Source of the DNA: Bacteroidales bacterium
GTDB lineage: Bacteria > Bacteroidota > Bacteroidia > Bacteroidales > UBA932
NCBI GenBank assembly: GCA_017561265.1
Contig: JAFZDJ010000002.1
Span: 1 to 64,000 of the forward strand
Direction of reading: 5' to 3'
Length of the DNA: 64,000 nucleotides
The translations under genes were made by a program, and so were the position numbers. This document shows positions 1 to 64,000 of this stretch, piece by piece; within the stretch, counting starts at the first letter, position 1, and every line of letters begins with the position of its first letter. The notes below the pieces were generated by a model. The model did not search any database and was not told where the DNA came from. It saw nothing but the letters and a program-made list of their open reading frames with translations.

Positions 1-136
1 AGGGATTGCGGAGGCATGTCCACCCGCGGACATGTGTAGCGGGAGGGACCCGACGGAGACAAGTGGTCGTAGACCACGCAGGAAACGTTGGGAGGGTCCG
101 GAGTGAGCGAAGCGAACGGAGTCCTCCGCAATCCCT
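1..136. repeat. Large imperfect palindromic element with internal hairpins
   Basis: The arms 1-14 and 123-136 are perfect reverse complements. Between them lie smaller hairpins: 15-21 with 28-34, and 63-68 with 72-77. The core holds GGGAGGGACCCG (41-52), which recurs exactly at 21625-21636 inside miaA. No convincing reading frame was seen. The element may extend left of the window. It looks like a member of a stem-loop repeat family; its function is unknown. Confidence 0.75.
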
Positions 137-167
137 ATCATTCTCCCGGTCAAATATATAAATGAAA

Positions 168-218
168 AAAGAGTGACTAATCAGTCATAAATGACTTTTT
201 AGTCACCCTTTTTCTATC
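168..218. terminator. Intrinsic terminator, possibly bidirectional
   Basis: GTGACTAA and TTAGTCAC form an 8-bp stem, with an A-run before and a T-run after it. It separates whatever lies left of the window from the leader that follows. The stretch 220-370 shows no gene. Confidence 0.6.
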
Positions 219-371
219 CCCTCCATTCTTTCGCATTCTCCTCATTTGCCTCTACAACTCCTTTATATCAGTCAGGAACATAGTAACGTGTACTATCCCG
301 CTTCAATATACACGAAACAATATTATAAGTCAATATTGACTTTCACCTATATCCTGCTCAAATTTGCAACT

Positions 372-403
372 GCAATACCCCGTGAATGTTGAAAACATTT
401 TCT
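372..403 (+). promoter_or_regulatory. 32-bp operator-like repeat, copy 1
   Basis: This 32-mer matches the reverse complement of 39221-39252 at 31 of 32 positions. Its centre is an inverted repeat, AATGTT-gaa-AACATT, as expected for a dimeric DNA-binding protein. It abuts the -7 box TATATTTG at 403-410. Both copies sit just upstream of a promoter but in opposite orientation. The regulator is unknown. Confidence 0.6.
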
Positions 404-410
404 ATATTTG
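403..410 (+). promoter_or_regulatory. Bacteroidota -7 box of the lipoprotein leader
   Basis: TATATTTG fits the TAnnTTTG consensus used by the Bacteroidota primary sigma factor. No clear -33 TTTG is seen at the right distance, which suggests activator-dependent use. Transcription from here would give a leader of roughly 280 nt before the peptide gene at 690. Confidence 0.55.
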
Positions 411-413
411 CAA

Positions 414-645
414 TGCTGCTGCCGCTATAGGCTGCGGTCATACATATTAGATGAAAGTGTTTCGCTTTTATCCTGTCTTGGAAATCTGGTAAATTTCATT
501 GGTACAGGGATGAGCAATCAACTTCGTCACTTGGTGTGTCGTATACTGTTCTCTGGTATATCGCAACAAGTGTGGGGTATTGTTTATTTGTACCTAGGTT
601 TACCAGAGCCTCCAAGACAATAAACGAACGACCTCACACTTTCTT
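414..645 (+). ncRNA. Candidate structured 5' leader RNA
   Basis: Visible pairings are 473-476 with 504-507 enclosing 481-485 with 493-497, and a strong hairpin of 569-578 with 631-640 (ten pairs, one G-U) enclosing 582-588 with 619-625. An open frame of 71 codons starting at 408 overlaps this region. It begins inside the promoter and its product looks like no protein I know, so I treat the region as RNA. It could be a regulatory leader for the downstream peptide and lipoprotein genes, or a separate small RNA. Confidence 0.45.
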
Positions 646-689
646 TGTATAAACTAACCGCTCTCGAGGTCGAAGCTTTCTGAAAAAAG

Positions 690-812
690 ATGACTTCAAA
701 AGAAATTCCCTATGAATCTCCTTCTGCAGATGTGATGGAGATAATTACCGAGGGTGTATTTTGCACCAGCAGTTCCAATGAAAGTGTTGAAGAAAAATAC
801 GGAAGTTGGTAG
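690..812 (+). CDS. Small peptide, 40 residues, ahead of a surface lipoprotein
   Basis: ATG at 690 opens a 40-codon frame ending in TAG at 812. The sequence has the pattern I associate with short Bacteroidales peptides encoded upstream of fimbrillin or BACON-type lipoproteins: a Tyr-x-x-Pro-Ser stretch, a V-M-E-I-I-T-E-G-V core and a following Cys, then an acidic tail. There is no signal peptide or membrane segment. The next gene starts 26 bp downstream, so the two are probably co-transcribed from the promoter near 403. The function of these peptides is unknown to me. The call rests on pattern and context only. Confidence 0.55.
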   Translation: MTSKEIPYESPSADVMEIITEGVFCTSSSNESVEEKYGSW

Positions 813-838
813 TATTTAACCTTATTAGATTACGAATT

Positions 839-2686
839 ATGAAAAAAACAATCATTCTGTTGGCTGCACTTGCAACCATGATGTCATGTCAGAAGAACGA
901 TATGCATGAATCTGTCCAGGAAAATGATGTAATCAACGCTTCTATTGAAAAGATACCTTCAACGAAGACATCACTTGATACGAATAAAGATGTATTATGG
1001 TCAGACGGAGACCAGCTGACCATATTCAAGTACACGACTCTCGGACTTAAATATGAGATTATGGATCAGTATGCAGGCAGGAATTATGGAAGCTTCTCGA
1101 AGGTTTCTTCAGGAAACGATGATGTGATAAATGCAGGAAGCACGCTTAAGCATCTTGTAGCATATTATCCTTATGGCAGCGATATTGAAATCAAGGCCGA
1201 CAACAATGAAAATCCTACCGGTTATACGTTGACAAATATTACCATTCCTGAATATCAAGAATACGCAGAAGAAAGCTTTGCAAACGGTTCTTTCCCTATG
1301 GTATCCATAAGCGAGGACAACAATGTCACATTCAAGAATGTATTCGGAGGGCTTAAATTGCAGCTGAAAGGAACTAAATCTGTCTCTGAAATCATTGTAT
1401 ACGGAAATAATAAGGAACAACTTTCCGGAACGGCATCTGTAAAAACATATGTTTACGGAAAAGAACCTACTGTACAAATTACAGACGGGTATACTGCAGT
1501 AGCGCTTCAATGTGGAAGTGGAAGAAAACTCGATGCTAAAGCGGTGACAAATTTCATAATTTCTCTGCCTCCTGTCACTTTCAGCAAAGGATTCTCTGTA
1601 GTAGTATTTTTTACTGATGGAACACGTGAAGACATTACAACGAATAAATCATATACAATTGAAAGATCTACTCTGCTTACTATGGACTCCATAGATGTAG
1701 GTAGCGAAGAAATTCCTGTTACATCAGTAGAACTCAACTTTCAAGAGTTCCACGCACGAGTTGGCAACATTTTTACCATCCGGGCTTATGTCTCACCGGC
1801 TGATGCAACAAACCATTCTGTAAAATGGAGTTCAAACAACAAGGGTGTAGCCACCGTAGATGAATACGGCAATGTCACTGCAATCGCTGAAGGCACGGCA
1901 TCAATCACTGCCACCTCCGGACAACACATGGCCTCATGTGAGGTAACAGTTTCAGAAGCATTGAACATCAAGATAGCTAAATATATCGATCAAGACAATG
2001 TAGATCATGGTTATGGTATTCTTATTGGCAACACAGTATGGGCTCCTGTCAACTGTGGCTACCACGTTACCGACTATCCTTATGGTAAATTATATCAGTG
2101 GGGTAGAATATACGGACAAGGATATGATGGTGATGCTACGTATCCTTCAGGGAACAAACAAATAATAAAAACAGAAAGCGGTGTATCCTTGATCACATCA
2201 ATCCAGCCTGCTGATGAGGGGATTTTTTATCTTGGATTCGGAACAGACGAGGAAACACCTCATGACTGGACATCAGAACCAAATAATACACTCTGGAACA
2301 GTGGCAAAGAAGATACTCCGCAACGAAATAAAGTATATGATCCATGCCCATCTGGATGGAGAGTTCCTACTAAGCAGGAGTTGAGCGATTTAGGACCATA
2401 CTACTCTGGCTGGACTACCAATGAAGCAGGTCAAAACGGATTTTGGTTCTATGGAAAAAGAACAGCTTCGGAAACAACCCCAAAAATATTCCTCCCTGCT
2501 GCAGGATATCGCAATGGCAGAGATGGAAGCTGCGGAGAGAGAGCATATGGCTATTATTGGTCATCATATGGAGCTAGTAATGGTTCATCATATTGCCTGC
2601 ACTTTTCATCTTATAAACCAGGTCTTTATGGATCGCATACAGAACGATCTAACGGTTATTCTGTTCGCTGCGTACAAGTATTATAG
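839..2686 (+). CDS. Fimbrillin-like / BIG2 / FISUMP surface lipoprotein
   Basis: A 615-residue exported lipoprotein. I chose ATG 839 because it starts MKKTIILLAALATMMSC, a type II signal peptide with the lipobox Cys at about residue 17; the in-frame start at 806 would bury the signal. Residues about 30-290 resemble fimbrillin (Mfa-like) modules, including a WSDGDQLTIF segment. Residues about 294-376 are a bacterial Ig-like BIG2 domain ending in ASITATSG and CEVTV. Residues about 385-615 are a Fibrobacter succinogenes major paralogous (FISUMP) domain with PCPSGWRVPT, WSSY and a terminal SVRCVQ. The likely site is the outer cell surface. The ligand is unknown. The role may be adhesion or fimbria-like assembly. 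It is the last gene of its unit, ahead of the palindrome at 2739-2784. Confidence 0.85.
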   Translation: MKKTIILLAALATMMSCQKNDMHESVQENDVINASIEKIPSTKTSLDTNKDVLWSDGDQLTIFKYTTLGLKYEIMDQYAGRNYGSFSKVSSGNDDVINAGSTLKHLVAYYPYGSDIEIKADNNENPTGYTLTNITIPEYQEYAEESFANGSFPMVSISEDNNVTFKNVFGGLKLQLKGTKSVSEIIVYGNNKEQLSGTASVKTYVYGKEPTVQITDGYTAVALQCGSGRKLDAKAVTNFIISLPPVTFSKGFSVVVFFTDGTREDITTNKSYTIERSTLLTMDSIDVGSEEIPVTSVELNFQEFHARVGNIFTIRAYVSPADATNHSVKWSSNNKGVATVDEYGNVTAIAEGTASITATSGQHMASCEVTVSEALNIKIAKYIDQDNVDHGYGILIGNTVWAPVNCGYHVTDYPYGKLYQWGRIYGQGYDGDATYPSGNKQIIKTESGVSLITSIQPADEGIFYLGFGTDEETPHDWTSEPNNTLWNSGKEDTPQRNKVYDPCPSGWRVPTKQELSDLGPYYSGWTTNEAGQNGFWFYGKRTASETTPKIFLPAAGYRNGRDGSCGERAYGYYWSSYGASNGSSYCLHFSSYKPGLYGSHTERSNGYSVRCVQVL

Positions 2687-2738
2687 CATCACACTAGAAG
2701 ACAAAAGAAAGCAACACAACTGTCTAATATTCAACCAA

Positions 2739-2784
2739 TTACGATATAAGCCTGCCGTCCTGGGACGGCAGGCTTATATCGTAA
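2739..2784. terminator. 22-bp perfect palindromic bidirectional terminator
   Basis: Positions 2739-2760 pair perfectly with 2763-2784, leaving a two-base centre. It lies between convergent genes (the lipoprotein on plus, the M3 peptidase on minus) and can serve both. Confidence 0.8.
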
Positions 2785-2817
2785 TATGCTACTATTCAGT
2801 AGGTTGCATTGCTCCGA

Positions 2818-4824
2818 TTACAGGCCACGACCGCGAAGGAGGGCACCTGAGTCAGGATCTGCTCCACGGAAACGGCGGTAAAGATCCATAGGCTCGTCGC
2901 TGCCGCCTTTCTCGAGGACGTTGTGACGGAACGACATTGCTGTCTCCTTGTCGAAGATACCCTTCTGCATGAAGAGCTCGAATGCGTCCTTATCAAGAAC
3001 CTCAGCCCAAAGATAGCTGTAGTAACCTGCGCTGTATCCGCCGCTGAAGATGTGAGCGAAATATGTGCTGCGGTAGCGTGGGATGATCTCGTCGATGAGT
3101 CCCATTTCCTTGCAAGCTGCCGCCTCGAATGCCATCGGGTCAAGACCCTCGACACTGCTGAGCATATGCCACTTGAGGTCAAGAAGGGATGCTGCCGCGA
3201 GCTCTGTGGTCATGAATCCCTGATTGAAGTTGCCTGCAGCCTCGATCTTCTCCACAAGGGCGTCAGGGATGATTTCGCCTGTCTCATAATGACGCGCATA
3301 GTCAGCAAGGACTTCCTTCTGGAATGCCCAGTTCTCCATTATCTGTGATGGAAGCTCGACAAAGTCACGAGCTACAGATGTTCCGCTCACGCTCTTGTAT
3401 GTACACTGGCTGAGGAGGCCATGAAGAGCATGTCCGTACTCATGGAAAAGAGTTTCCACATTGTCGAGAGAAAGAAGTGAAGGCTTGCCGTCGACAGGTT
3501 TTGCGAAGTTGCCGACATTCACGATTACAGGACGGATATCCTTGCCGTCGAGAACCTCCTGGTTCACGAAGTTGGTCATCCAGGCACCACCTCTCTTTGT
3601 AGCACGTGGGAAATAGTCTGTAAGGATGACTCCGATGAGGGAACCGTCTGCATCTGTTACCTTGAATCCCTCTACGTCAGGATGATACACAGGAATATCC
3701 TCGAGCTTCTCATACTGAAGGCCCCAGAGCTTTGTAGTAAGGTCGAATACTCCCTGACGAACATTCTCCATCTGGAAATAAGGCTTTGTCTGCTCTTCGT
3801 CAAGGGCATATTTAGCCTTGCGCACCTTCTCTGTATAATATGCCCAGTCCCATGGCTGGATTGTGCTGCCCGCAGGAAGGATACCTGCCTTGATATCCTC
3901 ATTCATGAACACCTGCATGTCTGCGATTTCTTCCTCTGCCTTTGCAATGGCAGGAGCAAGTATGCTCTCAAGGAAGGTCTCTACAGTCTCAGGGCTGCCG
4001 GCCATCTTGTCTGCAAGAATCATATGAGCCGGTGTCTCATAGCCGAGAAGCTTAGCCTTCTCTACACGAAGAGCCATAGTCTTGACGATAAGCTCCTTAT
4101 TATCATATTCGTTACCATTGTTACCACGTGATGCATATGCCTTGAACATCTTCTCGCGAAGTGCACGGTCCTCAGTTGAAGCCATCGCTCCGCCGTACTC
4201 CGAAACAGACACTCCGAACTCCTCTGCAAAGGCATTGTTCTCAGCAAGGAGGTTGTTGCCGAATGTGTTTGAAAGAGAAGAAAGCTCCATATTGATCTCA
4301 CGCATGCGTGCCTGCTCAGCCTCACCGAGGGCGATACCGTTCTTCACGAATGAGTTATAGAGATTCTTGAGGGTCATTCTCTGCTCCTGATTGAGACCGA
4401 GGTTGTCGATGTCATTGTAAAGAACCTCAACCTTCTTGAAGAAATCAGGGTTCATGAAGATGTTGTCGCTGTGTACTGAAATGAGCGGAAGAGCCTCCTC
4501 GACGATCTTCTGGAGAGACTCGGTCGCATCAGACTCGGACACATTGAAAAGGACCATCGAAACGCGGTCGAGGACAGCGCCGGAACGCTCATATGCCTCC
4601 ACTACATTTGCGAATGTAGGAGCCTCCTGATTTGCGATGATAGCATCGATCTCTTCCTGCTGCTGACGGATTCCGTACTCGATTGCTGGGATATAGTGGC
4701 TTTCCTCGATCTGAGTGAAGTCAGGAATGCCGTAAGGTGTGTCCCATCCGCTGAGGAACGGGTTCTTGTTGCCGCATGAAACTGCTGCCATGATGATTGC
4801 TGTAGTCAAAAATATCTTTTTCAT
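2818..4824 (-). CDS. dcp: M3-family metallopeptidase (Dcp-like), lipoprotein
   Basis: A 668-residue zinc peptidase of the M3 (thimet oligopeptidase / peptidyl-dipeptidase Dcp) family. The motif HEYGHALHGLL at about residue 461 matches the family signature HExGHxxH, with the two histidines and downstream glutamate as zinc ligands. The N-terminus MKKIFLTTAIIMAAVSC carries a lipobox Cys, so the enzyme is probably anchored in the envelope rather than cytoplasmic as in enterobacteria. The length fits the family. It is the last gene of a minus-strand series starting at 13978, 32 bp after the DUF5689 lipoprotein gene. It cleaves short peptides and may process peptides released outside the cell; whether it belongs functionally to the upstream nuclease genes is open. 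Confidence 0.9.
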   Translation of the reverse strand: MKKIFLTTAIIMAAVSCGNKNPFLSGWDTPYGIPDFTQIEESHYIPAIEYGIRQQQEEIDAIIANQEAPTFANVVEAYERSGAVLDRVSMVLFNVSESDATESLQKIVEEALPLISVHSDNIFMNPDFFKKVEVLYNDIDNLGLNQEQRMTLKNLYNSFVKNGIALGEAEQARMREINMELSSLSNTFGNNLLAENNAFAEEFGVSVSEYGGAMASTEDRALREKMFKAYASRGNNGNEYDNKELIVKTMALRVEKAKLLGYETPAHMILADKMAGSPETVETFLESILAPAIAKAEEEIADMQVFMNEDIKAGILPAGSTIQPWDWAYYTEKVRKAKYALDEEQTKPYFQMENVRQGVFDLTTKLWGLQYEKLEDIPVYHPDVEGFKVTDADGSLIGVILTDYFPRATKRGGAWMTNFVNQEVLDGKDIRPVIVNVGNFAKPVDGKPSLLSLDNVETLFHEYGHALHGLLSQCTYKSVSGTSVARDFVELPSQIMENWAFQKEVLADYARHYETGEIIPDALVEKIEAAGNFNQGFMTTELAAASLLDLKWHMLSSVEGLDPMAFEAAACKEMGLIDEIIPRYRSTYFAHIFSGGYSAGYYSYLWAEVLDKDAFELFMQKGIFDKETAMSFRHNVLEKGGSDEPMDLYRRFRGADPDSGALLRGRGL

Positions 4825-4856
4825 TGTTGTAGAATTATTTCATAGATTTCCCGATA

Positions 4857-5903
4857 CTAATTGTACCAAGGTGTACCATCGGCTTTCTTCACGCCGCCGA
4901 GGTCGATGAGGGTGAACTGTGCCGCTCCCTTATAATCTGTCAGGATACCGGTGAATGTCACTGTAGCCTTGCCGTCGAGAACTTCCTGAGGAAGCTTTGT
5001 GTCGGCGAAACGGGCATATCCGCTGGTACGTACCTGTACATCGGTCTTTCCCATCTTGAAGTACTGGCTGATCGAGTATGCCATCGATCCGATGTCATAA
5101 GTTCCGTCCGGGTTCCTGTAGTCGGAAACCTTGCCGGCAGGTGCTTCTACCGCATCGAAGCATCCTGCATTCAGATACTCCTTCCACTTGGCCTCCGAGC
5201 ATGCCCATGTATCGACTCCGTAGTTGTCCGGACCTTCCTCATCAATGAAGATTCTGTTGTTGTTATCCTTTCTGTTGCCGTTAGGATCGACATAGGCAAG
5301 GAGGAAGATATGATCGTCATACTTGAGATTCTCGATGGTCACGAGACGGCCGAGATTGACCTTCTTGTGAAGGTCTGCCTCCTTTACGACAACGGGCTCT
5401 ACAGGATCGTCATATTCGCCCTTGAACACATGCTGGTCGATGATGTAGGCAAGCTCAAGATAACCTGTCTCATATTCTCCTGAAGGATCGGAATATCCGA
5501 TGTTGATCATTCCGTTGTAGTTGCCAACTGTGAGTCCAGAACAGTCGATATAGAGCCACTGGCCGAGCTTGTACTCGTTGTAAAGGCCGTTCTTGCCGAT
5601 CTTGATCTCGATGCCGGCAGTCTCATCCTGGATATAAAGGCTCTTGTATAGATTGCCCACCTGGTCTGATGTGGTCACCTGACCCTTGATCACGCAGTTC
5701 TTTTCCACGGTATACGGCTTGTTGCCGTTGGCTGCATACATATCCTTGAGGTCGGCAATGGTGGTGATCCTGCCGAAGTCAGCATCAGTATATATTTCCT
5801 GCTCCTGAGGGTCAGGATACTTACCGGTGAATACAGGCTGGAACTCTTCGCATCCGGCGAAGAGAACCGCCGCTGCAAGTATTATTGAATGTATTCTTTT
5901 CAT
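4857..5903 (-). CDS. DUF5689 (OB-fold) lipoprotein
   Basis: A 348-residue lipoprotein; MKRIHSIILAAAVLFAGC ends in the acylated Cys. The body matches the DUF5689 pattern: a VIKGQVTTSDQVGN strand pair, then KSLYIQDETAGIEIKIG and a GQWLYIDCSGL segment, as in OB-fold modules of Bacteroidota surface proteins. The C-terminal part repeats an OB-like strand set (VTFTGILTDYKG). It starts 1 bp downstream of the TonB-dependent receptor gene, a pairing that resembles SusC-SusD layouts although there is no SusD domain. It probably presents ligand to the receptor at the cell surface. Binding of nucleic acid is an inference from the OB fold and the nuclease neighbours. Confidence 0.75.
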   Translation of the reverse strand: MKRIHSIILAAAVLFAGCEEFQPVFTGKYPDPQEQEIYTDADFGRITTIADLKDMYAANGNKPYTVEKNCVIKGQVTTSDQVGNLYKSLYIQDETAGIEIKIGKNGLYNEYKLGQWLYIDCSGLTVGNYNGMINIGYSDPSGEYETGYLELAYIIDQHVFKGEYDDPVEPVVVKEADLHKKVNLGRLVTIENLKYDDHIFLLAYVDPNGNRKDNNNRIFIDEEGPDNYGVDTWACSEAKWKEYLNAGCFDAVEAPAGKVSDYRNPDGTYDIGSMAYSISQYFKMGKTDVQVRTSGYARFADTKLPQEVLDGKATVTFTGILTDYKGAAQFTLIDLGGVKKADGTPWYN

Positions 5904-5904
5904 G

Positions 5905-8862
5905 TCAGAATCTGAAATAGAGGTTCAACATATAGTTAAGTCCCTGCATGTAGAAATACTTCGAATCGAAGCGATAATACCTCTCCATGCTCTTGCTGTC
6001 GATAAGACGTGTCTGCTCGTAACCTCCTGTCTTCACATAACGGTTGTTAGTGATGTTCTGGATGTTGAGAGAGAATCCGAAGTTGTATATGCGGTCGATG
6101 TACCACGACTTTCCGATGCTCGCATTGAGGACGAACACAGGATCGAACTTCTCCTGAGCTGTCATATACTCGATTTCAACCGGGGTCACGATACCGTCAG
6201 GACCGGCTGTGGCCATGTCTGTCCTGTAGAGAGGGTTCATGTCGAGGTATGAATCAGCGAAATACTGTCCGTGAAGTTCGAAGAACCAGTATGAATTTGT
6301 CCTGTAGTTGAGTCCGAGGTCAGCTGCGAGCTGCGGAGTCGAAGGAACATAATGCTTCTGCCATCCTTCGATGACTGCATCACCGTTCAGGTCGGTCTCA
6401 TATACAGATTCTCCGTCCATGACGGTCTTTCTGAAGATCGGGCTGCTTGCCCAGTAAGGTACAGGCTGGTTGTCAAAGATAACCTCGGCGCTGTTGTCCA
6501 CGGTCTGGGTCATGCGAGGGGTCGATGTATAGATATACTCGCCCCAGCTGAGAGCTCCTTCGAGGGAAAGTCCTTGCACGATGATCGGAATCTTGAAACC
6601 GAGCTCGATACCCATGTGACGCTGGTCGATGCCGCTCATCGCGAAGTTGGTGAATGAATTCTGCGAATCGTCATAGAAGCTCATCATGTCTGTCTGGTCG
6701 TTGATTGTGGTCCAGAATCCGGTCAGGCGGACATTGTAGCCGTTGTTGCTGTACTGGTAGTTGATATCGGCAGATGTGGTCTTCATGGTCTCGAGGTTAG
6801 GAACGAGAGAGTTCCTTGTACGAGGAGAAATGAATGACTGAGCGAATGTAGGGGCGTCATTGTAATAAGCCGCATTTGCATACACCCTGTGTCCGCCATC
6901 GAAATGGTACTGGAGTCCGAGCTTGGCCGAATAAGTAAGGAATTCGGAAACAGCTGAATTTCCCTTCGAAGTGATAGGGGTCTTCACACCGTTAACCATT
7001 TCATAAGAAGTGAGGTTCTTGCCGTCGACGATGAACTCATTGCCATTGTCGTCAAGACCTGCGAAAAGACCTTTTCTCACGAGTCCCTCTCTCCAGAACT
7101 TGGAATAACCTGCATTGAGAGCGAGGTTTGCCTTGAATCCTCCGAGGTCGAGGGCTCCGTTTGCCCAGATGTCTGCGTTACGCACATGAGCATAATAGTC
7201 ATAGCCGTACTTGTCGCCCTGCGCAAGTGCCTGAGCCTCACCATGAGCAAGATAATAGTCAAGATCGTTCTGCACCATTGCCGGTGAAGATGCGAAGTCA
7301 CGCTCAGCGAACTGGTCTATATTGATGTAGTAGTCACCTCCGAGAAGATCGTCCATCTTCTTGTAGTATTCGGTGCGATTCCATCTGTAAGTGATACCTC
7401 CGGTGAGAGTGAATGCCTTGGATGCGGCCCATTTCACGCTGGCGTTAAGATTGATGTCGTTCTGGTCCACACGACGTTCCTCGACCGCATATTTCGAGCG
7501 GCGGAGTCCGTTCTCGTCGTAATTGTTCCAGTTCACGTTATAGAGACGGTCCCAGTTCAGATGGGCATATTCAGGATAGTCGTTTTCCCATGCATCCTTT
7601 GCCCATGCATATTTCTCGAAGTTCAGCCTGTCATAGTCCTCGTCATCCATCCAGTAGTAGCTCGGAAGGTTGCGGTAATAATCCGGACGTGGATCAGCTG
7701 CATCATACCAGTCCATGGCTGTATATCCGTTCTTTCCGGAACGCCAGAGGAGGGTTGCGGATGCCTCAAGATCATCGGAAGGGGTCGCCGTATATTTGAG
7801 GATGGTAACAGGCTCGAATGTCTTGCGGACACGGGCGTTGCGTACCTTGCCGTTCTGATATCCCCAGTTGCTGTTGTACATATTGTCGCCGATCAGATCA
7901 TAGACTTCCTGAGTCGATGCGTTCTGAGCACCACGCTGACCCGGAGCCGCGAATGTCACGAGACCGATCCTGTGGATGTCACCGAACTTCTTTTCAACAC
8001 CGGCATAATATGCGAAGTTGCGATAGTAGACTCCTTTGACCCAATCGTTTCCTCCAAGACGGGCAGATACGTTGACGGCATATGACCATCCGTTGTCAAG
8101 CTCGCCTGAAGCATATGTGGCCATGAGGCGGAGACGGTAGAGGGCGCTGTTGGTGAGGGCGCTGAAACGCCATCCTGTACGTACGCTCGAAGGCATCGCA
8201 TGAAGGTTTGTCACACCGTTGTAGCCTCCGAATCCATAGTCCGAGACCTCGTTACCGATGGTGCTTTCCTTGCTGCGCATGGCCTCGTTGAGACCGCTCC
8301 AGAGTGAATAAGGAGAATAGCCTGTGATGGCATCGTTCATCCTTACACCGCTGAGATACACGTCCTGCGATTCATTGGTATATCCTCTGTTCTTGAAACG
8401 GATGTTGCTGAATCCGAAGCTGGCAATGTCGGTGAACGGATCGTTGCTGTCGAAAAGAATGGATGGAGCATCCTCGAAGCCGGAATCATCCATATCGAAC
8501 TCGGCGAAATTCGAGTCATCAACATCGTTCACGACCTGTTCTACGATCATTCCGACAAAGATGAGATCCTTTACATATCCTTCGATGGTGACATTGACAT
8601 TGGCATCCAGAAAGCCAGGAGCCTTGATTGTCATGTCATACATTCCGTTTGGAAGATTCTCGATCAGGAACCTTCCTTCTGCATCTGATGTTGCAGCCGC
8701 CACAGACTCACCGCCCTGAGTGATGGTGATGGCCGCATCAACGACAGGCGCCCTGCCTGCACGGTTGACTACCGTACCTTTCACGCCTCCCCATTCGCTC
8801 TGGGCGAAGAGGGATATAGTGCAGAACACTGCTGCGATTGTCAATAGTACTTTCTTTATCAT
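5905..8862 (-). CDS. TonB-dependent outer-membrane receptor
   Basis: About 985 residues. A start at 8877 is open, but its first codons fall in a short interspersed repeat; the next ATG (8862) gives a clean signal peptide MIKKVLLTIAAVFCTISLFAQ. Residues about 25-105 are a carboxypeptidase-regulatory-like Ig fold (VVDAAITITQGG, GRFLIENLPNGMYDMTI), then a plug-like region (FGFSNIRFKNRGY) and a long aromatic-rich barrel ending in F at the C-terminus. The TonB box is not obvious. It lies between the DUF5689 lipoprotein gene and the EEP enzyme gene on the same strand, consistent with uptake of a product released by the neighbouring hydrolases. The substrate is not known. Confidence 0.85.
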   Translation of the reverse strand: MIKKVLLTIAAVFCTISLFAQSEWGGVKGTVVNRAGRAPVVDAAITITQGGESVAAATSDAEGRFLIENLPNGMYDMTIKAPGFLDANVNVTIEGYVKDLIFVGMIVEQVVNDVDDSNFAEFDMDDSGFEDAPSILFDSNDPFTDIASFGFSNIRFKNRGYTNESQDVYLSGVRMNDAITGYSPYSLWSGLNEAMRSKESTIGNEVSDYGFGGYNGVTNLHAMPSSVRTGWRFSALTNSALYRLRLMATYASGELDNGWSYAVNVSARLGGNDWVKGVYYRNFAYYAGVEKKFGDIHRIGLVTFAAPGQRGAQNASTQEVYDLIGDNMYNSNWGYQNGKVRNARVRKTFEPVTILKYTATPSDDLEASATLLWRSGKNGYTAMDWYDAADPRPDYYRNLPSYYWMDDEDYDRLNFEKYAWAKDAWENDYPEYAHLNWDRLYNVNWNNYDENGLRRSKYAVEERRVDQNDINLNASVKWAASKAFTLTGGITYRWNRTEYYKKMDDLLGGDYYINIDQFAERDFASSPAMVQNDLDYYLAHGEAQALAQGDKYGYDYYAHVRNADIWANGALDLGGFKANLALNAGYSKFWREGLVRKGLFAGLDDNGNEFIVDGKNLTSYEMVNGVKTPITSKGNSAVSEFLTYSAKLGLQYHFDGGHRVYANAAYYNDAPTFAQSFISPRTRNSLVPNLETMKTTSADINYQYSNNGYNVRLTGFWTTINDQTDMMSFYDDSQNSFTNFAMSGIDQRHMGIELGFKIPIIVQGLSLEGALSWGEYIYTSTPRMTQTVDNSAEVIFDNQPVPYWASSPIFRKTVMDGESVYETDLNGDAVIEGWQKHYVPSTPQLAADLGLNYRTNSYWFFELHGQYFADSYLDMNPLYRTDMATAGPDGIVTPVEIEYMTAQEKFDPVFVLNASIGKSWYIDRIYNFGFSLNIQNITNNRYVKTGGYEQTRLIDSKSMERYYRFDSKYFYMQGLNYMLNLYFRF

Positions 8863-8869
8863 ATTCTGA

Positions 8870-8898
8870 ACTGTCATCTCGAGCGCAGTCGAGAGATC
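8870..8898. repeat. Short interspersed repeat
   Basis: Bases TCATCTCGAGCGCAGTCGAG and the following AGATCT form a small palindrome (CTCGAGCGCAGTCGAG). I recognise it as an intergenic repeat type common in Bacteroidota and other genomes, often mistranslated. It sits between the EEP gene and the receptor gene and overlaps the false N-terminus of the receptor. Confidence 0.5.
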
Positions 8899-9983
8899 TA
8901 TTTGGTAATTACAATGTATGTCGGATAATGGTCGCTGTAGCCGCCGATGAAGGCTCCGTTGGAGAATGTCCTGAACGGAGTTCCCTTGTACTGTCCCTTC
9001 TGATTGGTCAGGAACTTAGGGTTATATACGCGTCCGTAATATCCTTTCTTATGGAGCTGGCGAAGTCCGAAAGTGCCCTCCTGAGGGTTTGCAAGGGCAT
9101 TGTTGACCAGGAGAAGGTCATATATGCTCCATACACCCTGATATGCAAGGGAACCGAAGCCGGCCTTGAGCATGGAAAGGAAAGGAGAGTAGAAGTCATT
9201 GTCTGTGACATCTTCCTTGTTCTCGAGGCCATGGAGATAGTGAGCCATGCTCATGTCGGTAGGATTGTCGTTCATGTCGCCCATGCAGACGATCTTGATG
9301 CCGGGATATTTCTCCTGCATCATCATGGCATGGCTGTACATGATTTCGCCACCGCGGTCACGAAGCTGGTTGCCGCCCTTCTTGCCACCGGAACGTGACG
9401 GAAGATGAGCTACATATATAGCGAAATGCTCGCCGTCGATAGTTCCATGAACCATGAGGATGTCACGGGTCCTGAAATAGTCCCTTTCTTCCTTGGACTG
9501 GATCCAGTCGATGGTGCTTCCTTCGAATGTGAACGGAATGGACTCACTGTCAAGGAAGGTGAAGACCTTCGGATTGTAAAGCAGGGCCACATCTACGCCT
9601 CGTCTGTCCGGACCGTCATAATGAACGATCTGATAGTTGGCTTCTGCGATCTGTGGTTCCATCACAAGATCCTCCAGCACAAGGCGGTTCTCTATCTCAG
9701 ACACACCGAGAAGAGCATGCCATGAGCCGTTTTCATCCTTCATAGACCTGATGACCTTGGCCATGTTCTGAAGCTTCTTCTGATATTTGGCTTCAGTCCA
9801 TTTGTTCTTTCCTTCAGGAAGGAATTCCTCGTCATTCTTTGCAGGGTCATCGTATGTGTCGAAGAGATTCTCCAGATTGTAGAATCCTATCACATGGTTC
9901 TGCGAACCTGCTTTCTGAGCTGATGCAGCCGAGCTGAAAAGCGTCAGCGCAATCAATATGTAAAATATCCTTTTCATTTTCAT
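8898..9983 (-). CDS. Secreted endonuclease/exonuclease/phosphatase-family enzyme
   Basis: 361 residues of the EEP (DNase I-like) superfamily. Motifs in order: FYNLENLFD near residue 35, GVSEIEN, YDGPDRRGVDVALLY, AHLPSRSGG, GDMNDNP and GGYSDHYP at the C-terminus. These supply the Asn, Glu, Asp/His and terminal Asp-His pair needed for metal-dependent phosphodiester or phosphomonoester hydrolysis. The signal peptide (MKRIFYILIALTLFSSAASAQ) indicates export. It is encoded 6 bp after the NUC1-type nuclease gene and before the TonB receptor gene, so degradation of nucleic acid or nucleotide phosphates is plausible. Members of this superfamily also act on lipids and inositol phosphates, so the substrate is not settled. 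Confidence 0.85.
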   Translation of the reverse strand: MKMKRIFYILIALTLFSSAASAQKAGSQNHVIGFYNLENLFDTYDDPAKNDEEFLPEGKNKWTEAKYQKKLQNMAKVIRSMKDENGSWHALLGVSEIENRLVLEDLVMEPQIAEANYQIVHYDGPDRRGVDVALLYNPKVFTFLDSESIPFTFEGSTIDWIQSKEERDYFRTRDILMVHGTIDGEHFAIYVAHLPSRSGGKKGGNQLRDRGGEIMYSHAMMMQEKYPGIKIVCMGDMNDNPTDMSMAHYLHGLENKEDVTDNDFYSPFLSMLKAGFGSLAYQGVWSIYDLLLVNNALANPQEGTFGLRQLHKKGYYGRVYNPKFLTNQKGQYKGTPFRTFSNGAFIGGYSDHYPTYIVITK

Positions 9984-9989
9984 TGTTGT

Positions 9990-11180
9990 TTACAGACCCC
10001 ATACGGAGTTTGTCCGAGGATCTTCCGCCTCTATTTCCGCTGCACGCTGCTCTCCGAGCTTTTCCGGAAGGTTGACAAAGAAGTCCAGTCCGGTCATCTC
10101 CTCCAGTTCGTCGATTGACATTGCAAGGTCTCTGAACGGAGTGTAATCACCGTAATCCCTGTGCTCGGTGTAGAATGCCGCTGCAGCCCATGTGCTGAGC
10201 GTTGAAGATTTGCTGTACCTCAAAAGTGCCTTGTAATAGCCTGCAGGCACGGTTATGGACTTTCCGTCCGAGTCCCTTGTCTTTCTCTTGCTGCCTTCCA
10301 GCACCACTCCCGTCACGACATATGTAGTATCGGACGTATTGGCATATTTCCTCACGCGTCCTTCCAGATCAGCCCAGATTCCTTCATTGTGGGCATTGAG
10401 CTGAGGTGTCATGTTCGTTCCGTAGAATGTCTGGGCATTGGCTTCCCAAGAGCACTGACGGTCCGCGGAAGGAATCTGATGACCACGAGCAAGCTCTTCA
10501 CCGTAACCTCCGAAAGGAGCAGCAGAAAGTTCACCTAGAAGAGGGTCATACGCCCATTCATTGGTTCTGCCTACGCTTCCGTTGGTATAAAGCTTACAAA
10601 GAGGATAGGCCACCCAAAGGGCTACAAGGTCGTTCTGGCTCCATCCGAATGAATAATTGCGGTATCTCTTTCCACCCATATTGAAACTGTGGGTGAAATA
10701 CCCCAGGTCATCGTTGTCCATAGCCGGAAGCTCCAGCCATCCTGTCTTCGCAAGGTCGACATCAGGTTGAGGCTGCGGCTGCGGTTTCGGGTCTTCCTTG
10801 TGTCCAGCACCACTCTGGCGGAAACTGCATTTGCTCCAGCCATCACCTCCGTCAGCTACAATCCATATCGCACGCAGATCCTCGCTCTCATTAGCCTGAT
10901 AAGTAAGGATGACATTGCTTTTGTTTCCCGAGCCTGACGTTACGTTCAGCTGAGCCCATCCCGGATCCGGTCCTCCGTCCTGGTCTGTCAGACGAAGAGT
11001 CCATGAGCTGTTGCTTGTCACACTGACGAAGACCTGTCCGGATTCTGCCGAGACCTCGGATACCTTTACAGAGACATTGAGAATGCTCTCCTGAGCCGGA
11101 TCTTCGCATGAAGACAGAAATAAGGTGCAGATGACCGTCACGGCCACTGCAACCTTATTCATTATAGTTCTTATAGTCAT
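9990..11180 (-). CDS. BACON-domain DNA/RNA non-specific endonuclease (NUC1 type), lipoprotein
   Basis: 396 residues. The lipobox is in VAVTVICTLFLSSC; an internal ATG at 11162 may be the true start. Residues about 35-120 form a BACON-like Ig domain (SVTSNSSWTLRL), then a Pro/Gln linker, then a catalytic region with LARGHQIPSADRQCS at about residue 228, close to the DRGH signature of the Serratia-type nuclease family. The general-base His is present; the usual leading Asp is Ala. NAQTFYGTNMTPQLNAHNEGIW supplies the downstream Asn metal ligand. Its ATG overlaps the previous stop (TAATG), implying translational coupling. It probably cuts extracellular DNA and RNA at the surface. Confidence 0.8.
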   Translation of the reverse strand: MTIRTIMNKVAVAVTVICTLFLSSCEDPAQESILNVSVKVSEVSAESGQVFVSVTSNSSWTLRLTDQDGGPDPGWAQLNVTSGSGNKSNVILTYQANESEDLRAIWIVADGGDGWSKCSFRQSGAGHKEDPKPQPQPQPDVDLAKTGWLELPAMDNDDLGYFTHSFNMGGKRYRNYSFGWSQNDLVALWVAYPLCKLYTNGSVGRTNEWAYDPLLGELSAAPFGGYGEELARGHQIPSADRQCSWEANAQTFYGTNMTPQLNAHNEGIWADLEGRVRKYANTSDTTYVVTGVVLEGSKRKTRDSDGKSITVPAGYYKALLRYSKSSTLSTWAAAAFYTEHRDYGDYTPFRDLAMSIDELEEMTGLDFFVNLPEKLGEQRAAEIEAEDPRTNSVWGL

Positions 11181-13978
11181 TATTCAGCGATCGCCTTGAG
11201 GCCTATGATAAGTACACGGCCGTTAGAAGGATCAAGAGTCTCCACCTTGACGTCTGTCGCAGCAGTCGACGGCATCTCGACTTCGAAATAATCGTTGCTT
11301 GAAAGCGTGATTGTGTATGGTGGATTTCCGCTTGCTCCTGTATTTGCATTAGGATCGATTGTGTCGATCTCCTTTCCGCCTGCTGACAGCTTGAGTTCCG
11401 CCTTCTTGCCCTTCCATGCAACACAGTAGAAACCGAGCTTCTTTGTTCCGGCAGGAACATGGAGTGTAGCGTCACCGACAACCGAACTTGTTCCAAGCTT
11501 GAGGATATTGCTTACCTCCACTCCGTTTACAGTACCGGTCTGGGCAGTCTGGGAGTCACCGTCATATGCCTTGTTGCCGAGAGTCCATGAAATGTTCGGC
11601 TCATATTCGCCGTCACCTCCTGCAGGAGGATTAGGTTTGTCTTCATTACCACCCTGGTCGCCGCCTGAAGGAGGAACAGAGCCGTCGAAACGTGTACCGG
11701 TAAGTCCCGCAAAGTCAGACTCCTGAGCGAAGATCACCTGCATTGCACCCTTGCTGATAGAAGAGATACCCTTGATTGTACCTGATCCCTGAGGAACCTT
11801 TGTATCACCATAAGTAGCATACTTTGAAGAGAAGACAGCGAATGTCTTGCCGTCCTCAGTCTCCACAGTGATGCTTGTGTGAGAGTCACCCTCCACAAAT
11901 GTCTTGTTCAGATCAGCACCTGCCACCTGAACGCCTTCGATCGCTACATACTGGCCTTCATACTTGTTGGCAAGGAAGTCAGTGATAGACACGGTCTTAG
12001 GAGTCACCTTGTTTCCGGTAGACACAAGAGATATCTTTTCAAGACCGAGGCCGCTGATCTGAACAGCACCATTGTACTCGGCAAGGCTTGCGCCAGAGAG
12101 GTCGATGAGCACCTTGTCTCCGAAGTCGAACTCATGGTTAGCGGCAAGATAGAACTGAAGACCGCCTGTCGCATCCTGAACATAGAGTCCCTTCTTTGAA
12201 GTGAGGTTATTGAGAGCTCTGTTCGAAATCACGATTCCTTCGATGGTAGTACCTGATGCAAGTGAACCTGATGATGCAAGAATTTCTGCAATTGTAGCAG
12301 CCGCACCGCCTGCAGGAGGATTGTCATTGCCGCCGCCTGGATTATCTCCGCCAGCCGATCCGCCAGCAGAGAAGTCCTTCTCCACCGCATTGCTGAAATC
12401 CACTGATGTGCCCGGTGCAGATGCCTCTACAAGCTTGAAGTCATCCATACGGTATGAGCTTTCCGCATCAACCTGCATACAGATAGAGATAGTCGATGTT
12501 CCTGCAGGAACTGAGAAATTGGCTGTAGCAATGTTCCATCTGCCTTCTGTCGAACCGCCTGCATATGTGTAGTCAGTGAATTCAACCCATTTTGCTCCTC
12601 CGTCGTTGCTGAGCCATATATGGTACTCGCTGTTCTTGAAGAGGCTTCCGTTTGCCTGAGAGTATTTCTCGGTACCGAAAGTGAGGGTAAGGTTGGTTGC
12701 ACCGCCAAGAGCGATGTTGTTTGTTGCAAAGTAAGGGGTCTTTCCGAAGAAGATGTTGTTCATTCCCGAACCAGCATAATCAGAGTATGATCCGTCTGAA
12801 TTCGCATTGTTTCTGACTGAGACACCCTTGAAACTGTAGGTGACATTTGCTGCACCTGTTCCGGCTGCATTCTTCCATGCATCAGACTGGTCGAGATAAG
12901 GCCATCCCTTCGATCCTTCTGCTGCAGCTGTCTTGTCGTAATTGTTACTGTAGATTGCCGTAGCATCCGAACCGCCACCGCCGTTTCCGCCAGTGTTGCC
13001 GCCGCTTACTGTGAAATCCTTCTCTACTGCATTGGAGAAATCGATCTGTGTACCTGCTGACTCTGCCACGACAAGCTTCATATCGTCCATACGGTATGAA
13101 CTTGCCACGTCAACCTGCATGCAGATCGAAAGGTTTTCTGTACCTGCAGGAACAGAGAATGTAGCCTCAGCAACATTCCAGCGTCCTTCAGTCTCACCGC
13201 CTGCAAATGTATAGTCTGTGAGTTCCACCCACTTTGTTCCATCCTGGCTTAGGAAGACATGGAACTCCGAGTTCTTGAACACGCTTCCGTTGTCCTGAGA
13301 GTATTTCTCAGTTCCGAAAGTGAGGGTAAGGTCTGTCGCACCGCCGAGCGCTATGTTGCCTGTAGCGATGTATGCAGACTTGCCGAAGAACATGTTGTTG
13401 TTGCCGGAACCTTCATAATCCGAATAGCTGCTGTTTGAAGTTGAATTAGCACGTGCAGACATACCGTTGTATGCATATGTGACGTTTGCAGCACCTGTTC
13501 CGGTCTGGTTCTGCCATCCGTCGAACTGATCGAGATATGGCCAGCTTGTACCCGAACCGTAAGTCTTCTCCGCAACTTCCTTGTCATAGTCGTTGTAGTA
13601 GATGATGAGGTTCTCAGCCGATCCCTTAGGACCTTCCTGGGACACGGTGAGGTACCTGCTCTTCATTCCGATAGTGAACTTGACATCTGTTTCGCGGTCA
13701 AGTCCCTTGTTCTCAAGTACAGTAACAGTAACTGTCTGAGCCTCGGAAGAAGCCTCACCTGACTCAGGAGACACAACAACCCAATCAGCGTCGGTCTCCA
13801 CCATCCAGTCACGTGTCGCTGTAACTGTAAGCGTCTGCTCGCCTGAAGCTGATTCGAAGCTCATCTCAGTCACGCTGAGATTGATGTCAGGAGTACCGAG
13901 CGGCTTCTCCTTTTCCTGACATGCGGTAAAAGCTGTCACAAAAGCGACTGCTCCCCAAAAAAGTCTACTTAGTTTCAT
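11180..13978 (-). CDS. Multidomain BACON / duplicated jelly-roll / DUF5689 lipoprotein
   Basis: 932 residues with lipoprotein signal MKLSRLFWGAVAFVTAFTAC. Residues about 30-118 are a BACON domain. Residues about 125-325 and 338-540 are two highly similar modules; each has WPYLDQ, GTGAANVTY, NIALGGATxLTLTFGTEKYS, SICMQVD, SYRMDD and DFSNAVEKDF. They resemble choice-of-anchor or carbohydrate-binding jelly rolls. A Gly/Pro linker leads to a DUF5689 OB-fold region (about 560-760, GLYVQDATGGLQFYL), another Gly/Pro linker, and a C-terminal beta domain. It is the first gene of its unit. It is probably a surface ligand-binding protein for the receptor or nuclease set. Confidence 0.75.
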   Translation of the reverse strand: MKLSRLFWGAVAFVTAFTACQEKEKPLGTPDINLSVTEMSFESASGEQTLTVTATRDWMVETDADWVVVSPESGEASSEAQTVTVTVLENKGLDRETDVKFTIGMKSRYLTVSQEGPKGSAENLIIYYNDYDKEVAEKTYGSGTSWPYLDQFDGWQNQTGTGAANVTYAYNGMSARANSTSNSSYSDYEGSGNNNMFFGKSAYIATGNIALGGATDLTLTFGTEKYSQDNGSVFKNSEFHVFLSQDGTKWVELTDYTFAGGETEGRWNVAEATFSVPAGTENLSICMQVDVASSYRMDDMKLVVAESAGTQIDFSNAVEKDFTVSGGNTGGNGGGGSDATAIYSNNYDKTAAAEGSKGWPYLDQSDAWKNAAGTGAANVTYSFKGVSVRNNANSDGSYSDYAGSGMNNIFFGKTPYFATNNIALGGATNLTLTFGTEKYSQANGSLFKNSEYHIWLSNDGGAKWVEFTDYTYAGGSTEGRWNIATANFSVPAGTSTISICMQVDAESSYRMDDFKLVEASAPGTSVDFSNAVEKDFSAGGSAGGDNPGGGNDNPPAGGAAATIAEILASSGSLASGTTIEGIVISNRALNNLTSKKGLYVQDATGGLQFYLAANHEFDFGDKVLIDLSGASLAEYNGAVQISGLGLEKISLVSTGNKVTPKTVSITDFLANKYEGQYVAIEGVQVAGADLNKTFVEGDSHTSITVETEDGKTFAVFSSKYATYGDTKVPQGSGTIKGISSISKGAMQVIFAQESDFAGLTGTRFDGSVPPSGGDQGGNEDKPNPPAGGDGEYEPNISWTLGNKAYDGDSQTAQTGTVNGVEVSNILKLGTSSVVGDATLHVPAGTKKLGFYCVAWKGKKAELKLSAGGKEIDTIDPNANTGASGNPPYTITLSSNDYFEVEMPSTAATDVKVETLDPSNGRVLIIGLKAIAE

Positions 13979-14038
13979 TTGTTACTTTTATTAGTGTTTT
14001 TATATCTCTTTTAAAACAAAAAAATCTTCTTGAACTTA

Positions 14039-14046
14039 CAAAATTA
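14039..14046 (-). promoter_or_regulatory. Promoter of the nuclease/receptor unit
   Basis: On the minus strand TAATTTTG (14039-14046) fits TAnnTTTG, and GTTG lies 19 bp upstream (14066-14069). It would start transcription just ahead of the lipoprotein gene whose ATG is at 13978, making a second unit distinct from the receptor gene at 19007. Confidence 0.55.
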
Positions 14047-14086
14047 CTAAAAAGTTATAGATAAACAACGCGTTACATAACGAAAA

Positions 14087-14111
14087 ACGGACGACCTTTT
14101 GAGCCGTCCGT
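14087..14111 (-). terminator. Intrinsic terminator after the OB-fold lipoprotein gene
   Basis: Stem 14087-14093 with 14105-14111 is perfect; on the minus strand it is followed by TTTTT. It ends the unit that contains the Oar-like receptor and the OB-fold lipoprotein. Confidence 0.65.
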
Positions 14112-14144
14112 CGTTTCGTCGTTCCCGACTTTATCGGAAATCCG

Positions 14145-15680
14145 TTACTCTGCCTTTGAGATGAAGTAAGCAGGACCACCTACCTGATCCTTCTGATCCT
14201 CAACCTTTGCACCGTCGTAACGGTCTCTTGTACCTACGATAGTGATCTTGTCACCTGCCTTGAGTTCGAGCTGAGCAAAAGACTTGTCGTTCTTTGCTAC
14301 TGGAGCAACTGTAAGGCCATATACATAAACCCTTCCAGTCTCATCGTTAAGGTAGAAGTTACCGTAAACATCGCTTACGATCTCCTCGATAGTACCTGTA
14401 AGTCTGTACCAGTTGTTCTTGCTCTTCTCCTTTGCGAGGAAGTCAGCGATTGTAGACTCAGTGCTTCCGATGTGGCTTACATAGTAAGCTGGGCCACCTA
14501 CCTGAGCAACACCCTTGTACTCTGCTCTTGTACCGATGATAGTGACAACGTCACCCTCCTTGATACCGAGTGAAGGGAATGACTTGTCATTCTTCTCCAC
14601 CTGAGTAGCAGTAAGGCCGTATACATATACTGAACCTGTTGCATCAACGAGGTCGAAGTTACCATAGTCACCTGCCTGGAGGTTTGCAACCTTACCAGTG
14701 AGCTTGAAGAGAGCTGTTCCAACAGGAGCTGCGAGGAAGTCTGCAACAGAAACCTCTGCAATTGCACCCTCCTGGTTGAGAGTTGTAACAGCCTTGTACT
14801 CAACACCGCCGCTTACAGTAACAAACTCAAGATCAACTGAGCGTGCACCTGCCTGGTTAGCAGCAGCAAGGAATGTAACTACAGCAGAAGAACCTGATGC
14901 AGAAACAGCTGATACTGAAAGCCATGACTTAGCAGCGTCAGGGATTACAACTGAAACGCCGTTACCCTTGCAAGTGAGTGAAACTGTGAACTCACCACCC
15001 TCGAGTGGAAGAGTTGCATTCTCTGGAGAAACCTCCTCAACCTTGATGAGTGACTTCTCGATCTCGATAACTGTTACGTTGACGAGCTCGATAGTACCGC
15101 TGTAGTCCTTTCTAGGACCCTCGCAAGTAACGATGTCACCTACCTCGATGCCGAGCTTCTCGAACTGCTTCTCAGCACCCTCGTAGAGAGTACCATAGAT
15201 ATATACAGTACCTGTCTCGTCCTGGAGATACCAGTTACCATACTGAGTGTTTGCAATAGATGTTACAGTACCCTTTACACGGTATACGACACCGTCAACA
15301 CCGGCATTTACCTGAGCACATGTAGAAAGTGGAGTCTCGACCTTCTCGGTCATCTGAACAACGTTGAGGAGCTGCTCAGCACCACCGCAGACAAGTGAAA
15401 GAAGAACCTCGTTTGTAGAAGTTGCGGCACCGGCAGAGAAAGTGACCTCTGTCTCGCCTCTTCCGCCTGTTGCAGGAGATACAGTAAGCCATTCAGGAAC
15501 ATCTGTAATCTCCCAGCTGTCAACTGCATTTACGGTAACCTTGACCTGGCCACCTTCTGCAGGGATGGCAATCATAGACTGCGACACCTTAACCTCATCA
15601 AGGAATCTCTCCTTCTCCTGGCAGCCAGCAAAAGCGATGACTGCAGCAGCAAGAGCTGTGAAAATATTTCTAAGTTTCAT
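14145..15680 (-). CDS. Lipoprotein with two BACON domains and three OB-fold repeats
   Basis: 511 residues; lipobox in LAAAVIAFAGC. Residues about 30-112 are BACON (SWEITDVPEWLTVSPATGG). Residues about 115-205 are OB repeat 1 (YGNWYLQDETGTVYIYG). Residues about 212-308 are a second BACON-like domain. Residues about 312-408 are OB repeat 2 (YGNFDLVDATGSVYVYG), and about 412-511 are OB repeat 3 (YGNFYLNDETGRVYVYG). Repeats 2 and 3 both end VGGPAYxxS. The OB modules resemble the nucleic-acid-binding fold used in DUF5689 and exonuclease VII large-subunit families. It follows the Oar-like receptor gene by 18 bp, so it is a likely surface partner of that receptor. Ligand binding is inferred, not shown. 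Confidence 0.75.
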   Translation of the reverse strand: MKLRNIFTALAAAVIAFAGCQEKERFLDEVKVSQSMIAIPAEGGQVKVTVNAVDSWEITDVPEWLTVSPATGGRGETEVTFSAGAATSTNEVLLSLVCGGAEQLLNVVQMTEKVETPLSTCAQVNAGVDGVVYRVKGTVTSIANTQYGNWYLQDETGTVYIYGTLYEGAEKQFEKLGIEVGDIVTCEGPRKDYSGTIELVNVTVIEIEKSLIKVEEVSPENATLPLEGGEFTVSLTCKGNGVSVVIPDAAKSWLSVSAVSASGSSAVVTFLAAANQAGARSVDLEFVTVSGGVEYKAVTTLNQEGAIAEVSVADFLAAPVGTALFKLTGKVANLQAGDYGNFDLVDATGSVYVYGLTATQVEKNDKSFPSLGIKEGDVVTIIGTRAEYKGVAQVGGPAYYVSHIGSTESTIADFLAKEKSKNNWYRLTGTIEEIVSDVYGNFYLNDETGRVYVYGLTVAPVAKNDKSFAQLELKAGDKITIVGTRDRYDGAKVEDQKDQVGGPAYFISKAE

Positions 15681-15698
15681 ATTATTCCTGATAATAAA

Positions 15699-18600
15699 TT
15701 AGTTAAACATATACTTGATACCTACTGAAGCATACCAGCACTGGCCGAGGCTCACGCTGTTGTTCCAGATCTGAGCGTTTCCGTTCACTGCAGAAGGAGT
15801 TGAGAATGTTGCATAACCATCCTTGTCATATCCCTCATACTTGAGGATACGGCCCTCGCCGAGAGCTGGGTTCATGTACTTTGACACACCCCAGTTAGAG
15901 TTGAAGAGGTTAAGAATATTCTTGATGTCTACATTGAGCTGGAGAGTGTTTGTAGAGTTACCAGCCTTGATCTTGAAGTCATGCTTGTAGCTGAAATCCA
16001 CTCTGTGAGTCCAAGGTGAGTAAACGCTGTAAGCCTCTGCATACTTGCCCTGGTTCTTGCTGAGATACTTGTCAACATGAACGAAGTCAAGGAAACGCTG
16101 AGCATCGTCTGGAGATACGAATCTGAAGTCACCGTTAGCAACCTGCTCATCTGTAGGGATGTAGATGAGGTCATAGTTGTAACCGTCACCGTTCATATCG
16201 TTCGCAGTCATGTAAGTATAGTTAGAACCGCCTCTCCAAGCCTCATAGATGAAGCTGAAGTGGTTGTTGCTTCTGTCGCTGTGAGTGAGTGATGCAACAA
16301 CACGGTCCGGAGTAACATACTGTGAGTTGTGGAGACCTGGATCGTTAGGACCGTAGATAGTACCCATGTAGTTCAATACTGAAGAAGCGTTTGAACCAGG
16401 CATACCTGTGATTTCCTTAGATGCAGTGTGAGTATATGCAGCCATGATTGAGAGACCCTCGATAGGACGCATGTTCACAGTGAATGTTCCTGAATAACCA
16501 TAACCCTTGTTAGTGTTCTCGAGAACGTATGCTGCAGGCATGTTCTTGGTCTTGCCGGCTGCATCGACATAAGTCTGCTTGAAGTCCTGGAAGATAGGAC
16601 GGTTGTCAACACCGTTGAATCTTGCAAAGCCCTCAACACCGTTCACGCTCCAGTCACGGAGGATGACACCGTTCACAGTCTTGTTGTAGATACCCTCAAC
16701 ACTTACTGAGAATGGGAATGATACAGGGATATTGTAGTCGAGTGCGAGTGAAGTCTTCCATACCTGAGGCATCTTGAACTTAGGATCCACAGCTGAAATC
16801 TCTGAAGGAATTGTACCGTCCTCAGGAGAGATTGTGTTAGGATAACCGAGCTCAAGGAGTTTCTTAAGGAGTTCCTCACGCATGAGGAGACCACCAGCGA
16901 ACTGGTTCATGTCAGTCTTCGATCCACCGTTTGCACCAGTGCCGTTAAGCTTTGCCTGATACTGGACCATACCTGAGTTTGTAGGCATGTTGGTGAAGAA
17001 CACGAGAGGGAGACGGCCTGAGAAGAGACCTGTACCTCCACGTACCTTAAGGCTGTTGTTGCCAAGGACATCCCATGAGAAACCTACACGTGGAGAAACT
17101 GTAATGGCAGCAGAAGGCCACTTACCTGTATCGATATGACGTGGCTTGCCATCTACCATATACTCGAGATCATAGATAGCCTTGTTTGTCATAAGGTCCT
17201 GATTGTCGAAGAAGAGACCGTCGAGACGGAGACCTGCAGTAAGCTTGAAGTTATCAGTCGCGCTCCACTCGTCCTGACCATAGAGACCTGCCTTGTGGAA
17301 TCTTACACGTGCAGCAGGGTTAGCCTCACCGTCATAACCGTATGTAAGACATACTACCTCAGGAGCAGCACCTGACATGAAGTCCTCAAGGCTGTTGTAA
17401 CGATAGTAACCTGTACCGTTTCTCATGTATGAGTTGTCAGCCATCTGATACTCATAGTTGATACCACCAGTGATCTTGTGATCGCCAGCATAATAAGTAA
17501 GGTCATCCTTTACGCTGATATGAGTGTTGTGCACACCGTTGTTCCATGTGAAGAGCTCGTAACCAAGAGCGATGTATGGAAGCGGAGCGCTGCCGTCATC
17601 CTTACGGATGTCAACGAAAGGCATATCTGTAGAGTTTGTTCCACGCATGTCATCAAGCTTAGAGAATGTTGCGAGGAACTGGTTTGAAAGGTTGTCGCTG
17701 AGACGGCTGTTGAGGTCAACTGACACTGTGCTCACGAGGTTGTCCATAGAGTAGAGTGAGTTGGCGTAAGCCATACCGTACTGAGAGAAACGAGAGAAAC
17801 CAGAACGTACACCACCGTCCATTGAAGAACCGTTGGTAGGGTTCCAAGCCTGGTTGAGAGTATAGTTGTATCTTACAGCAAGCTTGTTGGCATCGTTGAT
17901 GTTCCAGTCAACACGTGCGAGGAGCTTGAGGTTGCTCTCAGTTGCAGGATAGTCAGTCCATGAACCGGTGTCATAACCATACTTCTCCTTGACGAAGTTT
18001 GAAACCTTCTCGAGATCAGCAAGTGTAGTACGTGAAATGTATGCATCAGGATCAGCAACTCCGTCCACTGAACCACGCCATCTGTTCACTACTGTAGGAA
18101 TAGTAGCGTACTCTGCGTTAACGAAGAAGAAGAGCTTGTTCTTGATGATAGGGCCACCGAGAGTGAAACCGTAAGTAGTGTTACGGTCCTTGTCACGTGC
18201 ACCGGCAACCTCCTTGCCTGCAGCCATGTTACCACGCATGTTCTCGTTGCGGTGATATACATAAGCAGATCCCTTGAATGTGTTTGTACCGGACTTGGTG
18301 ATAGCGTTCACACCACCACCGATGAAGTTTGTCTGACGTACGTCATATGGAGAGATAACCACCTGCATTTCCTCGATAGCATCGATGGAGATTGGGCTTC
18401 CACCACCTGGAAGACCGTCGCTGAGACCGAAGTTGTTGTTGAAGTTTGCACCGTCGACAGTGAAGTTTGCAGTACGGCCATCCTGACCTGCGAAGCTCAT
18501 ACCGTTACCTCCGTAAGGAGAAAGTCTTGTAACATCAGTGATGCTGCGGCTTACAGTAGGAATCGAAGTGATGTCCTTGCTTGAAATGTTTGTTGCAGAA

Positions 18601-19007
18601 CCCATCTTCTGAGCTGAGAACTTTGAAGCTGCAGCTCCGATTACCATTGCCTCGCTAAGCATCTCAGAGTCCTCGTTGAGAGTCGCATCCAATGCGAAAG
18701 TCTCGGCAAGCTGAAGGGTAAGATCGGTAAATGTTACTGTCTGGAAACCTAAGCAAGAGATTTCCACTGTGTAAGGGCCACCGGCACGCATACCGTTCAT
18801 GGTATAACGACCAGACTCGTTTGTGATGACAGGATAAACAGTACCTGATGGTGTGTGTGTAGCAATCACTGCTGCACCTACGACAGGCTCACCGTTTACG
18901 TCAACAACGCGTCCACCCAGAGCAGATGTAGTCACCTGTGCAAAGGCAGCTACGCTCATAAGCATTGCTGCAAAAGCAGCAACTAGACACTTAATTGTTT
19001 GTTTCAT
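15699..19007 (-). CDS. Oar-like TonB-dependent receptor
   Basis: 1102 residues starting with signal peptide MKQTIKCLVAAFAAMLMSVAAFAQ. Residues about 28-110 are a carboxypeptidase-regulatory domain (VVDVNGEPVVGAAVIATHTPSG). A plug domain follows, with ITSIPTVSRSITDVTRLSPY, FTVDGANFNNNFG and EEMQVVISPYDVRQTNFIGGG, the typical Oar-type arrangement. The remainder is an aromatic-rich barrel ending in WYASVGIKYMFN. Unlike SusC it lacks a SusD partner and an obvious DUF4480-like extension. It is co-directional with the OB-fold lipoprotein gene. It is likely to import or export a large surface substrate. Confidence 0.9.
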   Translation of the reverse strand: MKQTIKCLVAAFAAMLMSVAAFAQVTTSALGGRVVDVNGEPVVGAAVIATHTPSGTVYPVITNESGRYTMNGMRAGGPYTVEISCLGFQTVTFTDLTLQLAETFALDATLNEDSEMLSEAMVIGAAASKFSAQKMGSATNISSKDITSIPTVSRSITDVTRLSPYGGNGMSFAGQDGRTANFTVDGANFNNNFGLSDGLPGGGSPISIDAIEEMQVVISPYDVRQTNFIGGGVNAITKSGTNTFKGSAYVYHRNENMRGNMAAGKEVAGARDKDRNTTYGFTLGGPIIKNKLFFFVNAEYATIPTVVNRWRGSVDGVADPDAYISRTTLADLEKVSNFVKEKYGYDTGSWTDYPATESNLKLLARVDWNINDANKLAVRYNYTLNQAWNPTNGSSMDGGVRSGFSRFSQYGMAYANSLYSMDNLVSTVSVDLNSRLSDNLSNQFLATFSKLDDMRGTNSTDMPFVDIRKDDGSAPLPYIALGYELFTWNNGVHNTHISVKDDLTYYAGDHKITGGINYEYQMADNSYMRNGTGYYRYNSLEDFMSGAAPEVVCLTYGYDGEANPAARVRFHKAGLYGQDEWSATDNFKLTAGLRLDGLFFDNQDLMTNKAIYDLEYMVDGKPRHIDTGKWPSAAITVSPRVGFSWDVLGNNSLKVRGGTGLFSGRLPLVFFTNMPTNSGMVQYQAKLNGTGANGGSKTDMNQFAGGLLMREELLKKLLELGYPNTISPEDGTIPSEISAVDPKFKMPQVWKTSLALDYNIPVSFPFSVSVEGIYNKTVNGVILRDWSVNGVEGFARFNGVDNRPIFQDFKQTYVDAAGKTKNMPAAYVLENTNKGYGYSGTFTVNMRPIEGLSIMAAYTHTASKEITGMPGSNASSVLNYMGTIYGPNDPGLHNSQYVTPDRVVASLTHSDRSNNHFSFIYEAWRGGSNYTYMTANDMNGDGYNYDLIYIPTDEQVANGDFRFVSPDDAQRFLDFVHVDKYLSKNQGKYAEAYSVYSPWTHRVDFSYKHDFKIKAGNSTNTLQLNVDIKNILNLFNSNWGVSKYMNPALGEGRILKYEGYDKDGYATFSTPSAVNGNAQIWNNSVSLGQCWYASVGIKYMFN

Positions 19008-19110
19008 AACACTTTAGATAATAATAATAAGGTTTTTATCCCGCGAAGATACTACATTTTAATGATGTTATGAAATTTTCTTTCAATTAGAGATAATTTT
19101 TGCTTATCCG

Positions 19111-19140
19111 TTTGCATTTCAGAAATTTTGCTTATCTTTG
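19111..19140 (+). promoter_or_regulatory. Consensus Bacteroidota promoter of metK
   Basis: TTTG at 19111-19114, an 18-bp spacer and TATCTTTG at 19133-19140. The predicted start near 19146 places the riboswitch at the very 5' end of the transcript. Confidence 0.8.
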
Positions 19141-19149
19141 CGCCCCGAA

Positions 19150-19202
19150 AATGTGGAGAGATTTGACCGCTTGCAACCACTTGAAAAAATGCTAAAATGT
19201 TG
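19150..19202 (+). promoter_or_regulatory. SAM-II-like riboswitch aptamer
   Basis: The segment GATTTGACCGCTTGCAACCA followed by an A-rich link and ATGCTAAAATG closely resembles the SAM-II (metA motif) consensus GATTTAACC...TTGCAA...GCTAAAA as I recall it. GTGG (19153-19156) pairs with CCAC (19177-19180) as P1, and the GCTAAA segment is the 3' strand of the expected pseudoknot. It lies directly upstream of the SAM synthetase gene. Recognition is by eye; a covariance-model search would settle it. Confidence 0.8.
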
Positions 19203-19237
19203 ACAATATGTCATCAATGTTTTGTGTTTTTGTGTTG

Positions 19238-19266
19238 GCTCCGCATTTTTGTGGGGCTTTTGTTTT
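19238..19266 (+). terminator. Intrinsic terminator inside the metK leader
   Basis: Bases 19238-19245 pair with 19250-19257 (8 pairs, two G-U) followed by TTTTGTTTT. It lies between the aptamer and the start codon, so the riboswitch may work by transcription termination. A further hairpin, 19300-19307 with 19326-19333, follows before the ATG. Confidence 0.7.
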
Positions 19267-19381
19267 GCCCATAAGTCAATGTCCCATAACGCATTACGCT
19301 GAATCGCCTGCGGCAGATTGCACATGCGATTCAACATAACCAACTGATAGATAAGTTATTATATTATACGATTACAAAAAC

Positions 19382-20701
19382 ATGAATTATCTGTTTACAT
19401 CTGAGTCGGTGTCGGAAGGACACCCTGACAAGGTTTCGGATCAGATTTCCGATGCCATCCTTGACGAATTCCTCCGTCAGGATCCAGAATCAAAGGTTGC
19501 ATGCGAGACATTCTGCAGCACAGGTCTCGTGGTAGTGGGCGGTGAAGTACGCTCAGAAGACGCATATGTGGACATTCCCAAGACAGTACGCCGAGTCATC
19601 AACAAGATCGGATACAACAAGGCTGAATATATGTTCGACGGCAATTCATGCGGTATCCTCTCGGCTCTTCACGAGCAGAGCGTAGATATTAATAGAGGTG
19701 TAGTCGGCGAGGATGCAGATGCTCAGGGAGCCGGCGACCAGGGAATGATGTTCGGCTATGCATGCCGCGACACAGAGGAATACATGCCTCTCCCTCTCGC
19801 ACTTTCGCATCAGGCCCTCCTCATGCTTGCAAAGATCCGCAAGCAGAAACCGGAGCTCATGCCTTACCTTCGCCCGGACTCGAAGTCTCAGTTCACAATC
19901 GAGTACGATGGCCAGACAAACGAGCCTGTACGCGTACACACAATCGTAATCTCGACACAGCACGACGAATTCACTCCTGCCTCACTCGGCAACATGAGCT
20001 ATGCTGACGGATGCGCCCAGTACGGACAGAAGCGCGTTGATGAGGCAATGCAGGCAAAGATCCGTGAGGACGTGCAGAACATCCTTCTTCCTATGCTCAT
20101 CGAGACTCTCGCACCTGAGACAGCTGCCCTCTTCAAGGGAGACCATATCCTTCATGTGAACCCTACAGGAAAGTTCGTGATCGGAGGTCCTCATGGAGAC
20201 ACAGGTCTCACAGGACGCAAGATCATCGTCGACACATACGGCGGAAAAGGAGCGCACGGTGGTGGAGCATTCTCAGGAAAGGACCCTTCAAAGGTAGACC
20301 GTTCGGCTGCATACGCTGCACGTTATATCGCAAAGAACATGGTAGCTGCAGGCGTAGCACGTGAAATGCTCGTACAGGTTTCATATGCAATCGGAGTCGC
20401 TCGTCCGCTCAGCATCTTCGTAAACACTTACGGCACAGCAGCAAACGGACTTACTGACGCTGAAATCGCTCTCAAGATCGAAGAGCTTTTCGACCTTCGT
20501 CCTGCAAAGATCATCGAGAAGTTCGGCCTCAAGAAGCCTATCTATGAGCCTACCGCTTCTTACGGACATGTCGGACGCGATCCTTACAAGGCTACCGTAT
20601 CGATCAGACGCAACGGAAAATACGAGCAGGAACTTGTCCAGTTCTTCGGATGGGAACTCCTCGACTCTGTCGACATGATCAAGGAAGCATTCGGATTATA
20701 G
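19382..20701 (+). CDS. metK: S-adenosylmethionine synthetase
   Basis: 439 residues; makes SAM from methionine and ATP in the cytoplasm. Signatures: GHPDK (14-18) with the phosphate-binding His, [12 protein letters not shown] near residue 117 and [19 protein letters not shown] near 293, which is the P-loop-like second signature. The length is slightly longer than the usual 380-400, with extra residues in the 130-200 region, as in other Bacteroidota. ATG at 19382 follows a long leader carrying the SAM-II-like element, so the enzyme is probably repressed by its own product. It converges on smpB. Confidence 0.97.
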
Positions 20702-20716
20702 AACTTTCTGATTCAT

Positions 20717-20819
20717 ACAAACATCAGGGACTGTGTTGAAGGCGACATGCCACCCCCGGCTAGGGGGTGCCTCCTGACAAGGAGGCGGGGGTCGCCGGAA
20801 CACAGTCCCTGATGTTTGT
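20717..20819. repeat. Cruciform-like palindromic element between metK and smpB
   Basis: Outer arms 20717-20737 and 20799-20819 are 21-bp reverse complements. Inside, 20741-20746 pairs with 20791-20796, and two inner hairpins follow: 20753-20757 with 20762-20766 and 20769-20774 with 20781-20786. It sits between convergent genes and can end both transcripts. Its layout (long arms around a C-run/G-run hairpin plus a CTCC/GGAG hairpin) matches the element inside miaA. Confidence 0.75.
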
Positions 20820-20833
20820 GTATGGATATAGTC

Positions 20834-21283
20834 CTAAATCCTTTCCATTTCCCTGCGGAGATCCTTCTCCTTTATGGAAGCACGCTTGTCATATTCCTTC
20901 TTACCACGCGCAAGTGCGATCAGCAGCTTCGCATAACCATTCTCGGCTATATAAAGCTTGACACCGACTATAGTCAGTCCCTTCTCCTTCACTGCTCTCT
21001 GAAGCCTGTTCAGCTCCTTACGGCTCAGAAGAAGCTTGCGGTCGCGGCGAGGATCATGCTTTCCCCAGCTTCCCCACCAATATTCCGCAACATGCATATT
21101 CTTGACATACAGCTCATTGCTGTTGAAATAGCAGAATGCATCCACCAGTGACGCCTTGCCAGCCCTGATGGACTTTATCTCCGTACCCGTAAGCACGATT
21201 CCCGCCTGGAAGGTCTCAATGAACTCATAATCAAACGAAGCCCTCCTGTTCTTTATCTCTACACTGCTCTTTGCTTTCGGCAT
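20834..21283 (-). CDS. smpB: SsrA-binding protein SmpB
   Basis: 149 residues, normal length. It binds tmRNA and delivers it to stalled ribosomes for trans-translation. Typical features: an N-terminal [20 protein letters not shown] strand, the [15 protein letters not shown] motif, and [19 protein letters not shown], followed by a basic C-terminal tail ([19 protein letters not shown]) that folds in the mRNA channel. It is divergent from miaA; a TAAATTTG promoter box lies at 21300-21307 on the minus strand. The tmRNA gene itself is not in this window. Confidence 0.95.
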
Positions 21284-21338
21284 AATAATGTACTTTCTGC
21301 AAATTTAGTGCTTTTTTCTCAAATGCTGCATAAAATGC

Positions 21339-21346
21339 TATCTTTG
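21339..21346 (+). promoter_or_regulatory. miaA promoter -7 box
   Basis: TATCTTTG, 20 bp before the miaA ATG. A back-to-back minus-strand box for smpB lies at 21300-21307. Confidence 0.6.
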
Positions 21347-21365
21347 CACTGACAGATACAATCTC

Positions 21366-22487
21366 ATGGCAAAGAAACCTTTCACACCGATACCACCAAT
21401 GGCCGAACTGCCTCCTGCAGAAGAAATCAATGTCAAGGAACTTCTTGACAGATATCTCAGCGGCGAAATCGACCTCATATGCGTCCTGGGTCCCACCGCT
21501 TCAGGAAAGACCCGCTACGCCGTCAGCCTCGCCCGCCGCATCAATGCACTGCTGGCTGAAAATCTTCACGGTAGGCCGGATGTGCGGAAGGGTGCGGAAA
21601 GCGTGCTACCCCCCTGGCCGCAGGGGGAGGGACCCGCTCCGAAGGAGTGGGAGGGGTTCTTTCCACACCCTTCCGCACATCCGGCCGGCGCTGAAATAAT
21701 CTCCGCAGACTCCCGTCAGGTATACCGCGGAATGGACATAGGAACAGGAAAGGATCTGTCTGAATATGAAGAGATTCCGTACCATCTCATGGACATAGTC
21801 GACGCCGGCACAAAATACAACATATTCGAATACCAGCGCGACTTCGAAAAAGCATACAGAAACATCCGTGAACGAGGAGGCATACCTATCCTCTGCGGAG
21901 GCAGCGGACTGTACATCGAAGCTGCCACATGCGGATACTCCCTCCCCGAAGTACCTCCTGACCCGCAGCTGCGTGAAGAACTTGAGAAGCATACGGACGA
22001 AGAGCTCATAGCCCGACTGGCATCCCTCAAGCCTCTTCACAACAACACAGACTACGACACCCGCAAACGTCTCATCCGTGCCCTCGAGATAGCGATATAT
22101 GAAGCTGAACACCCTGTGGAACACACATCATATCTCCCGAAGAACACCTATTATATAGGCACACTCGTGACGCGCGAGGAAAGAAACGCCAGAATAGACC
22201 GCCGCCTTGACGCACGAATTGAAGAAGGGATGGTCGAAGAGATAAGAGGACTTATTGACGGAACACATCCGGCACTGGCACCTGAACACAAGCCGATTCC
22301 GGCAGAAGACCTCATATATTACGGACTCGAATACAAATTCGTCACCTTATATATAACAGGAGAAATCACGCTGGAAGAAATGCGCACCCAGCTCGCCACA
22401 GCCATCCATCAGTTCGCAAAAAGACAGATGACATGGTTCCGCGGCATGGAACGCAAAGGAATAACCATCCACTGGACCAATGTCTAG
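21366..22487 (+). CDS. miaA: tRNA dimethylallyltransferase with an in-frame palindromic insertion
   Basis: 373 residues. It transfers dimethylallyl from DMAPP to A37 of tRNAs reading UNN codons. P-loop GPTASGKT at 42-49; ISADSRQVYRGMDIGTGK at 112-129; GGSGLYIEAAT; C-terminal KRQMTWFRG. The usual length is about 300-315. The excess is an N-terminal extension of about 35 residues and a 38-40 residue insert between LLAEN (62-66) and AEIISADSRQ (109 on). The insert (residues about 70-107) is exactly the palindromic element at 21574-21686, rich in Pro, Gly and Trp. The frame stays open, so the enzyme is probably still made with a surface loop between the P-loop helix and the second strand. Activity is unproven. 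Confidence 0.93.
   Translation: MAKKPFTPIPPMAELPPAEEINVKELLDRYLSGEIDLICVLGPTASGKTRYAVSLARRINALLAENLHGRPDVRKGAESVLPPWPQGEGPAPKEWEGFFPHPSAHPAGAEIISADSRQVYRGMDIGTGKDLSEYEEIPYHLMDIVDAGTKYNIFEYQRDFEKAYRNIRERGGIPILCGGSGLYIEAATCGYSLPEVPPDPQLREELEKHTDEELIARLASLKPLHNNTDYDTRKRLIRALEIAIYEAEHPVEHTSYLPKNTYYIGTLVTREERNARIDRRLDARIEEGMVEEIRGLIDGTHPALAPEHKPIPAEDLIYYGLEYKFVTLYITGEITLEEMRTQLATAIHQFAKRQMTWFRGMERKGITIHWTNV
21574..21686. repeat. Palindromic element inserted in the miaA coding sequence
   Basis: Arms 21574-21599 and 21661-21686 are 26-bp reverse complements with one mismatch. Inside are hairpins 21610-21614 with 21623-21627 and 21637-21640 with 21644-21647, plus the 12-mer GGGAGGGACCCG shared with the element at 1-136. 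It is translated in frame as part of MiaA. Confidence 0.85.
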
Positions 22488-22498
22488 ATTTATATGAC

Positions 22499-22524
22499 AA
22501 AAGACTGCCCGCAGGCAGTCTTTT
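22499..22524. terminator. Bidirectional terminator between miaA and trmB
   Basis: AAAAGACTGCC and GGCAGTCTTTT pair perfectly around a CGCA loop. It serves the convergent miaA and trmB genes. Confidence 0.85.
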
Positions 22525-22525
22525 A

Positions 22526-23353
22526 TTATTGCTCGACAGGATAGAACTTGGAAGCCACTGAAAGTCCTGACGGGATTACAAAATGATGATTCTCATCCTT
22601 CCATGCATCCTCATCCCACTCCGGACTCACATAATCTCCCTCATGATCGGCAAGGAATGACAGGTATGTGATAGGGAATCCCTGTGCCAGATACTGAGAC
22701 TCATAGAATGTCTGGACTTCAAAAAGTGCATCCACGGCATCACGTCCGCAAAGCGAAGAAAGTCCGCTTTCATAAAGCCTTTCACGGTCTGCACCATATA
22801 TATCCGTCGCAGCTGCAAGAATCTTCAGGCCATTCTGCTCGGCCATGGCACGGGAATACTCATGAAGGTACCGGCTGTCAGTCTTCAGATGCACGATGCC
22901 GCCGTCCTTAAGGAAATTGCGGTAACGATTCATGAACAATGGAGCAGTCAGGCGCTTCTTCTCACGTCCGATCTGAGGATCGGCAAATGTGATCCATATC
23001 TCCGAAACCTCTCCCGGAGCGAAGATCGACTCGATGAACTCGATGCGGGTACGAAGAAATCCCACATTCGAAAGACCGTTCTCGGTCGCATATTTCGCAC
23101 CTTTCCACAGACGCGCGCCCTTGATGTCGATACCTATATAATTGAAGGCAGGGTTACGCTCCGCAAGATCTACGGTATAATCTCCTTTTCCACATCCCAG
23201 CTCAAGCACTATAGGCTTGTCGTTGCCGAAGAAATCACTGCCCCAACGACCTTTCAACGGATGGTCACAGTTCAACACCTCTGATGTAGCCGGCTGAATC
23301 AGGCATCGGAATGTCTCGTTTTCACGGAATTTTCTCAATTTGTCCTTTCCCAT
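22526..23353 (-). CDS. trmB: tRNA (guanine-N7-)-methyltransferase, extended C-terminus
   Basis: 275 residues. Methylates G46 of tRNA with SAM. Motif I is ELGCGKGDYT (51-60); GIDIKGARLWKGAK (about 74-87) is the acidic ligand region; ITFADPQIGREKKRL (about 121-135) replaces the more common FPDPWPKxRH; HLKTDSRYLHEYS follows. The family is usually 200-240 residues; here about 40 extra residues (DHEGDYVSPEW onward) form a C-terminal tail with no domain I recognise. It lies just downstream of the ricT-like gene on the minus strand, 3 bp apart, so it is probably the last gene of that operon. Confidence 0.9.
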   Translation of the reverse strand: MGKDKLRKFRENETFRCLIQPATSEVLNCDHPLKGRWGSDFFGNDKPIVLELGCGKGDYTVDLAERNPAFNYIGIDIKGARLWKGAKYATENGLSNVGFLRTRIEFIESIFAPGEVSEIWITFADPQIGREKKRLTAPLFMNRYRNFLKDGGIVHLKTDSRYLHEYSRAMAEQNGLKILAAATDIYGADRERLYESGLSSLCGRDAVDALFEVQTFYESQYLAQGFPITYLSFLADHEGDYVSPEWDEDAWKDENHHFVIPSGLSVASKFYPVEQ

Positions 23354-23356
23354 ATG

Positions 23357-24685
23357 CTACTCCCCCTGTTGCGGCTTATCCTTCTTAGGACGGTCATTGC
23401 GACGGTTTCCTCCGTTCCTGTTTCCGCTCTTATGTCCTTTATGACCATTGTTCTTCTTCTCTCCGGTATTCTCGGAAGGTTTCTTGTCGCCCACCTTCTG
23501 CTCAGAAGGCTTCTGCTCTACGGCAGCTTCCGCCTGTGCCGGCTGAGCCTTCTTCTGACCACCGTTTCCTGTGCGGGACTTTTTCTTCTTCTTTCGCTTA
23601 CGTGCCTCATCAAAACGGTTGATGGCATCATCACCCACTGCCGTAACAAACTCAGGAGCAACCGGTTCCGAATCATTCTTCAAAGACTCAGGCTTCTCTC
23701 CGTTACGGTTCATCCTTATGATGTCCCATACATCCTCCGCATATAGAGGATAAAGATTGGCAAGCGACTGAGGATCATATGAGAAATACATGATCTCACG
23801 AAGAATGTCGGTCTTCATAAGATATGCAAGTCCGTCCTCGAACTCCAGAGGATTATGCACCTTAGGAATACGGGTCTGCGCATCCATATATGCGGCAGTC
23901 TCATAATTGAGACAGCATTTGAGCTTTCCGCACTGTCCTGCAAGCTTCTGAGGGTTGAGGGAAAGATCCTGACAACGGGCAGCCGAAGTTGTTATCGACT
24001 GGAAGCTGGAAATATAGTTCGAACAGCAAAGTTCGCGTCCGCAGACACCGAGACCTCCGATGAGGCCTGCCTCCTGACGTGCTCCGATCTGCTTCATCTC
24101 GATCCTGATGCGGAACTCCTCCGCGAAGACCTTGATCAGCTGTCGGAAGTCAACACGTCCGTCAGCGATATAATAAAATATGGCCTTCGTACCGTCACCC
24201 TGAAACTCCACATCTCCGATCTTCATATCAAGACCTAGTTCAGCGGCTATCTGACGCGAACGGATCATTGTCTCATGCTCGCGTGCAATGGCCTCCTGCC
24301 ACCTTTCGATATCGAAAAGCTTGGCCTTGCGGTAAATCCTCTTGAACTCGAATGTCTCCGGATTGATCCTCTTGCATTTCATCTGACGGCCTACAATGGG
24401 GCCTTCAAGGGTCACTATGCCCAGATCATGGCCATTTGCAGTCTCGACGATGACAAGATCACCTGTCCTGATGCTCTGACCCGATCCATTCTTGTATATG
24501 CCCTTTCTTGTATTCTTGAAACGGACTTCAAAAAAGTCCTTGAACTGCTCCTGACTCACTCCTGCAAGCCAGTCATAGACTTCAAGCTTGCAACAGCCCT
24601 GACGATAATTGCAGTCTATTTCACCGCTGTCAAGACGCTCTACGGTGCAACCTCTTGAACAGTCATATCTCTTTGATTCGTTCAT
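23357..24685 (-). CDS. PSP1-domain protein (RicT/YaaT-like)
   Basis: 442 residues from the ATG at 24685, which overlaps the holB stop (ATGA); an upstream in-frame start at 24808 lies inside holB and is rejected. The PSP1 domain contains RTGDLVIVETANGHDLGIV, RIEMKQIGARQEAG and paired cysteine motifs CGRELCCSNY and CGKLKCCLNYE, which in RicT help bind an Fe-S cluster. In Bacillus this family acts in RNA processing and sporulation; in Bacteroidota the gene commonly sits beside holB and its role is unclear. The last about 100 residues are low-complexity, rich in Lys, Asn, Gly and Gln, and likely disordered, perhaps RNA-binding. Confidence 0.85.
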   Translation of the reverse strand: MNESKRYDCSRGCTVERLDSGEIDCNYRQGCCKLEVYDWLAGVSQEQFKDFFEVRFKNTRKGIYKNGSGQSIRTGDLVIVETANGHDLGIVTLEGPIVGRQMKCKRINPETFEFKRIYRKAKLFDIERWQEAIAREHETMIRSRQIAAELGLDMKIGDVEFQGDGTKAIFYYIADGRVDFRQLIKVFAEEFRIRIEMKQIGARQEAGLIGGLGVCGRELCCSNYISSFQSITTSAARCQDLSLNPQKLAGQCGKLKCCLNYETAAYMDAQTRIPKVHNPLEFEDGLAYLMKTDILREIMYFSYDPQSLANLYPLYAEDVWDIIRMNRNGEKPESLKNDSEPVAPEFVTAVGDDAINRFDEARKRKKKKKSRTGNGGQKKAQPAQAEAAVEQKPSEQKVGDKKPSENTGEKKNNGHKGHKSGNRNGGNRRNDRPKKDKPQQGE

Positions 24686-25737
24686 ACGCTTAAAAACATA
24701 CGGTTGACAAGGTCGCAGAACAGGATCTTCGAATTGACATTCCTGTCGATCATGGATACGACCTTCTCTATATTTGAAATCGATCTCGAGCAGAATCCCT
24801 TGCCGCAACGCCCTGCAACGCCTGAATAGAATTCAATTTCCTCTTCAGCTATATCAGCCACCTGAGGCATATTCTGCTGGAGCATGAATATCTTTCTTAT
24901 GCATCCGCCCGCAAAGTTACAAAAAGCTTTCTGCTTTTCACGCGAATCGAGAGCGGCAATGATCTCACCACATTCGAGTGCAGCCATGAGGTCACGGGCA
25001 AGGATCGAATTCATAAGATCTTCAAAAAGTCCCATGAACTGATCGTATTCCTCACGGTCATCATCAGGACGGAGAGCCTTCACCTTCTCCGCCTCTTCCT
25101 TGGTCAAAGGCATCACCCTGATGCTCTGGCAACGGGAGAATATGGTCTGAAGCACCTTCTCCGGAGCATGGGTGATAAAGATGAAAAGAGTCATTTCAGG
25201 TGGCTCCTCCACCATTTTCAGGAGTCTGTTGGCAGTTTCCTGATTCATTTTCTCAGGCAGATAAAATATTACTGCCTTATATCCGTCGGCAACAGCCGTA
25301 AGCGAAAGCTTGCTTATTATGGCTCTGGCCTCAGCTACAGCTATGAGGCCGTTCTTGCTCTCTATGCCTATCGCCTTCTGAAGATCAGCCTCGGTAAAAT
25401 ACGGATTGGCCGAAGCCAGCTCTCTCCAATACTTTATATAAGACTCCGATACAGGCTTTTCATCAGATGTCTTCGGTCCCTTGTTCACAGGAAATACATA
25501 GTGCACATCAGGATGTATGAGCTTGGCCATCTGACGGCAAGATGGACATTCACCGCATGAGTCACCGTCATGAGGATTGCTGCAGTTGAGATACTGCACA
25601 TATGCCAATGCAAGCGCCAAGGCTCCGCAGCCTTCATTCTCATACATGAGCATGGCATGAGCCACCCTCCCGCTGTCGGCCATTGACACCAGCGCCTTCG
25701 CTACATCAGCATTTCCTATGACATCGGCAAACCTCAT
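24682..25737 (-). CDS. holB: DNA polymerase III delta' subunit (clamp-loader AAA+)
   Basis: 351 residues. The N-terminal half is a clamp-loader fold: FADVIGNADVAKAL, HAMLMYENEGCGALALALA (a degenerate P-loop, as expected for delta'), zinc-binding CxxCxxC in CGECPSCRQM after an earlier Cys, then KMNQETANRLLKMVEEPPEMT and SRCQSIRVMPL. The sensor-1 region is FIFITHAPEKVLQTI. It forms part of the complex that loads the sliding clamp. The gene overlaps its neighbours on both sides: TGATG with the prenyl synthase gene and ATGA with the PSP1 gene, so the three are translationally coupled. Confidence 0.9.
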   Translation of the reverse strand: MRFADVIGNADVAKALVSMADSGRVAHAMLMYENEGCGALALALAYVQYLNCSNPHDGDSCGECPSCRQMAKLIHPDVHYVFPVNKGPKTSDEKPVSESYIKYWRELASANPYFTEADLQKAIGIESKNGLIAVAEARAIISKLSLTAVADGYKAVIFYLPEKMNQETANRLLKMVEEPPEMTLFIFITHAPEKVLQTIFSRCQSIRVMPLTKEEAEKVKALRPDDDREEYDQFMGLFEDLMNSILARDLMAALECGEIIAALDSREKQKAFCNFAGGCIRKIFMLQQNMPQVADIAEEEIEFYSGVAGRCGKGFCSRSISNIEKVVSMIDRNVNSKILFCDLVNRMFLSV

Positions 25738-26720
25738 CAGAATACCCTCCTTGCTGTAAAGTGAGCAAGTTCGACAAGCATTTCCTTCGCCCTCGAATCT
25801 TCCAGAACAGACAATGCATCAACTGCCTGACCCACATATTTTTCCAGCTGACGGACCGCATAATCGATACCGCCATTGGCCTTCACGAAGGAAACGATCT
25901 CATCCCTGTACTCAGGATGATCGACTATACCCCTTACCAGTTCACGGATACGTGCCTCTTCACCTGCACCGGCATTTGCAAATGCTCCGAGCAAAGGAAT
26001 GGTAATCTTCTGTTCCAGGATATCCACTCCAAGAGGTTTTCCAACCGAATCCGTACCAGCGTAATCAAGAATGTCATCCTTGATCTGGAAGGCTATTCCC
26101 AAAGCATAGGCATAATCCTTTGCAGCCTTTTCATACTCAGGACATGCATTTACGGAAATCGCCGCAGAAATGCATGCAGCCTCAAAAAGAGACGCTGTCT
26201 TGTTGTATATTATCTTCAGATAGTCACCCTCATCAGTATCCCCTTTCTGAGCTTTCTGAAGCTGGAGCATCTCTCCTTCAGCAAGATCGCTGAGTGTCTT
26301 TGAGAAAAGCTTGATCACCCTCATATCCCCGTCAGAAGCATCAAGAACAAGCTCCACAGCCTTCACAAGCCAGTAATCACCTACGAGAACAGACACAGCC
26401 GGCCCCATCAATGACATTATCGTCGGCACTCCCCTGCGCTGCTCGCTCTCATCAGCAACATCATCATGAAGAAGGGTCGCATTATGAAGAAGCTCGGATG
26501 CAGCTGCATAACGGATTGTCGCATCCACGGCAGGCATGCCCGAACATGCTCTCGCCATTACAAGCGAAAGCATAGGCCTCATCTGCTTTCCGGAATGCGA
26601 AAGAATGGAATCATTGGTCGAATTGAGAAGACCTATATCACTCCTCAATGACGATGCTATGCGGTCCTGAACGGCAGTCCAATCCTTACCGAGATATTCT
26701 CTGATAGCTGCGATATCCAT
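25737..26720 (-). CDS. Trans-polyprenyl diphosphate synthase
   Basis: 327 residues. Condenses IPP with allylic diphosphates, probably to make the long-chain precursor of the menaquinone side chain. GKQMRP (44-49) binds diphosphate, the first Asp-rich motif is DDVAD (86-90) followed by RRG, and the second is DDILD (215-219) after FQIK. The length suits the octaprenyl/heptaprenyl synthase group more than IspA, and small residues precede the first Asp motif, which suggests long products. Product length cannot be read with certainty. It is first in the coupled trio with holB and the PSP1 gene. Confidence 0.9.
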   Translation of the reverse strand: MDIAAIREYLGKDWTAVQDRIASSLRSDIGLLNSTNDSILSHSGKQMRPMLSLVMARACSGMPAVDATIRYAAASELLHNATLLHDDVADESEQRRGVPTIMSLMGPAVSVLVGDYWLVKAVELVLDASDGDMRVIKLFSKTLSDLAEGEMLQLQKAQKGDTDEGDYLKIIYNKTASLFEAACISAAISVNACPEYEKAAKDYAYALGIAFQIKDDILDYAGTDSVGKPLGVDILEQKITIPLLGAFANAGAGEEARIRELVRGIVDHPEYRDEIVSFVKANGGIDYAVRQLEKYVGQAVDALSVLEDSRAKEMLVELAHFTARRVF

Positions 26721-26723
26721 AGT

Positions 26724-27260
26724 CTAGTCCTCCAACGCATTCAGGATGTCCTGAGGCTTTTCGGCAAAGACAACCTTGCTCATAGTCGCTTCCGTCATCA
26801 TCTTCATGTCTACATAATGCTGAAGAAGCTGCCTCAAAGGCTCATAGAAACCTTCATGATTCAGAAGGAAGATCTTACCGAAATACTGCTTGAGATGCAC
26901 CAGGGCAAGGACTTCGATGACCTCGTCCAATGTACCGACGCCGCCCGGAAGAGCTACGACGGCACATGTATCCTTTCTCAGAAGCGCCTTTCTTTCAGCC
27001 ATGGTATCAGTCCATATCACTTCCGACAGTTCAGGATACACATATTGCTCCATGAAACGAGGTATCACTCCCAGGTGATAACCGCCGCAGTCACGGAGTT
27101 CGTCCGACACCTCGCCCATGGTACCTTTTATGGTACCTCCGGTAACTATGCCATATCCATTCAACGAAGCCGCCCGGACGAATTCACGGGCGACTTTGTT
27201 GAATTTCGGATCTATTTCAAAACTTGCAGAGCAGTATACCGCTATCTTTCCTTTCATCAA
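26724..27260 (-). CDS. LOG-family protein (nucleoside 5'-monophosphate phosphoribohydrolase-like)
   Basis: 178 residues. The signature LPGGVGTLDEVIEV matches the PGGxGTxxE motif of the LOG family, and MAERKALLRKDTCAVVAL precedes it as in type I members. GTIKGTMGEVSD is the nucleotide-phosphate loop. LOG enzymes release free base from nucleoside monophosphates; many bacterial members are labelled lysine decarboxylase in error. It ends 3 bp before the prenyl synthase start and may share that transcript. Its physiological substrate is not evident here. Confidence 0.85.
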   Translation of the reverse strand: MMKGKIAVYCSASFEIDPKFNKVAREFVRAASLNGYGIVTGGTIKGTMGEVSDELRDCGGYHLGVIPRFMEQYVYPELSEVIWTDTMAERKALLRKDTCAVVALPGGVGTLDEVIEVLALVHLKQYFGKIFLLNHEGFYEPLRQLLQHYVDMKMMTEATMSKVVFAEKPQDILNALED

Positions 27261-27269
27261 CTATTTTTC

Positions 27270-27881
27270 TTAGAACAGGAGGGCCAGGCTCAAGGTAAGG
27301 CCACCGAAATGTTCATTGTCTGCCTTAAGGTCGGAGAAATGATCCTTGATATCACTCCATCCGTCGACATTGTAAATCGAACCGAAGTTCCAATTGTATC
27401 TTGCAATCACCTGAAGCTTCCACACATTGATTCCGCCTCCGATGCCCAGTCCGTACTCAAATCTCTCCTTTCCCTTCCATCCGTCATCGGAAATCGAAAT
27501 GTTGTCCGAAATGTAAGTCTTGTTGGACACCGCATAGCCGATATATGGGGAGAAATCGACAAACGGCCTGAACAGGAGAAGGTCCGGTCCCCACTGCACG
27601 GAAACAGGAAGTTCCATATATCCCATGTTCTGAGCTATTGACTCAGTCACATTAGTGTTCTTCTGAGTATAGATCAGAGACGGCTGGAGAGAGAAACCCA
27701 GGGGAAGGTCGAACAGGAAGGTAAGTCCGGCGCTCCATCCGGTCTTTGCCTCCACGCTTACCTCCTTGAACTTCGAGGTATTGAAATTCATACCGCCGGT
27801 CACACCCCAGAGCACCTGAGCAGAAGACTGCACGGAGAAAGCCATAAGGAATGCGACCGCGGCTATTAAGATTCGTTTCAT
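27270..27881 (-). CDS. Outer-membrane beta-barrel protein (OMP_b-brl_2/PorT-like)
   Basis: 203 residues from the ATG at 27881, which starts a clean signal peptide (MKRILIAAVAFLMAFSVQSSAQ); earlier in-frame starts overlap trxA. The mature part alternates hydrophobic strands with turns (GVTGGMNFNTSKF, GWSAGLTFLFDLPLGFSLQP, FSPYIGYAVSN, FEYGLGIGGGINVWKLQVIARYNWNFG) and ends in LSLALLF with a terminal Phe, typical for small Bacteroidota barrels. The function is unknown; such proteins are often structural. It follows trxA on the same strand after 13 bp. Confidence 0.75.
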   Translation of the reverse strand: MKRILIAAVAFLMAFSVQSSAQVLWGVTGGMNFNTSKFKEVSVEAKTGWSAGLTFLFDLPLGFSLQPSLIYTQKNTNVTESIAQNMGYMELPVSVQWGPDLLLFRPFVDFSPYIGYAVSNKTYISDNISISDDGWKGKERFEYGLGIGGGINVWKLQVIARYNWNFGSIYNVDGWSDIKDHFSDLKADNEHFGGLTLSLALLF

Positions 27882-27894
27882 TCTTTGTCGGAGA

Positions 27895-28209
27895 TTAGAG
27901 AAGGGCATCAAGCTTTGCTGCAAGATCAGCCTTTGCGATAGCGCCTACATGTCTGTCAACAAGTTCACCATTCTTGAAGAAAAGAAGTGTTGGGATGCTT
28001 CTGATGCCGTAAGTCATAGGAGCATCGTCGCACTCGTCAACATTACACTTGCAGACTACAGCCTTGCCCTCATACTCTGTTGCAACCTCGTCTACGATAG
28101 GAGCGATTGCCTTGCAAGGGCCGCACCATGTAGCCCAGAAGTCAACGAGTACAGGCTTGTCAGTATTCAATGTTTCAGCGAAATTCGCGTCAGTAACAAC
28201 ATGTGCCAT
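27895..28209 (-). CDS. trxA: Thioredoxin
   Basis: 104 residues, classic size. The active site WCGPC lies at 28-32 within DFWATWCGPCKAIAPI; the cis-Pro loop is RSIPTLLFFKNGE. No signal peptide, so it is cytoplasmic, reducing disulfides of ribonucleotide reductases, peroxidases and others. It has its own promoter: TATATTTG on the minus strand at 28253-28260, inside the loop of the terminator hairpin of the upstream efflux operon. Confidence 0.95.
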   Translation of the reverse strand: MAHVVTDANFAETLNTDKPVLVDFWATWCGPCKAIAPIVDEVATEYEGKAVVCKCNVDECDDAPMTYGIRSIPTLLFFKNGELVDRHVGAIAKADLAAKLDALL

Positions 28210-28241
28210 AGTTTTATGTCTTTAAAGGTTTGTATTTTAAA

Positions 28242-28279
28242 AATTCCAGTCGCAAATATAAAGAATTGCGACTGGAATT
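28242..28279 (-). terminator. Efflux-operon terminator containing the trxA promoter box
   Basis: Stem 28242-28255 pairs perfectly (14 bp) with 28266-28279; on the minus strand a T-rich stretch follows. The loop and the adjacent stem contain TATATTTG (minus, 28253-28260), the likely -7 box of trxA. Confidence 0.75.
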
Positions 28280-28300
28280 ACAATAATGATACCTTAAGGT

Positions 28301-28594
28301 TTAGTAGTATTTCTCAATATTCCATGCAAATGCACGAAGACCAAGATCAGGGGTTTCCTCGTCCATCGCACGAAGCCTTGCAAGGATATCGTCCACCTTT
28401 TCGTCGGGAACAAATGTCAGGATCGCATTGTTCATGGTAGGCCATGCATGGTTGCCCAGATGCGGCTCGCCTGTGTATCCTCCGCGGCCGGCAATATCCT
28501 GCCACATTGTGAATCCGCGGCATCCGAGCTGCTCGAGAACATCCGCAATCTCCATGTTATAGGCCTGGTCGTATGCTATAAATATAGATTTCAT
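28301..28594 (-). CDS. Small PII-like protein associated with the RND operon
   Basis: 97 residues with no signal peptide. The pattern (MKSIFIAYDQAYNMEIADVL, a Gly-rich GRGGYTGEPHLGNHAWP turn, then NAILTFVPDEKVDDILARLR) suggests a ferredoxin-like beta-alpha-beta fold as in PII-like or DUF3240 proteins, with the Gly-rich segment in the T-loop position. It follows the RND pump gene by 26 bp and is probably co-transcribed. Small proteins of this type are seen beside metal or drug efflux pumps. A regulatory or sensing role is inferred only. Confidence 0.6.
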   Translation of the reverse strand: MKSIFIAYDQAYNMEIADVLEQLGCRGFTMWQDIAGRGGYTGEPHLGNHAWPTMNNAILTFVPDEKVDDILARLRAMDEETPDLGLRAFAWNIEKYY

Positions 28595-28620
28595 ATCTTC
28601 AACTTGTTTTCTTTATTCAA

Positions 28621-31600
28621 CTAGGCGTTTCTTGCGGCTTTGCGGGCTGCACGACGCTCCTGCCATGAAGCCATTGAAGCATAGACGGTAGGAATGATCA
28701 CGAGGGTCACGAGAGTCGAGATAGAAAGACCCCATGCCACAACCATACCGAGCGATCGCCACATCTCAGAGCCTTCACCCTTGCCTACAGCCATCGGAAT
28801 CATACCGAGGACGGTGGTGAGGGTAGTCATGAGGATCGGACGCAGACGTGATCTTGCAGCTATGACAGATGCCTCTGCCACACTCTTGCCACGCTCACGC
28901 ATAAGGATGGTGTAGTCGATGAGCACGATACCGTTCTTCACAACGATACCCATGAGGATGAGGATACCGATCATACCCATTGCACCCAGAGGCGTTCCGG
29001 TCACAAAGAGTCCGAGAAGCACACCGACGAATGCGAACGGAATCGAGAACATGATCACGAACGGACTCATGAAGGATTCGAACTGCGATGCCATCACGAT
29101 GTACACGAGGATGATGATCATGACCAGGAGAAGAATGAGGTCTCCGAACATATCCTTCTGGTCCTCATAAGAACCACCGATCTTTGTCGCAAGCTCCGAA
29201 GGTATCACCATATCTGCAAGTACTGCATCAGTAGCCTCGACCGCATCAGAAAGAGCGACTCCGTCTGCAACTACACCGGAAACAGTGATGAGACGTTCAC
29301 GGTTCTTGCGGGAAATAGATGGAGGAGTGAGTGACTCTACTACCTTTCCAAGGTCCTTGATGCGGACACCCTTGCCCATATTGTTATAGATAATGATGTT
29401 CTCTATGTCCTCGATGCTTGTACGGAACTCAGGGGCGTAACGTACTCGGATATCGTACTCGTCACCGTCCTCACGGTAGAATGACATTGTAGATCCGTTC
29501 ATGGCAGCGCTGAGGAAAGATGCCGCTGTCGTACTGTTAAGTCCATTTACAGCAAGTTTCTCTCTATCAAAATCCACCTGATACTCAGGAGTATACTCAT
29601 CACGGCTGAGAAGAACCTGAGCAAATACGCCGGACTGGATCATCTTGGCCTGAGCCTCCTTGGCTACTACATCGGTAGTCTCGAAATCATATCCGTAGAT
29701 CTCAAGGTCGACTGTGGAAGCTCCACCCATTCCGCCCTGACCACCTTCTGTCACGCGCACCTTCTTGAATTCCGGATAATCTGCAAGGATTTCACGCACG
29801 ACATCTGCGACCTGGGCTACAGAACGTTCGCGATCCTCCATACTTCCGATATTGATATTATAAGATACGACATGAGTACCGTTGGTCTGCATTGCAGCAA
29901 ATGAGTTGTCTGAATCGGCCTGTCCAAGTGCATAAGAGCAGTTCACGATCTCAGGAATTGCAGCAGCAAATTTCTGATAGATCTCGTGTCCGAGCTCTCT
30001 TGTAACAGCCTGACCAGTACCTGCAGGAAGCTCAAGCTGGACTGTGATACGTCCGTCGTCCGCCTTAGGGAAGAACTCTGTCTTCATGACAGGCGCTATG
30101 CCTCCTACAGTGGCTACAAACACAACGAGTGCAACGACTACAACGATGGTTCTATGACCGATGCACCAATTGATCAGACGGCCATAACCACTTGATATCC
30201 AATCAAGGAACTTGTTGAAGTTACCGAAGATAAGGTCATGGAGCTTTCCGTGCTTAGGCTTGAATCGGAGGAACTGCGAGCAGAGCATAGGAATGAGCGT
30301 GAGCGCACCGATTGTAGACACGATCATGATGATGCTGGTAATCCAACCGAGCTGCTTGAACATGAGACCTGCCATACCCTTGATCATGGTCAGAGGGAGG
30401 AACACGGCAAGCATTGTCAATGTTGAAGCGATTACAGAGATACCGACCTCCTGAGTCGCATGCACGGCTGCTTCCTTCGGCTTCGCACCCCTTTCGAGAT
30501 GTGTCGAGATATTCTCGAGTACCACGATGGCGTCGTCCACGACCATACCGATCGCAATGGACAGAGACGACATCGACACGATGTTCAATGTGTTTCCTGT
30601 AGCCCAGAGATACATCAGGGATGCAAGGAGAGAAATAGGAATAGAAAGAACGATGATGAATGTCGCACGCCATCTTCCGAGGAAGAGATAAACGACGAGC
30701 ATCACGATGAGGAAGGTAACGATGATGGTCTCCTTCAATGAGTTGAGAGTGTTCAGGATGTTGTCCGAACCGTCCACTACGGTCTTGATCTCGATATCCG
30801 AAGGAAGACCCTTCTCGATATCCTTCATAGCCTTCTTTACACCCTTGATCACATTTACGGTGTTGGCGTCAGCCTGCTTCTGGATAACGATCTGTGCACC
30901 CTGGATACCATTGATATATGACTCCTGATATCTTTCCTCGACACCGTCGATCACACGAGCCACGTCACGAAGATAGATAGTCTTTCCTGCTGCATGTCCG
31001 ACAACGATGTCAAGCATCTCTTCAGCCGCATTGAACTCCTTCTCGACACGGAGTGCGTATGCATTCGATCCGATATCGATTGTTCCTGAAGGCACGTTCC
31101 TGTTCTCGGAAGCGATGATCTGGGAGATACCTGCAACAGTAAGTCCGTAAGCCTCAAGCTTGTTAGGGTCACAATAAACCTGAATCTCACGCTGAGGTGC
31201 ACCGGCTATGGATACAGTACCTACTCCTGATACACGTGCAAGAGGAGTAGCCACCTTCTCGTCCAGGATCTTGTCAAGAGCCTGATAACTCTGATTGGCT
31301 GTTGCAGCCATGATCATGATAGGCATGTCATCCGCACTGAACTTGAAGATCACAGGAAGAGATGCTCCGTCAGGAAGGACGGAATTCACCATATCCAGCT
31401 TGTCTCGTACGTCATTTGTCGCTACGTCGATATCGACACCTTCGATAAATTCGAGAGTGATGAGCGAGATATTCTCCTTTGAAGTGGAAGTCATATCCTT
31501 GAGGTCGCTCACACCGTTCAGGGAGTTCTCGAGCACCTTTGTAAGGTTGGTCTCGATATCCTCCGCACTGGCTCCCGGATACGATGACATCACCATGACG

Positions 31601-31731
31601 ACATTCGCATCGAACTTAGGGAACCTGTCCAATGATATGTTAATCAGCGAAAATACACCGAAGATCGCCATCGCGATGAAGACCAGCGCCGTGGTGACCG
31701 GGTTATTTACCGCTTTTCTGTAAATACTCAT
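28621..31731 (-). CDS. RND efflux pump inner-membrane subunit (AcrB/HAE family)
   Basis: 1036 residues, the usual RND length. The N-terminal helix is NPVTTALVFIAMAIFGVFSL, followed by porter subdomains and two six-helix bundles. TM4 carries the proton-relay pair in IAIGMVVDDAIVVLEN, and NGIVLIDYTILMRERG marks the second half. The Asp pair and overall pattern favour drug or hydrophobe export over heavy-metal (CusA) export. It is preceded by the adaptor and TolC genes in one minus-strand operon that diverges from an AraC-type regulator. The substrate is unknown. Confidence 0.93.
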   Translation of the reverse strand: MSIYRKAVNNPVTTALVFIAMAIFGVFSLINISLDRFPKFDANVVMVMSSYPGASAEDIETNLTKVLENSLNGVSDLKDMTSTSKENISLITLEFIEGVDIDVATNDVRDKLDMVNSVLPDGASLPVIFKFSADDMPIMIMAATANQSYQALDKILDEKVATPLARVSGVGTVSIAGAPQREIQVYCDPNKLEAYGLTVAGISQIIASENRNVPSGTIDIGSNAYALRVEKEFNAAEEMLDIVVGHAAGKTIYLRDVARVIDGVEERYQESYINGIQGAQIVIQKQADANTVNVIKGVKKAMKDIEKGLPSDIEIKTVVDGSDNILNTLNSLKETIIVTFLIVMLVVYLFLGRWRATFIIVLSIPISLLASLMYLWATGNTLNIVSMSSLSIAIGMVVDDAIVVLENISTHLERGAKPKEAAVHATQEVGISVIASTLTMLAVFLPLTMIKGMAGLMFKQLGWITSIIMIVSTIGALTLIPMLCSQFLRFKPKHGKLHDLIFGNFNKFLDWISSGYGRLINWCIGHRTIVVVVALVVFVATVGGIAPVMKTEFFPKADDGRITVQLELPAGTGQAVTRELGHEIYQKFAAAIPEIVNCSYALGQADSDNSFAAMQTNGTHVVSYNINIGSMEDRERSVAQVADVVREILADYPEFKKVRVTEGGQGGMGGASTVDLEIYGYDFETTDVVAKEAQAKMIQSGVFAQVLLSRDEYTPEYQVDFDREKLAVNGLNSTTAASFLSAAMNGSTMSFYREDGDEYDIRVRYAPEFRTSIEDIENIIIYNNMGKGVRIKDLGKVVESLTPPSISRKNRERLITVSGVVADGVALSDAVEATDAVLADMVIPSELATKIGGSYEDQKDMFGDLILLLVMIIILVYIVMASQFESFMSPFVIMFSIPFAFVGVLLGLFVTGTPLGAMGMIGILILMGIVVKNGIVLIDYTILMRERGKSVAEASVIAARSRLRPILMTTLTTVLGMIPMAVGKGEGSEMWRSLGMVVAWGLSISTLVTLVIIPTVYASMASWQERRAARKAARNA

Positions 31732-31740
31732 ATTCTAACC

Positions 31741-32769
31741 TTATTCGTTTACAATAACCTTAATGCCATCCTTAAGACGGATCATACCTCCGGTAACAAC
31801 CTTTGCTCCGTCAGCAATTCCTTCAAGAACCTCATACTCAGTACCCATACGGCGGCCGAGAACCACTTTCTTATAGGTAACTGTACCATCCTCATTGAGA
31901 ATATATACGAATCTCTCACCTGAGCCCTGCTGCTTTACTACAGCTACGTCAGGAATGACCACGCTGTTGTTGATTCCGAACTGGATTGTCGCTCTCGCGA
32001 ACATACCCGGGCGGAGTGCGTTGTTATTGTTGTCAACGACAACCTCTACAGTGAATGTACGTGTTGCCGGATCAACTGTAGGATAGATCTTTCTGATCTT
32101 TCCTGTAAAAGTCTTTCCAGGGAGTGCATCCGCAGTGATGGAAACAGAGTCACCCTTCTTCACCTTTGAGTAATCAGACTCCGAAACACCAACGAGAAGC
32201 TTCACAGGAGCGATCTGCTCTACAACATAGATAGGGGCGCTCATTGCGTACATATCGCCTGCATCATAGTTGCGCGATGTGATGACACCATTGATAGGAG
32301 ATACAAGGGTAGCATTCTCCTTGAGGTTGTCATACTGTGTCTTGCTTACATTGTATGCCATCTCGATTGCATCGAGGTCAGACTTTGAAAGTCCGCCTAC
32401 CTCGTAAAGTTCTCTGAGACGCTTGAGCTCGGTCTCGTTGTTCTTGAGCTGAAGCTCAACCTGTGCGAGCTGTGTCTGGTCCATTTCAGCCACTACCTGA
32501 CCCTTCTTCACGAAGTCTCCGACATCTACAAGAATCCTGCTGATACGTCCTGCAGTCTGAGGAGCGATATTATTCTTGACAAAAGCCTGAATGGTTGTTG
32601 TATAAGTCTCTTCCTGAGGCACTTCACGCACCGATACCTGAGTCACGGACACTGTAGGGTCAACCTCCTCTACAACTGTCTGCACAGCATTCTTGTCTTT
32701 CAGATTGCCGCAACCTGCAGCCATAACGACAGCAGTTGCAACAGACATGATCTTGAAAATAGTCTTCAT
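31741..32769 (-). CDS. RND periplasmic adaptor (membrane fusion protein)
   Basis: 342 residues with a lipoprotein signal (SVATAVVMAAGC). The order is typical: beta-barrel strand, lipoyl half (GRISRILVDVGDFVKKGQVV), a short alpha-hairpin (QTQLAQVELQLKNNETELKR onward), the second lipoyl half (LVSPINGVITSRNYDAGDMY), then the barrel and membrane-proximal domain (GMFARATIQFG). It links the RND pump to the TolC-like channel across the periplasm. The gene lies 9 bp before the pump gene and 18 bp after the TolC gene. Confidence 0.93.
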   Translation of the reverse strand: MKTIFKIMSVATAVVMAAGCGNLKDKNAVQTVVEEVDPTVSVTQVSVREVPQEETYTTTIQAFVKNNIAPQTAGRISRILVDVGDFVKKGQVVAEMDQTQLAQVELQLKNNETELKRLRELYEVGGLSKSDLDAIEMAYNVSKTQYDNLKENATLVSPINGVITSRNYDAGDMYAMSAPIYVVEQIAPVKLLVGVSESDYSKVKKGDSVSITADALPGKTFTGKIRKIYPTVDPATRTFTVEVVVDNNNNALRPGMFARATIQFGINNSVVIPDVAVVKQQGSGERFVYILNEDGTVTYKKVVLGRRMGTEYEVLEGIADGAKVVTGGMIRLKDGIKVIVNE

Positions 32770-32787
32770 ATTTTATCTTTCTTTTAA

Positions 32788-34260
32788 TTATTCGATGAAA
32801 TCCTGACCGAGGGTCTGCTCAAGCTGAGCCTTCGCCACGACGAAATTATATATAGCCTGATATTCCGCAAGCTGAGCCTGAGTAAGGGCGAGCTGAGCAT
32901 CATTGAGCTCGATAAGAGTGCTGCGACCCACCTGATATGCCTTCTCTGCGATTGCATATCCCTTGGCAGCCATGGAAACAGCTTCCTGAGCTGAATAGTA
33001 GCTCTTCATATTTGTCTCCATTGTAGTGAGGCTCTGACGGATGGCTATCTTGAGCTGACGCTCTGTATTCTCTGTCTGGAGCTGAACCTGCTGGTACTGG
33101 TTCTTGGCCTGACGGATCTGCTGATAGCGCTTTCCACCTGCAAAGATCGGGATATTGAGGCTGAGACCTACATAAGAATATGGAGTCCAGCGGTATTCGC
33201 TGAAGTTGAAGTCATTGGTCATTGCGTTCATGCTGAAGTTGAACGCGAGTGAAAGCGATGGAATAGAAGCATACTTCTGGAGCTTCACTGTCTCCGCGAG
33301 CATCTCGGACTGGATTGCAAGCTGCTTCATTGTCGTATTCCTGTCGAGATCGATGCTGTCATGCTGGTTCATGTCGTAAAGCATGTGGGTAGCATAGTCA
33401 CCAAGCTGTCCGGCAACGTCAAGATTCATGTCAAGATCCACACCGAGGACAGCCTTGAGCTGCCACAATGCAAGGATGATCGAACTCTCGGCATTGTAAA
33501 CGTTAGGAACTGCATTTGCCACTGTAGTGCTTGCTCTGAGAAGCTCCATCTCCGAAATCTTCTCTGCATCGAACTTCTTCTTAGCCTCCTCGTAGTTGCT
33601 TACGGCATTCTTATACACCTCATTGTAGACATTGAACGCCTCCTTGGCAAGAAGGGTGGCGAAAAATGCATTCTTCACCTGAGTCACGGTCTCAAGACGC
33701 GATGAACGTGCCTTCTCAACTGCAAGCTCTACATCAAGAGCTGAAATGTCCAGAGACTTCCAAAGCTGTGCATTCACAAGAGGCATAGCCGCAGTCACAC
33801 CACCTGTATAGGTATTCCAACGTCCTACCTCCATTCCGCCGCCGTTTGAAGACGGCTTCTTATCTGCACCGGCATCAGGAATTTCGACACCATCTGGAAG
33901 TTCGGTCTCACCGCCTTCTCCAGCTCCGCCGCCAAGCATTCCACCGAGCGAGCTCATGTCGAAGTCCATGTACATCACCTGCTTCTTGATGGTTCTCTGA
34001 TATGCCGCCGACGCATCGATCTGCGGGAAGAGGGCTGCATAAGCGCCCTTCTTGGCATATCCTGTCCTTTCAATCTCCATGTCGGCAACCTTCACCGACA
34101 CATTCTCGCTCAAGGCAATCTCGAGCGCTTCTTCCAAAGTGATTACAACCGGAGTTTCTGCATTCTCTGGCTCAGTATTTGTCTGAACCTGCGCAAAAGC
34201 AGACAACGAAGTGAGCAGAAAGCCCGCTGCGATCACTGTAGTTACCACTGTTTTTTTCAT
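32788..34260 (-). CDS. TolC-family outer-membrane efflux protein
   Basis: 490 residues from the ATG at 34260, which gives a clear signal peptide (MKKTVVTTVIAAGFLLTSLSAFAQ); the longer frame would start upstream of the promoter. Two duplicated coiled-coil halves are visible, with ITLEEALEIALSENVSVKVA at the start and QVGRSTLIELNDAQLALTQA near the end, the standard TolC signature. An unusual Gly/Glu/Pro-rich insertion (about 30 residues around GGMLGGGAGEGG) lies in the first extracellular-loop region. It forms the exit duct for the pump. First gene of the efflux operon. Confidence 0.92.
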   Translation of the reverse strand: MKKTVVTTVIAAGFLLTSLSAFAQVQTNTEPENAETPVVITLEEALEIALSENVSVKVADMEIERTGYAKKGAYAALFPQIDASAAYQRTIKKQVMYMDFDMSSLGGMLGGGAGEGGETELPDGVEIPDAGADKKPSSNGGGMEVGRWNTYTGGVTAAMPLVNAQLWKSLDISALDVELAVEKARSSRLETVTQVKNAFFATLLAKEAFNVYNEVYKNAVSNYEEAKKKFDAEKISEMELLRASTTVANAVPNVYNAESSIILALWQLKAVLGVDLDMNLDVAGQLGDYATHMLYDMNQHDSIDLDRNTTMKQLAIQSEMLAETVKLQKYASIPSLSLAFNFSMNAMTNDFNFSEYRWTPYSYVGLSLNIPIFAGGKRYQQIRQAKNQYQQVQLQTENTERQLKIAIRQSLTTMETNMKSYYSAQEAVSMAAKGYAIAEKAYQVGRSTLIELNDAQLALTQAQLAEYQAIYNFVVAKAQLEQTLGQDFIE

Positions 34261-34287
34261 CTTATAAATACACTGATTTTCAAGGCG

Positions 34288-34295
34288 CAAAAATA
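34288..34295 (-). promoter_or_regulatory. Efflux-operon promoter -7 box
   Basis: On the minus strand TATTTTTG fits TAnnTTTG, 28 bp before the TolC-gene ATG. No good -33 TTTG is found, consistent with dependence on an activator. Confidence 0.5.
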
Positions 34296-34324
34296 CAACA
34301 AAATTCGAGCCGATTAACACATTA

Positions 34325-34353
34325 TTTTGGTCTGAAATCATATAGTTTTGGTC
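34325..34353 (+). promoter_or_regulatory. Direct repeat TTTTGGTC, likely AraC-type operator
   Basis: TTTTGGTC occurs at 34325-34332 and 34346-34353, 21 bp apart (two helical turns), as expected for an AraC-family monomer pair. The second copy overlaps the -33 TTTG of the regulator promoter (-7 TATCTTTG at 34371-34378), so the regulator may control itself and the divergent efflux operon. Confidence 0.6.
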
Positions 34354-34396
34354 ATATCTTCTAATTTATCTATCTTTGGGCGAGAAATGGAATAAT

Positions 34397-35335
34397 ATGA
34401 GCGAAAAAAAGTCAAAAGCCTCGATACCTGCCGTATTGTTCGGTGCCAAAAACGTAACCAGAGTCGGTTACATCGACGAATACATATTCGCGTGCGAGAT
34501 CAAAGGAGAAGACCATATTGTCTACAGCAAGCCGCGCAGACCAAAATATCATCTCGTCATCATCGTACTGGAAGGAAACATCCAGATCATAATCAATGGA
34601 GAAAAATTCTCGTTCGGAAAGAACACGTACATAAACCTCCCCACATGGTCCGACATCTATGAAATAAAATACGACAAGGATTTCCACGCCATGGCGACAG
34701 CCACAGACAGGAGCGTGGTCGAAGACATATTTCAGAACAGGAACCCCTTCCCTCTCGACTTCAGATTCAGGATAGATCACAGCATAGGAGGCGACATTAT
34801 CGACAAGGAAGACATTGTCATCCTGAAAAGGGATATCAGCAACATGATAACTGCCCTATCCAACAAGGATCATCTGTTTGCAGAGGAAATCAACTATGCA
34901 TATTTCTACATTCTCCTTACCGACATGGCAGACATGATATGGAAAAGATATGGCAAGGGAGTACCGTCTCACCATACGGAGATGTCACGATCGGACGAGA
35001 TCATGAAAGATTTTGCAGAGCTTCTGGTGAAGCATGTCCATAAGGAGACTTCCGTGGAATTTTATGCTGAAAAGCTCTGTATATCAAAGCAATACCTATC
35101 GCTCATAGTCAAGGACAAGACAAGGGTCACGATAGGGACAATAATCTCAGCAATGAGGGCAGAAGCTGCCGCCAGACTCCTGAGAGACCCTAAGAACACC
35201 ATACAGCAGGTCGCGGAAGAACTGTCCTTTGCAGACCAGTCATCCTTTGGAAAATTCTTCAAGAAGCACTCCGGTGTATCTCCACTAAGATACAGGCAGA
35301 ATCTGCGCAAGACCCTTCTTACACTTCGGCAGTAA
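34397..35335 (+). CDS. AraC-family transcriptional regulator
   Basis: 312 residues from the ATG at 34397. An apparent TTG start at 34376 lies inside the promoter box and is rejected. The N-terminal half is a cupin-like sensor (HLVIIVLEGNIQIIINGEKF, NTYINLPTWSDIYEIKY). The C-terminal about 100 residues hold the two helix-turn-helix motifs (SVEFYAEKLCISKQYLSLIV and IQQVAEELSFADQSSFGKFF) followed by HSGVSPLRYRQ. Divergent from the RND efflux operon with a paired operator between them, so it is the likely regulator. The inducer is unknown. Its 3' end overlaps the convergent deacylase gene by 17 bp. Confidence 0.9.
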   Translation: MSEKKSKASIPAVLFGAKNVTRVGYIDEYIFACEIKGEDHIVYSKPRRPKYHLVIIVLEGNIQIIINGEKFSFGKNTYINLPTWSDIYEIKYDKDFHAMATATDRSVVEDIFQNRNPFPLDFRFRIDHSIGGDIIDKEDIVILKRDISNMITALSNKDHLFAEEINYAYFYILLTDMADMIWKRYGKGVPSHHTEMSRSDEIMKDFAELLVKHVHKETSVEFYAEKLCISKQYLSLIVKDKTRVTIGTIISAMRAEAAARLLRDPKNTIQQVAEELSFADQSSFGKFFKKHSGVSPLRYRQNLRKTLLTLRQ

Positions 35336-35861
35336 CGTCGAGCCACTCATACTCTCCACCCCAGATCTCAAGAAATCTCATGAAATCCTCATTCGAGAGA
35401 ACTACGCTGGCAGTGTTGTCGCATGGATGGAAACTTACTTTTTCCGCATCCTTCAAGTCCTTGTCAAGGAAAAGCTTCACTCTATGCCCGTTGGGGAAAT
35501 GTTCCTTTGTAAGCTCCTCGGTATAAGGATCATGCATCAGACCAAGAGGAGATACGGAACCAGGCAAAAGGCCAAGACAACGCTCCATTCGTTCAGCCGA
35601 TGCAAATGAAAGCTTGCCCTGCTTGAGCATATGCTCGAGAGAATGGATCTGCATTTCCTTATGACATTCGAAGACCACGAGATAGTGGCGGTTTCCCTTG
35701 TGGTTACGGAAGAAGAGGTTCTTGCAATGGGTCGAATCTATTTCTTTCCAGTATTCCAGAGCCAGCTCAATGGTAGGAAGAGGCGGATGAGTATGAAGCT
35801 TATAGCCGAGGCCATGCTCTTCAAGGAAGGCAAGCACCTCGGCGATTCTTTTGTTTTCCAT
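35319..35861 (-). CDS. Aminoacyl-tRNA deacylase, ProX/PrdX type (YbaK-like)
   Basis: 180 residues of the YbaK/ProRS-editing fold. Typical motifs: LHTHPPLPTIELAL, CKNLFFRNHKGNRHYLVV with the conserved Lys, KLSFASAERM, GSVSPLGLMHD and FHPCDNTASVVLSNEDF. PrdX/ProXp-ala members clear Ala-tRNA(Pro) in trans. The gene starts at the overlapping TAATG with lgt and probably shares that transcript. The exact mischarged tRNA is inferred from family resemblance. A tRNA-Pro gene happens to lie in this window at 52606. Confidence 0.85.
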   Translation of the reverse strand: MENKRIAEVLAFLEEHGLGYKLHTHPPLPTIELALEYWKEIDSTHCKNLFFRNHKGNRHYLVVFECHKEMQIHSLEHMLKQGKLSFASAERMERCLGLLPGSVSPLGLMHDPYTEELTKEHFPNGHRVKLFLDKDLKDAEKVSFHPCDNTASVVLSNEDFMRFLEIWGGEYEWLDVTAEV

Positions 35862-36742
35862 TATTTGTTGAGACTTTTTGCGAAATGGGTAGGCTCTGAC
35901 TTCTTTTTCTGCGGATGAACTATCATCGCAGGCTGTTTCTTTATCTGGCTATATACAAGGAAGCCGATGCCCAGAAGAATGAAAGGAATGCTGAGCCACT
36001 GACCCATATTCAGAACCATGTCCTGCTCGAAGCCTACCTGAGGCTCCTTGATGAATTCAATAAGGAAACGCATTCCGAAGCATCCGATGAAGAATGTTCC
36101 GATAAAGAATCCTCTATGGAGCTTAGGCAGTCTGTATTTATACATCAGCACCTGGAACACTCCGAGAAGGAAATAGCTCAAAGCCTCATAGAGCTGGGTC
36201 GGATGCTTCGGTTCTGTCTCGCCGCGAAGCTCGAAGATGAAGCCCCAAGGCAGATTTGTCACATCGCCATATATCTCGGAATTGAAGAGATTACCGAGAC
36301 GGATGAATGTGGCCGCGAAACATACAGCAATTGCAAGATGGTCCAGAATCCACACGAAATCAAAGTCATACTTTCGGCCGTAATGTCTTGCAAACCACCA
36401 CATTGCAATAAACAATGCTATGGTACCGCCATGACTGGCAAGACCGCCTTTCCATGGCATGAATATTTCCCAGAAACCCTGCCAGCTGCCAAGATAATAG
36501 TCCGGCTGGTAGAAGAGGCAATGTCCGAGGCGGGCACCGACGATGGTACCGATGAGAAGTGTGTAGAGAAGTGGATCCAGCAATGTTTCCGGAACACCTT
36601 CTCTTCTGAAGAATCCTCTGAAAATGAACCATCCGAGAATGAATCCCGAAATGAAAAGCAGGGAGTACCACCTTATTGAAAAGGCTCCGATGCTGAATAG
36701 CTCAGGACTCACATGCCAGTTTACCACCAATGTCTCAAACAT
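35861..36742 (-). CDS. lgt: Prolipoprotein diacylglyceryl transferase
   Basis: 293 residues, seven transmembrane segments. It transfers diacylglyceryl from phosphatidylglycerol to the lipobox Cys of prolipoproteins, the first step for the many lipoproteins seen here. Motifs: GARLGHCLFYQPDY (the catalytic-region His and Tyr), GGLASHGGTIAL, RLGNLFNSEIYG and the C-terminal RFLIEFIKEPQ. A Lys-rich tail (KKKSEPTHFAK) follows the last helix. Its stop overlaps the deacylase start. It lies downstream of pgk on the same strand after an interval of about 115 bp, read in the other order. Confidence 0.95.
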   Translation of the reverse strand: MFETLVVNWHVSPELFSIGAFSIRWYSLLFISGFILGWFIFRGFFRREGVPETLLDPLLYTLLIGTIVGARLGHCLFYQPDYYLGSWQGFWEIFMPWKGGLASHGGTIALFIAMWWFARHYGRKYDFDFVWILDHLAIAVCFAATFIRLGNLFNSEIYGDVTNLPWGFIFELRGETEPKHPTQLYEALSYFLLGVFQVLMYKYRLPKLHRGFFIGTFFIGCFGMRFLIEFIKEPQVGFEQDMVLNMGQWLSIPFILLGIGFLVYSQIKKQPAMIVHPQKKKSEPTHFAKSLNK

Positions 36743-36858
36743 AATCTTCTATTTTAGGTCTGCAAAGATAGCAATTAGACGTGCATTCTACATAAAAACT
36801 ACAAAAAAAAGAGGCCGATGACCATTCATCGACCTCAAGTCTTATCAATTTCGGATGA

Positions 36859-38109
36859 TTACTTGCGGATAGCAGCGATACCTGGGAGCTCCTTGCCCTC
36901 GAGGTACTCGAGCATTGCACCACCACCTGTAGATACGTAGCTTACCTTGTCAGCGTAACCCATCTGAGTAACAGCTGCTACAGAGTCACCACCACCTACG
37001 AGAGTGAATGCACCATTCTCTGCTGTTGCCTTTGCAAGGATCTCAGCGATACGGTTTGTACCCTTTGCGAATGCAGGAATCTCAAACACGCCTACAGGAC
37101 CGTTCCAGAGGATAGTCTTTGAGTTCATGAGAACCTCCTCCCAAGTTGCGAGTGTGCTAGGAGCTGCGTCCATACCCTCCCAACCGTCTGGAATCTCAGT
37201 GTTGAGGCAGATCTTTGTGTTAGCGTCGTTAGAGAAATCGTCAGCGATGACAACCTCCTTTGAGAGATAGATCTTTACGCCCTTCTCCTCAGCCTTCTTG
37301 AGTGTATCGAGTGCGAGCTGCATCTGATCGTCCTCACAAAGTGAACGTCCGATCTTACCGCCCTGAGCCTTCTTGAATGTGTAAACCATACCACCACCGA
37401 TGATCATGTTGTCAACAGCGTCGAAGAGCTTCTCGATGATAGTGATCTTTGAAGATACCTTTGCACCACCTACGATAGCAGTTACAGGGTGCTCCGGAGT
37501 CTTGAGAACGTGGTCGATAGCCTTGATCTCACCTTCCATCACATAACCGAACATCTTGTCGTTAGGGAAGTAGTCAGCGATGAGAGCTGTAGAAGCGTGA
37601 GCACGGTGAGCCGTACCGAATGCATCGTTGATGTAGCAGTCAGCGTAAGAAGCAAGCTTCTTCACGAACTCCTTCTGGTTCTCCTTTACAACTGCCTTGG
37701 CAGCCTTCTTCTCCTCGTCAGTAGCGAACTCGCCTCTTGGCTTGCCTTCCTCCTCAGCATAGAAACGGAGGTTCTCGAGAACGAGGCACTCACCCATCTT
37801 GAGGGCAGCAACCTGAGCATCTGCAGCCTGGCAGTCGTCAGCGAACTTTACAGGTGCGCCGAGGAGCTCCTCTACGCGACCGAGGATGTGCTTGAGAGAG
37901 AACTTCTCAGTAACGCCCTTCGGACGACCGAGGTGTGACATGACGATAACAGCACCGCCCTTCTCAAGAACCTTCTTGAGTGTAGGGATAGCAGCACGGA
38001 TACGTGTGTCATCAGTAATCTCCATCTTCTCGTTGAGTGGAACGTTGAAGTCTACGCGGACAATTGCCTTCTTGCCTGCGAAATCGTAAGTGTCAATAAA
38101 CTGTTGCAT
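36859..38109 (-). CDS. pgk: Phosphoglycerate kinase
   Basis: 416 residues. Converts 1,3-bisphosphoglycerate and ADP to 3-phosphoglycerate and ATP in glycolysis. N-terminal [17 protein letters not shown], and [12 protein letters not shown] with the substrate-binding His; GGAKVSSKI and the C-terminal nucleotide loop [11 protein letters not shown] complete the signature. The length is normal. Promoter box TAAATTTG on the minus strand at 38147-38154 lies about 38 bp before the ATG. Divergent from the methyltransferase gene at 38212. Confidence 0.97.
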
Positions 38110-38146
38110 AATTGTATAGAATGTTTGTTGTTTTCCTAAATCCGAG

Positions 38147-38192
38147 CAAATTTAGCAATTTTCGGGGAAATACAATAAAATAAGTATCTTTG
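38147..38192. promoter_or_regulatory. Divergent promoter pair, pgk and methyltransferase gene
   Basis: Minus-strand box TAAATTTG at 38147-38154 faces pgk; plus-strand box TATCTTTG at 38185-38192 faces the gene at 38212. Confidence 0.6.
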
Positions 38193-38211
38193 CGCAAATT
38201 TTCAACGCACT

Positions 38212-39147
38212 ATGATGACTATTGAAAGCCCAGGAGCATTCTGGAAAGACTATGAACTCATTGATTCAGGCAATTTCGAGAAGCTTGAAAGATTCGGTCC
38301 CTTCATCATGGCTCGCCCCGAGCCTAAAGCCTTATGGGACAAGTCCCTCTCCGACGGAGAATGGAACAAGATGATCCACACCCGCTTCAAGACAGGTGCC
38401 GGATTCGGAAAGGCCGGCAAGGAGGACAGCGGCACATGGGAGCGCAAGAGAAAGATGGATGACCAGTGGTACATCCGTTACAACGGCGCACAGGAAGGTC
38501 TCGATTTCTCATTGAGACTCGGTCTGACTTCATTCAAGCATGTCGGTGTCTTCCCTGAGCAGTCATCCAACTGGGAATACATATACAGACAGACCCGCGC
38601 CCTCGTAGAAAAGGCAGAGGCTGAAGGAAAACCGAAGCCACGTGTGCTGAACCTCTTCGCATACACCGGAGCCGCATCACTGGCGGCAAAGGCAGCAGGA
38701 GCGGATGTCACTCATCTGGACTCTGTGCGTCAGGTAGTTACATGGGCTCGAGGAAACATGGAAGCCAGCCGCATGGACAACATCAGATGGATTGTAGAAG
38801 ATGCACTGAAATTCGCACGTCGCGAGGCCAAGAGAGGCAACACATACCAGGGAATCATCCTCGACCCTCCTGCATACGGACACGGACCTGACGGAGAAAA
38901 ATGGAAGCTGGACGAATGCCTCAACGAAATGCTCCAGTGCGTGGCCGCAATCCTTGCGCCACAGGACAGCTTCATGGTCCTCAACCTCTATTCGAACGGC
39001 TATTCCGCAGTCCTCGGAGAGACCATCGTAAAGCAGGCCTTCTGCCTCAAGAACGCCTACAAGTCCCTCGACTTCGGAGAGCTCGTCCTCCGCGACTCCT
39101 ACGGCAAGAACCTGCCGCTCAGCGTGTTCGTAAGACTGGCGAGATAG
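38212..39147 (+). CDS. Class I SAM-dependent rRNA methyltransferase (RlmI/RlmL-like)
   Basis: 311 residues (a second ATG follows at 38215). The SAM-binding motif is LNLFAYTGAASLAAKAAGA, followed by THLDSVRQVVTWARGN, DALKFARREAKRG and the catalytic-region LDPPAYGHG, which together fit the COG1092 group of 23S rRNA methyltransferases. It lacks the N-terminal PUA domain of RlmI; instead there is a short beta domain (FGPFIMARPEPKALW). The target base is not predictable from this. It is a single-gene unit with its own promoter. Confidence 0.85.
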   Translation: MMTIESPGAFWKDYELIDSGNFEKLERFGPFIMARPEPKALWDKSLSDGEWNKMIHTRFKTGAGFGKAGKEDSGTWERKRKMDDQWYIRYNGAQEGLDFSLRLGLTSFKHVGVFPEQSSNWEYIYRQTRALVEKAEAEGKPKPRVLNLFAYTGAASLAAKAAGADVTHLDSVRQVVTWARGNMEASRMDNIRWIVEDALKFARREAKRGNTYQGIILDPPAYGHGPDGEKWKLDECLNEMLQCVAAILAPQDSFMVLNLYSNGYSAVLGETIVKQAFCLKNAYKSLDFGELVLRDSYGKNLPLSVFVRLAR

Positions 39148-39220
39148 TAAAGACCATTACTAGAAGATGATACTATAATACTTGTACACAACGGACAGAA
39201 CCTCCATCACACCAAAAGAC

Positions 39221-39252
39221 AGAAAATGTTTTCAACATTCATGGGGTATTGC
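39221..39252 (-). promoter_or_regulatory. 32-bp operator-like repeat, copy 2
   Basis: Reverse complement of the sequence at 372-403 with one mismatch. It lies 13 bp before the -7 box TATATTTG at 39266-39273 and has the same AATGTT-gaa-AACATT core. Confidence 0.6.
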
Positions 39253-39273
39253 TGATCCAAATTATTATATTTG

Positions 39274-39356
39274 CAACAAGTCTGATTACCGTGGTACGGT
39301 AGAGTTCCACAACGCGATATGGGTATAGTCGTATAGCCCGTATTGCGTTTTTTTTG
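39274..39356 (+). ncRNA. Promoter-proximal terminated leader or small RNA before the ORF6N remnant
   Basis: Downstream of TATATTTG (39266-39273) come a small palindrome TACCGT-ggt-ACGGTA (39287-39301) and a strong hairpin, 39313-39327 with 39332-39347 (one bulged G), followed by nine T. This is an intrinsic terminator about 70 nt after the start site and 40 bp before the gene. It can act as an attenuator or make a separate RNA of about 75 nt. Confidence 0.55.
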
Positions 39357-39388
39357 TTTTTATACGGCAAGAAAATACGTGATGAATC

Positions 39389-40064
39389 ATGGAAGAAATG
39401 ACAAGACCGAGAGAAAGTGAGGAAATAGGAAAACTGATTGTCCCACTGAGAGGCAGACAGGTTATACTGGACAGGGATCTGGCTCGTCTTTATCAAGTTG
39501 AGGTGGCTCAGATGAACAGACAGGTGAAACGTAATATTGAACGATTTCCGGAAGATTTCATGTTTCAGATAACAAAAGAAGAACATGAGAGTTTGAAATG
39601 CCAATTTGGCATTTCAAACACAAGGGGTGGTGACAGGTCATTACCTTTTGCATTTACTGAACAAGGAAAAATATCCCGCTCAAGGCATCTTCTTCGACGG
39701 ACAAATTTATGATGCCTATACATTTATTGCAGACCTGATCAGGAGTGCAGACAAGAGAATAATTCTGATTGACAATTATTTAGATGATACCGTCCTGACC
39801 ATGCTAGACAAAAGGAAAGAAAATGTAGAAGCGACTATATATACATCTAAAATTTCTAAGGAAACGAAACTTGACATACAGAAGCATAACACCCAATACC
39901 ACCCGATAAGTATCCGCAAGTTCAGCAGATCGCATGACAGGTTTCTGATTATTGATGATGCGGTCTACCTGATAGGAGCATCAATCAAGGATCTGGGAAA
40001 GAAATGGTTCGGATTCACCCGGATGGAATGCGTATCGGCCGATGAAATAATTGAAAAATTATAA
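39389..40064 (+). pseudogene. ORF6N-domain / PLD-like protein gene, deleted and frameshifted
   Basis: The first frame (ATG 39389) encodes an ORF6N DNA-binding domain (LIVPLRGRQVILDRDLARLY, VEVAQMNRQVKRNIERFPED, LPFAFTEQG). Near 39665 it continues out of frame, while the next frame carries on with YPAQGIFFDGQIYDAYTFIA, LIDNYLDDTVLTML and the PLD-like HDRFLIIDDAVYLIGASIKD to TAA at 40064. Intact relatives that I know have about 100 residues between these parts, so an internal deletion plus frame change seems to have removed them. CAAGG occurs on both sides of the join. Such genes are antirepressor-like in phage and common as accessory genes in Bacteroidales. Remnant, probably not functional. 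Confidence 0.75.
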
Positions 40065-40080
40065 CGAAGCCGAAGAGAAG

Positions 40081-40148
40081 AAAATCCCCGCCCCACGGTG
40101 AGAGAAGCATATTCTTTTCTTCTTCTCAAGACGTGGGGCGGGGATTTT
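40081..40148. terminator. Long hairpin between the ORF6N remnant and the GT117 gene
   Basis: Arms 40081-40097 and 40132-40148 pair perfectly (17 bp), with an inner hairpin TGAGAGAAG / CTTCTTCTCA. T-run on the plus side and A-run on the other: a bidirectional terminator for convergent genes. Confidence 0.75.
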
Positions 40149-40188
40149 TCATTGTGCCAAGTACACAATTCAGAATTTGCGTGATGCG

Positions 40189-43100
40189 CTATTCTCCGAG
40201 ATCCAGCAGAGAGTTGAACCTGTCACGGATTTCGGAAGCGTAGTCCTTGTTGTCGAAATGGTCGGAAAGGTCGGCTACATATGATATGCAGTTGTAGCAT
40301 GCCTCAAATTCTCTCTTTGCGAAATCATAGTATTCGAGGAAGAATTCCGTCGAAGCGAAAAGTTGGTCAATGAACTTCTTGGAAAGCTCAAGAGCCTTCT
40401 CGGACGCACCGGCCTTATAATATGTCTCGATAATGTCAATCACCATGTATTCGTTCGAGAATCCCAGGTATGTCATGTCAAGAGGATAGTTCTCCTCAGG
40501 AACGCATTCCTGACACATATCGAGAATCTCGACTGCACGTGCCGTATCCCCTATCTTCAGCATCTCCTTGGCAACATTCACGAAGAGCTGCCTCTGGGAC
40601 AGAACACCACAGAACGTGTAATAGTTCTGATAATCAACGAAATAGTCCGTCCTCTTGAGCGCATCCCATGAGAATACGTTCTTCATCTTATAGTAGAGAT
40701 CCTCAGGGTCGGCAAATCCGATTTCAGTGCTCTTCATCTTGCCCTTGACCGGCACGAACTTGTATGAGAAGCCCTCATACATGAGATAATCCTTCATACC
40801 GATGTTGATGTCCCCTCCCATGCTGAGAAGGTTGATAGGACGATCCCACTGATAGTTGGACAGGAGGTCAAGCATGAAAAGTTCCGGCTTGGTCAGGTAA
40901 TCCTTGTCCTTAGGTATGGTAAGAGTGATCTGATCCGGAATCATGTCGGCGTATTTCTCATCAAGGATGCCGTACTTGAGGACATTCTCCTTGTTCACAG
41001 GAATGATGAACTTACGGGACATTATATAATCCACCATCTTGCCGCTTGAAAGCGGAAGCTTCGCCTCAGGATGCTTGAATATCTTCATCACATCAGAAAG
41101 GAGAAGGGCTGTATCGCGGGTATCATATATATATACGAATTCATTCGTTCCATAGAGGTACTGCTTAGGACCTACATTCAGATCAAGCGGAGATGATTCG
41201 TTCATCGCATACTTCATCTGGTCGATATGCCAGTCCGTACCGAGGAGGGACGTATTGGCGATACGCACATCCGTACGCACATTTTCGACCTCCTGGGCAT
41301 ACCAGAGCGGGAATGTATCATTGTCGCCATGTGTCACGAGTATACCGTTCGGACCCACCGAATTGAGGTAGTTCTTCGCCATTTCGACGGCAGTGTATCG
41401 GTTGCTGCGGTCATGGTCATCCCAGTTTTCTGCGCCCATGAGGACAGGAACACCGAGTGCGAGGACGGCTACAGCTGCAGAAACCGCCGTCTCACCCTTG
41501 GCATCCTTTCCAAGCTTGTCGGAAATCCATGAATAGATGGCTGCCACTGCAAGTCCGATCCAGATCGAGAACGAATAGAATGATCCGGCATATGCATAGT
41601 CACGCTCGCGCACCTGATATGGAGGCTGGTTGAGGTAGATGACAATGGCGATACCTGTCATGAAGAACATCAGGAAAGTAAGCCAGCATCCTCTCTTGTC
41701 ACGACCGAACTGGAAGAAGAGGCCGATGATTCCAAGAAGCAGAGGAAGCATGTAATAATGGTTCTTAGCCTTGTTTTCCTTGAGATAACCCGGAGCATAT
41801 GACTGGTCTCCGAGGCGGAGATTGTCTATGAAGTCGATTCCGCTTTCCCAGTTGCCGGCAAAGATGTCTCCAGGCGAAGGACTGTGCACATCATTCTGAC
41901 GACCGGCAAAATTCCACATGAAATAACGCCAGTACATCCAGTTCATCTGATAGTCGAAGAAGAAGGTCAGATTCTGGAAGAATGTAGGCTTCTTATGTTC
42001 GGCGCCCGGCACAATTTCACCTCCGTTACCCATATATGACTGGTAGAAGGCGATATGGCGAGGGTCGTTTCCGCTCCACATACGAGGGAAAAGCATCTTT
42101 CCGTCAGTGTAGATGATCTCTCCCGGACCCTCCGCCTTGATATACTTGTCTCCCATAGGAGCCCAATATGTAGTCTGCTTGATGTCATATGGAGAGTCGA
42201 AATACTGGCCGTAGACAAGCGGATTGCTTCCATACTGCTCGCGTCCAAGGTAACGTACGAGGGTAAACGGATTGTCAGGCTGGTACTCGTTGGTCGGTGT
42301 CTTTGCGCTCGAGCGGATAATGACGATTGTGAAGAGCGAGAATCCGATCACAATCATAGTGAAGCAGAGAAGGACTGTGTTCGCAAACACCTTCTGAGCC
42401 TTCATTGTACGGAAAAGACCCCAGAAGCATACGCCGAGAAGGGCAAGCATGAAGAATGCCGCACCGCTGTTGAAAGGAAGTCCCAACGTATTGACAAAGA
42501 AGAGGTCCACATATGCTGCAAACTTCGGCAGATAAGGAATGATACCGAAAAGGATCACGGCGAGAATCACTACCGACACAAGGAATATCTTGAAATATTC
42601 CTTGAGAGTGTAATGTCCGCCTTCCCTCTGCTTGTAATAATACATGAAGACAAGAGCCGGAATCGCAAGAAGGTTGAGCAGGTGGATACCGATGGAAAGT
42701 CCCATGAGAAATGAGATCAGCACGATCCATCTGTTGGCGTAAGGACGGTCAGCCTGCTCGTACCACTTGATCATCGCCCAGAATACAAGAGCGGTGATGA
42801 GCGAAGACATGGCATAGACCTCACCTTCCACAGCCGAGAACCAGAACGTGTCGCTGAATGTATATGCTAGGGCACCTACTGCTCCCGATCCCATGATCGC
42901 AATCGCCTTAGCCACGCTGTAAGTACCGTCAGATGAAGGCTTTACAACACGCTTGGCCAGAAATACGATGGTAAGATAAAGGAAGAATATGGTCAGAGCC
43001 GAACATATTGCACTGAATGCATTTACAGCCACAGCTGCATGCATGTTGTCTCCGAACATGGTGAAGAACCTCGCAAAAAGCTGGAACACAGGGTTTCCGG

Positions 43101-43260
43101 GAGGATGGCCTACCTCAAGCTTGTATGAAGAAGCGATGAACTCGCCGCAGTCCCAGAAGGATGCGGTAGGTTCTATGGTCATGAGATACACGACTGCCGA
43201 GATCACGAACATGAGGGTCGCGGTCAGTCTGTTCCATAATGTGAATTTCTTGTTGTCCAT
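40189..43260 (-). CDS. DUF2723 / GT117 membrane glycosyltransferase
   Basis: 1023 residues. The hallmark TIEPTASFWDCGEFI with VGHPPGNPVFQLFARFF at the N-terminus marks the DUF2723 family, now placed in glycosyltransferase family GT117, a GT-C-type protein found almost only in Bacteroidota. About a dozen membrane segments span the first 560 residues; the rest is a large soluble region with helix pairs (TPR-like, MLKIGDTARAVEILDMCQE). It is proposed to act in glycan transfer to exported proteins or lipids. The sugar donor and acceptor are not known from sequence. A promoter box (minus, 43288-43295) precedes it. Confidence 0.88.
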   Translation of the reverse strand: MDNKKFTLWNRLTATLMFVISAVVYLMTIEPTASFWDCGEFIASSYKLEVGHPPGNPVFQLFARFFTMFGDNMHAAVAVNAFSAICSALTIFFLYLTIVFLAKRVVKPSSDGTYSVAKAIAIMGSGAVGALAYTFSDTFWFSAVEGEVYAMSSLITALVFWAMIKWYEQADRPYANRWIVLISFLMGLSIGIHLLNLLAIPALVFMYYYKQREGGHYTLKEYFKIFLVSVVILAVILFGIIPYLPKFAAYVDLFFVNTLGLPFNSGAAFFMLALLGVCFWGLFRTMKAQKVFANTVLLCFTMIVIGFSLFTIVIIRSSAKTPTNEYQPDNPFTLVRYLGREQYGSNPLVYGQYFDSPYDIKQTTYWAPMGDKYIKAEGPGEIIYTDGKMLFPRMWSGNDPRHIAFYQSYMGNGGEIVPGAEHKKPTFFQNLTFFFDYQMNWMYWRYFMWNFAGRQNDVHSPSPGDIFAGNWESGIDFIDNLRLGDQSYAPGYLKENKAKNHYYMLPLLLGIIGLFFQFGRDKRGCWLTFLMFFMTGIAIVIYLNQPPYQVRERDYAYAGSFYSFSIWIGLAVAAIYSWISDKLGKDAKGETAVSAAVAVLALGVPVLMGAENWDDHDRSNRYTAVEMAKNYLNSVGPNGILVTHGDNDTFPLWYAQEVENVRTDVRIANTSLLGTDWHIDQMKYAMNESSPLDLNVGPKQYLYGTNEFVYIYDTRDTALLLSDVMKIFKHPEAKLPLSSGKMVDYIMSRKFIIPVNKENVLKYGILDEKYADMIPDQITLTIPKDKDYLTKPELFMLDLLSNYQWDRPINLLSMGGDINIGMKDYLMYEGFSYKFVPVKGKMKSTEIGFADPEDLYYKMKNVFSWDALKRTDYFVDYQNYYTFCGVLSQRQLFVNVAKEMLKIGDTARAVEILDMCQECVPEENYPLDMTYLGFSNEYMVIDIIETYYKAGASEKALELSKKFIDQLFASTEFFLEYYDFAKREFEACYNCISYVADLSDHFDNKDYASEIRDRFNSLLDLGE

Positions 43261-43287
43261 TATCTTTTATATATCATTTCAAACCTA

Positions 43288-43316
43288 CAAATATACGATG
43301 ATAATCACTATATTTG
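43288..43316. promoter_or_regulatory. Divergent promoter pair, GT117 gene and SUI1-like gene
   Basis: TATATTTG occurs on the minus strand at 43288-43295 and on the plus strand at 43309-43316, 13 bp apart. Confidence 0.65.
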
Positions 43317-43344
43317 CAAAATAATTTTAGAGACAGCAAAGACT

Positions 43345-43689
43345 ATGGCAGACAACGACTGGAAGAAACGTCTCGGTGTGGTATTTTCCACAAATCCGGA
43401 TTTTACATATGAAGAAGAGGAGACTGAAGAGGAAGCCACACTGGAGCCTTCGAAGCAGAACCTCATCGTTTCCATCGACAGGAAGGGACGCGGAGGCAAA
43501 CAGGTTACGTTAGTCACTGGTTTTGTCGGTACTGCAGACGACCTTGCCGACCTTGGACGCACTCTGAAAGTGAAATGCGGAGTGGGAGGAAGCGCGAAGG
43601 ACGGTGAAATAACCATCCAGGGAGACTTCCGCGACCGCGTGGTCGGCCTGCTGAAAGACATGGGATATAAAGCCAAAAGAGGAAACTGA
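43345..43689 (+). CDS. SUI1/eIF1-like translation factor (YciH type)
   Basis: 114 residues. The C-terminal about 75 residues have the SUI1 fold: IVSIDRKGRGGKQVTLVTGF, LADLGRTLKVKCGVGGSAKD, GEITIQGDFRDRVVGLLKDM. The basic GRGGK loop corresponds to the ribosome-contacting loop of eIF1. The N-terminus is acidic (EEEETEEEAT) and likely disordered. The role in bacteria is uncertain; it may affect initiation fidelity. It starts the DUF4271-hemD-rnpA-yidD series. Confidence 0.85.
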   Translation: MADNDWKKRLGVVFSTNPDFTYEEEETEEEATLEPSKQNLIVSIDRKGRGGKQVTLVTGFVGTADDLADLGRTLKVKCGVGGSAKDGEITIQGDFRDRVVGLLKDMGYKAKRGN

Positions 43690-43690
43690 C

Positions 43691-44308
43691 ATGCTTTTCA
43701 ACATACTGGCAATCATATCGGTAATCCTGATGATCACCCTTCTGAGAAGGTTGGTCAATATTTTTCCGTCCCTCGTAGCGTGCATGACCAGGTGGAAGGA
43801 GAATGTGAATCTTGAAGCCAGCGTGAAGGACAGCCTCGACAGGAACATGATTGCCGTAGCCCTGATAATCCCCTTCTGTCTCACTGTCGGACGATTCAGA
43901 CTTTACGATCCGTCTTTCTTGAGCGGACTCGGAGAAAACGTGCACACAGCTTCAATCATCGGAATATTCCTTCTCTACTGCGGCATCCGGATCATCATGT
44001 CGATGATGGTACGCACAAAGAAGACAGGAAAGACAATAAGGACTGCAGAAAGTGCCGCATACACATTCTTCATAATACTGACTCTGGTTCTGATTCTCTG
44101 TGGCGGAATCATGTCGTTCCTGAAAACAGACTTAAGCACCATCAGAAATGCAATGCTTTGGATATCAGCATGCATCTACGCCATCTTCCTTTTAAGAAAA
44201 ACTCAAATTTTTATTTCCGGTTGCTCAATTTTCACAGCTTTTTTGTACCTTTGCGCCCTTGAAATTTTTCCGACTGGAGTTTTAGTGGCTTCAGCATTAA
44301 TTTTTTAG
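43691..44308 (+). CDS. DUF4271-like membrane protein
   Basis: 205 residues with about six hydrophobic segments (LFNILAIISVILMITLL, NMIAVALIIPFCLTV, SIIGIFLLYCGIRIIMS, AYTFFIILTLVLILCGGI, ISACIYAIFLL, FTAFLYLCALEIFPTG). Size, topology and position directly before hemD and rnpA match the DUF4271 proteins of Bacteroidota. The function is unknown. It begins 1 bp after the SUI1-like gene. A promoter box for the next genes lies inside its 3' end. Confidence 0.7.
   Translation: MLFNILAIISVILMITLLRRLVNIFPSLVACMTRWKENVNLEASVKDSLDRNMIAVALIIPFCLTVGRFRLYDPSFLSGLGENVHTASIIGIFLLYCGIRIIMSMMVRTKKTGKTIRTAESAAYTFFIILTLVLILCGGIMSFLKTDLSTIRNAMLWISACIYAIFLLRKTQIFISGCSIFTAFLYLCALEIFPTGVLVASALIF
44246..44253 (+). 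promoter_or_regulatory. Internal promoter box ahead of hemD
   Basis: TACCTTTG followed by CGCCC, within the 3' end of the DUF4271 gene, with TTG about 22 bp upstream. It may give hemD-rnpA-yidD independent expression. Confidence 0.5.
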
Positions 44309-44313
44309 ATTGA

Positions 44314-45054
44314 ATGAGCGTTAAGAACATACTGATTTCCCAGCAGCAGCCGACGACGGCTTCGCCTTATACCAGCATTGCAGAGAAGTTTGGAGTAAAC
44401 TTTGACTTCAAGCCGTTTTTCAAGATAGAGCCATTGACTTCCAGGGAGTTCCGTTCCCAGCGAATCAATATTCTGGATCATACTGCAATCGTTTTCTCAG
44501 CACGATCTACAATCGACGCATTCTTCCAGCTCTGTGAAGAGCTCCGCGTGAAGGTACCTGAGACCATGAAGTATTTCTGCACCACAGAGGCAGTGGCCAA
44601 CTACCTGCAGAAGCACATCGTATACCGCAAGAGGAAGATCTTCTTCGGAGACGGAAGGCCGGATTCTATCATCGGACTCATCGGAACAAAGCACAAGGGA
44701 GAAAAGTTCCTTATCGCAACAGCAGAATCTTCTACCAAGGATGCCGTTACAAAGGCATTCGAGACCCAGAAGTACGATTTTGAGACCGCAGTCTTCGTAA
44801 AGCCTGTATCACAGGACATCAAGGACGTGGATCTTCATTCTTATGACATTATCGTATTCTTCAACCCTGCAGATGTAAAGTCGCTTTATGAGAATCAGCC
44901 TGAATTCCAGCAGGGTGACATAAAGTTCGCATCATACGGCAAGACAGTAGTGGGCGCAATGGAGGAAGCTGGCCTCAAGATCGAGATTTCAGCTCCTACC
45001 GTCGAGGCTCCATCCGTAGCCAAGGCACTTGAGATCTACCTCTCAAAGAATTAA
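44314..45054 (+). CDS. hemD: Uroporphyrinogen-III synthase family protein
   Basis: 246 residues. The two-lobed HemD pattern is seen: NILISQQQPTTASPYTSIAE at the N-terminus, DHTAIVFSARSTIDAFFQLC, and the second lobe SYDIIVFFNPADVKSLYEN followed by FASYGKTVVGAMEEAGLKIE. HemD proteins diverge strongly, so identity rests on pattern and on the conserved position between the DUF4271 gene and rnpA. It closes and inverts ring D of hydroxymethylbilane. No other haem genes are in view; in some Bacteroidales this homologue may have a different role. Confidence 0.8.
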   Translation: MSVKNILISQQQPTTASPYTSIAEKFGVNFDFKPFFKIEPLTSREFRSQRINILDHTAIVFSARSTIDAFFQLCEELRVKVPETMKYFCTTEAVANYLQKHIVYRKRKIFFGDGRPDSIIGLIGTKHKGEKFLIATAESSTKDAVTKAFETQKYDFETAVFVKPVSQDIKDVDLHSYDIIVFFNPADVKSLYENQPEFQQGDIKFASYGKTVVGAMEEAGLKIEISAPTVEAPSVAKALEIYLSKN

Positions 45055-45056
45055 AC

Positions 45057-45455
45057 GTGGAAGAACAGCTCCGTAATACTCTTCCTAAAAAAGAAAGATT
45101 GTGCGGCAAGACGGCAATATCCAAGCTTCTTGCCGGGAAAAAGGGCAGTGTGCCCGGAATGCGCTTCATTTTCCTCAAGGACAACGGAGCGGATACCAAC
45201 CGTATTGTAGTATCCGTTTCCAAGAAGTTCTTTAAAAGAGCCGTAAAACGCAATCTGCTGAAACGCAGGATCAGAGAAAGCTACAGGATGCAGAAGCATG
45301 CCCTTGAAGTAAAAGGCGTGGACATACTGTTCATCTATTTCACAAAGGAGATTCTGAGCTACGAGGAAATCTACAAGGCAGTCGGTCAGATAATCGACAA
45401 GATCAATCAGTCAGCGGCACCAAAATCTGGAAAAGATGAAACCGTGGCTGAATAA
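45057..45455 (+). CDS. rnpA: Ribonuclease P protein component
   Basis: 132 residues starting with GTG at 45057, 2 bp after hemD. The RNR signature is [25 protein letters not shown], which contacts the RNase [22 protein letters not shown] begins the fold. It assists the catalytic RNA in maturing the 5' ends of tRNAs. The C-terminal tail ([13 protein letters not shown]) is non-conserved and overlaps the yidD start by 20 bp. The usual rpmH neighbour is absent, as in many Bacteroidota. Confidence 0.92.
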
Positions 45456-45690
45456 GACACTGAATGTCTTGAAGAGGATTGCCTGCGCACCTTTCATATT
45501 CCTGATAAGGTTCTATCAGGTGTGCATTTCACCCTTGAAACCGCCAAGCTGCAGATTCACCCCGACATGTTCGCAATATGCATTGGAAGCATTCCGGAAG
45601 CACGGTCCGTTCAAAGGATTATACCTTGCAGTCCGCAGGATTCTGCGATGTCATCCATGGGGCGGAAGCGGATACGATCCGGTACCTTAA
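45436..45690 (+). CDS. yidD: Membrane protein insertion efficiency factor YidD
   Basis: 84 residues. Conserved core: [54 protein letters not shown], with the three typical cysteines. An amphipathic N-terminal helix attaches it to the inner membrane, where it helps YidC-dependent insertion. Overlaps rnpA by 20 bp and ends 4 bp into the convergent membrane-protein gene. Confidence 0.95.
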
Positions 45691-46418
45691 AACAGATAGC
45701 CGACAAAGCCGAGACCGGTAAGCATCGCAAAGGCAAAAGTACAGAGAGCAAACACAGATCTGTAATGATCAAGTGTATGCTCTTTTTTCATATATATCCT
45801 TATTATATATATAGCGAATACAGGAACAGCGAGGACATATAGGAAATGAGACGGATGCAGTATCCTCATAAATGAGAATGCCGTCATCAACGCAACTGCA
45901 AGGACCGTCAGAAAAGCAATGAGATGTCTGCTGTATCCATCGGCAAGGCCTTCTGCAGTCACGCAAAGAAGCCCGATTGAAAAGGCAGGAAGGAGAAGAA
46001 GCCAGAAACCAAAAGAATGGGTGCATACGAAATATGCACCGAAAAGAGCTATCGGACCTTTTACAAGACATGCAACGACGGCTTCCGAGAGACGGTCTGA
46101 ATCGCTGATGCCCTTTACCAGTCTTATTATAAAATAACTGAAGAGAAGGACAAGGAGAGGCTCAAGAGAAAAAAGCGTACCGAATGAAAGGAAGGCAGTC
46201 AGGACAGCCCCTGCAACCGATGCAGCAAGAAGGATCCTGTTTCCCGAAGCCATATGAAAATGAATAAGGGCAGCGGTCAGAATCAGGGATAATGCCGGCC
46301 ATATTTCGACATGGTACTCAGCCACGGCAAGCAGAATTCCAAGGATAATTCCCGATAAAGAGAGCATCATGCCACTCGCATCAAGTCTGGAAAGAAGAGA
46401 TTTCAAATTCATGTTCAT
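45687..46418 (-). CDS. Polytopic membrane protein, UbiA-like topology, function unknown
   Basis: 243 residues with eight or nine predicted membrane helices. Size and the helix-rich pattern recall MenA/UbiA prenyltransferases, and GGLGF-like [11 protein letters not shown] ends the protein, but neither Asp-rich motif (NDxxDxxxD or DxxxD) of that family is present. If it is a relative it is likely inactive or has another role. It converges on yidD with a 4-bp overlap. No neighbour gives a clear hint. Confidence 0.5.
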
Positions 46419-46568
46419 TTTTCAAAAAACGGCTTTCAGAGCCCTACAACAAGTAAAACAACAATAAAAACAACAAAAGCTACAACCGTACTGTCATGAA
46501 AGAGGACGATCTTTGCCCTCGGTTAAGAATCTTATTCGTCTCTTTCTGCATACTAGACAGAAAGACAT

Positions 46569-46601
46569 AAAAAAGGGAAGCCGTGACGGTTTCCCTTTTT
46601 T
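46569..46601. terminator. lepA terminator
   Basis: AAAAAAGGGAA and TTCCCTTTTTT pair around a CCG/CGG inner stem, just after the lepA stop. The rest of 46419-46611 shows no gene. Confidence 0.8.
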
Positions 46602-46611
46602 GTTTATCATT

Positions 46612-48399
46612 CTAGTCAAGCTTGAGGACAGCCATGAAAGCACTCTGAGGAACCTCGACTGTACCGATCTGACGCATCCTCTTCTTTCCCTGCTTCTGCT
46701 TTTCGAGGAGCTTTCTCTTACGTGAAATATCACCGCCATAACACTTCGCGGTAACATCCTTGCGGACAGCCTTCACAGTTTCACGCGCGATGATCTTCGC
46801 ACCGACAGCGGCCTGGATGGCGATATCGAACTGCTGGCGTGGGATGAGTTCCTTCAGCTTCTCGCACATCTTGCGTCCGAAATCATATGCATGGTCAGCA
46901 TGAATGAGAGACGAAAGAGCATCGGCAGGATCGCCGTTAAGAAGGATGTCAAGCTTCACTAGCTTTGCTTCCTTGAATCCGATGACATGGTAGTCGAACG
47001 AAGCATAACCCTTTGAAATAGACTTGAGCTTGTCATAGAAATCGAAGACGATCTCCGAAAGCGGCATTTCATAGGTGAGCTCCAGTCGGTCTGAAGTAAG
47101 GTAATGCTGATTGATGAGCACTCCTCTCTTGTCAAGGCAGAGCTTCATTATAGGGCCGTAATAATCCGATCTGGAAATGACCTGCGCCCTGATGTAAGGC
47201 TCCTCGATCTTGTCGATGAGGGTCGGAGCCGGCAGTCCGGAAGGGTTATGTACATCAAGCACCTCTCCCTGTGTCGTATATACCTTATATGATACGTTCG
47301 GAACTGTAGTGATCACATCCATGTTGAACTCACGGAAAAGACGCTCCTGGACGATCTCAAGGTGAAGAAGTCCGAGGAATCCGCATCGGAAACCGAAACC
47401 AAGGGCAAGCGAAGACTCCGGCTCGAACACGAAGGATGCATCATTGAGCTGGAACTTCTCAAGAGAAGCGCGAAGCTCTTCATACTGGTCAGTCTCTACA
47501 GGATACATACCGGCGAAGACCATAGGCTTCACCTCCTCGAAGCCGGCAATGGCCTCAGAGCATGGTCTGCTCAGATGAGTGATGGTATCACCGACCTTCA
47601 CTTCGACAGCCGACTTGATTCCGGATATGATATAACCGACGCTTCCGCATGGTATCTCGCCGCGAGGATTCATCTTCATCTTGAGAACACCGATTTCGTC
47701 AGCTTCGTATTCCTTGCCTGTATTGAAGAACTTTACCTTGTCTCCTTTCTTGATCGATCCGTTCACAACCTTGAAATATGCGATGATGCCTCGGAAGGAG
47801 TTGAAGACAGAGTCGAAGATGAGAGCCTGAAGCGGAGCATCCGGATCTCCTGTCGGCGCAGGAATCCTTTCAATGATTGCATCAAGGATCTCCTTGACGC
47901 CATCACCTGTCTTTCCCGAAGCAAGAAGCACATCCTCCGGCTTGCAGCCGATAAGATCCACCACCTGATCCGTAACGACATCTATCATTGCGGAGTCCAC
48001 ATCGATCTTGTTCAGCACAGGAATGATCTCAAGATCATGCTCGATGGCAAGGTAAAGATTTGAAATGGTCTGAGCCTGAATACCTTGCGTAGCATCCACA
48101 ACCAAAAGAGCTCCCTCGCATGAAGCGATCGCACGTGACACCTCATACGAGAAGTCGACGTGACCCGGAGTGTCGATAAGGTTGAGAGTATACTTCTCGC
48201 CCTTGTACATATAATCCATCTGGATGGCGTGGCTCTTGATCGTGATGCCCTTCTCTTTCTCAAGGTCCATCGAGTCAAGGACCTGATTCTCCATATCACG
48301 CGCATTCAATGTGTCAGTAACCTCGAGCATTCTGTCGGCGAGGGTACTTTTTCCATGATCGATATGCGCAATGATGCAAAAGTTTCTTGTATTCTTCAT
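46612..48399 (-). CDS. lepA: Elongation factor 4 (LepA)
   Basis: 595 residues, standard length. A ribosomal GTPase that back-translocates or remodels stalled ribosomes and aids 30S assembly. G1 is [10 protein letters not shown]2 [10 protein letters not shown]3 DTPGHVDF, G4 NKIDVD; the LepA-specific C-terminal domain ends with [20 protein letters not shown] and [15 protein letters not shown]. Promoter box TATCTTTG on the minus strand at 48419-48426. It is divergent from the sigma-factor operon. Confidence 0.97.
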
Positions 48400-48418
48400 C
48401 TTATATATATAATCGGTG

Positions 48419-48456
48419 CAAAGATAGTAAATTAAGAAAATTTTTCTCTATTTTTG
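48419..48456. promoter_or_regulatory. Divergent promoter pair, lepA and sigma-factor operon
   Basis: Minus-strand TATCTTTG at 48419-48426; plus-strand TATTTTTG at 48449-48456, 38 bp before the GTG of the sigma gene. Confidence 0.6.
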
Positions 48457-48493
48457 TTTTAATCCATCACGGTTTATACGTGTCTTAATTACT

Positions 48494-49033
48494 GTGACTG
48501 ACGAAAGGATCATAGAATTGTACGACTGCGGACGGCAGGAAGAGGCTTTCAAGGGCATTGTAGACGCCTACACCGAAAGACTTTACTGGCACGTGCGCCG
48601 TTTTCTATGTTCACACGAAGACACAAATGACCTTCTTCAGGACATATTCATCAAGATATGGGCCGCACTGCCGACTTTCCGAGGCGACGCAAGACTTTAC
48701 ACCTGGCTTTACAGGATAGCGACCAACGAAGTACTTAATCATCTCCGGAAACAGAAATTCAAGGCTCTCGTTTCCCTCGATTCCGCATCCGGAATCCTGG
48801 AACGGAAAATAGACGAAGATGTCCACTTCAACGGCGATCATCTCCAAAGAGAACTTCACAAGGCCATCCAGAGGCTGCCGGAAAAACAGAGAATCGTCTT
48901 CAGTCTGCGATATTTCGAAGAAATGAAATATGAAGACATCTCGGAAATTACCGACACATCGGTAGGAGCGCTTAAGGCATCATACCATCATGCCTACAAC
49001 AAGATAAAGGAAGAATTGCAGAAAATGTTCTGA
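48494..49033 (+). CDS. ECF (RpoE-like) RNA polymerase sigma factor
   Basis: 179 residues from GTG at 48494. Sigma region 2 is HVRRFLCSHEDTNDLLQDIF through ARLYTWLYRIATNEVLNHLR; region 4 is LPEKQRIVFSLRYFEEMKYE and GALKASYHHAYNKIKEEL. It directs polymerase to a small regulon, probably envelope-stress genes, given the two following genes: a one-pass membrane protein and a small exported protein. No copy of an auto-regulatory ECF promoter could be identified; the only box seen is of the housekeeping type. Confidence 0.92.
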   Translation: MTDERIIELYDCGRQEEAFKGIVDAYTERLYWHVRRFLCSHEDTNDLLQDIFIKIWAALPTFRGDARLYTWLYRIATNEVLNHLRKQKFKALVSLDSASGILERKIDEDVHFNGDHLQRELHKAIQRLPEKQRIVFSLRYFEEMKYEDISEITDTSVGALKASYHHAYNKIKEELQKMF

Positions 49034-49070
49034 AAAATCACAAGTCATTATAAACCATTTACATAAAATT

Positions 49071-49475
49071 GTGTCTAACAAGCATATGAAAGAAATTGGC
49101 AGAGACATATTGGCAGAAAACAAAGATTTGCGCAAGCAGCCTTACAGCGTTCCTGAAGGCTATTTCGACACATTCAAGTCGCAGATGAAGCCATATGAAA
49201 AGCAGCAGGTTACACTTGCTGCAAGGCTGGCACCATACGTTTCCATCGCAGCCGTATTCGTATTTCTTGTAACGGTCGGAACAATCTTCCTGAAGAAGAG
49301 CACGCCGTATGACGATCTCACACAGGAAGACTTCCTGGTATTCTCAACAACCATGGCGAATACGGAATATTATGAGATGGATCAGATTGCAGATGCCGGA
49401 CTTGCTGACGAAGACATCATCGAGTATCTTATTTATTGTGGTATCAGCGCTGAAGAAATTGAACTTTCAAAATAG
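49071..49475 (+). CDS. Single-pass membrane protein, candidate anti-sigma factor
   Basis: 134 residues from GTG 49071; an ATG at 49086 is an equally likely start. The N-terminal about 45 residues are cytoplasmic, with the motif YSVPEGYFDTF that recurs in proteins encoded after ECF sigma factors in Bacteroidota. One membrane helix follows (LAPYVSIAAVFVFLVTVGTIF), then an acidic outer part ending EDIIEYLIYCGISAEEIEL. Position right after the sigma gene and topology suggest an anti-sigma factor, but there is no zinc (ZAS) motif. The call is an inference. Confidence 0.6.
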   Translation: MSNKHMKEIGRDILAENKDLRKQPYSVPEGYFDTFKSQMKPYEKQQVTLAARLAPYVSIAAVFVFLVTVGTIFLKKSTPYDDLTQEDFLVFSTTMANTEYYEMDQIADAGLADEDIIEYLIYCGISAEEIELSK

Positions 49476-49482
49476 AATATAT

Positions 49483-49926
49483 ATGAAAAAGATATTTTTA
49501 GTTTCTTTCGTAATCGCTGCTATCTTCAGCACGGCAGCATATGGACAGAATGACTGGAGAGACAGGATGATGAGCGAAAAGATCGCCTTCCTGACAATGG
49601 AGACAGGCATGACTCCTGAAGAAGCTCAGGCTTTCTGGCCGGTATACAATGAAGTGAACAAGGAGTTGAACGATGCCGTAGCCAACGTATTCAAGAACTA
49701 CAAGGCTCTGGAAGATGCAGTGAATGCAGGAAAAGACGCATCAAAGCTTCTGGACAATTATCTGGCCGCACTGGAGAAGCAGAGAAGCGTAGAAAGCAAG
49801 GCAGCGGCGAAATACCGCAAGGTTCTCCCGGAAAACAAGGTTGCCAAGCTTTACATCGGCGAGGAGAAATTCAGAAGAAACCAGATCAGAAGACTCCAGG
49901 GAGGTCCTGGCGCCATGATGAGATAA
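49483..49926 (+). CDS. Small exported helical protein, Spy/CpxP-like
   Basis: 147 residues from ATG 49483 (8 bp after the membrane-protein gene). Signal peptide MKKIFLVSFVIAAIFSTAAYGQ. The mature part is helical with EKIAFLTMETGMTPEEAQAF, resembling the LTxxQ motif area of Spy/CpxP-type periplasmic proteins, then RKVLPENKVAKLYIGEEKFR. Located in a sigma/anti-sigma operon, it may sense misfolded envelope protein or act as a chaperone. This is an inference; the match to Spy is weak. Confidence 0.6.
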   Translation: MKKIFLVSFVIAAIFSTAAYGQNDWRDRMMSEKIAFLTMETGMTPEEAQAFWPVYNEVNKELNDAVANVFKNYKALEDAVNAGKDASKLLDNYLAALEKQRSVESKAAAKYRKVLPENKVAKLYIGEEKFRRNQIRRLQGGPGAMMR

Positions 49927-50673
49927 TCAGGCGAACAGATAGAAATCACGGGTGAGGGAAAGATACTCTTGAGTATACTTTCCCTCATTCTGTATTGTAA
50001 GGATCACATCTTCAGGAAGATCGGTACGGATCCGGGAAAACTCTGCAATTATACGCGAGGGAGCCTTTCTGGGCACGGTACGCACCCGGACAATACGGAA
50101 AAGATGCAGCCCGCTCATCCTTGCATGGCGGCAGAGGGAATTTTCTGTTTCAGAAGGAAGCACGAATGATACACGTCCGTTCTCCGACAGACGGTCTGCC
50201 GCAAAATCCAGAATCTCCCTATATGAAAGTCCGGTAGAAGTATGTCTGGCATTGTTACGGCGTTCCTCGGGCGCGTTCAGGGAGTCCTCGAAATAAGGAG
50301 GATTCGAGAATATCAGGTCATACTTGCAATCACCTGAAGTTTCAATGAAACCGTCAAGGGATGTATGGAAGGCCTGAAGCATATCGGGCCACGGAGAATT
50401 CCTGAAATTTACTCCAGCCTCTGTCGCAGACGCCTCATCTATGTCGATGGCCTGCACTAGAGCATATCCCTTGTCATTTGCCCGTTCCGAGGCCGCAGAC
50501 AGGCGCTGAGCAGCCATCAAGGCTATAGTACCAGTACCGGTGCCTATGTCAAGAAGACGGAGATCTGTAGGTGCAATGGTCATGACAGCACCAAGAAGAA
50601 CGCCATCGGTATTGACCTTCATGGCGCTCTTCTCGTTGACTACCTCGAATTTCTTGAATCTGAAGACACTCAT
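49927..50673 (-). CDS. trmN6: tRNA1(Val) (adenine(37)-N6)-methyltransferase-like
   Basis: 248 residues. [20 protein letters not shown] with GVLLGA at the N-terminus, SAM motif [18 protein letters not shown], and catalytic [13 protein letters not shown] fit the TrmN6 (YfiC) family that makes m6A37 in tRNA1(Val). The stop overlaps nothing, but the start overlaps the end of the ABC ATPase gene by 4 bp, so the two are coupled. The exact target in this organism is by family only. Confidence 0.85.
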
Positions 50674-51320
50674 ACAAACTGTCCGTCTACCATATATAAT
50701 GACCTGTCACACATCTTTGCGAGATCCGGATCATGTGTCACGATTATTATGGTCTGACCATATTTATCCCTCAAAGTGAAGAAAAGCTTATGGAGTTCCT
50801 CCTTGGTCCTTGAATCAAGATTTCCGGATGGCTCATCTGCAAAAAGAACAGAAGGATTATTGATGAGAGCCCTGGCAATGGCGACTCTCTGCTGCTCTCC
50901 TCCGGAAAGCTCGGAAGGCTTGTGAGCAAATCGCTCGGCCAGACCAAGATCTGTAAGCAAGTCTTTAGCCGCAGCTTCTGCATCCTTTCTGGAACGGCCT
51001 GCGATGAACGCCGGAATCATGACATTCTCCAAAGCGGTAAACTCCGGCAGAAGATGGTGGAACTGGAAGACAAAGCCTATCTTCCGGTTCCTGAATTCTG
51101 CCATAGCCTTGCTGCCAAGTGAAAAGACATCGATCCCGTCAATGACAAGAGAACCTGCATCTGGAGTCGAAAGAGAGCCAAGAATCTGAAGCAGTGTCGA
51201 CTTTCCTGCACCGGAAGCGCCCATAATGGACACGACCTCCGATTTATCCGCAGAGAAATCAATACCTTTCAGGACTTTGAGCTGACCGAATGATTTTTCT
51301 ATTCCTTTTGCCTGTATCAT
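50670..51320 (-). CDS. ABC transporter ATP-binding protein (LolD/MacB type)
   Basis: 216 residues. Walker [12 protein letters not shown], signature [15 protein letters not shown], Walker [13 protein letters not shown], switch His in IIVTHD. Size and [16 protein letters not shown] place it in the LolD/MacB (DevA) group, which drives lipoprotein release or peptide export. The matching permease gene (LolC/E or MacB) is not adjacent. Between the CE1 esterase gene and trmN6, 3 bp after the former. Confidence 0.88.
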
Positions 51321-51323
51321 ATC

Positions 51324-52466
51324 TTACTTGAAAAGCATCGGTGCAAACTGGTGGAGTGAACGACGCCATGTGAGCCATTCATGACCTGTACCAGGAGACT
51401 CGTAATATACATGGTTCACACCAAGATTGTCCAAAGCCACATGAAGGTCATAAATACCCTGATACATGCCTGCAGGCTCATCTGTTCCGATGCTTATATA
51501 AAGAAGATGATAGTCATCATTGAGTGATTTCGGATACATCTCTGCATCACGACGGTCGCCAGGACCACGGCCCGAACCGCTGAATCCGCCGATCCATCCG
51601 AAGAGGTCAGGATGGTTCAGACCTATAGTATATGACTGGAAACCACCGAGAGAAAGACCGCAGATAGCGCGGTTGTCACGGTCTGTAAGCGTACGCAGGT
51701 GTGAATCGAAGAAAGGCACAGACTCCTCTACCATAACTTTCTCGAAAGCATCGAAATTGAAGAGGTTGAAGCCGCCAGCGGGCTCTACGCCTGCGAGTTG
51801 TGCTACACCATGCTCACATACTATGATCATAGGCTCGCACTCGCCTGCTGCTATGAGGTTGTCCATTATGTCACGCATCATACCCTGGGTAGCCCAACCT
51901 GTCTCATTCTCACCGGCACCGTGCATGAGATAAAGCACAGGGAAACGACGATCAGGCTCAGAAATATACTGAGGAGGAAGGTATACATAACATTCTCTGA
52001 CAGCGGCTGTCAACTTCGAATCGTATCTTACAATCTCTATCGCACCATGCGGAACGTCCTTCTCAAGATAGTAGTCTACACCTGCTTCAGGAACTTCAAT
52101 ACCGCTTGACCAGTAGAATGAGCCGAAGTACTGACGGCTGTTAGGATCCGCAATACGCTTGCCGTCCACATTCATAGTGTAATAATGGAAACCTGGCACG
52201 AGAGGGTCTGTAGTAACTTCCCATATTCCGTCTTCTCCTTTCACCATTTCATAGTTCTTGCCGCCCACATTCACCGAAACAGCGTGAGCATCCGGCATAT
52301 CATTGCGGAAAACGGCGCTTAGGTCAGGATTGATCTTCGGATACTCGGATCCAGGAAAATTTGTTGTGGCACTTGTCGGTTCTGTAATGACTCCGACCTG
52401 AGTGTTGCTTGTGCAGGAAACAAGAGCTGCCGCAAGAGCCAACACGAGGGTGAGATTGAATTTCAT
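51324..52466 (-). CDS. CE1-family esterase with N-terminal early-set (CBM48-like) domain
   Basis: 380 residues; lipoprotein signal ends LAAALVSC. Residues about 50-130 are an Ig-like early-set domain (AVSVNVGGKNYEMVKGEDGI, PGFHYYTMNVDG). The alpha/beta-hydrolase part has RRFPVLYLMHGAGENETGW, nucleophile elbow GLSLGG at about residue 270, and the catalytic His in GTGHEW. This architecture is that of Bacteroidota feruloyl/acetyl-xylan esterases (CE1, EstD-like). It would remove ester groups from hemicellulose side chains in the periplasm or on the surface. It is not linked to a SusC/D pair; the arabinan-type GH43 genes are 9 kb away. Confidence 0.85.
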   Translation of the reverse strand: MKFNLTLVLALAAALVSCTSNTQVGVITEPTSATTNFPGSEYPKINPDLSAVFRNDMPDAHAVSVNVGGKNYEMVKGEDGIWEVTTDPLVPGFHYYTMNVDGKRIADPNSRQYFGSFYWSSGIEVPEAGVDYYLEKDVPHGAIEIVRYDSKLTAAVRECYVYLPPQYISEPDRRFPVLYLMHGAGENETGWATQGMMRDIMDNLIAAGECEPMIIVCEHGVAQLAGVEPAGGFNLFNFDAFEKVMVEESVPFFDSHLRTLTDRDNRAICGLSLGGFQSYTIGLNHPDLFGWIGGFSGSGRGPGDRRDAEMYPKSLNDDYHLLYISIGTDEPAGMYQGIYDLHVALDNLGVNHVYYESPGTGHEWLTWRRSLHQFAPMLFK

Positions 52467-52564
52467 GACTTTTATTTTTAAATGTTACTTATCGAAGAAT
52501 ATCGGATTCACTGCGTAAATATAGCAAAATATTTACATTTTTCTCAGAACCATATAACGAAAAA

Positions 52565-52595
52565 AGCAACCACTTGAATTACAAGTAGTTGCTTT
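52565..52595 (-). terminator. Terminator of the tRNA-Pro gene
   Basis: 52583-52595 pairs with 52565-52577 (13 bp, one G-U); T-run follows on the minus strand. Confidence 0.8.
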
Positions 52596-52605
52596 CTGAA
52601 TAAGT

Positions 52606-52680
52606 CGGGGTACTGTGACTCGAACACAGGACCCTCTGGTCCCAAACCAGATGCGCTAGCCAACTGCGCCACACCCCGAT
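52606..52680 (-). tRNA. tRNA-Pro (anticodon TGG)
   Basis: 75 nt on the minus strand. The acceptor arms TCGGGGT and ACCCCGA pair fully, the D-arm has GCGCAGTTGGCTAGCGC, the anticodon loop is TTTGGGA between TCTGG and CCAGA (anticodon TGG), and the T-loop is TTCGAGT. No CCA is encoded. Promoter box TATATTTG at 52708-52715 (minus) lies upstream. Confidence 0.95.
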
Positions 52681-52792
52681 TATTGGTTTCCCTTTCATTT
52701 GGGATTGCAAATATAGGCACAAAAAATAAAAGTGCAAAACTTTTTTACAAAAATTTGCATTTTTCTTGATTTTTAAGCCCTAAAACTGAAAA

Positions 52793-52822
52793 ATCCCCTT
52801 CAGGACAATGCCTGAAAGGGAT
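52793..52822 (-). terminator. mdh terminator
   Basis: 52793-52804 pairs with 52811-52822 (one mismatch); on the minus strand ATTTTTC follows. Confidence 0.7.
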
Positions 52823-52844
52823 ATATTCTCGATCAAACGACCGA

Positions 52845-53831
52845 TTAGAGGTTAGGATTGATAGTCTTCCACTCTGATACTGGCGGAATGATGCCGAGGT
52901 TGATGATCTCGTCACGCATAACCTGAAGGTGTGCGTAAGATGCGTCGAGAGCAGCGATCTCCTCTGCTGTACCCTCGACCTCACCGAAGTGAACACCTGT
53001 TGCATCGATTACTGTAGGCATTGCCATGAGGACATTCTGATACTTCTCAGTGTTTACATAGCATCCTGCAGGCCAGTTGAACTGAGGACCACCCATTGCA
53101 GCCTGAATCATAAGAACTGACTGATAAGATGGGCTCTGGAATGATGAACGGCCACGAAGTTTGATGATGTTCGATCCACCCTGGATAGTAGCGTGCTTGA
53201 TTTCAGCCCACTTGTCCTCAGGAATGTTGTACTCTGCGAGCGGCTTGCCGTCAACTGTAATCTTAGATGCGAATACAGCCATTGCCTCACCGTGACCACC
53301 ATAAGTACGAGCGTTCTCTACCTTGTACTGTGGAACTCCGAGCTCCTTGGCGATTGCTGACTGAAGACGAGTCGAGTCGAGAGCAGCAAGTGAAGTAAGC
53401 TGGCTTGGCTTGAGACCTGAGCGGATGAGAGCTGTGAGAGCTGTCACGTCAGCAGGGTTGAAGATTACTACAACGTGGTTTACATCTGGGCAATACTTTC
53501 TGATGTTGTCACCGAACTCAGCAGCGATCTGGCAGTTACCCTTGAGAAGATCCTCACGAGTCATACCCTCCTTACGAGGAGCTCCACCTGATGAAATGAT
53601 GTACTTAGCGCCTGTGAAAGCCTCTTCTGGATCAGTTGTCCATGTGATGTTCGCACCCTCGAATGCGCAGTGATAAAGTTCCTCTGCAACACCGTTTACG
53701 CCTGGACCATAAATGTCATAAAGGCAGATGTTTGGAGTAAGGCCGAGCATGAGAGCTGTCTGAGCCATGTTTGATCCGATAGCGCCACCGGCACCTACGA
53801 TCACGAGCTTGTCGTTAGTCAAAAATTCCAT
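52845..53831 (-). CDS. mdh: Malate dehydrogenase
   Basis: 328 residues. NAD-binding VIVGAGGAIGSNMAQTAL at the N-terminus, mobile loop SSGGAPRKEGMTREDLLKGN with the substrate Arg residues, NPADVTALT, LDSTRLQSAIA, and catalytic YGGHGE. Interconverts malate and oxaloacetate; in Bacteroidales it works mostly in the reductive direction toward succinate. The GAPRKEGM loop marks malate rather than lactate specificity. The gene stands alone between two terminators. Confidence 0.95.
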   Translation of the reverse strand: MEFLTNDKLVIVGAGGAIGSNMAQTALMLGLTPNICLYDIYGPGVNGVAEELYHCAFEGANITWTTDPEEAFTGAKYIISSGGAPRKEGMTREDLLKGNCQIAAEFGDNIRKYCPDVNHVVVIFNPADVTALTALIRSGLKPSQLTSLAALDSTRLQSAIAKELGVPQYKVENARTYGGHGEAMAVFASKITVDGKPLAEYNIPEDKWAEIKHATIQGGSNIIKLRGRSSFQSPSYQSVLMIQAAMGGPQFNWPAGCYVNTEKYQNVLMAMPTVIDATGVHFGEVEGTAEEIAALDASYAHLQVMRDEIINLGIIPPVSEWKTINPNL

Positions 53832-53983
53832 AATAAATCTATAATGTTAACATTTAGTTTCAAATCTTGGCAAATATAATAAATTTATTCATTCGTCGGC
53901 GCGTTGCATATCAAAATATCAGGCTTAATGACACACGCCCCATCCTCAGACGTAAAATATTTTCAGATATCAAAAGTCTTTAT

Positions 53984-53991
53984 TATCTTTG
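53984..53991 (+). promoter_or_regulatory. Promoter box of the structured RNA / PPTase transcript
   Basis: TATCTTTG with TTTC 19 bp upstream (53961-53964). The start of transcription would be near 53998, just before the RNA fold at 54018. Confidence 0.6.
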
Positions 53992-54017
53992 CAGTCTAAT
54001 TATTAGTTATTTAGACA

Positions 54018-54202
54018 GTGGAACCTCCCAGTCCTATAGTAAATAATCAGCAGATTGCCGCGGATCAGACTTCTGACGATCCGTTGTCCAACAACATTTA
54101 TATGATTATGAGCGGCACCTCCGGCGACAGTCAGGAGGCGTTTTCTGTGTGTGCATGGTCTGCACGCACGGGACTGTCGTATATAGGCACTCCAAGTTCC
54201 AC
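54018..54202 (+). ncRNA. Multibranched structured RNA, class unknown
   Basis: A closing stem is formed by 54018-54024 with 54196-54202 and 54030-54038 with 54182-54191 (one bulged C). Inside are a stem 54056-54061 with 54112-54117 enclosing hairpins (54062-54066 with 54078-54082; 54083-54086 with 54092-54095) and a second arm 54125-54132 with 54172-54179 (8 bp) capped by 54147-54155 with 54161-54169 (9 bp, one G-U). A 64-codon GTG frame covers the same bases but resembles no protein and its start lies in the stem. It may be a leader of the PPTase gene, or a free RNA. I do not recognise the class. Confidence 0.65.
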
Positions 54203-54226
54203 ACACTCATAGAACATCATTTATAT

Positions 54227-54862
54227 ATGGCACTATATTTAAGAAAGAAACTCGACAACAAGGCGGAAATCGCCGTATGGCAGGTCACGGAATCCGAAGA
54301 TGAGCTACGTAATCTTGTTTCCGTTCCTACAGATGAACTTGAAGAGATATCTCTTTACAGAGACGAGAACCACAGAAGGCAGAAGCTTGCTGTACGCGCT
54401 CTCCTGAACGAAGTGTTCGAGGAGAAGATGTACCTCAACCACCATGACAACGGCAAGCCTTACCTTGAGAACAGCGTCACAAACATCAGCATCACTCATA
54501 CCGACAAGTATGTGGCGATCATCATCAGCGACGATGACGAACTCGGTATCGACATCGAGTCTCTCGACAGGGATTTCTCGGTTGTCGAGAAGAAGGCTCT
54601 TTCTGAAGATGAGATAGACGATCTCGAGAAGGAGAAGAGAAACGAGCAGCTTGCCATCTACTGGTGCGCAAAAGAGGCCATATTCAAGAGAATGTCTCAG
54701 AACCGCGTAATCTTCGCCGAGCAGATCGAGGTAGAGAAGTTCAATGTACGCAAGGAAGGCGAGCTTGAAGCTACCTTCATACACAAGGATGAGCACGAGG
54801 AGGATTTCGAACTCGAATATATGATCTTCGACCGCCATGTGCTCGTATGGCTGGTCGGTTAA
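54227..54862 (+). CDS. 4'-phosphopantetheinyl transferase (Sfp-like)
   Basis: 211 residues from ATG 54227. The PPTase signature is present: ELGIDIESLDRDF (metal-binding GxDxE) and YWCAKEAIFKRM (W-x-x-KEAxxK), with ISITHTDKYVAIIIS before. It moves phosphopantetheine from CoA to carrier proteins. The length is that of the Sfp/AcpT group rather than AcpS. No carrier or synthase gene is nearby, so the carrier is unknown. It follows the structured RNA by 24 bp. The terminator at about 54905-54937 ends it. Confidence 0.85.
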   Translation: MALYLRKKLDNKAEIAVWQVTESEDELRNLVSVPTDELEEISLYRDENHRRQKLAVRALLNEVFEEKMYLNHHDNGKPYLENSVTNISITHTDKYVAIIISDDDELGIDIESLDRDFSVVEKKALSEDEIDDLEKEKRNEQLAIYWCAKEAIFKRMSQNRVIFAEQIEVEKFNVRKEGELEATFIHKDEHEEDFELEYMIFDRHVLVWLVG

Positions 54863-54904
54863 ATTTCAGTTCATTTAGAAAAACTAAAATTTATCAAATA
54901 TGTA

Positions 54905-54937
54905 TAACCCTGTTAACCAAAACGTTAGCAGGGTTGT
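54905..54937 (+). terminator. PPTase gene terminator
   Basis: AACCCTGTTAAC pairs with GTTAGCAGGGTT, followed by a T-rich run. Confidence 0.75.
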
Positions 54938-54984
54938 TTATTTCTTGTTGATAACTTTCGCTAGGATATTAAAATGTTTTGATA

Positions 54985-55081
54985 TATATTTGTCGTGCTG
55001 TCCCGAACAAGTCTCATGAGACAGCGGAATCATTAAGATATAAACCTGTCGACGGACCTTTAAGGGTAAAGGGTCCGGTCG
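54985..55081 (+). promoter_or_regulatory. nrdD promoter and structured leader
   Basis: TATATTTG at 54985-54992 is followed by two hairpins: 54997-55002 with 55020-55025, and 55050-55062 with 55067-55081 (CGAC, GGACC and TTTA segments all paired, two single-base bulges). They lie between the start of transcription and the nrdD ATG. No NrdR box was found. Confidence 0.55.
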
Positions 55082-55100
55082 GATTGACTCTCATACAGTT

Positions 55101-57308
55101 ATGGTAAAGCATGTAGTGAAGCGCGACGGAAGAGTCGTCATTTTTGATAATAGAAAGATCGTTGATGCCATCCTCAAGGCCATGAATGTGACCGAAGAGG
55201 GAGAGGACATCGTTCTCGCTGCCGAGATCGCTTCTGCTATCTCGAAGATCAATGTGGACAACATGAGTGTGGAGGACATCCAGGATCAGGTGGAGTACGA
55301 GCTCATGAACAGTCCTCGCAAGGAAGTGGCAAAGAAGTACATTGCATACCGTAATCAGCGCAACCTCGCCCGCAAGGCTAACTCGCGCAAGATCTTCCAG
55401 GAGATCATCGACGCTCAGGCTACGGAGATCACCCGCGAGAATGCTAACATGAATGCGGACACTCCTGCCGGAATGATGATGAAGTTCGCTTCAGAGTCTA
55501 CGAAATCGTACGTGGACGAGTGCCTGCTTTCCGAGGACGTCAAGGAGGCTGTAAAGAACAACTACATCCATATCCACGACAAGGACTACTATCCTACCAA
55601 GAGCCTTACCTGCATCCAGCATCCTCTGGACAAGATTCTTGAGGACGGATTCTTCGCGGGTCATGGAGAATCACGTCCGGCAAAGCGCATCGAAACTGCC
55701 AGCATCCTCGGATGTATTTCCATGGAGACTGTCCAGAACGAAATGCACGGAGGTCAGGCCATCCCTGCATTTGACTTCTACATGGCTCCGTTCGTAAGGA
55801 AGACATTCCAGGAAGAACTCGACAAGATAGGTGAGATCAACGGTGAGGATTATTCAAGACTCTATAACGTCACTATCGACGATTACCTGAAGCGCAATCT
55901 TGTCGGAATTCAGGGAGACGACAGAGTGATCCAGCATGCCATCAACATGACTGTCAGCCGTGTACATCAGGCAATGGAGGCCTTTGTGCACAACATGAAC
56001 TCCATTCATTCACGCGGTGGAAACCAGGTGGTATTCAGCTCGATCAACTATGGTACAGACACTTCTGCCGAGGGTCGCTGCGTGATCCGCGAGATTCTCA
56101 ACACCACATATGAAGGCGTAGGAAACGGTTCGACAGCAATATTCCCTATCCAGATATGGAAGAAGAAGCGCGGAGTAAGCTATCTCCCGGAAGACCGAAA
56201 CTATGATCTTTACAAGTTCGCATGCAAGGTATCTGCACGCCGTTTCTTCCCTAACTTCGTGAACCTTGATGCCCCATACAACCACCATGAGCTATGGAAG
56301 GCTGATGATCCTAAGAGATATCAGTGGGAAGTGGCTACAATGGGATGCCGCACACGTGTATTCGAGAACCGTTTCGGGCCGAAGACATCAATCGGACGTG
56401 GAAACCTCTCATTCACAACAATAAATATTGTAAAGCTTGCCATCGAGTGCATGGGCATAGAGAATCAGGAAGACAGGATCCATGAGTTCTTCCAGAAGCT
56501 GGACCGCGTTCTGGAGATTGCAGCAAAGCAGCTCAATGAGAGATTCAATTTCCAGAAGACTGCACTCAAGAAACAGTTCCCTCTCCTTATGGGAGCGCTC
56601 TGGATGGACAGCGACAAGCTGGCTGACAACGATACCATCGAATCTGTGATCAACCATGGAACCCTCGGAATCGGATTCATCGGACTTGCAGAATGTCTTA
56701 TCGCCCTTATCGGAAAGCATCATGGAGAGTCGGCAGAGGCTCAGGAACTCGGACTTCGCATAGTGACCTTCATGCGCAGCAAGATCAATGAGTTCTGCGA
56801 GACATACAAGCATAACTACAGCGTGCTCGCAACCCCTGCAGAAGGCCTTGCCGGCCGTTTTACACGCGGTGACAAGAAGAAATTCGGTATCATCCCAGGC
56901 GTCACTGACAAGGACTACTATACTAATTCCAACCATGTGCCGGTATACTACAAGTGTACTCCAAAGCACAAGGCAGAGATCGAAGGACCTTACCATGCAC
57001 TCACAGGAGGCGGACATATCTTCTATGTGGAGATCGACGGAGATGCGACACACAATCCTGAGGCCATCATGAAGATCGTGGACCTCATGGACAAATATGA
57101 GATCGGATACTGCTCAGTGAACCACAACCGCAACCGTTGCATGGACTGTGGATTCGAGAATGCAAAGGAAGGTCTCGTGGAGTGCCCTCACTGCGGAGGT
57201 CATAACATCGACAAGCTCCAGCGCATCACCGGTTACCTCGTCGGAACCACCAGCCGATGGAACGGCGGAAAGCTCGCAGAGCTGAAAGACCGCGTGGTAC
57301 ACGAATAG
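55101..57308 (+). CDS. nrdD: Anaerobic ribonucleoside-triphosphate reductase
   Basis: 735 residues. Reduces NTPs to dNTPs anaerobically with a glycyl radical. Residues about 1-95 are an ATP-cone (KHVVKRDGRVVIFDNRKIVD) for allosteric control. The barrel holds TRENANMNADTPAGMMMKFA and the C-terminal zinc site CMDCGF ... CPHCGG, then QRITGYLVGTTSRWNGGK, the glycyl-radical loop, and VVHE at the end. The activating enzyme NrdG is encoded at 59524-60027 on the other strand rather than next door, with an A+T-rich pair of genes in between. Confidence 0.96.
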   Translation: MVKHVVKRDGRVVIFDNRKIVDAILKAMNVTEEGEDIVLAAEIASAISKINVDNMSVEDIQDQVEYELMNSPRKEVAKKYIAYRNQRNLARKANSRKIFQEIIDAQATEITRENANMNADTPAGMMMKFASESTKSYVDECLLSEDVKEAVKNNYIHIHDKDYYPTKSLTCIQHPLDKILEDGFFAGHGESRPAKRIETASILGCISMETVQNEMHGGQAIPAFDFYMAPFVRKTFQEELDKIGEINGEDYSRLYNVTIDDYLKRNLVGIQGDDRVIQHAINMTVSRVHQAMEAFVHNMNSIHSRGGNQVVFSSINYGTDTSAEGRCVIREILNTTYEGVGNGSTAIFPIQIWKKKRGVSYLPEDRNYDLYKFACKVSARRFFPNFVNLDAPYNHHELWKADDPKRYQWEVATMGCRTRVFENRFGPKTSIGRGNLSFTTINIVKLAIECMGIENQEDRIHEFFQKLDRVLEIAAKQLNERFNFQKTALKKQFPLLMGALWMDSDKLADNDTIESVINHGTLGIGFIGLAECLIALIGKHHGESAEAQELGLRIVTFMRSKINEFCETYKHNYSVLATPAEGLAGRFTRGDKKKFGIIPGVTDKDYYTNSNHVPVYYKCTPKHKAEIEGPYHALTGGGHIFYVEIDGDATHNPEAIMKIVDLMDKYEIGYCSVNHNRNRCMDCGFENAKEGLVECPHCGGHNIDKLQRITGYLVGTTSRWNGGKLAELKDRVVHE

Positions 57309-57322
57309 AACAATCAGTTCAA

Positions 57323-57401
57323 GACAATATCCCTCGGATGTAGCTCGCTTCGCAAGAGCATATGTATATGCTTCGCTCACCTACATCCGAGGGATATTGT
57401 C
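57323..57401. repeat. Long-armed palindromic element after nrdD
   Basis: Arms 57323-57343 and 57381-57401 are 21-bp perfect reverse complements; inner hairpins include AGCATA-TGTA-TATGCT and GCTC/GAGC. It lies between convergent genes and may act as a terminator. The layout is like the elements at 20717 and 40081. Confidence 0.7.
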
Positions 57402-57413
57402 TATTTCTTATAG

Positions 57414-58349
57414 CTAGAACTTATGCACAGCTCTTACAAAATAATGCTCGTAATACTTATCTGAGCGACCATAAGATGTCTTATCTGTTTCCTTTTCTCC
57501 TTTTATATATTGTTTCTGATGATATTTATAATTCTTAGGATCTGAAGGAGACCATATATTTTCGACATCAATTTCCGTTGATGTCGCGTAGCCTCGAGTA
57601 TCTATAAAAGACCCATCGAAATCAAAATCGTACAGAGTCTTCACTCCTAGGCTTTTCAAAAGCTCTTTAACTGTCTCGTGACCTTTACAATATTCAGAAT
57701 AGGTCTCAGGAATGCCACCAGAAAGATTGTAGATCATCATGAATTCATCAATTGCTGGGAGATACCATCCAAAACCCATTTCACGGCAAAACCTGAATGC
57801 AGGGAAATCGTACCATGTGAGTTCTGTATTTTCAATGAGTTCATTGATGATTCTTGTGTTTTCCCATCCGTCTGTCCTGCTTCTTGCGTCTGTTCTGATA
57901 TTGACGATTCGTTCGCCATTTTTAAAAAATCCTCCCCAACACAGGTCATCTTCACTTTCTGTAAAAGACATGATTAACCCATGACGGCCATTATCGGTTG
58001 TATGTATGACAAAGCCTCTGACTCCTCCCTCGTCAAATATATCACCTACCTTATACTCACGGCTTACCGGTGGATAGGGATATGAATCGTAATTGGTTTG
58101 CTTTATAAACTCCCTTTCAGCCAAATCCTGATATGTTTCTATAGTTCCGTTTTCATAAGTGATGCTGAAGATATCACTTATCGAAATAGTATGTATGGTA
58201 CCGGCCTTACTGTATTTAATATCAGATTTGCTGATTTCAATAACCCTTCCGCTGAATTCTTCAGCAGTTTTCATTAAAATAACATCCTGAGCATAAGCAC
58301 AAATTCCACTTAAAATGCAGATGAATAAAGATGTAATAAGTTTTTTCAT
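57414..58349 (-). CDS. Exported protein with a shared N-terminal domain and FISUMP-like C-terminus
   Basis: 311 residues with signal peptide MKKLITSLFICILSGICAYAQ. The first about 80 mature residues (DVILMKTAEEFSGRVIEISK, IHTISISDIFSITYENG) are clearly related to the start of the next gene product (58373-59200). The rest resembles DUF1566/FISUMP-type modules: EDDLCWGGFF, GFGWYLPAIDEFMMIYNLSG and terminal YEHYFVRAVHKF. Located in an A+T-rich segment between nrdD and nrdG, 23 bp after its paralogue's stop. The function is unknown. Surface or periplasmic location follows from the signal peptide. Confidence 0.7.
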   Translation of the reverse strand: MKKLITSLFICILSGICAYAQDVILMKTAEEFSGRVIEISKSDIKYSKAGTIHTISISDIFSITYENGTIETYQDLAEREFIKQTNYDSYPYPPVSREYKVGDIFDEGGVRGFVIHTTDNGRHGLIMSFTESEDDLCWGGFFKNGERIVNIRTDARSRTDGWENTRIINELIENTELTWYDFPAFRFCREMGFGWYLPAIDEFMMIYNLSGGIPETYSEYCKGHETVKELLKSLGVKTLYDFDFDGSFIDTRGYATSTEIDVENIWSPSDPKNYKYHQKQYIKGEKETDKTSYGRSDKYYEHYFVRAVHKF

Positions 58350-58372
58350 GACACTGATTGATTTAATTCTGA

Positions 58373-59200
58373 CTAAAATAAAACCCCGATAAAGAAACGA
58401 TAGTATGGTACTCTATTATATATCCCCATATCAAATTGGCTATTAAAGCTAGTACCCACTCTGCCTCCGATTGTCAGCCAATTAAAATCCCATCCCAAAT
58501 CTAAATCAGCACCAATAAGTGTATTTGCCTCGCCATCGACTTTGCCAGTTCCAGTGATAAGATTTGTATCTAAAGGAATATTTAGAAACAACGATGCACG
58601 AAGATAAAAACCTTCATCATCACTGCGCAAAGAATATCCACAATGAATGTCTAAATTCTTAACAGAAGCCTTCAAGTCATTTATTTCATATAACTTATAA
58701 TTATATCCTAATGATCCTGCTATACCGTGACTTGCCTTTACATTAGGGAAATAATCGAATATAACATCGAGTCCAGTGTCAAGCCCTGCATAAAACAAGT
58801 CATAATTTTTGTTCTCGCTCGCAGCCATTCCAAAATATGTCTGCGCAGTCAGATACAAGTTCTTTTTATGTATATCACCTTTAGACTCTTCTTTCGCTTG
58901 TTCTATGAATGCATATCTCTGATCAGCAGGCTTTGAAACAACACTCACACTTTGTTTCGTCTCAAAATCAGTGATTTTTTCTTGAATTCCGTTTTCATAT
59001 TTGATTATGAAGACTTCTGATCGGGGAATTCTGTATGTCGGACCCTGTTGGTCATCAAATTTCTTGTATTCGATTTCATTACTTCCAACAGTCAGGACTT
59101 TAACATTGACTTCGGATGCGTCCATCATGACCAGAACATCCTGTGCATTTGCAGCAATCGCGCTAAATACACAACTGAATAGAATTAGAATCTTTTTCAT
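58373..59200 (-). CDS. Exported protein with the same N-terminal domain and a beta-barrel-like C-terminus
   Basis: 275 residues; signal peptide MKKILILFSCVFSAIAANAQ. The N-terminal domain (DVLVMMDASEVNVKVLTVGS, YRIPRSEVFIIKYENGIQEK) matches the 57414-58349 product. After a linker the C-terminal part has alternating strands (GIAGSLGYNYKLYEI, DIHCGYSLRS, LIGADLDLGWDFNWLTIGGR) and ends YRFFIGVLF, as in outer-membrane barrels. First gene of a two-gene unit with a structured leader. The function is unknown. Confidence 0.7.
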   Translation of the reverse strand: MKKILILFSCVFSAIAANAQDVLVMMDASEVNVKVLTVGSNEIEYKKFDDQQGPTYRIPRSEVFIIKYENGIQEKITDFETKQSVSVVSKPADQRYAFIEQAKEESKGDIHKKNLYLTAQTYFGMAASENKNYDLFYAGLDTGLDVIFDYFPNVKASHGIAGSLGYNYKLYEINDLKASVKNLDIHCGYSLRSDDEGFYLRASLFLNIPLDTNLITGTGKVDGEANTLIGADLDLGWDFNWLTIGGRVGTSFNSQFDMGIYNRVPYYRFFIGVLF

Positions 59201-59224
59201 AATAGTTAGTTGTATAAAATAAAA

Positions 59225-59374
59225 CGTGGACTCAACTGCTGTATCTGCATTCTGAGGTCTTAGGATACCTGTGGCACAAATACAAAGTGAAGCCCACGCT
59301 AACGCGCGAGCATCAACTTTACATTTCTTGCCACATTGAAATTTCCTAAGTTTCAGAATGAAAGACGTAAAGTT
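59225..59374 (-). ncRNA. Double-pseudoknot leader RNA of the two-gene unit
   Basis: A broken long stem pairs 59248-59255 with 59353-59360, 59259-59265 with 59344-59350, and 59271-59276 with 59329-59334. Two further pairings cross it: 59225-59229 with 59294-59298, and 59315-59322 with 59367-59374 (8 bp). Both put strands from the inner loop onto the outside flanks. On the minus strand the promoter box TAAATTTG is at 59413-59420, so the whole fold lies in the 5' leader of the gene starting at 59200. It is a riboswitch, ribozyme or regulatory RNA candidate; the class is unknown. Confidence 0.6.
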
Positions 59375-59412
59375 AACGCGTAATTACTCTATTGAGTAAG
59401 CTATATGTTCTG

Positions 59413-59420
59413 CAAATTTA
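59413..59420 (-). promoter_or_regulatory. Promoter box of the 59200 unit
   Basis: Minus-strand TAAATTTG followed by GC, matching TAnnTTTG. About 210 nt before the ATG at 59200. Confidence 0.55.
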
Positions 59421-59523
59421 AATAATATTTTTCTTTTTTTCGTCCGTTCGAATATAATTAAAAGCTATCTGGTATTAATAATCCGGTATCAGAACACTTG
59501 TGACAGTTTTCAGCAGATTTCTG

Positions 59524-60027
59524 TCATTTGTACGGAAGCGTTGGTACTGTTCCTGGAATAAGGTCTTCATCGCCTGGTTGAAGATGGATGATGCGCTGGT
59601 TCGAGCTGCCGCGGAAATGAAGCTCAGGATCGCGAAGATCGGCAATGAACGGACCGTCCACCAATGTGTCGATATATGGAAGAATCTGGCTCAGACGTTC
59701 GTCTGCAAGGATTTCCTCGTATGTAAATCCGGTGTAGCACCATATATTCTTGCCGGTCTCCTCCTTGATACGACGGGCAAGCTCAGTGAATGCCTCGACC
59801 TGATAGAGTGGATCGCCGCCGGAAAAAGTGACATCTGAAAATTCATCGGCTTTGACTATGTCCAGAAGTTCCTGCACAGACATTTCCCTGCCCCCATAGA
59901 AATCCCAAGACTGCGGATTATGACAGCCGGGACAATGATGGGCGCATCCCGCACAATATATCGATGTACGGAATCCAGGTCCATCGGCCATGGTCTCTTC
60001 CAATATATCTAGAATTCTTATATTCAT
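59524..60027 (-). CDS. nrdG: Anaerobic ribonucleotide reductase activating protein
   Basis: 167 residues from ATG 60027 (MNIRILDIL); an upstream in-frame start adds an unlikely tail. Radical-SAM cluster motif CAHHCPGC within YCAGCAHHCPGCHNPQSW, then VTFSGGDPLYQ (the GGE-like SAM motif) and WCYTGFTYEEIL. It forms the glycyl radical on NrdD. It follows the epimerase gene on the minus strand and converges on the nrdD direction, so it is not in an nrdDG operon here. Confidence 0.95.
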   Translation of the reverse strand: MNIRILDILEETMADGPGFRTSIYCAGCAHHCPGCHNPQSWDFYGGREMSVQELLDIVKADEFSDVTFSGGDPLYQVEAFTELARRIKEETGKNIWCYTGFTYEEILADERLSQILPYIDTLVDGPFIADLRDPELHFRGSSNQRIIHLQPGDEDLIPGTVPTLPYK

Positions 60028-60123
60028 AGAGCAACGTATATATGTATCAATCAACGAGTTACCCCAAAAGCCTGCCTTCCTTTGACAGCAGGGTCTATGC
60101 ATAATGTATTAATAGTCAATGTC

Positions 60124-61266
60124 TTACATTGCACTCTCCTTCGACAACGGTGCAGGACGGATGTCGTCCCATGAACGGATGGCCTCGTATGCTTCGCGAG
60201 AACCGTAGTATGCCTCGAATTTTTCAGGGTCATTTTCAACCCACCATTGTGTACCAAGTCCCTTTTCAAAGGCGAACGGCTTCATGAACATCCTGACAGC
60301 CCAGGCTGGGGCAAGAAAGGCAAGACGGTAGTACCACGGAAGCTTGGACTTCATGGTCGCGAAATATTCATCAACGGGAACATTTGCCCTGAAATGGAGG
60401 ATATCATCCAGAATGTCAGCATCCTTGTACCACATTCCGTGGAAGTTCTTCAAGGCAAACCACTGCGGCTCGAAGACCTTCTCTGGAGAAGGAAGTCCGA
60501 GGGCTGACAGCATACGGTTCATGAATTCATAATTGGTCATGCGATACTGTGCTCCGCTGCTGATGTTGTAGGCCTTGTTCCAGAAGTCTTCCGAAACCCA
60601 GTCTTCGCAGACCTGTGCCAGCAGACGACCTGAGTCTTCTATGGTAGCCCATTCCAGCACTCCTCCCATAGGCACATGGAAGGCAGTGGGATTGACTACG
60701 CTCAGGATGCCGGGATAGAGGATGCCGCTCTGACGCAGAGAAACAAGATATTTGAGTCCTGCAGAAGCAAATATCTGTTCAGCACGGATCTTTGAAAGCG
60801 CATACATGTCGAATTTGGCCGGCATCTGCGGCTCGGAAGCACAGCCCCAGTGGTGAGGAGGATTCCTGTCACCGTACTGGGCTACGGAACCGATGTAGAC
60901 CACCTTGATCTCAGATGCATTCGGCTGTTCCATGACCGCCTTGACAACATTCTCAGCAGAGCCTATATTGACCTTGAGTGTCTTCTCAGGATAGTAATCC
61001 GCAGCCGGAGACACCATCCCTCCGACATGAAGGACATAATCTGACCCTTTGACAGCTGCAAGGACATCCTCATAACGCATAAGGTCGCCCCACACCACCG
61101 TTACTGATGAATCGTCGAGATATGGTGCAAGCTTCTTGCGGTTCTTCTTGCTGTCGCGCGCAAGAATCCTTATGTCGAAACGCTCTCTGCGGGCATATAG
61201 TTCCTGAAAACCTGCCCAGCCCATGTTGCCGGTGGCTCCGGTGATGAAGACGGTCTTTTTTGCCAT
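60124..61266 (-). CDS. NAD-dependent epimerase/dehydratase family protein
   Basis: 380 residues of the extended short-chain dehydrogenase group. Rossmann motif FITGATGNMGWAG at the N-terminus; VNIGSAENVV and the catalytic YALSK (YxxxK) with the Ser in YIGSVAQYG. The C-terminal third (FHGMWYKDADILDDILHFRA) is specific to this subgroup. Substrates may be nucleotide-sugar or steroid-like; I cannot tell. It lies between nrdG and the GH43 genes, separated from the latter by a short repeat. Confidence 0.8.
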   Translation of the reverse strand: MAKKTVFITGATGNMGWAGFQELYARRERFDIRILARDSKKNRKKLAPYLDDSSVTVVWGDLMRYEDVLAAVKGSDYVLHVGGMVSPAADYYPEKTLKVNIGSAENVVKAVMEQPNASEIKVVYIGSVAQYGDRNPPHHWGCASEPQMPAKFDMYALSKIRAEQIFASAGLKYLVSLRQSGILYPGILSVVNPTAFHVPMGGVLEWATIEDSGRLLAQVCEDWVSEDFWNKAYNISSGAQYRMTNYEFMNRMLSALGLPSPEKVFEPQWFALKNFHGMWYKDADILDDILHFRANVPVDEYFATMKSKLPWYYRLAFLAPAWAVRMFMKPFAFEKGLGTQWWVENDPEKFEAYYGSREAYEAIRSWDDIRPAPLSKESAM

Positions 61267-61299
61267 AAAAAAATGCAGTCTGAAATTCAGACTGCAAAT

Positions 61300-61345
61300 A
61301 TAGTAAAGATTCTTCGCTTCGCTCAGAATGATAAGTCAGAGATAT
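61300..61345. repeat. Short interspersed repeat
   Basis: AGATTCTTCGCTTCGCTCAG with the following AATGATAAGTC is a widespread intergenic repeat, known from its false translation as SERSEES. It separates the epimerase gene from the GH43 gene. Confidence 0.6.
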
Positions 61346-61356
61346 TCGGAATGACA

Positions 61357-62391
61357 TTAGAGAACTACGATCGGCCATCCGTCTTCCGACCATGTGAGTT
61401 CGCGGACGAGAAGTTTCGAACGATATTCTTCATTCTTGTCATATCCGTGCATGAAGATGTAATCCTTGTCTCCGAATGTATATACCGAGCAATGACCTAC
61501 ACCGGCAAACTGCTCGTTACCCTTGGCTACAGTCGTTCCTCCGCTGTTCATCATCGATACTCCGTCTTTGTCGAAATATGGGCCTGTAACCTCCTTAGAG
61601 CGACCTACGACTACGTTGTATGTGCTCTTCTCTGCACGGCAGCAGAGGTCATATGAAGCAAAGAGATAGTAGTAATCTCCATGCTTGAAGATGAACGGAG
61701 CCTCTACAGCACCGTTACCGGCATCGAAATCCTTTCCTCTAGGGTCTGCTGTCACTGCTGTATCTGTCTTGGATGTATCCTCGGCAGTTCCTTCAGGACG
61801 ACGGCAGATAGGGAACCATACCTGCGGCTCAGCCATGCGTGTGAGGGTCTGGTCAAGCTTGAACATCTTGAGTCCGCGCCAGAAAGAACCGAACGAGAGC
61901 CATGCCTCACCGCTCTCATCCATGATGACGTTCGCATCAATGGCATTCCACTCGTCCCTTCCGGGGATCGACTCGACGATCATGCCCTTGTCCTCCCACT
62001 TGTAATCAGGAGACTCAGGGTTAAGGGTCTTGTTGGTCACTACACCGATGGCAGAGATGTTCTTGCCGAAATGTGAGTATGAATAGTACACATAATAAGT
62101 ACCGTCATGATAGAATACATCAGGAGCCCAAGGCATGCCCTTGAAGCCCTTGTCAGCTGCCCACTGAGGTATATCATCAAGAACGCGTCCTTCAAAACGC
62201 CATTTGACGAGGTCTTCCGACGACATGATTCCCATGCCTGTGGTAAATACATAATAGCGTCCGTCGCAGAATGCCGCTACCGGATCATGTGCATCCGGAT
62301 ATTCGAATTCAGTTCCTCTCTGCGGGCCGCGTGGCTGTGCAGAGATAGTGATAGTTGCCAGAAGGCAGAGTGTCAGGAGAATGTTTTTCAT
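61357..62391 (-). CDS. GH43 arabinan-type glycoside hydrolase
   Basis: 344 residues from ATG 62391 with signal peptide MKNILLTLCLLATITISAQ. Five-bladed propeller motifs of GH43: AHDPVAAFCDGRYYVF with the catalytic-base Asp, MPWAPDVFYHDGTYYVYYS, EWNAIDANVIMDESGEAWLS (pKa-modulating Asp), VEAPFIFKHGDYYYLFAS with the acid Glu, and VGHCSVY. Pattern fits endo-arabinanase/arabinosidase subgroups. Likely exported to act on plant arabinan. It follows the partial GH43 gene, 22 bp apart, in the same direction. Confidence 0.88.
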   Translation of the reverse strand: MKNILLTLCLLATITISAQPRGPQRGTEFEYPDAHDPVAAFCDGRYYVFTTGMGIMSSEDLVKWRFEGRVLDDIPQWAADKGFKGMPWAPDVFYHDGTYYVYYSYSHFGKNISAIGVVTNKTLNPESPDYKWEDKGMIVESIPGRDEWNAIDANVIMDESGEAWLSFGSFWRGLKMFKLDQTLTRMAEPQVWFPICRRPEGTAEDTSKTDTAVTADPRGKDFDAGNGAVEAPFIFKHGDYYYLFASYDLCCRAEKSTYNVVVGRSKEVTGPYFDKDGVSMMNSGGTTVAKGNEQFAGVGHCSVYTFGDKDYIFMHGYDKNEEYRSKLLVRELTWSEDGWPIVVL

Positions 62392-62413
62392 AAATCTTGA
62401 TGTTAAATTAAGA

Positions 62414-64000
62414 CTACTGGACCTTCTTGCCCCACCATGTGGCATTAAGGGACTTTTCAGTGCCGGCATATACTATAGTAGCACAACGAGGTGTAGCTTC
62501 CCAGTCGGCCTCTCTTTCGACACAGACGACTGTCTTCTTTCCGTCGACATCGAAGGTAAGCCATTTCTTTGCAGCATCGAATGTCCATGTTCCCTTGAGG
62601 GCTCCGACCATTGTTCCGTCTGCCTTCAGGACAAGTTCCTTGGATTTCTGCTGCTCTGCATACTTATATGCAAGATTGATATGCTCCCATGAACCTACAA
62701 GCTCTTCCTTTGTGATCGGATCGTCAGGAATGCCCGCGTAACGCTCAGGAAGGGCGATAGGCCAGAGATTATCCGGTTCGTCAGCAGAAGCAGGACACCA
62801 CACCAGACGGCGAACGTGACCCATCATGATGGCGTTGCTGTGTGCATTTCCTCCTACATTTGCAGGAAGGCGCCCCTGTGAACTGTAGAACCATGAGTCT
62901 CCGTTACGCTCCTGGAACACGCAGCAATGGGCGATTCCGACCCATCCGTGACTGTAGTTGAATCTGTATGGATGAGTGACGATAGGATAACAGTCACCGC
63001 GACCGTTCGTGAAGTTGCGTCCGGTGATGTCATAATATGGTCCTTCTATCTTATCGCTTCGTACCACGCGTGTGTTATATGGTACATCAAGACCGTCGTA
63101 TGCCATGAACAGATAATAATATCCGTCCTTGTATATGATTTCCGGAGCCTCACTGCCCTGCCAGCGCGAACCTGCCGTACGGGTGCCGACACGTATGCCA
63201 TAACGTGCAGTCAGATCCTCGACTGAGTCTGCCCATGGGTTGCCGAGAGGGGCGTTTACAGGCTTGCCGCTTTCAGGATCGATCTCAAGAAGAGCAAAGC
63301 CGCTGTGCCATGAACCATAGATGAGATAGTGCTTTCCGGATGGATCGTCAACAAGATATGTCGGGTCGATGGCATTATAATAGAAATAACCGTCCCAGTT
63401 GTTTTCGTTCGGGCGTTTCCATCCGTCCCGGCCGCGGTCGCTGGAAGAACATGTCACATAACCCTTGTCTTCCCATTTTCCGCTTGCAGGATCGGTGGAC
63501 TCGCACATTCCGATGAATGCACGCTCCGTCCAGCTGCCGTCGAACGAGGTTCCTCCTGTCTTGATGCTGTTGTTGACGACGATGCAATAGTACATGCGGA
63601 GCTTTCCGTCAACTTCCCTTACCACCGGAGCCCAATATCCGTATGAGATCTTGTTCTTCTCGATTGCAGGCACTCCCATGCGCTTACGGATGGCATTGAG
63701 AGAGTCCGCCACCCATGCAGGAGCATCGTTCATCGGGCCCGGAACATATGTCCAGTTCACGAGATCCTTGGAACGCTTTCCAGGGAAATGACGGCCGGTA
63801 GTAGCCTTGAGATGTTCATTTCCATATGATGCATCCGTGCAGTACATATAATAATAACCGTCGTAATATGTTATCGACGGGTCATGCACGTTCGCAAGAT
63901 TCCATTTATTATGATCTCCCCATCCTGCTATGGCAGAATAGTCATCTTCATAATCAGGAATCTTCATCTCCGTTACAGGCGGTTTCGGATTCGGATCCAC
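62414..64000 (-). CDS. GH43 arabinan endo-1,5-alpha-L-arabinosidase-like, N-terminus outside the window
   Basis: The last 528 residues of an open frame that runs off the right edge; the true start is not visible. GH43 motifs: ANVHDPSITYYDGYYYMYC (base Asp), SYGYWAPVVREVDGKLRMYY, YNAIDPTYLVDDPSGKHYLI, GSEAPEIIYKDGYYYLFMAY (acid Glu). After about residue 435 there is a small beta domain (VGSWEHINLAYKYAEQQKS, LKADGTMVGALKGTWTFD) like the GH43 C-terminal domain. Together with the next gene it forms an arabinan-degrading pair; the receptor genes of the locus may lie beyond the window. Confidence 0.88.
   Translation of the reverse strand: MDPNPKPPVTEMKIPDYEDDYSAIAGWGDHNKWNLANVHDPSITYYDGYYYMYCTDASYGNEHLKATTGRHFPGKRSKDLVNWTYVPGPMNDAPAWVADSLNAIRKRMGVPAIEKNKISYGYWAPVVREVDGKLRMYYCIVVNNSIKTGGTSFDGSWTERAFIGMCESTDPASGKWEDKGYVTCSSSDRGRDGWKRPNENNWDGYFYYNAIDPTYLVDDPSGKHYLIYGSWHSGFALLEIDPESGKPVNAPLGNPWADSVEDLTARYGIRVGTRTAGSRWQGSEAPEIIYKDGYYYLFMAYDGLDVPYNTRVVRSDKIEGPYYDITGRNFTNGRGDCYPIVTHPYRFNYSHGWVGIAHCCVFQERNGDSWFYSSQGRLPANVGGNAHSNAIMMGHVRRLVWCPASADEPDNLWPIALPERYAGIPDDPITKEELVGSWEHINLAYKYAEQQKSKELVLKADGTMVGALKGTWTFDAAKKWLTFDVDGKKTVVCVEREADWEATPRCATIVYAGTEKSLNATWWGKKVQ

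Follow-up and report, generated by a model that had tools for sequence, protein, structure and literature searches.

A family of palindromic elements spans an uncultured Bacteroidales genus, and one copy lies in frame within the miaA gene of the window, the 64,000-nt stretch of DNA analyzed here. Common to all sites are a core and ~12 bp of stem, and the outer stem is largely site-specific. We consider it probable that snap-back template switching largely makes the stem of this palindromic element and keeps its arms complementary, and that the element is translated as a loop. A fuller version of this reading, which we hold at slightly less than even confidence, is that mainly the ~60-bp double-hairpin core is inherited, and that copies make most of their outer stem from host sequence, keep their arms matched, flip in place, and in this way give conserved enzymes new peptide loops derived from the host.

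The miaA insert is a 113-bp palindrome in which an outer stem wraps two inner hairpins (Table 1). The first-pass annotation described a hairpin with 26-bp arms and further hairpins inside it, and all of these are present where it placed them, with 27 of the 28 outer-stem positions counted as Watson-Crick pairs. The RNA fold of the insert is calculated at −93 kcal/mol, compared with a mean of −56.6 kcal/mol for shuffled sequences (s.d. 4.3, z = −8.45), and none of 200 shuffled sequences reached its stability. A scan at gathering thresholds returned no Rfam match for the insert, and no tandem repeats were found within the 64-kb window.

Table 1. Features of the miaA gene and its palindromic insert (window coordinates)
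Feature	Position	Strand	Sequence or description
miaA, tRNA dimethylallyltransferase	21366..22487	+	373 aa; ORF open across the insert
Outer-stem left arm	21574..21601	+	GGCCGGATGTGCGGAAGGGTGCGGAAAG; inner part common to other copies, outer part site-specific
Conserved core, subfamily A1	21598..21662	+	AAAGCGTGCTACC...GGGGTTCTTT
Inner hairpin 1 (C-run/G-run)	21610..21627	+	CCCCCTGGCCGCAGGGGG
Inner hairpin 2 (CTCC/GGAG)	21633..21651	+	CCCGCTCCGAAGGAGTGGG
Outer-stem right arm	21659..21686	+	CTTTCCACACCCTTCCGCACATCCGGCC
MiaA peptide stretch across the insert			VRKGAESVLPPWPQ...FFPHPSAHPAGAEIISADSR

The MiaA protein of the window matches the Pfam family IPPT (PF01715) at 6.4e-62 and has relatives in the PDB (2qgn, 3d3q, and 2zm5). 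Its GKT and ADSRQ motifs are 64 aa apart (identical to P0001). This spacing is 22–41 aa in 19 of 30 related loci, namely those without a recognized element; the remaining loci comprise 10 with an element and one, L124, that was not parsed properly. Judged against the element-free loci, the protein has ~25–40 extra residues. The first-pass annotation put the addition at ~38 residues, with all MiaA motifs kept; the reading frame is open throughout and the motifs are intact. In an AlphaFold model built from a 49-sequence alignment, residues 70–104 have pLDDT values below 50 and fall between a helix (48–67) and a strand (109–113). The pLDDT is at least 70 at 275 of 373 residues, and residues 1–4 and 118–127 are low too. 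Going by this model, the insert most probably forms a disordered loop, with the rest of MiaA looking normal. The loop-bearing enzyme presumably has normal activity.

The loop between GKT and ADSRQ is a hot spot for insertions. Its occupants across the 30 related loci are core A, families B and C, or types D and E. Type D is a TTTCGAGCGA-type repeat (L108), and type E is a CGTC-like repeat of the IPGQAGND type (L106, and likewise L004 and L005). The list of MiaA homologues is skewed towards the query and was sorted with our own motif patterns; among the matches listed, 100 of 120 carry the core, in three reading frames, 11 carry family B, and 9 carry nothing recognized. The GKT-to-ADSRQ gap spans 32–129 aa in these homologues (1 of 120 not parsed). 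Equally long loops in all relatives had been named beforehand as a point against insertion. Many relatives do have them, but in most of those listed they are other copies of this or another palindrome, and short loops exist as well. The miaA copy in L006/L105 is a truncated element.

Searches beyond the window established the extent of the family. A 15-mer of the core was found at 6 places in 5 of 13 close genomes; the close loci (L001–L013) are assigned to Bacteroidales bacterium and come mostly from ruminant gut samples. Across 400 genomes from the genus, a fuller core pattern matched at 20 places in 15 genomes, with no match for the reversed-pattern control. These 20 copies and that of the window are all in frame, in miaA (9), aroE (9), and tilS (3). 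A translated search with a piece of tilS led to a sister subfamily in lpxB, hutI, argE-like, truB, and RluA-type genes, and the regions picked among the matches listed were in frame in 20 of 20 cases, one of which is cut off where its contig stops. With as many as 3 mismatches allowed, a 24-mer matched in 25 of 34 genomes (control, 0), at 0–7 copies per genome. In a family-wide search, G002 was the sole match among 249 genomes from its family, and the exact core 22-mer was not found in viral contigs.

We collected 80 distinct copies, which our own motif patterns sort into subfamilies A1 (21), A2 (40), and A3 (19). The core (~60 bp) is near-invariant across copies, with two short hairpins between CGTGCTACC and GGGGTT, a conservation owed partly to searching with the core itself. 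A1 copies have G-C as the innermost stem pair, and A2 and A3 copies have C-G. Hairpin 1 changes from CCC/GGG to CTC/GAG in A3. Hairpin 2 is highly variable in sequence and length, and in the copies listed it is mostly another self-complementary stretch. Among A1 and A2 copies, 60 of 61 are in frame in named genes (miaA, aroE, tilS, hutI, lpxB, argE-like, truB, and RluA-type), and the remaining one is at a contig end. Five A3 copies are in aroK (L295 included) and 14 lack a recognized gene; judged by the longest flanking ORFs, 8 of these 14 lie between convergent ORFs and the others are ambiguous. Pfam supports the identity of the host genes for eight representatives, although it resolves the hutI, argE-like, and RluA-type genes no further than Amidohydrolase, M20, and PseudoU_synth_2, respectively. 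The name tilS is motif-based, and the names hutI, argE-like, and RluA-type are partly so. The lpxB gene of L305 apparently retains only the 5′ part of an element, and in L302 the aroK ORF runs in frame through an A3 element as well as a repeat of the CHSERAKRVEES type.

The first-pass annotation read the miaA insert as a mobile stem-loop and suggested looking for the core inside genes of other genomes; that search yielded matches in nine housekeeping genes, including miaA. The element is inserted, in frame, and tolerated, as proposed, but it belongs to a recurring family rather than marking one event. No enzyme able to move it was found. Because copies are few (0–7 per genome in the 34 genomes) and occupy matching positions across species, we can only infer mobility; those matching positions also make it possible that the insertions are old and that their arms evolved later. 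Since the element turns up in many assemblies, an error of assembly is unlikely, and we attach next to no probability to an assembly or binning artefact at the palindrome. The core occurs in 25 of 34 assemblies, in frame in genes and with arms that differ between species, and recurs in the large majority of the MiaA homologues from the query-biased, motif-sorted list described above.

The outer stem is paired well beyond the part that copies share. Over stem positions 1–26 in 69 of the 80 copies, 1651 of 1794 positions are Watson-Crick pairs (92.0%), 57 are G-T (3.2%), and 86 are mismatched (4.8%), and arms mixed between sites give 40.2% Watson-Crick. At positions 14–26, the values are 88.5% for true arms vs 31.5% in the mixed-site control. 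The 11 copies left out (L006, L167, L243, L253, L263, L265, L266, L280, L285, L286, and L287) were set aside for truncation, contig ends, low score, or a register off by one base. With all 80 copies included, 87.9% of 2050 positions are Watson-Crick, 4.4% G-T, and 7.7% mismatched. Identity of the left arm between sites is 0.52 at positions 1–12 and 0.31 at positions 13–26, where composition alone predicts 0.28; pairing continues to about position 26, beyond the shared ~12 bp. By subfamily, identity at positions 13–26 is 0.31 in A1 (expected 0.27), 0.37 in A2 (0.29), and 0.25 in A3 (0.27). As the inner ~12 bp are semi-conserved and the outer arms of A2 exceed expectation, some of the stem may be carried along by the element.

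Filled and empty alleles reveal where some arms come from. In hutI, the filled allele L283 can be aligned to the empty allele L336 with a single 93-nt gap. Its 5′ arm, GCCCTCAGCTGGGGCGGT, is host sequence, present as GCCCTCGGCTGGAGCGGT in L336 with two differences, and its 3′ arm is an inverted copy of the 5′ arm with one mismatch. In aroE, the alignment of filled L170 with empty L138 likewise has a single gap, of 63 nt. L138 contains the 5′ arm, CCGAGTCATCTGACGAGG, as host sequence with one difference, and the 3′ arm is again an inverted copy with one mismatch. The 5′ arms of both filled alleles align to host codons of the empty ones, so that in both pairs the 3′ arm repeats the neighboring host DNA in inverted orientation. 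Direct duplications in the alignments of these two sites do not exceed 2–3 bases. Two AroE proteins (P0122 and P0123), 89–90% identical to the filled protein, are without the core and right arm and retain the left-arm residues wholly or partly, and in the aroE relatives L136 and L137 the site is taken up by 30 aa without the element. Instead of being ancestral, the empty state of L138 and L336 could have arisen by later loss.

The lpxB and tilS sites look different. The lpxB site spans 19–31 aa without a recognized element vs 55–79 aa when filled. Both arms are absent from the empty lpxB alleles L307 and L313 (19 aa) and from the empty tilS alleles L202 and L204. Since these alleles have neither arm, the whole stem looks inserted in the two genes, and insertion of the whole element would fit them better. 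Two simpler readings were dropped or narrowed. That the element carries all of its arms was dropped for the outer stem, given outer arms that are site-specific yet paired, and that the host supplies all arms was cut back by the empty lpxB and tilS alleles and by the excess identity in A2.

We propose the following sequence of events. At a short A-rich match, the core would be copied into a gene, where the 3′ end of the new strand (CTTTC or GTTTT) would pair with the GAAAG or AAAAC of that same strand. The polymerase would then snap back, copy ~15–20 bases of the freshly made host strand, and rejoin the template. The outcome would be an inverted copy of the host 5′ flank and with it a long, near-perfect stem (~26 bp). 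Repeated template switching between the arms would keep them complementary as they change and would flip the core in place, and insertions would persist if their overall length preserves the frame, they introduce no stop, and the resulting loop is tolerated. Snap-back switching would account for the inverted host copy, the near-perfect arms, the flipped cores, and the absent direct duplications. We infer the snap-back synthesis itself, as well as the source and direction of movement. According to the accessible text of PMC8604942, template switching homogenizes the arms of inverted repeats and inverts spacers, and according to that of PMC8794818, a single template-switch event can create perfect stems.

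The main competitor is a conventional miniature element of the RPE, REP, or MITE type that a transposase would move together with its full ~26-bp arms, which would later diverge by mutation, with compensatory change under selection for the hairpin. We regard it as rather unlikely. It would explain the two extra arms in lpxB and tilS, the recognizably common inner 12 bp, and the A2 outer arms that exceed the expected identity (0.37 vs 0.29), and a compensatory pair change does separate the tilS copies L081 and L169. It is harder to reconcile with outer arms in A1 and A3 that are near or at chance identity around a near-invariant core, with host sequence serving as one arm in hutI and aroE, and with direct duplications of at most 2–3 bases in the two filled/empty pairs. 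Furthermore, G-T pairs are rare (57/1794), unlike what slow compensatory drift would leave. In its favor, 12 of the 13 close genomes have Y1 transposase genes (PF01797), but the core was absent from the 13 Y1 loci examined (2.1–3.4 kb each), out of at least 34 PF01797 matches, and a link to RAYT genes was thus not seen at these loci. In L093, a Y1 transposase gene is flanked on both sides by a different REP hairpin (GCAAACCGCGTGCTCCCC...).

The length inside the stem is divisible by 3 in 51 of the 54 scored A1/A2 gene copies (range, 33–99 nt); the three exceptions, L011 and L104 in miaA and L165 in aroE, pair with a 1-nt shift. All five aroK copies leave a remainder of 2, and intergenic copies are mixed (6/1/4). 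Of the six frames, four occur among the 63 gene copies, read as RATPLAAGGG (23), CGQGGST (23), SVLPPWPQ (11), and PPAARGVARF (6). The core frame containing a TAG stop is used by none of the 63. Stop-frame avoidance by itself is weak evidence, as the stop-free frame KACYPPGRRGR is equally unused (0/63). The length rule points more strongly than frame use to selection for reading through the element, and the insert is presumably translated in the cell. T4 gene 60 and the byp elements of yeast mitochondria are examples of translational bypass with an in-gene hairpin, and the strong hairpin here resembles theirs. That the ribosome skips the insert, or that it is removed, nevertheless strikes us as highly improbable, because a skipped element would require neither the length rule nor the avoidance of stops.

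The core itself can be reversed. One aroE site carries it in both orientations (L163, +; L173, −), an instance of the spacer inversion between arms that characterizes template switching. Among the AroE homologues in the matches listed, sorted with our own motif patterns, 96 of 120 have one orientation, 15 the other, and 9 no recognized core. One orientation probably arose from the other. The two orientations at a single site bear on a further alternative, in which a regulatory RNA or DNA structure (pausing, mRNA stability, or a cruciform signal) is selected here and coding is merely tolerated. Such a structure would make sense of core conservation at the nucleotide level despite four reading frames, of inner hairpins that vary yet mostly remain complementary, and of the prominence of tRNA-modification hosts (miaA, tilS, truB, the RluA type, and trmB in another family). 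Yet occurrence is patchy, close relatives have empty alleles, no pathway common to the host genes is evident, and the miaA insert has no Rfam match at gathering thresholds. We therefore consider a regulatory role very unlikely.

Other palindromes and repeats were seen nearby and in relatives. Between metK and smpB (20717–20819 in the window) lies an intergenic palindrome with perfect 21-nt arms and a core of two hairpins, ATGCCACCCCC...GGGGG and CCTCCT...AGGAGG, of the same general build as the miaA insert, and L239 has a similar one. A SAM-II riboswitch (Rfam RF01726) is located upstream of metK (19147–19205). The window also contains two distant inverted repeat pairs, each 88% complementary, of 49 nt (361–409 and 39215–39263) and 33 nt (2659–2691 and 39168–39200). 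A second family, CCGTG(G)CCACCC... (L180–L196), occupies 17 places in 10 of 34 genomes and sits in the frames of miaA, truB, and a trmB-like gene, named from a motif; some of its copies are without a clear gene. The same loops of tilS, hutI, and miaA also hold in-frame repeats of the TTTCGAGCGAGCGAAG type (L081, L203, L359, and L108), and the hutI gene of L359 has three in succession.

In Rickettsia, palindromic elements (RPEs) reportedly lie inside protein genes, and they have Wolbachia counterparts. Mitochondrial double-hairpin elements are likewise said to have been described, by Paquin in 2000. Like RPEs, the present elements are palindromic and lie in frame within ORFs of conserved proteins (60 of 61 A1/A2 copies), with a product that is apparently tolerated. 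RPE copies are expected to be alike along the whole palindrome, whereas here the core and inner stem are common, the outer arms are largely site-specific (identity of 0.31 vs 0.28 expected at positions 13–26), and the phylum is another one. The first-pass annotation knew of palindromes within genes from Rickettsia and of none in Bacteroidota. The parallel with RPEs stands, but the accessible text of PMC3733652 reports REPs inside ORFs, truB included, in many bacteria and CGTC-REPs in Bacteroidetes, and it names truB as a host of RPE-type or in-ORF palindromes too.

The same source, as far as its accessible text goes, describes REPs as 20–40 bp long, high in copy number, and mostly intergenic, with GTAG REPs often near RAYT genes (PMC3733652). 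Our elements resemble GTAG and CGTC REPs as short palindromes found in ORFs, again including truB, and the intergenic REPs lie between convergent genes, as part of A3 does. Unlike REPs, they are ~110 bp long, number 0–7 copies per genome in 34 genomes, and have 60 of 61 A1/A2 copies in genes; only 14 of the 80 copies lack a recognized gene, and one more is at a contig end. With respect to MITEs, the terminal inverted repeats are common in the inner ~12 bp and near chance in the outer part, with a slight excess in A2, and no direct target-site duplication exceeds 2–3 bases at the two sites compared.

Quasipalindrome template-switch mutation, in the accessible text of PMC8604942 and PMC8794818, shares with these elements arm homogenization, spacer inversion, and perfect inverted copies of neighboring sequence. 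It is described there as acting on existing sequence or repeats, whereas here it would build a stem around a recurring, conserved core. The coding palindromes of Nematomorpha mitochondria are similar as perfect inverted repeats in protein genes with arms kept identical, but, in the accessible text of PMC6649704, both of their arms encode conserved protein and a shared core is not described; in the present elements, the extra sequence is the core with either one arm or both. The GC clusters and double-hairpin elements of mitochondria are comparable as small GC-rich hairpins of inferred mobility, yet they are organellar and mostly intergenic, and a host-made outer stem is not described in the accessible text of PMC4478555. 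No report of such elements in Bacteroidales was found in the accessible text of the open-licence literature matches listed. The site-made arms, the in-place flipping of the core, and the Bacteroidales setting appear to be new.

These elements touch on how palindromes enter genes without damage and how the two sides of a stem change jointly. With the same core at ~10 sites, filled and empty alleles, and both orientations, the gain of the element, the making of its arms, and its flipping become directly testable. For annotation, inserts of ~20–60 residues that place a common peptide in unrelated proteins are a source of trouble. For the conserved enzymes of this genus, the element would be a route to acquiring whole new loops.
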